DNA from: Saccoglossus kowalevskii
Lineage: Eukaryota; Hemichordata; Enteropneusta; Harrimaniidae
Reading direction: 5' to 3'
DNA length: 23,738 bases
Assembly (NCBI RefSeq): GCF_000003605.2
Contig: NW_003108582.1
Location: forward strand, 344,795-368,532
The notes under the pieces are model-generated. The model saw nothing but the letters and a program-made list of their open reading frames with translations, searched no databases and was not told where the DNA came from. How positions within the stretch are numbered: position 1 is the stretch's first letter; every line of letters starts with the position of its first letter. Positions 1 through 23,738 of this stretch are shown here, in pieces. The position numbers were made by a program, and so were the translations under genes.

Positions 1-420
1 AATCTTGTCATTCATCCTTACCCACATCAGAGCCACCCAATCTTGTCATTCATCCTTACCCACATCAGAGCCACCCTATCTTGTCATTCATCCTTACCCA
101 CATCAGAGCCACCCTATCTTGTCATTCATCCTTACCCACATCAGAGCCACCCTATCTTGTCATCCATTCCATACCCACATCAGAGCCACCCAATCTTGTC
201 ATCCATCCTTACCCACATCAGAGCCACCCTATCTTGTCATTCATCCTTACCCACGTCAGAGCCACCCAATCTTGTCATTCATCCTTACCCACATCAGAGC
301 CACCCTATCTTGTCATTCATCCTTACCCACATCAGAGCCACCCTATCTTGTCATTCATCCTTGCCCACATCAGAGCCACCCAATCTTGTCATTCATCCTT
401 ACCCACATCGGAGCCACCTT
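1..420 (-). repeat. 38-bp minisatellite built from the exon 4 / intron 4 splice junction of the acyl-CoA dehydrogenase gene
   Basis: Eleven tandem copies are seen, with the plus-strand word gagccacc at 30, 68, 106, 144, 183, 221, 259, 297, 335, 373 and 411. The period is 38 bp, with one 39-bp step between copies 4 and 5. The array may continue left of the window. On the minus strand each copy reads GGTGGCTCTGATGTGG then GTAAGGATGAATGACAAG. The first 16 bases are the last codons of exon 4 (Gly-Gly-Ser-Asp-Val-G). The following bases are the 5' splice site and the start of the intron. Copy 11, joined to exon 4, differs by a silent TCC for TCT. Copy 5 has a GTATGG donor and copy 10 has GCAAGG; the other nine keep GTAAGG. 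The periodicity and the exon homology are read directly; any effect on splicing is inference. Confidence 0.95.
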
Positions 421-520
421 TCCTCTCTGTCATCCATTGTCCAGATGTCCAAAACTTGGCTGGATTTCGAGATGTCAATCGTGGATAAGCACGGCCCATC
501 AACACTGGATGTTGTTCTTT
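403..520 (-). CDS. Acyl-CoA dehydrogenase exon 4 (residues 195-234), ends inside the minisatellite
   Basis: The acceptor is TTTGTAG at 521-523, followed by KEQHPVLMGRAYPRLTSRNP, then AKFWTSGQWMTERKGGSDV and the first base of a Gly codon at 403. The donor GTAAGG begins at 402. MTERKGGSDV matches the acyl-CoA dehydrogenase signature 1 pattern (Thr/Ser-Glu-x2-Gly-Gly-Ser-Asp). An in-frame TAG lies exactly in the acceptor, so the exon cannot start earlier. The last 16 coding bases also form the exonic part of the 38-bp minisatellite unit. Confidence 0.9.
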
Positions 521-3500
521 CTACAAATTCAATGTTGGATAAGTCTGTAACTGCACATGAATGGCTTTAAGGATCAACAACACACATTTGAATGGGACTC
601 ATGTGAATACTGTCATGCTGGTTCCAGTTCAAAAGCCACACTTACGGTACAATTATCGATAAAACACAAAATAAATGCACATACTGCTTCTCTCATTTCT
701 GTCAGAGGAAATTAAAACATTTGCATAAACTCTGAAGACTACATTGCTAATTGTTATGCATATCAAATGACGATGAATCTTCAAACATTAATATATGTAC
801 AGCCATCTCAATCGAATCCCTGATATTATTTAAATTGAGTCCCTGAGAAAAATTTACTGTGTATTCACCTCATTTAGATTAAATAATGACCTCATTTACA
901 TATCGAGGTAATACAGATGAATATTGTATCACAGGGAAATATAGACTCAGAGTTTATTGATTACATCAAGTCTCGGGAGTACTTGAACAGTAAGTTAGCA
1001 AACTTGCTGACTACTTCGCTGAAAACTTTGGTCTTGACCAAAACATTTTGCATACTCCAGTTCTGTAAAATCTCATAAACTTATTAACAATATGGATTTT
1101 TAGTTTTTTTTTACTAGCTCTTGGTGGTGACAGAATGAAGAGTAATATTCAAATCATAGTTAATCTCCTTATAATCAAAACTAAATTAGTTGTTGAATTA
1201 GTGAGCTTGTTATCTACTATATTTTCCTGGTGATAAACCAAGGGGTCTCAATATGTGAAATCAGTAAAAGTAAAGCATTGGCATATACCAGAGAAACAAC
1301 ACTAAAAAGATGAAGAATTTTATTTAACATTGTAACCACATTCCCCTGCCAAAAATAATCTCAATGACAATAATTTATTCGCCATTCTGGATTAGAAGGA
1401 ATATTACATCTATTTTGCTGTAAAGTGAATATGATTGCGTATTTACCTTTGGGATCCTGTCAATAACCTGAGCAGCACCATCAGTCATCGCCAACGGACA
1501 CGTGTACAATCCAGAGGATGACGAAAATAGATAGAGCTTTGCAATCTGATACAAACGACTGAAAAAAAAAAATAATTAAGTTCTTAAGGATACTACATCA
1601 CATGTATGTTCTGTGGCTTAAATTACATAATATTGCAGTCAGAACGACAGAATAAGGTATTAATAAAGTACTGGCTTCCATAATACAAACACATCACCTA
1701 TAAAGATCACCAATATTTAAATATGTGAGGTTTTTTTCTCACATGATGTGAATTGAAGTATTTAAGTTTCAAGTACTGGTAATTACTAGTCGTATCAATC
1801 AGGCTATTCCTTGAATCAAAAAGCATGCATATGTTCTTACCTCCATGGTCCATGTTCTCGTTCATACGCTATTGCTACTAGACCTTCGTCAGCCGATATG
1901 TCATGTAATTGCTTCCATGCAGGGCATGTTATCAGTTCGTCTATACGGTTCCCCCATGCATCAAAGTGTTGTACTGTTGGTTGATTCAGTTCGCATTGTC
2001 TTCCGAGTTGATAGATGTCGGTGGCGACACGTTGACCAAACCGTTCTAGATCTGGACTGAACTGATCTAGAATCTAAAGTATGCATAAGCAGAGATACAT
2101 AATTATATTGTATATCTCAATGACTGCATAGAATAGAGGAAATCTGATTTATTAACCTTTTCACCATCAGTACTCGTTTATTGTCCCGTTTATAGTCTGC
2201 ACTTCCCTTCAGAAGTTTGGGAGTAACATAGCCAAACTTTTTGAGAAAAACTGAAAATTTATCCAAACTTTGTCTGTTGGCTCACATGGTTGGCTCTAAA
2301 ATTAAAGTTCATTTCCAGAAATATTGTAGAATAAGACGAAAGTGCAAACAAATTTGGGCAGGAAAGACTGGTGGTGAAAAGATTAAACTGGTATAGTAAG
2401 CCTCACAACAAATAAAAATTACTAATAATTACTATACACATCAGACATGATTTTCTGGTATAGTAAGCCTCGCAACAAATAAAAATTACTAATAATTACT
2501 ATACACATCAGACATGATTTTCTGGTATAGTAAGCCTCGCAACAAATAAAAATTACTAATAATTACTATACACATCAGACATGATTTTCTGGTATAGTAA
2601 GCCTCGCAACAAATAAAAATTACTAATAATTACTATACACATCAGATATGATTTTCTGGTATAGTAAGCCTCACAACAAATAAAAATTACTAATAATTAC
2701 TATACACATCAGACATGATTTTCTGGTATAGTAAGCCTCGCAACAAATAAAAATTACTAATAATTACTATACACATCAGATATGATTTTCTGGTATAGTA
2801 AGCCTCACAACAAATAAAAATTACTAATAATTACCATACACATCAGACATGATTTTCTGGTATAGTAAGCCTCGCAACAAATAAAAATTACTAATAATTA
2901 CTATACACATCAGATATGATTTTCTGGTATAGTAAGCCTCGCAACAAATGAAAATTACTAATAATTACTATACACATCAGACATGATTTTTAAGGTGAGC
3001 AAAATTTTGAACGTTCTTGTTTTTTATTCTACATAAGAACGTTTTTTTCAACACATTGAAATCAATTTTTAAATAGCAAGGCCTGACACCTTTAATAAAT
3101 CTGATATTGTATCACAAATTTGATATTCTGTTTATACCATATACCTGTATTCATTTCACAGCAACAAATGTACATGTAATTTGCTAGCGTATATTGCATA
3201 CTGTGAAATATTTTCGCTTGGAATTAATTTTCACTAATTTTTGCTGAAGGAGTGATTCAGTGAAAATAAAATCCACTGAGTATACCTTTTTTCCTATATT
3301 TTACATTCAACTCGCCATAAACCAGTGAAAATAAATTCCATACAAAACATCCAATGAAAATTAATTCCAGGTAAAGTTAAGTATTTTACAGTAAGGAACT
3401 CTAATTAATGAACAATGATTACCATTACTTTACATTATTGCAATTAGGAAATATAGTCATCTTTAAAGCCATCGATCACTATATTGACAGTTTTCATTAG

Positions 3501-4338
3501 CAACATTAAATATGTTGGGAGAATTTGAATTTATTTTTACACATGTTTTATCGGACATCTGAAACTACCAGAAATGTTTGTACTGATCTAATAATAATAG
3601 ATGAAAAAGATTGGTATAGGATACGTCTGTGAATTAGTACAGAGTTCCCCTTATGTCATGAAATGATCTGATCCAATCAAATAGACTGCCATCCAACGTA
3701 CATGTACATATACATTTCAAGAACAAGTTGAAAAATAGCATATTTTTACTAAAAATGACAAAAATATTTGATAACATTATAAAAAATCTAAATATATGCT
3801 CAAAACAATTAGAGGTCCACCCAAGGTACATGTATACCAATTATCAAACTAATTGAGTTGGGATAAAAGTTTCTACTCTGGACGGACGGACGGACTGTTT
3901 TGGGGCCAGAACGTCCAAACCAGGGCCGGAACGTCTTTTTTTTACCAGGGCCGCAACAAACCAGGGCCGGATCGTCTAGAAATTTGACAGACGGACGAAC
4001 GGAGACCGAATTATACAATTATAAATTGAGCGTTTTGAACTTTGGCGTTCGAATGGGGAATAATAACTTAGCTACTGTGATCACCATATCGATATTCTCA
4101 CCTTTTCAGGGACAACCCGCTTCAGATACGCTCTGAGTGCAGCATCGCCCAAATACTGATTTTCAAGTTGTGCTTCCGCTTGGAAAAACGGACCTCTTTT
4201 TGCTCTGGCGAAGGGCAATGTTTTGGCTCGATCGTCAATTGTTGTATTTTCCGTTTGAACAGTGGCAGCAGTACTCTTCATTCTGATACGACTAAGCGTA
4301 CGAATACCGGAATACTTTAGTCGGTTCATATTTATCAC
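403..4338 (-). CDS. Acyl-CoA dehydrogenase, AidB/ACDH-11 type (5' part of gene, four exons; continues beyond left edge)
   Basis: This flavoprotein family oxidises acyl-CoA. The C. elegans ACDH-11 and bacterial AidB branch is the closest match I recognise. Coding exons are 4102-4338, 1841-2073, 1447-1558 and 403-520. They join at phases 0, 2 and 0, all with GT-AG introns, giving residues 1 to about 234. Residues 1-25 are rich in Arg, Lys, Ser and Thr with no acid, like a mitochondrial presequence. Recognisable family stretches are PDLERFGQRVATDI, QHFDAWGNRIDELIT, EEGLVAIAYE-like (here DEGLVAIAYE), SGLYTCPLAMTDGAA and FWTSGQWMTERKGGSDV. The last is the acyl-CoA dehydrogenase signature at the flavin/substrate site (residues 217-233). 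The catalytic half is outside the window. The start is the first ATG of the exon; a second in-frame Met at residue 4 is possible. Intron 1 holds a 67-bp satellite and intron 4 begins with the 38-bp minisatellite. Confidence 0.9.
521..1446. other. Intron 3 of the acyl-CoA dehydrogenase gene
   Basis: AT-rich sequence between exons 4 and 3 with no further exon, long ORF or clear repeat that I can support. Confidence 0.7.
1447..1558 (-). CDS. Acyl-CoA dehydrogenase exon 3 (residues 157-194)
   Basis: A long polypyrimidine tract ending TTTCAG precedes 112 nt that close at a GTAAAT donor (phase 0). The translation is SRLYQIAKLYLFSSSSGLYT followed by CPLAMTDGAAQVIDRIPK. The CPLAMTDGA segment is highly typical of the family. 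Confidence 0.92.
1841..2073 (-). CDS. Acyl-CoA dehydrogenase exon 2 (residues 80-157)
   Basis: The acceptor is CTTTAG and the donor GTAAGA; the exon is 233 nt and ends two bases into codon 157. The translation includes ILDQFSPDLERFGQRVATDI, then FDAWGNRIDELITCPAWKQL and ADEGLVAIAYEREHGPW. It follows exon 1 in phase and keeps the order seen in AidB/ACDH-11 proteins. Confidence 0.92.
2388..2990. repeat. 67-bp satellite, nine exact copies, in intron 1 of the acyl-CoA dehydrogenase gene
   Basis: Units start at 2388, 2455, 2522, 2589, 2656, 2723, 2790, 2857 and 2924. All nine are 67 bp with no indels. Copies differ at few sites: cctcac versus cctcgc, and agacatg versus agatatg, plus single changes in copies 7 and 9. 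Each unit contains the inverted pair GTATAGTAA and TTACTATAC (in the first unit 2391-2399 and 2429-2437), so each copy could form a 9-bp stem. Confidence 0.97.
2991..4101. other. Remainder of intron 1, with a small GGAC/ccagggccgg repeat patch
   Basis: Mostly AT-rich noncoding sequence. At about 3878-4005 there is a GC-rich patch with three GGAC repeats, the word ccagggccg three times, and a second gacagacggacgaacgga run near 3987. It resembles the end of a short interspersed or foldback element, but no terminal repeat or target duplication could be defined. Confidence 0.45.
4102..4338 (-). CDS. Acyl-CoA dehydrogenase exon 1 (residues 1-79)
   Basis: The ATG at 4336-4338 opens 79 codons, ending PEK at a GTGAGA donor (phase 0). 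The N-terminus has Arg6, Lys8, Arg13, Arg17, Arg19 and Lys21 and no acidic residue, as expected for a mitochondrial presequence. It is followed by TKxLPFAR-like and FFQAEAQLENQYLGDAALRAY, the conserved entry segment of this family. Upstream noncoding sequence contains a TATATA-like tract around 4355-4365. Confidence 0.88.
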
Positions 4339-4478
4339 AGTTTAAGATTAACAGATATGGTATATAATACTCTGAGCTCGTCCGAGAAACCTACCAACGA
4401 ACCTAATCACGCAGTTCGCCCTCTCTGTTGTTGTTTGTAGTTCCCAAACTCTAGAGGGCAGTTTGTATTCAGATGCCA

Positions 4479-4704
4479 TAGACCACTTTCCCGGAAGTAG
4501 CGAGACTGGGGTGCAAAACTACTCCTGCTTTGTTATAGCTGAAAATACAAACATGTCAGATTGCTGATAGTCGATAGAAGGGAATCCTATTTTTGTGACA
4601 ACGATTGGTGCACCAAAGAGCATAATATCATCCATGCAAGTTTACGTTACATACCAAAACGACATGCGAAACGCCGTATCTTCGACTTCCGGGAAAGTCG
4701 TCTA
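4479..4704. promoter_or_regulatory. Inverted pair of STAT/ETS-like sites upstream of the acyl-CoA dehydrogenase start
   Basis: ACTTTCCCGGAAGT at 4485-4498 recurs as its exact reverse complement at 4685-4698. With the flanking TAGAC, 20 bases match with one difference (4479-4498 and 4685-4704). The core TTCCCGGAA fits the STAT palindrome TTCNNNGAA, and CCGGAAGT fits an ETS site. It lies 140-370 bp upstream of the ATG, where a promoter is expected. Binding is inferred from motif form only; the arms could instead be the ends of a small foldback element. Confidence 0.4.
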
Positions 4705-5205
4705 TTCTCGAACAGGGGCGTCCGGGTATAATACATTTTACTATAAAAGTAGTCTGAGACCACTTCAAGGTCTCGAGAAAATCAATTTTTAAATTTGAAT
4801 AAAAGCTGATGAACAGTATTCACAATTTTTTATGAATTAAAATAACGATTTTCTGCCTTCCACGATATCATCACATTATTATTAAAGAATGAATTCGTCT
4901 TTACAAATATTTATAAATTTCAATGGTACTTGAATCAAACCAGCCAATCAACGAGCGCAATACGCAAAAAACATCATTCGAAAACGTTTCAGTGTTATTC
5001 AATGGAAATCTCTCATTTCAGTTTGAATTGTGGAGTGTATTCTGGTTGCTCTTGTAAATACATTTATTCTTGAGCATGCAATATTACAATGTAATGCAAT
5101 GTCCCAGGAATGTTCGATAATAGTTAGAATCGACTGTGGTCAGCTCCACTAATAATTGAATAGTCAAATTTGGTTGACATCATTGACATCAATGGTCCTG
5201 GGCGT

Positions 5206-5234
5206 GTTCTATGCCATATAAGGTCACATAGAAC
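5206..5234. promoter_or_regulatory. CArG box inside an 8-bp palindrome
   Basis: CCATATAAGG at 5214-5223 is a perfect CC(A/T)6GG SRF/MADS site and also a TATA-like ATATAAGG. It is flanked by GTTCTATG (5206-5213) and CATAGAAC (5227-5234), which are reverse complements. It could be the core promoter of the plus-strand zinc-finger relic downstream, but no transcript start can be seen. Confidence 0.3.
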
Positions 5235-5510
5235 GAGAATGTAGAGTTTTCATTTTTTGCGGGACAGCGAAAGTTGTGCATCATTGCGAAAGTGGAGTTA
5301 TTATTGACGGCTTTTCGTCACCGCAGTGATTTATATACTAAATTTTGGTTCCTCGGGAGTCTCTAATAAATAACTGAATTCATAAGATTACAAAAAAATG
5401 TATAACATTGTTCAAGTTCTTTTTTGTCTTCAATCACTGAACTGAATCTTGTCTTGCTTAAAATGTTGACAGTCTGGCTTGTCTCCTCCATGCAAGTACG
5501 TGTACAGCTA

Positions 5511-5634
5511 ATAGTGCCAAGGTAGCACTGGTAGCGTTGGAGTTCTTGGCACTATCATTATAGAGAATTATAGTTACATGTATTATAAACTACATTTAAT
5601 TTTCGATTCTTGGAATTCTCGCCACCTTGGCACT
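5511..5634. repeat. Three inverted copies of AGTGCCAAG
   Basis: ATAGTGCCAAG (5511-5521) pairs perfectly with CTTGGCACTAT (5545-5555) around a 23-nt loop. AGTGCCAAGGT (5513-5523) also pairs perfectly with ACCTTGGCACT (5624-5634). The left arm therefore has two possible partners. The stems do not extend beyond 11 bp. Confidence 0.7.
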
Positions 5635-6039
5635 GTGAAGACAGTTTCGCATAAGGAATTGGTGTGAAATGAAATAAAATTGTGTAAAGAGAAAAAAAAA
5701 GGCATTGGTGTGTCGTGAGACCCCAGCGAAGTTGTTTCTTAATTTTACGATATTCATGAAAATGTGTCTCATTGCTATATTAAAGGGGGGTAAAATGCCT
5801 CAAAATAGTGCACAAAATATGAAATTAAGCTGTGAAAACAATGAGAATATAAAATAAACTATTCTTTGTTTTATTCAAGTTGCTTTAATACATGTAAATG
5901 TTTATTTGTTTTCTTTACAGTTGCTGTAAAAACAGCCGCAGGGAGTAAGCTTTGAAAGAACATTCATTAGGAATTGCACATGTGTGTTATACAGTAAAGT
6001 AGTACCTTTGAATAAATAGTAAAGGATAATAATGTATGA

Positions 6040-6612
6040 ATACTATGGTGAGAAATGCTTCCTTCAACTGAATATTGTGTCAGAAGAATTTTAGTGAGTT
6101 TAGTACTCTCAAATGTGAGAAGAGTTTTTTTTTTCAGTCTGCTAAATCTTATACTGCTCAAACCAACACATACATCTTAGAAGCCTTATCATTGTGACCC
6201 GTGTGACAAGCGATTTACCCAATCAAGTGCACTAATATAATGATTCATATAAGAACAATGCAATAGGAGTTTAACTCAGTCAAATCATCTCAAAGAGCAT
6301 ATGTGAACACATACCAACAAAAAGTCTTATTAGTGTGAGAAAAGTTTTAGTTGGTTAGGTAGTCTCAAACAGCATATGCGAACACATACAAATGAAAAGC
6401 CTTATCATTGTGAGCAGTGTGAGAGAAGTTTTACCCATTCAAGTACTTCAAAATATCATATGCGAACACACATTAAAGAGAAGTCTTATCATTGCGAGCA
6501 GTGTGAGAAAGGTTATGATTGGTTAGGTAATCTCAGCATATGCAAAGGCATGCCAATAAGAAGCGGTATTATTGTGAACAATATAAGAAGAGTTATGATA
6601 TATAGAAGATAA
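6040..6612 (+). pseudogene. Decayed C2H2 zinc-finger gene fragment
   Basis: The plus strand shows successive 28-residue finger units with HMRTHTNEKPYHCEQC-type linkers. Only one finger is complete: CEQCERSFTHSSTSKYHMRTH at 6409-6471 (C-x2-C-x12-H-x3-H). Upstream fingers carry stop codons and lost Cys or His: KPYHCDPCDKRFTQSSAL at about 6180-6236 is followed by stops, and CQKNFSEFSTLKCEKSF near 6079-6130 lacks its His pair. The following finger (CEQCEKGYDWLGNL) has a 4-bp deletion before the His pair, so the frame is lost and the open frame ends at 6612. No start region was found. C2H2 proteins of this type bind DNA, but this copy cannot make a full protein. Confidence 0.8.
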
Positions 6613-6711
6613 TATTTAGTAATCGTAGTCCTAAATAACTATTAAAAATAGCTAGACGTTTCAAGCAATGGCTCTTTATCGATAGCATAGAAGAAAATAT
6701 TAAAACGTATT

Positions 6712-7161
6712 TAAGAAGAGTTATGATTGGTTAGGTAATCTCAGCATATGCAAAGGCATGCCAATAAGAAGCGTTATTATTGTGAACAATATAAGAAGAG
6801 TTATGATTGGTTAGGTAATCTCAGCATATGCAAAGGCATGCCATTAAGAAGCGTTATTATTGTGAACAATATAAGAAGAGTTATGATTGGTTAGGTAATC
6901 TCAGCATATGCAAAGGCATGCCAATAAGAAGCGTTATTATTGTGAACAATATAAGAAGAGTTATGATTGGTTAGGTAATCTCAGCATATGCAAAGGCATG
7001 CCAATAAGAAGCGTTATTATTGTGAACAATATAAGAAGAGTTATGATTGGTTAGGTAATCTTAGCATATGCAAAGGCATGCCAATAAGAAGCGTTATTAT
7101 TGTGAACAATATAAGAAGAGTTATGATTGGTTAGGTAATCTCAGCATATGCAAAGGCATGC
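6712..7161 (+). repeat. 80-bp satellite made from a broken zinc-finger unit
   Basis: The word ttatgattgg recurs at 6721, 6801, 6881, 6961, 7041 and 7121, exactly every 80 bp, giving about 5.6 copies. Each copy encodes the remnant YYCEQYKKSYDWLGNL and, after a frameshift, HMQRHANKKR. The second Cys of the finger is Tyr. The unit equals the 84-bp finger repeat of the adjacent relic with a 4-bp deletion (ctcagcatatg in place of ctcaaacagcatatg). A progenitor copy is present at about 6505-6605, about 110 bp before the array. Confidence 0.93.
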
Positions 7162-7875
7162 ATGTGTATCCGTGGTGGTTTAATGCAACAACCACACTTA
7201 TGGCCAGATGTTTGTAAACGTCACAATGCTGAAGGCTGTCATTCACAAGCGTGAGTGTAGTGCCGGATCTAGAGGTGGGTTCTTGGGGTCCAGACCCCTC
7301 CCGTTGAATAAGGTATTCAATTTGTTTTTGTATAATATAACAAAATCATTAACTTAGTCTGGCGATTTTAAAGTTTGGACCCCCCCCATAAACAAAATCC
7401 TGTATCCGCCTCTGGAGTGTTACACTGAAATACCACAGCTACGAGTATCGATTAATTACTTATACCCCATTTAATACTAGTAGTTCGACAAAAATGAGAA
7501 ATTAATGCACAATCTACTTCATCCAGTTATCAGTGTAAATGTAACATTTTCATAAACACAAAATGCTCTATCCAGTGCTTTGTTGTATATATCGCGTGAT
7601 GACAAAAGTCATTTCAAAATTTTTTTTAACCAAATCTATCATAGAGTAGAGGGTATAAGTAACAGTGTTCACCTCAGAAACCTGTCCCAGGGTTGCAGGT
7701 AATTTGCATATTAATTAGCATATTTGTTTCCTAATAGTGTGTACATCTAAAATGCTTCTTAATTACCAGAACTTGTTCAGTTCAATCAATTCTAGGATGA
7801 TTTACTCAAGCGAGTCCACAGTGAATTTTGTCAAAACCTATTTAAGAATGTTTCAATGATGATCCGATAGGAGTT
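7162..7875. other. Region downstream of the lectin-receptor stop codon, including its likely 3' UTR
   Basis: It contains one short inverted-repeat element (7262-7415) and no gene. On the minus strand an ATTAAA hexamer lies at 7470-7475, about 400 bp after the stop codon. This is a possible but weak poly(A) signal. Confidence 0.4.
7262..7415. mobile_element. Short MITE with GGATCTAG / GGATAC-type termini
   Basis: The left end gccggatctagaggtggg...ggggtcc and the right end ggacccccc...tgtatccgcctctgg are imperfect inverted repeats bordering an AT-rich core of about 100 bp with no coding capacity. A related-looking element is at 17890-18031. Confidence 0.5.
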
Positions 7876-8030
7876 TTAACGAGGTCTCTCTTTCGGGTTT
7901 ACACTATTGTCGTCACGTTTCGTGAGCTTCTTAATCAAAACCACGCCGCCGATTACAACACACAGTGCCAATAATCCTCCGACGACGCCACCAATAATTG
8001 GAACCAAGCTGTTTTTCGATTCTTCTTTAA
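7876..8030 (-). CDS. Lectin receptor exon 12: membrane helix, tail and stop (residues 482-532)
   Basis: After CTTACAG the frame reads VKEESKNS, a hydrophobic helix with GGVVGGLLALCVVIGGVV (495-512), then KKLTKRDDNSVNPKERPR and TAA at 7876-7878. Two overlapping GxxxG pairs and a third GG favour helix packing. The positive tail marks the cytoplasmic side; no ITAM, ITIM or tyrosine is present. Confidence 0.93.
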
Positions 8031-11000
8031 CTGTAAGGAAACGCAATGCATGTAAGAACGTGTCGATCAGTGATTTATGTTTTGCTGTGAGCATTTGATC
8101 AGCTATGGTCAACAAATTATATTTAAACGATTAACGTGTACGATCATAAAGTGATTTGCATTGAAATATAATAATAAGTTTTTGATCGATGCAGAGTATA
8201 ACTGATTGGCTCACGTCGGCACGGTATAATCTACCAGATGCTACAAAGCCGAGCCGAACCAAGACACTGCAAGCCAAGGTACTTAATTATGTTTTGAGCT
8301 GTCTGTGTGGGTTGGTGTTAATTTAGAAAATGCACATTCGGAAGGAGCTTTTAACATATAATAAATTTAAAACTGTGTTTGGTCAAGAAAAAAATATCTA
8401 AACATTGTTGACAATATATCAATCAGAACTTGTCTTTGTAAATTAAGTATCTCTCCACATAATTTGCACATTGAATCTGATAGACCATTACATAATAAAA
8501 CAGAAGTTGTGTTTATTGAAACCTTTACCAAGTTGAGGATGAATTTCACTTTTGGTTGATTTGCCCATTCTATAATGCCTTGAGAATAAAACATATCCCA
8601 GAGAATTTTCTTATTTTCCCCACAATAGACAAATTCATTCATTTAATGAAAGCCACTAATGTGACTGTTGTTAGAAACCTTGCCAAATTTATTTGTTATG
8701 CAACTAAGAAACGTAATTCAACAAGATAGATTTTTAGTATTATTGTATTACAAGTTTCTGTTTATTTGTGTTCTGGTCTGTTATCATAGTTACCATGAAC
8801 ACTTTAGCACAAACAGTTATTAAGCGCCCTGTAATACAGTCTTGACATATTTTACTTGTACTTATAGGCCAGTGGTCTCTGTACCTTGAATAAATAAATA
8901 TATATATAATTCTTACCTGTCTCCTCATACGTTCTAGTTGTTGGAACTGTTGTAATTGTTTCCAATGTACCATCTACTATTTTGTGACTGATATTGATCG
9001 TTATTGGGAATGCATTTGTACCATCTGTCCATTGTCCACTGAGGGTTGTGGTGGAGGTGGTGGTTGCTTCTGTAGTGTCTGCGTCAGTAGTGTACCAGGC
9101 TTCATCTTTAAAGTAAAATGTGTGGTCATATGAGTAACTCGTCAGTTAGTTGGTATAGTAAACATTACTCCCTGGTTAAGTTCATTTTTTGTGTTTAGCA
9201 AAATTTTAAAAATCAAACAGTTTAGAAATATCAATTTATTGAAGAAGAGAATGGATCTTCTATCATCGAACAAGTTAATAATAAGGGATTTTGCATTCTG
9301 AAATGGAATAGTATCGATATTCAGACAACCAGATGTTCCTGGGGTGTCTTCATGCGAATGGAAATAAATAATTTCTTGTGAAACAGTTTATGCAAAAAAA
9401 TGTACTCAAAGACTTAGTTGTCCAACAAAAAACTTACGTAGTGCCGATAAACTTGTCTACCATGTTCAAATGTTGACAATACCCCTTTCCTGAAAGTCGC
9501 GCCATCTAGTGACGAAGAACTTGTATGACGTAATGGGTGAAAAACCGTTCGAGACGTCAATATTTGTTATCTGTATTCCATGAATAAAGATTGTGGCTTG
9601 ATAGATTTTACTAAATGACTACACGAGCAAACACAGTTGAATGATATCGCTTTAACCCGATACGTCACATTAACGTCAAAGGTGCGCTCCGTCACTAGAG
9701 AGCGCTACGTGTATGTAACGCATTTTGTGTAATTTGATATTTATAGACGTGTGTATTTTTTTGTATGCCAATAGACTCTCACGAGAGGGCGTTAATAATG
9801 ATCGAATTTACTGGAGCTTAAGGAGTCTTTGTCCACTATAAATGTAGGTCACAGGTCAATTTCAATGTGTCGTCTATTATCAGAGTCTGGACACATGGTT
9901 AATCATCAACACCTTGTCACGTGGAGTCATGCAGTTGCTTCGTTACGAGTTCTCAAAGACAGATTGTTTCACATCAAGCCGAATTGAAGACAATGTACAG
10001 TTTCACTATGTCATTCCATGGACGTTTCTAAGAACTGCATCCTCTCTCTCTCTCAGCAAGATTTACAAGAAGTCACTGCCGTCCAGCAATCACGTCGCAA
10101 TTGTTCAAGCCGAAGCCAGCCGAAGATTAGGCCACGTGTTGTTTGCGTCGAAAAGATTGACTTTTGAAATTAGGTATTTTAGTGTCCATATCGTTTTATG
10201 ACTCCAGGCGACTGTAAATGTATTTTCCTTGCGTTGTCTAATTTTGTGTGTCTTACCACACTGTTATTGTATTATGCTGAATTTGTGAATTTATTGTTCA
10301 TTTGAATTAATGTCTGTTGTTACCTCGTGAGCGCACTATATTTATTTACACGAATACAATAATAGAATTTGACAATATCCTGTGTTCGTGTCGTTTCTTG
10401 TTGCGAACCCCTTGTTTGGGTTTGGGTCAACGGAAAGATTCCAGTCTGTCCGTCATCCGACTTTAGACCCAAACTCGGCCGTAACGGTGTGGTATATTAT
10501 GTTCTGATACTTTTGAAAAGATTGAGCATATATGGTCATATGAAATAACAAAAATAATAATAGGGTAACTGACCAAACAAAGGTCCCAGTGGTGTCAAAA
10601 CATGCGGGATTCAAAAAATGCGAAACTATTTTTGGGGTATCTCCACGCAAGGTCGTCATGCAGTCGGGGCACGGCATGGCGACCATCGCTCTTTAATGAT
10701 GTGCTATATATTTATTTAATGTGTTAATTTTGATGAAGTAAGGATAACACCACTCTAATCTAATCTAAAAGATTTGTGATTAGACATTACAGAAAATGAA
10801 CGGAAAATCCCCAATTCTCGTACATTACACGAAATACTGATAAAATTAACAATAGGCTCTAGATGTTCATTTCAGTTCATTGCAATATAATATGACTGCG
10901 CACAAAGCAGTTGCAGCTGCAGAACGTGGCCCGCAGAATGCTGTGAAATTGACTTACCGCCAAACTGGCAAACAAAGTAGTGCTCCTCATTACAATCACC

Positions 11001-14000
11001 CGCACTCTGTACAAACGAATTATCGTGACTGTAATGTTAGTAAACAAAAATAACAATTATTGGCGGTTCGCAATATCTTTGACTTGTAACATTTCGATCT
11101 GTAGTCATTCGTCAATAAAAGAAAATAATGTTATTGACAGAATTATTTTATTGTGAATGACAAAGCGACTACACAACCACACTATTGTTACTTTGAACAA
11201 CATTATTTTCATTCAAGTTAAAGGGCGGCAGTCGTCGTGCCGCGTCTTGTTCGATATGGGACTCATAGCGACGTATACAACGCGTGTAAAATGCATTGTT
11301 TATTTACATAAAATTCGAACACGCGCTGCGCGACAACCACCGCGCTTTAACACTCTGTTGTTGGGTACACTAATTTGAAATCTGAATTTGTAAAATTTTT
11401 GAAAACAAGTTGCCTTATGGAAGATGACACCCACTAACACGTCTGGACTCGGCATGCATAAGCAAAAATTGTGTACTACCGATCATTTCATGTTGCACAC
11501 ATATGCAATGCATTGTGGGAGAGAATTCTATAATGAAACTGACTAAAAGGTCAATGTTTTAACTTCAAGATTTATATGATAAATAAATACAATGTTTTTT
11601 CATCACATGTTCGAGATATCAAGATAGAATTTCATCATACAAGGCAATACACAACAGCAAACAATATGACCAATTTCCATGACATTTTCAAACCTTGTTA
11701 CCCGAGTGGCCCCAACAAGAGTGAGATAATATCTCTGAGTGGTGCCAACAAGAGAGGCAGATAATATTAACCCTGCGTGAATCAACAAGAGAGGGAGATA
11801 ATATTTTTTTTCAAATAATTTTTGGTCTAATTTAGCTTTTTTGATTATTTTAGCACATTTTGCTGGTAAAATGAATTATACTAATTCCATGTTGCTAGAA
11901 AGTTCTCAAAGATTTGTCAGATGCCCCACATTCTGTTTTCACTTTTCAGCATACTAATGACATTAAAGCGCGGTAGTCGTCGCGCTGCGCATGTGCGAGA
12001 TGTATGGGTCTCGTATAAACAAAGACGGCGACTTTGATTATTGCGCAGATCAACGAGTAAGAACTGAGACGTTTCCAAACTTTAATTAAGTAATTTTAAT
12101 GTTATTGGAAGGTATCGAAGGAGTCACCGGCGGCAATCAGTGCAAGTCGCGCCAAGGTCAAACCTCATACTTGTGATTTCTTTTTGAAGACCTCATTGAA
12201 TTGTTGGAAAATCAATGTTTATCAACACAAATGTCGCACATGCACAGCGCAACAACTACCGCGCTTTAACGCAAAATAATGAATATCTTGTTGTATAATT
12301 CTAATTCGACCGAACCTTCTTAAAAGTCTACTCACGCTGTATATAGGCAATTTTTCGAGTTGGAATCCTGGATAACATCTAGGACATGTAAGTAGTGCCA
12401 ACGCAAGAAATGGACAGGCCAATTATTTGAATAGACAAACTCCCCTCCAACGTCCATATCATTTCCATCGATCCACCAATAGTCTGTATCGATTACAAAA
12501 ATAAAAATAACTATAATATCTGTTTTTATGAGAATGAAATTATTCAACGTTTGATAATATTACTTGTAATAAAGATAAGGAGTATATATCTTACAGATAC
12601 AGTATACATCGTGCAAACACTGTACAATTCTGGCGAGGACACAACACACAGACACAAGTATAAATAGACAGCACTCTAAAATATAGACTTTAAAATATAG
12701 CCAGGCCATGTGGATCACATGAGGAATATGTGTGTGAAGTCTGAATGTGATACTTTTTTCTTGAAGGTCTATTGCAAAAAACATGCACATATTGTGATCA
12801 TAACCGTTGACATTTGTGGAGATAAATATTGTTTTTCCCACAATCCAATGCGCTTTTATAATGAGTGCGAGTTTTAGGCACCACATGCCTAAATTACCAC
12901 CGGCGACTTAATTAAAGCTTGGTAATATCTCACTTTTTACTTAGGTCTGTGCAACAGTCAAAGTCGCAACCTTTGTTTATATGAGACCCATATCTCGCGC
13001 ACATAGACACCATGTGTGTAACGTTTGAAGGCGGTAGTTCCCCTCTTGGAGTTCCATTACGAAAGACAAGCATTCATTTGAACTTTTGAATGCAATTTTG
13101 TGGCGTTGGTTTTTGTTTTTTCTCCTTTGAGAGATATATTGGGACCATGCACACTCGTACAACAATGAACGCTCTGCCTGAGTAGATAAATACAAATTAC
13201 TTTATGTATATTATTCAAGTTGATTACTGTGATCAGTAGACAACCTTGACGCCGAAATATTTACACGTGTTTCATTTTGATCTCAAAACAGAATTGGGCG
13301 TAGCATATATTCCTTATTCACTCACTGAATGGCAAATTCGAGCCTTTATACGTAGATTGGGCCTGTGTACTAGTGGTGATAACATAACTGAAGTAGACCA
13401 ATCCTCCATCTGCAACATTGTCCTATTTGGTTTGTAGAGGGATATGCCATCTCTTGGTCGTACTGGCCTGCCCTATCAATTCTACTTCCACCCGTACATT
13501 GGCACTACTGTAGTGATTAAAGCGAGGGAGTTGTCGCCTGCCCTAGCGTCAGATGGCCATAGTGTGTCATTGTTTACAAACAAGTGTCTAACCATGAGCC
13601 TTTGCGTTTTAGCGTGTGTTATCATCGCTTGGAACTCAATTCTCGCGCGTGCGCAGGTGACGAGCCTCCCGCTTTACATTATCAAACTTTAGCAGCATGA
13701 TAAAGTGAACGTACACGACTTGTGGGTTTCTTTTGAGACTTTGCACCAAGACTAATGAGAGAAATTGGAACAGTATTTTATGGGCAAAGACAAGTCACGT
13801 TGTTCTTGTATATGTCAATGAGATCTCGACTGCGATTTGCGTCAAAGGTAAATGCTAAAATTTGATATAGTCACGCGCAGTTTCGCTAAAAATTTGTAAC
13901 GCCATTTATGAAGGACAGGTGATAGTGCAAATAAAACACACCTACTATATTCAAAACAGTTGACAACAATTTAATCTGAATCTGAATTAGTTTTGGCCTC

Positions 14001-17000
14001 AAGGATACCCAATTCTAAATAAAAAAATCATGAAAACTTATTGAATTATCTAACCATCAAGAATCTTCAAACAATTTAGTGTTTCTATAGCAACCGAATC
14101 CAAATATCTACCAACAAATAATTGATAAGCTCGTGTCCCAATTTAAACTCCAAAAACAAATCATAAAAATTATGCAGCGGTGTGTTGACCTATAGCATTG
14201 GCTGTTCTGTCTCACCTGTGTCAATGCCAGCTTGCATTCGAAGTAAGACAAACAACACGTATTCTGGTTCGCTCCTCATCCTTGCTAGATGACCACCCTC
14301 GCTAACGCAGTAGTTCTGCGCGTCTTGCCATGACATCATTTGAAGCACAACGCGATAAGAAACTTCTTGATCTGTCGAGAAAGTAAATAATACCGTTTGT
14401 AAGTCAATATGCAACATAAACATTTATTTTCCCACAATCCAATGCGCTCTTCTAATGGAAATCATCACGAGTAACGTGACGGGTTTTCACTATGGCGCGA
14501 CGTCCAATAATTACCACCGGTGACGCCTTCGACACTTTCCAAACACAAAAAAAAAAAATACCTAGTTATAGCTTGGTCTGTGCAACAGTCAAAGTGGCCA
14601 TCATGGTTGTGTAACTGTTTATCATTTAGCATATACAGTATGTCTCTCCAAACAATATGCATCAAAACTGTAAACGACGATGCGAACTTGCGGCGTAACT
14701 TTCACACAGGCTACAACACAGAAGCGCCGGTCACGTCACCAGAGGTCGTGACTGTAAAAAATGTATTCTAATGGGTCGTTGGCCGCACTTACTATCGCAC
14801 TACTTCTCTTTATTAAGCTCTTAAAGACGAGTCTGCGTTTGGATATTTGATCAATTGTTCTCAATGAGGTTCAGCGCATTTTAACATGCAAGTGGGCATG
14901 TCTTTAAAAGCAGTGGCGGTGGCACCGGGGGCAGAGGGCGGTTACCCATCCAAAATAATTGTTGAATGGAGCCCGCCCCCCCCAAAAAAAAATCAAGCTG
15001 AAACCCTTTGTGTCAGCAAAATTGTCCCCTCCAAATTCAGGAAATAGCGTTTCAGAGGGTCTAGATTTCAGATCTCTCGTGCGAAATTTCGTTCCGCCGC
15101 TTTTGCTTTACAAAATGCAGGAACACATAATAAAATGTTATGCTAACATATCAACGCAAGCCTTTAAGTACTAGTACTTAAACCCCTGTTCACACGGTAA
15201 ATTGTTCTCACGGTGACTGGCTTGATGTTATAACCAGCCCGGAGTAAAATCACTGTGTATTCAATCACAATATTTGTCAAAATTGGCCATATCTCCTGAA
15301 AGATCTGGATACTCCTGACACAACAATATTCATGTATGGCGTCGTTTTGATCTGTAAACAGTCAGGTTATTGTTTCCCCAAAAATACAGTTGCAAACTCA
15401 ATAACTAAATGCTAAAAATAATCACAATACCTCATTAATATGTACTTACTGTATTCACATAGATATGCTCGCATGTTATCACAGTGTGTGTCGTACCACA
15501 TGACATCGTCTCTGCAAGTACACATGACAAACACTTTAAATTAACAATTGTTATGGGAACTCAGTGTCGGTATACATTTTCAGGCGTACTTGAAGTAATT
15601 TGCATATAACACTTATATAGAGGCTATACAAGGCGTGTATCTTGACTAAAACACAAATTTCCGTGTAATGTGAACGTTGTTTTCGATGTGGATTTGGATT
15701 TTAGTTACAAGGTAGAATTGTGTTTAGGTATTTGCCGTTGGTAATGTCATATGTTTTGTTATGCCTGATACTAGTACATTCTGGCATAATTGAAACTGGC
15801 GATAATAATTGTCTCATGTTTTTTTACCTGTTTAATTTAATATTAATCGATATATATCGCCATGGCAATCGTATTCGTCTAATAAAAGTCACAAATTATA
15901 ATTATTTATAACACAATCATGATCAGTACATAATAAAACGATTGGTCAACATTTCTTAGATTAAAGCGGGGAGTCGTCACCTGCGCATGCGTCAGATGGC
16001 CATAGCCTGTCATTGTTTACAATCAAGCGTCTACTCATGAGCCTTTGCGCCTTTTACATTAGTTGTTTTATCGTGGCTTGGAACACAATTCCCGCGCGTG
16101 CGTAGGTGACGACCCTCCCGCTTTAAGTTTCCGATGGCAATGTGGTCGATCTGCAACAGTTGTGTAACAATTTGTGAGCCAGTTATTGTGGCCTGATTTA
16201 ATAATATAATCGTATGAAAATCAATCTAATATTCCCTAAAGTTAACACACCCTAATAATTTACGTTTGTATTGTTGAGCTTCTAGCACAACGGTTTGATT
16301 TTCGGGGTGGGAAATAAGTGACATATTTGTTATTGTTGAGAAATTGCATAAACGTTTCCACCGGAAATTCACATCCGTGATCTTTTGCTTTCATTGCCCC
16401 TAGTCGATAAATTTCCTCTGATTTGGAACTTACTGGATATCCATGTGAGCACAGTCTTCTTCCATTGACGAAAGCATTCCGTTATCGGGTTGACCAATTG
16501 CCCAATGATCAAATACGAGTGGTTCGCCGTCACTATGACGCCAATCATCTTCTGTGTCTATATCATTGATGTCGATCCAAATAGGTTCTGATGATAGATG
16601 CAGCAGGATATGACGTCAGGGTTACGAATAACGTATGTGTAAATATGTTTTACTCTAGTGGTAACGGTATTTCCTCTAACTCTCATGTCAAATTGTTTTT
16701 ACTGCATACATATACACGACCATGCGAGTATAGACTGAAGCCCTTGTTGGCATGGAAATAGCACAATTTTCTCAAGTTCAAAAAAATACTCATTTAATTT
16801 CTACAGGTATTTTTTTTCAATTTGTCATTGTATAAACACTCAATATACAAGACAATGATGACAAGATGTGACCATGTATATATTTCAAGACGTGCACGCC
16901 AGGATGTTCCTCGTCAAAAAGTTTTGCACATTTGTATGTATGTTTTACAATTTCTGTACTAATTTTGCTTCAAGTGAATAAAATATTCCATTGGCTACAA

Positions 17001-20000
17001 TTCTTTATTTATAATTTATTATAAAAAAACTATTTATTTTATTCAGAGAAAAGCGACAGAAGTGGCCTTCGGCCTTCAAACGGATGAACTGGAACGAGGA
17101 GGCAAACACCATGAATTAACATCTCCGTAGAGGACAGTGTGTATTATTCATACTTACTTGTGTTTTCGATTCTATCATCAAGGACGATTTCTCTTAGGAA
17201 CGTCAACATGCTTTCATTGGCAACTTTTACCAGACTACCACCATTGCTTTGACACTCCTCGGATGCTCCATGCCACGTCTTCCACGAATTGAGATACTTA
17301 TATAACTTACCGTCGCGAGGTAGCCACAGTGCGGCAGAAAGTGGATCTAGTGGGGGAAAAAATATAAGTACAATATAAGTGTCTGTGACTTCAAAATAAC
17401 GTACTGTATTTGGCGAAACCTCAGGCCTGACTGTCTGTGATAACTCAAGCAATTATAGAAGAATTATAATTACAATCAATTACATGTTTGGACGGGTCAG
17501 ATGAAAGTTTTTGGAAGCGTTCTTCATCATTTTGAGATTACACAACAATTTTGTGTGAAAGCTAGTTGCCATGGGAACAGTATTTTTGGAAGGAGTCTTC
17601 ATCATTACCAGATAACTCAAGTAGTTATTTACGAATTTTCAGGAAAAATTGCCCGGAGACACCTGACGGACCAAACGTTCTGAGAATTCTGGATACGGGT
17701 GCGATTCTTCACAATTGCCAGATAGGGTCATTGCGAGGATAAGTCACGGTAGAATGCAGCTGTTTGTTGCGTTTGTGATATCGGGGTGCCTTCTAGATTC
17801 AAAAGTGGCACATCTCTCTAAATGACGGGTGGCCTCACTATAGACGTTGTGAATCGCGTTAATCGGACCAATTTGCGTCACATAACATGAGCGGATTTAG
17901 AGGGAGCCGAGGGGGCCGCGGCCCCCTTATTTTCAACAACCAACAGGGCTTCGCGCCATCGGCGCTGGCGAACTTGGCCTTCGGCCAACTTATCGGCCCC
18001 CCCTTTTTCGGATTCCTAGATCCGGCCCTGCATAATCCCTTCGTCTATGTAGAATATGAAATCACACGTTTTGAAGAGTAGCATATAATTGTTGTCTATT
18101 CGTTATGTAAGTAAATTCACAGATGGGTGTCACGTGATTGGTCAATTGTAGCAATCACCGGGTTGTGTAATATGTATATAATTGCGTCGTCTGTGTGACG
18201 TGTAACCAATCTATGAGTTCTTACTTTATATCACGACAGTAGCGTGTGAAGTATTCAATACACCTCTAGTACATTTGTGAGCAACCGAGTAGTTTCGATT
18301 CAAGTGTTCGAGTACATAATACCTTGAAGTTGCGCCCTCTAGCGATTGAGCACTTCTGTGAGTGGCGTGAATAGACACAAGGGTGCCGTTAATGGGCTAC
18401 GGCGTCAATATTGTTTTAATCTGTATTTATATATATCACAGTCCCTCTACAACTTTAGAGGGACTGTGTATATATATAATATTTGCTATTTTTATAACAA
18501 AGAGAAAGCAATATACAACCAACAGAGCTGTTTATATGGAAAACATCACATACACCAATCTGCGCGGTAGTCAATGCGAAGCCACTTATAAGACTGTGCC
18601 CGATTCTTTGCATATATATATATAGCCTGCAAACTAAGAACTGATACTTACCGACATAGCAGAGAAATGCGTGTGTTTGCTCGCAGTCCACAACATACCA
18701 TTTTCCCTGATCGGATATATTACTAGATACAACGACATATACTAATATTAGTAGGCGTATTGTTTAAGACAAATAGGCATGTTTGTAAATCGTATATCCT
18801 CGTACACGTTTAGTTGTTTCTAGTCTAGCTACCCCAGCTTAAATTATGACACATCCGTCTACATTGTCTCAATCGAATCAGACTATGCTGAGGGTTGGGC
18901 GTATTATCTCGAAAATGAAATGTAGACAATAAAGGGAGATCGCGTCGGATTTAAGTTGTAAAAAATATCACAAATGATTTGTGATGTGAGCTTTTTTTTT
19001 ATTTTATCTAAATATTTTTTTAAAATAAAAAGTTTATTTTGAACTGGCTATGTGTGTGCAAGTCAAGTTTAACATTTTATTGTCAGCGTTTAAAATTATT
19101 TTTTTCTAATATTGTCCTGCCGTTCTTATATCTATTTCCCAAAAGTGTTCAAAATGACTAGTATATTTAACGCATGTTTTATGCTGGATGTTCAATTTTA
19201 TAATTCCATATTTATCTTGTTGGATGTTTAGTGTATAAGCTTCACCTTTTTTCAATTTAAAGAGAACAAATAAAAACAGTATATTCTTACATGATAACAC
19301 ATTCTTCGCTCCCGGCATTGTCGTTGGGTTGGCCATATGCCCAGTTATTTGCGTCAGGAATTGCATTATCGGTATAGCGGAAGTCGCCATCTGTGTTTAA
19401 ATCATTGAGTCCGATGTATAGATGAGAAATAGGCGTTCCTTGAAAAGGGAAATTAGTTATTAGTTGGTTAATGCAGTACTCGGAATAAAGAAGAAAAACA
19501 TATTCGATGAACAAATAAAAAAACTAAAACTGTGATTGTTCGAAGCAATTAAATCTGAAGGAATGTTTTACCGTTTTCACTTAACGAATGTTACATATTA
19601 TTTAAATCCAAACGCGAGGTCGTGATTGGCACGAACGCCCTCATTCTGTGAGACACGTTTATACACGGATGACAAAACTGTGCAGAGCGTAGAGATCCAC
19701 AGACACCACATACTAAATATTCACTCAGAATCAAAAAGTAACTGGAAAGCATGAGTAAACATCGTAAAAGTCTGTCATGTGTTAGGAGAGGATTTTACTA
19801 CTGTAACAGTTGTTAGAAACGCGTAAATTGCCTTTTTGTTACTCTAAGGAATATTTGTTGCATAAAAAAATTTAAAATTTCGTAATTGTCGTTTCTAATA
19901 ACACATACATGCGATGCAACATGGCTGATAGATCGGACTTGTTTCGGAAAGCGTTGTTGTTCCCGTCAGGTACATTAATATTATGTATTATTGTTGTATT

Positions 20001-21393
20001 GGACTGGTGTACTTTTTGTTTCTAGCAAAAAAAAAATCATTCATTTGTTATGTGTCGATCAACAACAACGTGTTTCCTTGACATCGTACACATTCAATAA
20101 CTTCAGTGGCACTACCCCCGCAGTAACTGCGACAACGAGCACTCAAATAACTAAACTTTCAGATATCTTGCCTGTGGCAAACGTTGCAGGGCGCAGCTTT
20201 AGAATTTGTGTTAATTTTAAAGAACCACTCACAGTTAGAATTCTCAAATTTCAGACGCAACATAGTACACACTTACCAACATAGCATCATTTCGAGCATT
20301 TGATTTTAAGAGATACCCTAGAGTCAAAAAGTATTGTAACAATCCGGGGATTTGACCATGCAGTGTATTACATTTCAGTTTACTTGTTACCATGGTGACA
20401 GTGTATACTAACCATCATCGTGGACCAACTGGATGGCGTAAGCTAACAGCATAGCGGTAATATCAGTTAGAGACAATGATGGCAGTTTGGCAAGTTCGCC
20501 GTAATATGATTCACACTGTTGACGAGCCTCTGCCCATGTTGCTTTCTCCGTGAATATCAAATAGTTTTCCGTGGCGCTGAGGATCGCTCGTTTACTTCTT
20601 CCTGAAAGAATCACATTTTGATTTTTTATTCCGAATAAAGTTGCTACCAGATATACTTATGAATTTCTGGTGATTAGAAAAAAAATCGTATTTTGTCACA
20701 ATTAACATACGACAAGAGAATGTGTACATGATACGACTTAATCTGAATTTGTCCCCAAATGAGTATTTGGTTGTCGATGCAACATTGCGTGTTGCGGCGA
20801 GCATCTCCTATTGTTTGATATTGTTCCCATTGTATTGTATATCGTAACAGAAGTCGTTTTCAAATCTAGAAACGTTTTTTTTTCAACTTTTAAGCCACTT
20901 AAAAAGGTGATATTGGAATGATATAAATGAAAAATGTGAAATTTTAGCCTACGTGAATACTGACACGTAATAATAAATATTTCGTGAATATGGCGGCGTT
21001 ATTGATTTCTAGTTGAATATTTGCGTGTCCAATGAACCATCTAATGTATCAACACATTCTTTTCCAAACTTTCCTTAATTTTGTCAAATTTGATCATGTT
21101 TACGTGTTTCAATCCACATAATGCACAAACCTGAAATTTGTATTTATATTATACGAATTTGTAACACTAAAATGAATTTTTAGCTCAGATAGTAAACACA
21201 TTAAAATTAAACTTTGAAGTACTAATACTTATAATAAGTAAAAACAAAATATTCAGGAATGTTTTCATAAAATACGAATTGTTGATGTTTCAAACGATAT
21301 TAGCAAGCATACCAGCGTAGACTCACCATGTGGCAGACTGGAGGTTATGATAACCATGGAGGCCACCAATATAAGTACGGTGACAAACTTCAT
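7876..21393 (-). CDS. Type I membrane receptor with three C-type lectin domains (complete, 12 coding exons, 532 aa)
   Basis: Exons (minus strand order): 21327-21393, 20413-20601, 19291-19438, 18652-18722, 17158-17346, 16434-16587, 15450-15511, 14216-14371, 12336-12483, 10958-11028, 8917-9105, 7876-8030. All 11 introns are GT-AG and phases join without a stop, giving 1599 nt. Layout: signal peptide 1-19; RSKR 24-27; CTLD1 about 28-158; CTLD2 about 160-293; CTLD3 about 295-418; Thr-rich stalk 419-490; membrane helix about 491-514; tail KKLTKRDDNSVNPKERPR. Each lectin domain has the four short-form cysteines (52/132/148/156, 190/267/283/291, 315/391/407/415). Such proteins sit at the cell surface and bind sugar, lipid or protein ligands; the ligand here is unknown. 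NxS/T sequons are at 136, 202 and 456. The 5' UTR and promoter were not resolved. Introns 1, 2, 3, 5 and 11 show nothing recognisable. Confidence 0.92.
8031..8916. other. Intron 11 of the lectin receptor gene
   Basis: AT-rich sequence with no repeat, exon or element that I can support. Open frames here have no family resemblance. Confidence 0.7.
8917..9105 (-). CDS. Lectin receptor exon 11: Thr-rich stalk (residues 419-482)
   Basis: 189 nt, phase 1 to phase 1. It begins DEAWYTTDADTTEATTTSTT, then has about 40 residues rich in Thr, Ile and Val with a sequon at 456, and ends TTVPTTRTYEET. This is a probable O-glycosylated stalk lifting the lectin domains from the membrane. Acceptor TTAAAG is weak in pyrimidines, but the phase fits on both sides. 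Confidence 0.85.
9480..10490 (+). mobile_element. Possible solo LTR in intron 10 of the lectin receptor gene
   Basis: The order of signals resembles a retrotransposon LTR. There is a TATAAATG box at about 9837, then about 500 bp of noncoding sequence, an AATACAATAATAG poly(A)-like tract near 10353-10366, and tcctgtgttcgtgtcg just after it. The stretch ends in a CGGCCGTAAC-type tail near 10476-10485. No matching second LTR, internal gag/pol or clear 5-bp target duplication was found, and both ends are uncertain. Confidence 0.3.
9499..9705. promoter_or_regulatory. Two opposed CTCF-like motifs in intron 10
   Basis: GCGCCATCTAGTGA (9499-9512, motif on the minus strand) and TCACTAGAGAGCGC (9692-9705, plus strand) fit the CASYAGRKGGCGC-type core with zero and one mismatch respectively. 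They point away from each other. They may simply be the inverted ends of a small element or part of the possible LTR. Confidence 0.3.
10958..11028 (-). CDS. Lectin receptor exon 10: CTLD3 last third (residues 395-419)
   Basis: 71 nt, phase 2 to phase 1, the same length as exon 4. It reads HDNSFVQSAGDCNEEHYFVC then QFG. There is no WND motif; the two last cysteines (407, 415) are present. Confidence 0.9.
11218..11350 (+). mobile_element. MITE, subfamily 1, internally deleted copy (133 bp)
   Basis: It begins TTAAAGGGCGGCAGTCGTCG and ends CGCGACAACCACCGCGCTTTAA-like (last 20: CGACAACCACCGCGCTTTAA), an imperfect inverted repeat of about 28 bp flanked by TTAA. Interior words such as tatgggactcata match the 307-bp copy at 11963-12269. 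Confidence 0.75.
11963..12269 (+). mobile_element. MITE, subfamily 1, longest copy (307 bp)
   Basis: The left end TTAAAGCGCGGTAGTCGTCG continues through gcatgtgcgag. The right end reads as its reverse complement with about four differences over 38 bp. Both ends are TTAA. It has no coding capacity and lies 67 bp from lectin exon 9, in intron 9. Confidence 0.85.
12336..12483 (-). CDS. Lectin receptor exon 9: CTLD3 middle third without sugar motif (residues 346-395)
   Basis: 148 nt, phase 1 to phase 2, the same length as exon 3. It reads DYWWIDGNDMDVGGEFVYSN, then a segment with no EPN or QPD triplet (RWHYLHVLDVIQDSNSKNC). The WIGL-like core and Cys391 are kept. A calcium-dependent sugar site is therefore unlikely. 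Confidence 0.9.
12800..13020 (-). mobile_element. MITE, subfamily 1, eroded inverted copy
   Basis: Interior words of the 307-bp element recur in reverse: gacatttgtggagataaa, cccacaat, attaccaccggcgac, ctgtgcaacagtcaaagt, tttgtttatatgagaccc. The terminal repeats are no longer clear, so the ends are approximate. It lies in intron 8. Confidence 0.65.
13517..13677 (+). mobile_element. MITE, subfamily 2 (161 bp)
   Basis: Starts TTAAAGCGAGGGAGTTGTCG and ends GACGAGCCTCCCGCTTTAC, an inverted repeat of about 30 bp; the right TTAA has become TTAC. The interior is about 75-80 percent alike to the copy at 15961-16126 by eye. Confidence 0.85.
14216..14371 (-). CDS. Lectin receptor exon 8: CTLD3 first third (residues 294-346)
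   Basis: 156 nt, phase 1 to phase 1, preceded by CGACAG. It reads NQEVSYRVVLQMMSWQDAQN, YCVSEGGHLARMRSEPEYVL. Cys315 and the Trp-x2-Ala helix are clear. It is 33 nt shorter than exons 2 and 5, with the difference mainly before the helix. Confidence 0.92.
14400..14610 (-). mobile_element. MITE, subfamily 1, second eroded inverted copy
   Basis: It shares with the copy at 12800-13020 the words ttttcccacaatccaatgcg, attaccaccggtgacg and gtctgtgcaacagtcaaagt in the same order. It starts about 30 bp upstream of lectin exon 8. Terminal repeats are missing. Confidence 0.65.
14917..15110. mobile_element. Possible degenerate GC-ended repeat element in intron 7
   Basis: A GC-rich left end (gcggtggcaccgggggcaga), a C8A9 run, and a right end with ttccgccgctttt suggest weak inverted termini. 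No target duplication could be seen. Confidence 0.25.
15450..15511 (-). CDS. Lectin receptor exon 7: CTLD2 last third (residues 273-294)
   Basis: 62 nt, phase 2 to phase 1. It reads DDVMWYDTHCDNMRAYLCEY with the last two cysteines and WYD in place of WND, so Trp and Asp of the calcium motif are kept. Acceptor TTGCAG, donor GTAAGT. Confidence 0.9.
15961..16126 (+). mobile_element. MITE, subfamily 2 (166 bp)
   Basis: Starts TTAAAGCGGGGAGTCGTCAC and ends GACGACCCTCCCGCTTTAA, with TTAA at both ends. Interior words atggccatagcctgtcattg and catgagcctttgcg are shared with the copy at 13517-13677. It lies in intron 6 of the lectin gene. Confidence 0.88.
16434..16587 (-). CDS. Lectin receptor exon 6: CTLD2 middle third with QPD motif (residues 222-273)
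   Basis: 154 nt, phase 1 to phase 2. It includes PIWIDINDIDTEDDWRHSDG and HWAIGQPDNGM, then MEEDCAHM. QPD (254-256) is the galactose-type triplet of calcium-dependent lectin domains, and Glu-Asp-Cys precedes the conserved third strand. Confidence 0.92.
17158..17346 (-). CDS. Lectin receptor exon 5: CTLD2 first third (residues 159-222)
   Basis: 189 nt, phase 1 to phase 1, the same length as exon 2. It includes ALWLPRDGKLYKY and TWHGASEECQSNGGSLVKVA with Cys190, then a helix FLREIVLDDRIENT. A sequon (Asn-Glu-Ser) is at 202. Confidence 0.92.
17890..18031. mobile_element. Short MITE with GGATTTAG / GGATCTAG termini in intron 4
   Basis: The left end agcggatttagaggg...gggggccgcggccccc and the right end ggcccccc...tcctagatccggccct are inverted repeats with mismatches. 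The interior contains perfect small hairpins such as ttggccttcggccaa. The termini resemble those of the element at 7262-7415. Confidence 0.55.
18437..18468. repeat. Perfect 13-bp hairpin in intron 4 of the lectin gene
   Basis: CACAGTCCCTCTA (18437-18449) and TAGAGGGACTGTG (18456-18468) are exact reverse complements around the 6-nt loop caactt. Both are flanked by TATATA runs that could extend the stem with a bulge. It is too short as seen to call a microRNA precursor. Confidence 0.85.
18652..18722 (-). CDS. Lectin receptor exon 4: CTLD1 last third (residues 135-159)
   Basis: 71 nt, phase 2 to phase 1. It reads INISDQGKWYVVDCEQTHAF then LCYV. The WND calcium motif is WYV here, so the second calcium site is probably lost. 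The acceptor is the TAG at 18723-18725; the nearer CAG at about 18706 is rejected because it breaks the phase with exon 3. Confidence 0.88.
19291..19438 (-). CDS. Lectin receptor exon 3: CTLD1 middle third (residues 86-135)
   Basis: 148 nt, phase 1 to phase 2. It includes LYIGLNDLNTDGDFRYTD (the WIGL-like core) and NWAYGQPNDNAGSEECVI. The sugar-selectivity triplet position reads QPN rather than EPN or QPD. Cys132 is the third-from-last conserved cysteine. Confidence 0.92.
20413..20601 (-). CDS. Lectin receptor exon 2: CTLD1 first third (residues 23-86)
   Basis: The acceptor is TTTCAG and the exon is 189 nt, phase 1 to phase 1. It begins GRSKRAILSATENYLIF and continues TWAEARQQCESYYGELAKL, the alpha-1 segment with Trp45, Ala48 and the first Cys (52). 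RSKR (24-27) lies a few residues after the predicted signal cleavage and fits the furin R-x-K-R pattern. Confidence 0.92.
21327..21393 (-). CDS. Lectin receptor exon 1: signal peptide
   Basis: The ATG at 21391-21393 begins MKFVTVLILVASMVIITSS, a classic short n-region, hydrophobic core and small-residue cleavage site. It ends PHG at a GTGAGT donor in phase 1. An upstream in-frame Met (from 21534) would bury this signal peptide, so the 21393 start is preferred. Confidence 0.9.
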
Positions 21394-21979
21394 AATTTGG
21401 ACTGCGTGACTCGAAAACCAAATGTTAAATGAAAGTTTCGAGCTATGTGGTTTAGAGTCAAAGAGAATGTGCAGATAGTGTTTAACACTACGTGTTGCCA
21501 TGGTATTAAGATAGCGTTGGATTTTATTTTGCAACCTTGTCCACGGATAAGAGTTTTGACACGAATTCCCACTTAATATTAGTAACAGTGTTTGTCGCCC
21601 TAGGCGTGTGTATACGCCATTTGATGATGAATTGTAACCAGGACGAATGGGGATCAGTCACACCTTTGTTGTAAACAAATTGTGTCGGTAGATTCTTTCC
21701 AATATTCCATTCGCAATTCGCTGTGCGTATTTATATATATACATAGCAATTCAGAATACAAACAGGTCGTTAAACTTCTCGTCTTTGATAAGAATGTCAA
21801 CTATTTTTTTCCCGATGTGGCGAGTGCCTGTTCTCGGTCACAAGTATACGGCAGGCAGTATGCGGGATTGTCGCTAAACGGCCTATATGTACTCCCTGTG
21901 ATATATTTACAATTGGTAAAATCCGTAAACAGGCGTGTTAAGCCTTGTCACTTGACACTTTATCACCATCGTTTATTTA

Positions 21980-22366
21980 TTTTTTTTAATGTTTTTCATA
22001 CCAGGCGACAGTTCCAGACATTGAATGTCACTGTTGTTTCTCCTGACTTTTTTTTGTATGTGCAAATTGCAAGAGCTAGTGTGACACATAGTGTCATTTT
22101 TGCCACAGAAGTCATATTCATGTTTGCTGTGCGGCCATCTTCCTATCAAATGGCAATTTAATGCCCTATCCTGGTGTCAAACAGACTCGGTCGAACACAA
22201 GCACCTGCGGACCTTAACCAAGGTTCCCCCAAAGTCGCATTCGTTAGTGAATGAATCTCGGCCAGTGGAATTGGCCTTCCCATTTAGTCTGTGGCACACT
22301 CACTCACTCACTCACTTGGATCTACCGATCACGAGTCTAATGCGACAACCACTATGCTACCGGTAT
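21980..22366 (-). mobile_element. tRNA-derived SINE with poly(A) end and 15-bp target-site duplications
   Basis: The perfect direct repeat accatcgtttattta occurs at 21965-21979 and 22367-22381. Between them, on the minus strand, the element starts ATACCGGTAGCATAGTGG, which contains a box A match (TAGCATAGTGG, 22349-22359). It continues with a degenerate tRNA-like gatcggtagatcc and a GTGA run, and ends with an A8 tail at 21980. The length is 387 bp. A tRNA-like head, A-tail and long duplication are the marks of LINE-dependent SINE insertion. Plus-strand open frames crossing it are accidental. It lies about 600 bp upstream of the lectin start codon. Confidence 0.88.
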
Positions 22367-22381
22367 ACCATCGTTTATTTA

Positions 22382-23644
22382 ATAAAGACTCATAAGGAAT
22401 ACTCATGTCACCAGATGACACATGGCAACAAAATTAACTCGAAAGACGTAAGTTGATAAATATAGTAGACAGCATCGTACATTAATGATATACACACTCA
22501 CGTGACGTTTTGAAAGGGATTTTACAACTCCAAGGATATAAAACAAACAACTTACAAACAAACAGAAACAACAATATACACTGCAATACATGATAAAATC
22601 AGTGAGTGACAGATGATACATGTAAAAGAGTTGACACATCCTGTTCCACATATGATATCCGCCACATATCAGTCAAGCGACATGGATACAATCTGGGACA
22701 TCTTTATAATGGTTGTCATAGTCAAAAATAACCTGTTCAATGTAATGGAAGCTTTTGTTTAGTAACCATTGCATCGATAGTTTGAACAATAAAAATAGCG
22801 TATCTTTAAAACTGAAATTGTTCTACAAGTAGCAAGTGCGATAGGAAATGTATATCCTACAATGATGGTAAAGTTGAAATCATATCGTGTGTTGTTTTTG
22901 TCATACAGAGTGATAGAAAGCCAATCATATTAATTTCAAGGTCATTTAGTATATAATTAATAGGGGTTTCATTTAATGTAATACAAGTTATAAAATACGA
23001 GTTATCTAACACTACTGAAATATGCACGACTTTGGGGTGTGTTTGAACATTACTAGTATTAGAAACAGTTGTTTATTTGTCATGATATTGGTATGCGTAG
23101 CTAAGGCAACTGCAATTAGTAACACTGATAAACAAATCGTTGTCAGTTTACAGCATTTGCGCTACATATAGAGAATGGCATTTGATTGGCATGTGCAGGT
23201 ATGAAGGCGTTATCAATACTTTGAATCCCTATCCTTGTGTATTGAAGCCAGAAATCAAGGGTCTCTAACTAGAGGCAGTCTGTAAGATTGTCTTCGTGAG
23301 ATGCAAATGCAAATCTGTGCAATTCGCTGTACATTCCCTCTACTGGAAGAATCTTGTTAACTCGACACTCTCTATCTACCCATTTTCACGGAACAGTGAT
23401 CTGTTATCACGTTCAGCCTTTTGAATAGGCTGCAGTGCTGTAGTGTTCGTCCAGGCAAATTTGGCAAAAAGAAATATTTTCATTTTAAAGAGCCCTTTGA
23501 ATCAAGAATATTTTTGAGAGAACCCCAATTTCACCGATAAACCAATTGACAATTCCAAAATAATAGGGCTTAGAGGAAACATTGGTATTCTTCCAGCAAT
23601 GAATAACTAACTGTTATGTTATGTTTTCGGTGGTTATAGTTAAT
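22382..23644. other. Intergenic sequence with nothing recognised
   Basis: AT-rich, without a supported exon, RNA gene or repeat. It lies upstream of the lectin receptor gene and may contain distal regulatory sequence. Confidence 0.5.
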
Positions 23645-23738
23645 TTAAAGCAGGGGGTCGTCACCTGCGCACGCGCGGGAATTGAGTCCCAAGCGACGAT
23701 AACACACGCTAAAAACGCAAAGGGTCATGGGTAGACCC
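23645..23738 (-). mobile_element. MITE, subfamily 2, copy cut by the window edge
   Basis: TTAAAGCAGGGGGTCGTCAC followed by ctgcgcacgcgcgggaattg and gcgacgataacacacgct is the reverse complement of the right half of the copy at 13517-13677. The other end lies outside the window. Confidence 0.8.

Follow-up and report, generated by a model that had tools for sequence, protein, structure and literature searches.

The first 418 bases of the window (the whole stretch of DNA analysed here, 23,738 nucleotides long) hold at least eleven tandem copies of a 38-bp unit that covers, on the minus strand, the end of a predicted acyl-CoA dehydrogenase exon and the start of the intron behind it. We consider this array, with a probability of roughly 0.8, to be a "mirage", a splice-junction minisatellite—one that arose through slippage or unequal exchange and that is removed together with the intron by way of the first donor. 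It is a real further example of a rare, known kind of repeat, in a gene family for which no such report was found. The array offers a clean natural series: its donors are almost identical and spaced by 38 nt, and the first alone preserves the protein. Should transcripts show that donor to be the only one used, the array would be a strong test case for the way in which the spliceosome selects one among many equal donors.

The host gene and the predicted end of exon 4

Homology places the array in an acyl-CoA dehydrogenase gene of the ACDH-11/AidB type. The minus-strand gene model comprises four coding exons (230 codons plus one base); all four have GT donors, and exons 2 to 4 have AG acceptors. 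The sequence-only reading had named the exon in question as exon 4 of an acyl-CoA dehydrogenase; the family holds and is refined here to the ACDH-11/AidB branch, while the exon number is a predicted one that takes the model's first plausible ATG as its starting point. The features on which the argument draws are:

4102..4329, minus strand: exon 1, 228 nt, starting at the first plausible ATG
1841..2073, minus strand: exon 2, 233 nt, from the gene model
1447..1558, minus strand: exon 3, 112 nt, from the gene model
403..520, minus strand: predicted exon 4, 118 nt, with acceptor ttgtag, a phase 0 start and a phase 1 end, from the model and homology
1..418, minus strand: 38-bp minisatellite, 11 copies in the window, from TRF and the copy table, running from the exon end into the intron that follows
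381..418, minus strand: copy 1, with the exon end at 418-403 and donor GTAAGG at 402-397; the sole TCC copy
343..380, minus strand: copy 2, with donor GCAAGG
152..190, minus strand: copy 7, 39 nt, with donor GTATGG

The best structural match of the modelled product is C. elegans ACDH-11 (PDB 4y9j; E 1.4e-54, residues 37-230), followed by a bacterial probable acyl-CoA dehydrogenase (6sd8, E 1e-45), AidB (3djl, E 6e-9) and 5ez3 (E 2.5e-8), and the product also carries a Pfam AidB_N domain (E 2.7e-17); these E-values are those of a model with R for S at the exon 2/3 joint and one extra terminal residue. All of the structural matches named reach the last whole codon of exon 4, which codes KEQHPVLMGRAYPRLTSRNPAKFWTSGQWMTERKGGSDV plus a G, the first base of the next codon. 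WTSGQWMTE and GGSDV are identical in all six aligned sequences (i.e., the window product and five prokaryotic relatives, hand-picked out of the 80 loci kept), and in each of the five relatives a G comes right after GGSDV and the coding sequence continues. The window exon ends in GATGTGG, with GTAAGG behind it—that is, in GGSDV plus a G able to start a glycine codon—and its match to the glycine continuation in the relatives lends good support to the predicted end of the exon at 403. On the same grounds of homology and frame, the copy attached to the rest of the exon (418-381) would be the real exon end, in agreement with the sequence-only reading, which had counted it as the eleventh.

A close paralogue of exon 4, which might have shown an unrepeated junction for comparison, was not found when the exon's peptide was searched against the 572-Mb assembly: apart from its own locus (E 1.3e-22), the peptide had one further match, at chance level (E 6.1).

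The remaining portion of the gene presumably lies in the run of N that begins where the window does: window base 1 is C288:344795, and C288:273614-344794 is 71,181 bases of N (the first 300 bases past the other window end are also N). Across the assembly, PF00441 (12 matches) and PF02770 (6 matches) gave none on C288, and a query for the 3' half of the gene with the C-terminal part of an archaeal homologue gave, in an uncontrolled search, two matches only (E 0.0135 and 0.367, on C2592 and C3), both of these contigs also matching PF00441. The middle and C-terminal dehydrogenase domains were, in this uncontrolled search, not found in the assembly, and the place where they would be expected is N. 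Tandem arrays flank both edges of the 71-kb run, those at its far edge (L024 7948-8313, C288:273248-273613) having units of 32 bp (10.3 copies) and 22 bp (3 copies); given these far-edge arrays, a gap caused by repeats fits.

Other repeats lie nearby. Intron 1 of the same gene holds a 67-bp minisatellite (nine copies, 97% match, 2388..2990, minus strand) that blastn does not match to any of the four coding exons. An 80-bp minisatellite at 6712-7161 (5.6 copies, 98% match, plus strand) resembles the neighbouring C2H2 zinc-finger ORF at 6334-6612. The period of C2H2 zinc fingers is 84 nt; as 80 does not divide by 3, the 80-bp copies are mutually out of frame, and the array looks like a decayed zinc-finger gene, made of coding sequence. 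Minisatellites are locally not rare, with four arrays of at least five copies in 65,208 bases, a non-random sample in which the window holds three of the four and 11 fetched loci hold one. Elsewhere in the window, a dispersed element at 13515-13676 is 83% identical to 15959-16125 and in part 90% identical, inverted, to 23641-23736, with weaker relatives recognised by eye near 11220, 11960 and 12240; and five of the stretches tested show C-type lectin domain similarity (14193-20656, minus strand), one above the Pfam cut-off and four below it. Together with the introns and the C2H2 zinc fingers, these lectin domains suggest that the genome is an animal's.

Structure and variation of the array

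TRF places the array at window 2-418 with a period of 38 bp, 10.9 copies and a 95% match (score 755); for such an array chance can be set aside. When split at GGTGGCTC on the minus strand, it resolves into 11 copies. Nine have 38 nt; one has 39 nt, and another, shortened by the window end, has 37 nt. We number them from the exon, copy 1 being 418-381 and copy 11 being 37-1. The eleven tandem copies first read from the letters are confirmed, as a minimum: because window base 1 touches the N run, the copy number is at least 11.

In all eleven copies, read on the minus strand, 16 nt matching the coding exon end are followed by a donor or donor-like hexamer and about 16 nt more of intron, so the composition first proposed for the unit (16 nt of exon end plus about 22 nt of intron from the 5' splice site) stands as described in the copy table. 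The exon-matching part is GGTGGCTCYGATGTGG, with one further change in copy 5 (GAT to GAC). The proposed ladder of GTAAGG donors is borne out in 9 of the 11 copies and fails in two: copy 2 has GCAAGG and copy 7 has GTATGG, so that GT itself is kept in 10 of 11. Copy 7 (190-152) owes its 39 nt to a one-base insertion. Leaving this insertion aside, bases vary in 6 of the 38 columns (2/16 in the exon part, 2/6 in the donor hexamer and 2/16 in the remaining intron part), and the donor hexamer is not specially preserved relative to the rest of the unit.

Private differences occur in copies 1, 2, 5 and 7, and one difference is common to copies 6 and 7. Copy 1 alone has TCC, where the ten others all have TCT. 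With a single site, and with the outer edge of the array beyond the window, the evidence is thin, but the pattern is the one expected of an array that homogenises internally and leaves its edge copy aside.

Two units used as a DNA query against the 572-Mb assembly returned 8 matches, all within the array, and the reading of the 38-bp repeat as a dispersed element was rejected on this result; the search skips very common words and is no proof that the array is unique.

Donor choice and competing explanations

As a U1 match, donor 1 does not fall short of the other donors in the gene. The predicted duplex with the U1 5' end, a matter of sequence match only, has -9.7 kcal/mol in 9 of the 11 copies, the real donor included, compared with -9.6, -9.6 and -6.8 kcal/mol for the three other donors in the gene; in the two remaining copies, with their changed donors, it has -5.0 and -7.3 kcal/mol. 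Reading through past donor 1 gives GGSDVG-KDE-stop. This stop is a TGA, exon codon 44, four codons past the glycine of GGSDVG. Each of the ten exons that donors 2 to 11 would produce contains it in frame, irrespective of exon length modulo 3. Because each of these donors adds the in-frame TGA, none could yield a full-length isoform, and the length-variable alternative splicing suggested by the sequence-only reading is unsupported.

These observations fit the following course of events under the mirage explanation. A 38-bp stretch (16 nt of exon end, the donor and 16 nt of intron) would first have been duplicated in tandem, and the duplicated unit would then have been multiplied and homogenised through slippage or unequal exchange. 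Judging from protein homology, the transcript probably uses donor 1, which is attached to the exon body and would keep the frame into the next exon, and the other copies, at least 10 in number, would leave with the spliced-out intron. An mRNA with a premature stop is expected to be destroyed by nonsense-mediated decay. Use of a downstream donor would bring in the TGA present in the sequence, and the resulting mRNA would be expected to be degraded, so that the extra copies may be neutral at best and a mild burden at worst. Against the mirage explanation, donors of equal strength spaced by 38 nt ought to compete, and exclusive use of the first is unexplained by the sequence; PMC3087553 itself allows that copies with splice signals could act as cryptic sites, and human repeats at exon-intron boundaries can change splicing (PMC2812944).

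A rival explanation is an array of U1 decoys, or of donors for unproductive splicing. The extra donors would capture U1 snRNP or be spliced in, and how large a part of the mRNA carries a premature stop, and hence the enzyme level, would track copy number; the nine equal U1 duplexes agree with it, and the ten downstream donors, all reaching the same TGA, would be "poison" donors. There are precedents for repeats that act on splicing: in the account of PMC4526556, two downstream repeat units of the human IFI6 minisatellite are used as donors, and in that of PMC2812944, internal tandem repeats at exon-intron boundaries in human segmental-duplication genes can change splicing. Against this stand the donor positions of the array, which are at least as variable as the other positions, and its RNA folding, which is no better than that of shuffled sequences (z 0.45; 67 of 100 shuffles equal or better). 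The amphioxus papers on mirages likewise hold that regular splicing is left undisturbed (PMC3087553, PMC3902484). Variation and folding together are evidence against a selected decoy or switch, and leave the U1 decoy role put forward in the sequence-only reading unsupported; we consider this explanation unlikely. Its most specific form, a copy-number-variable "poison donor" rheostat in which repeat length sets the amount of active ACDH-11-like enzyme in each individual or cell, is less likely again. If it were true, mirages would gain a function and would perhaps exist outside lancelets, and the control of fatty-acid breakdown or desaturation would be affected.

A different proposal is compatible with the mirage explanation and concerns origin only: nearly the whole 38-bp unit may be exon-derived, an older exon tail plus donor having lost three bases, diverged and multiplied. 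In the exon frame, the unit reads, by eye, MTRLGGSDVG or MTR-stop-GGSDVG against MTERKGGSDVG. When the 22-nt part was aligned, anchored, to the stretch of the same exon directly before the repeated 16 nt, 93, 15, 10 and 0 of 1500 random 30-mers of the window (taken outside 1-531) did as well as the majority, ATAG, copy 6 and copy 7 variants, in that order. Shuffled pieces of the exon, however, equalled the same four variants 195, 80, 30 and 3 times in 1500, and the unanchored majority unit was equalled by 655 of 5000 shuffles of the unit and 1154 of 5000 shuffles of the exon, so that its likeness to the exon is not significant. The strong case comes from a single aberrant copy, copy 7, chosen after the fact, and we regard an exon origin of the whole unit as possible yet doubtful. 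Separate mini-introns between the copies were also considered and rejected, the intron part being 22 nt long and, by eye, without a pyrimidine tract. As a rule of thumb, 22 nt is too short for a separate intron.

The position of the array at a contig end raises the question of an assembly artefact, with reads collapsed or falsely multiplied: the array directly adjoins the 71-kb N run, and the opposite edge of that run is likewise a tandem array. Assembly commonly stops at repeats, and repeats are usual at contig ends. The private differences of copies 1, 2, 5 and 7, and the one shared by copies 6 and 7, are unlike a stuttered single read, and we find an artefact quite improbable. Still less credible is a repeat that is coding sequence on the plus strand. 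On the plus strand all three frames run open from the start of the window until they reach stops whose last bases lie at 488, 550 and 570; since a stop is absent from every plus frame of the 38-nt unit, these open frames come free. They end shortly past the array, any start would lie beyond the window, and the homologous exon is on the minus strand. The mirage explanation, with removal of the array through the first donor, is the one we carry into the comparison with known systems.

Comparison with known repeats at splice junctions

Tandem repeats with donor sequences have a place in models of intron gain. PMC3087553 discusses a model in which introns are gained through tandem duplication of AG/GT proto-splice sites, and potato RdRp is reportedly a case of intron gain by tandem duplication (PMC4974935). 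The window array resembles this model in that a duplicated donor-containing segment is its raw material; unlike the model, the array shows no new intron. The human internal tandem repeats of PMC2812944 are minisatellites too, with units averaging about 30 bp and some of them at exon-intron boundaries, but they are tied there to new introns and alternative transcripts in recent duplicates, whereas the window exon is without a close paralogue.

Turri, Cuin and Porter reportedly found in 1995 that the minisatellite of human IFI6 (6-16) provides multiple splice donor sites. The 1995 paper on this minisatellite is among the references of PMC2572611. IFI6 and the window array have in common tandem repeats at an exon end with donor sequences, which in the window are a sequence match; they differ in that the downstream repeats of IFI6 are used and give isoforms, whereas each downstream donor of the window array gives an in-frame stop.

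The closest counterparts are the amphioxus mirages, minisatellite-like tandem duplications over exon-intron boundaries, as PMC3087553 and PMC3902484 describe them. The cases given there are Adh3, troponin C and the globins BflGb6 and BflGb9, with PGBD5 likened to them; PMC3902484 is the source that adds PGBD5, and it cites troponin C. The sequence-only reading knew of no described case in this gene family, and for the family this stands: in the literature searched, mostly at the level of titles and abstracts, no splice-junction minisatellite in the ACDH-11/AidB family was recognised. The phenomenon itself, however, is known, from the amphioxus mirages and from IFI6. The mirages described belong to other gene families, and the cases considered are all in amphioxus; if the host of the window is not a lancelet, splice-junction minisatellites arise outside the group in which mirages were named. 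Lancelets have many GFP genes; a search for the GFP family gave no match in this genome, nor in any of 14 control genomes, and makes a lancelet host less likely.

Mirages and the window array agree in the main features. Both consist of a tandem minisatellite-like unit over an exon-intron boundary (the exon being assigned by homology in our case), and in both many copies, though not all, keep the splice signals, as GTAAGG is kept in 9 of 11 here. Normal splicing of the mRNA and array lengths that differ between haplotypes or cells are further marks of mirages. The unit lengths given for the Adh3 mirage, 10-72 bp, include the 38 bp of the window unit. In copy number the window array, with at least 11, exceeds the 2-7 of the globin and PGBD5 cases. 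PMC3087553 also describes, for the mirage of the BflGb6 globin, an edge copy that stands outside the evening-out, and the window array is alike in this respect, its own edge copy differing at the one TCC site.
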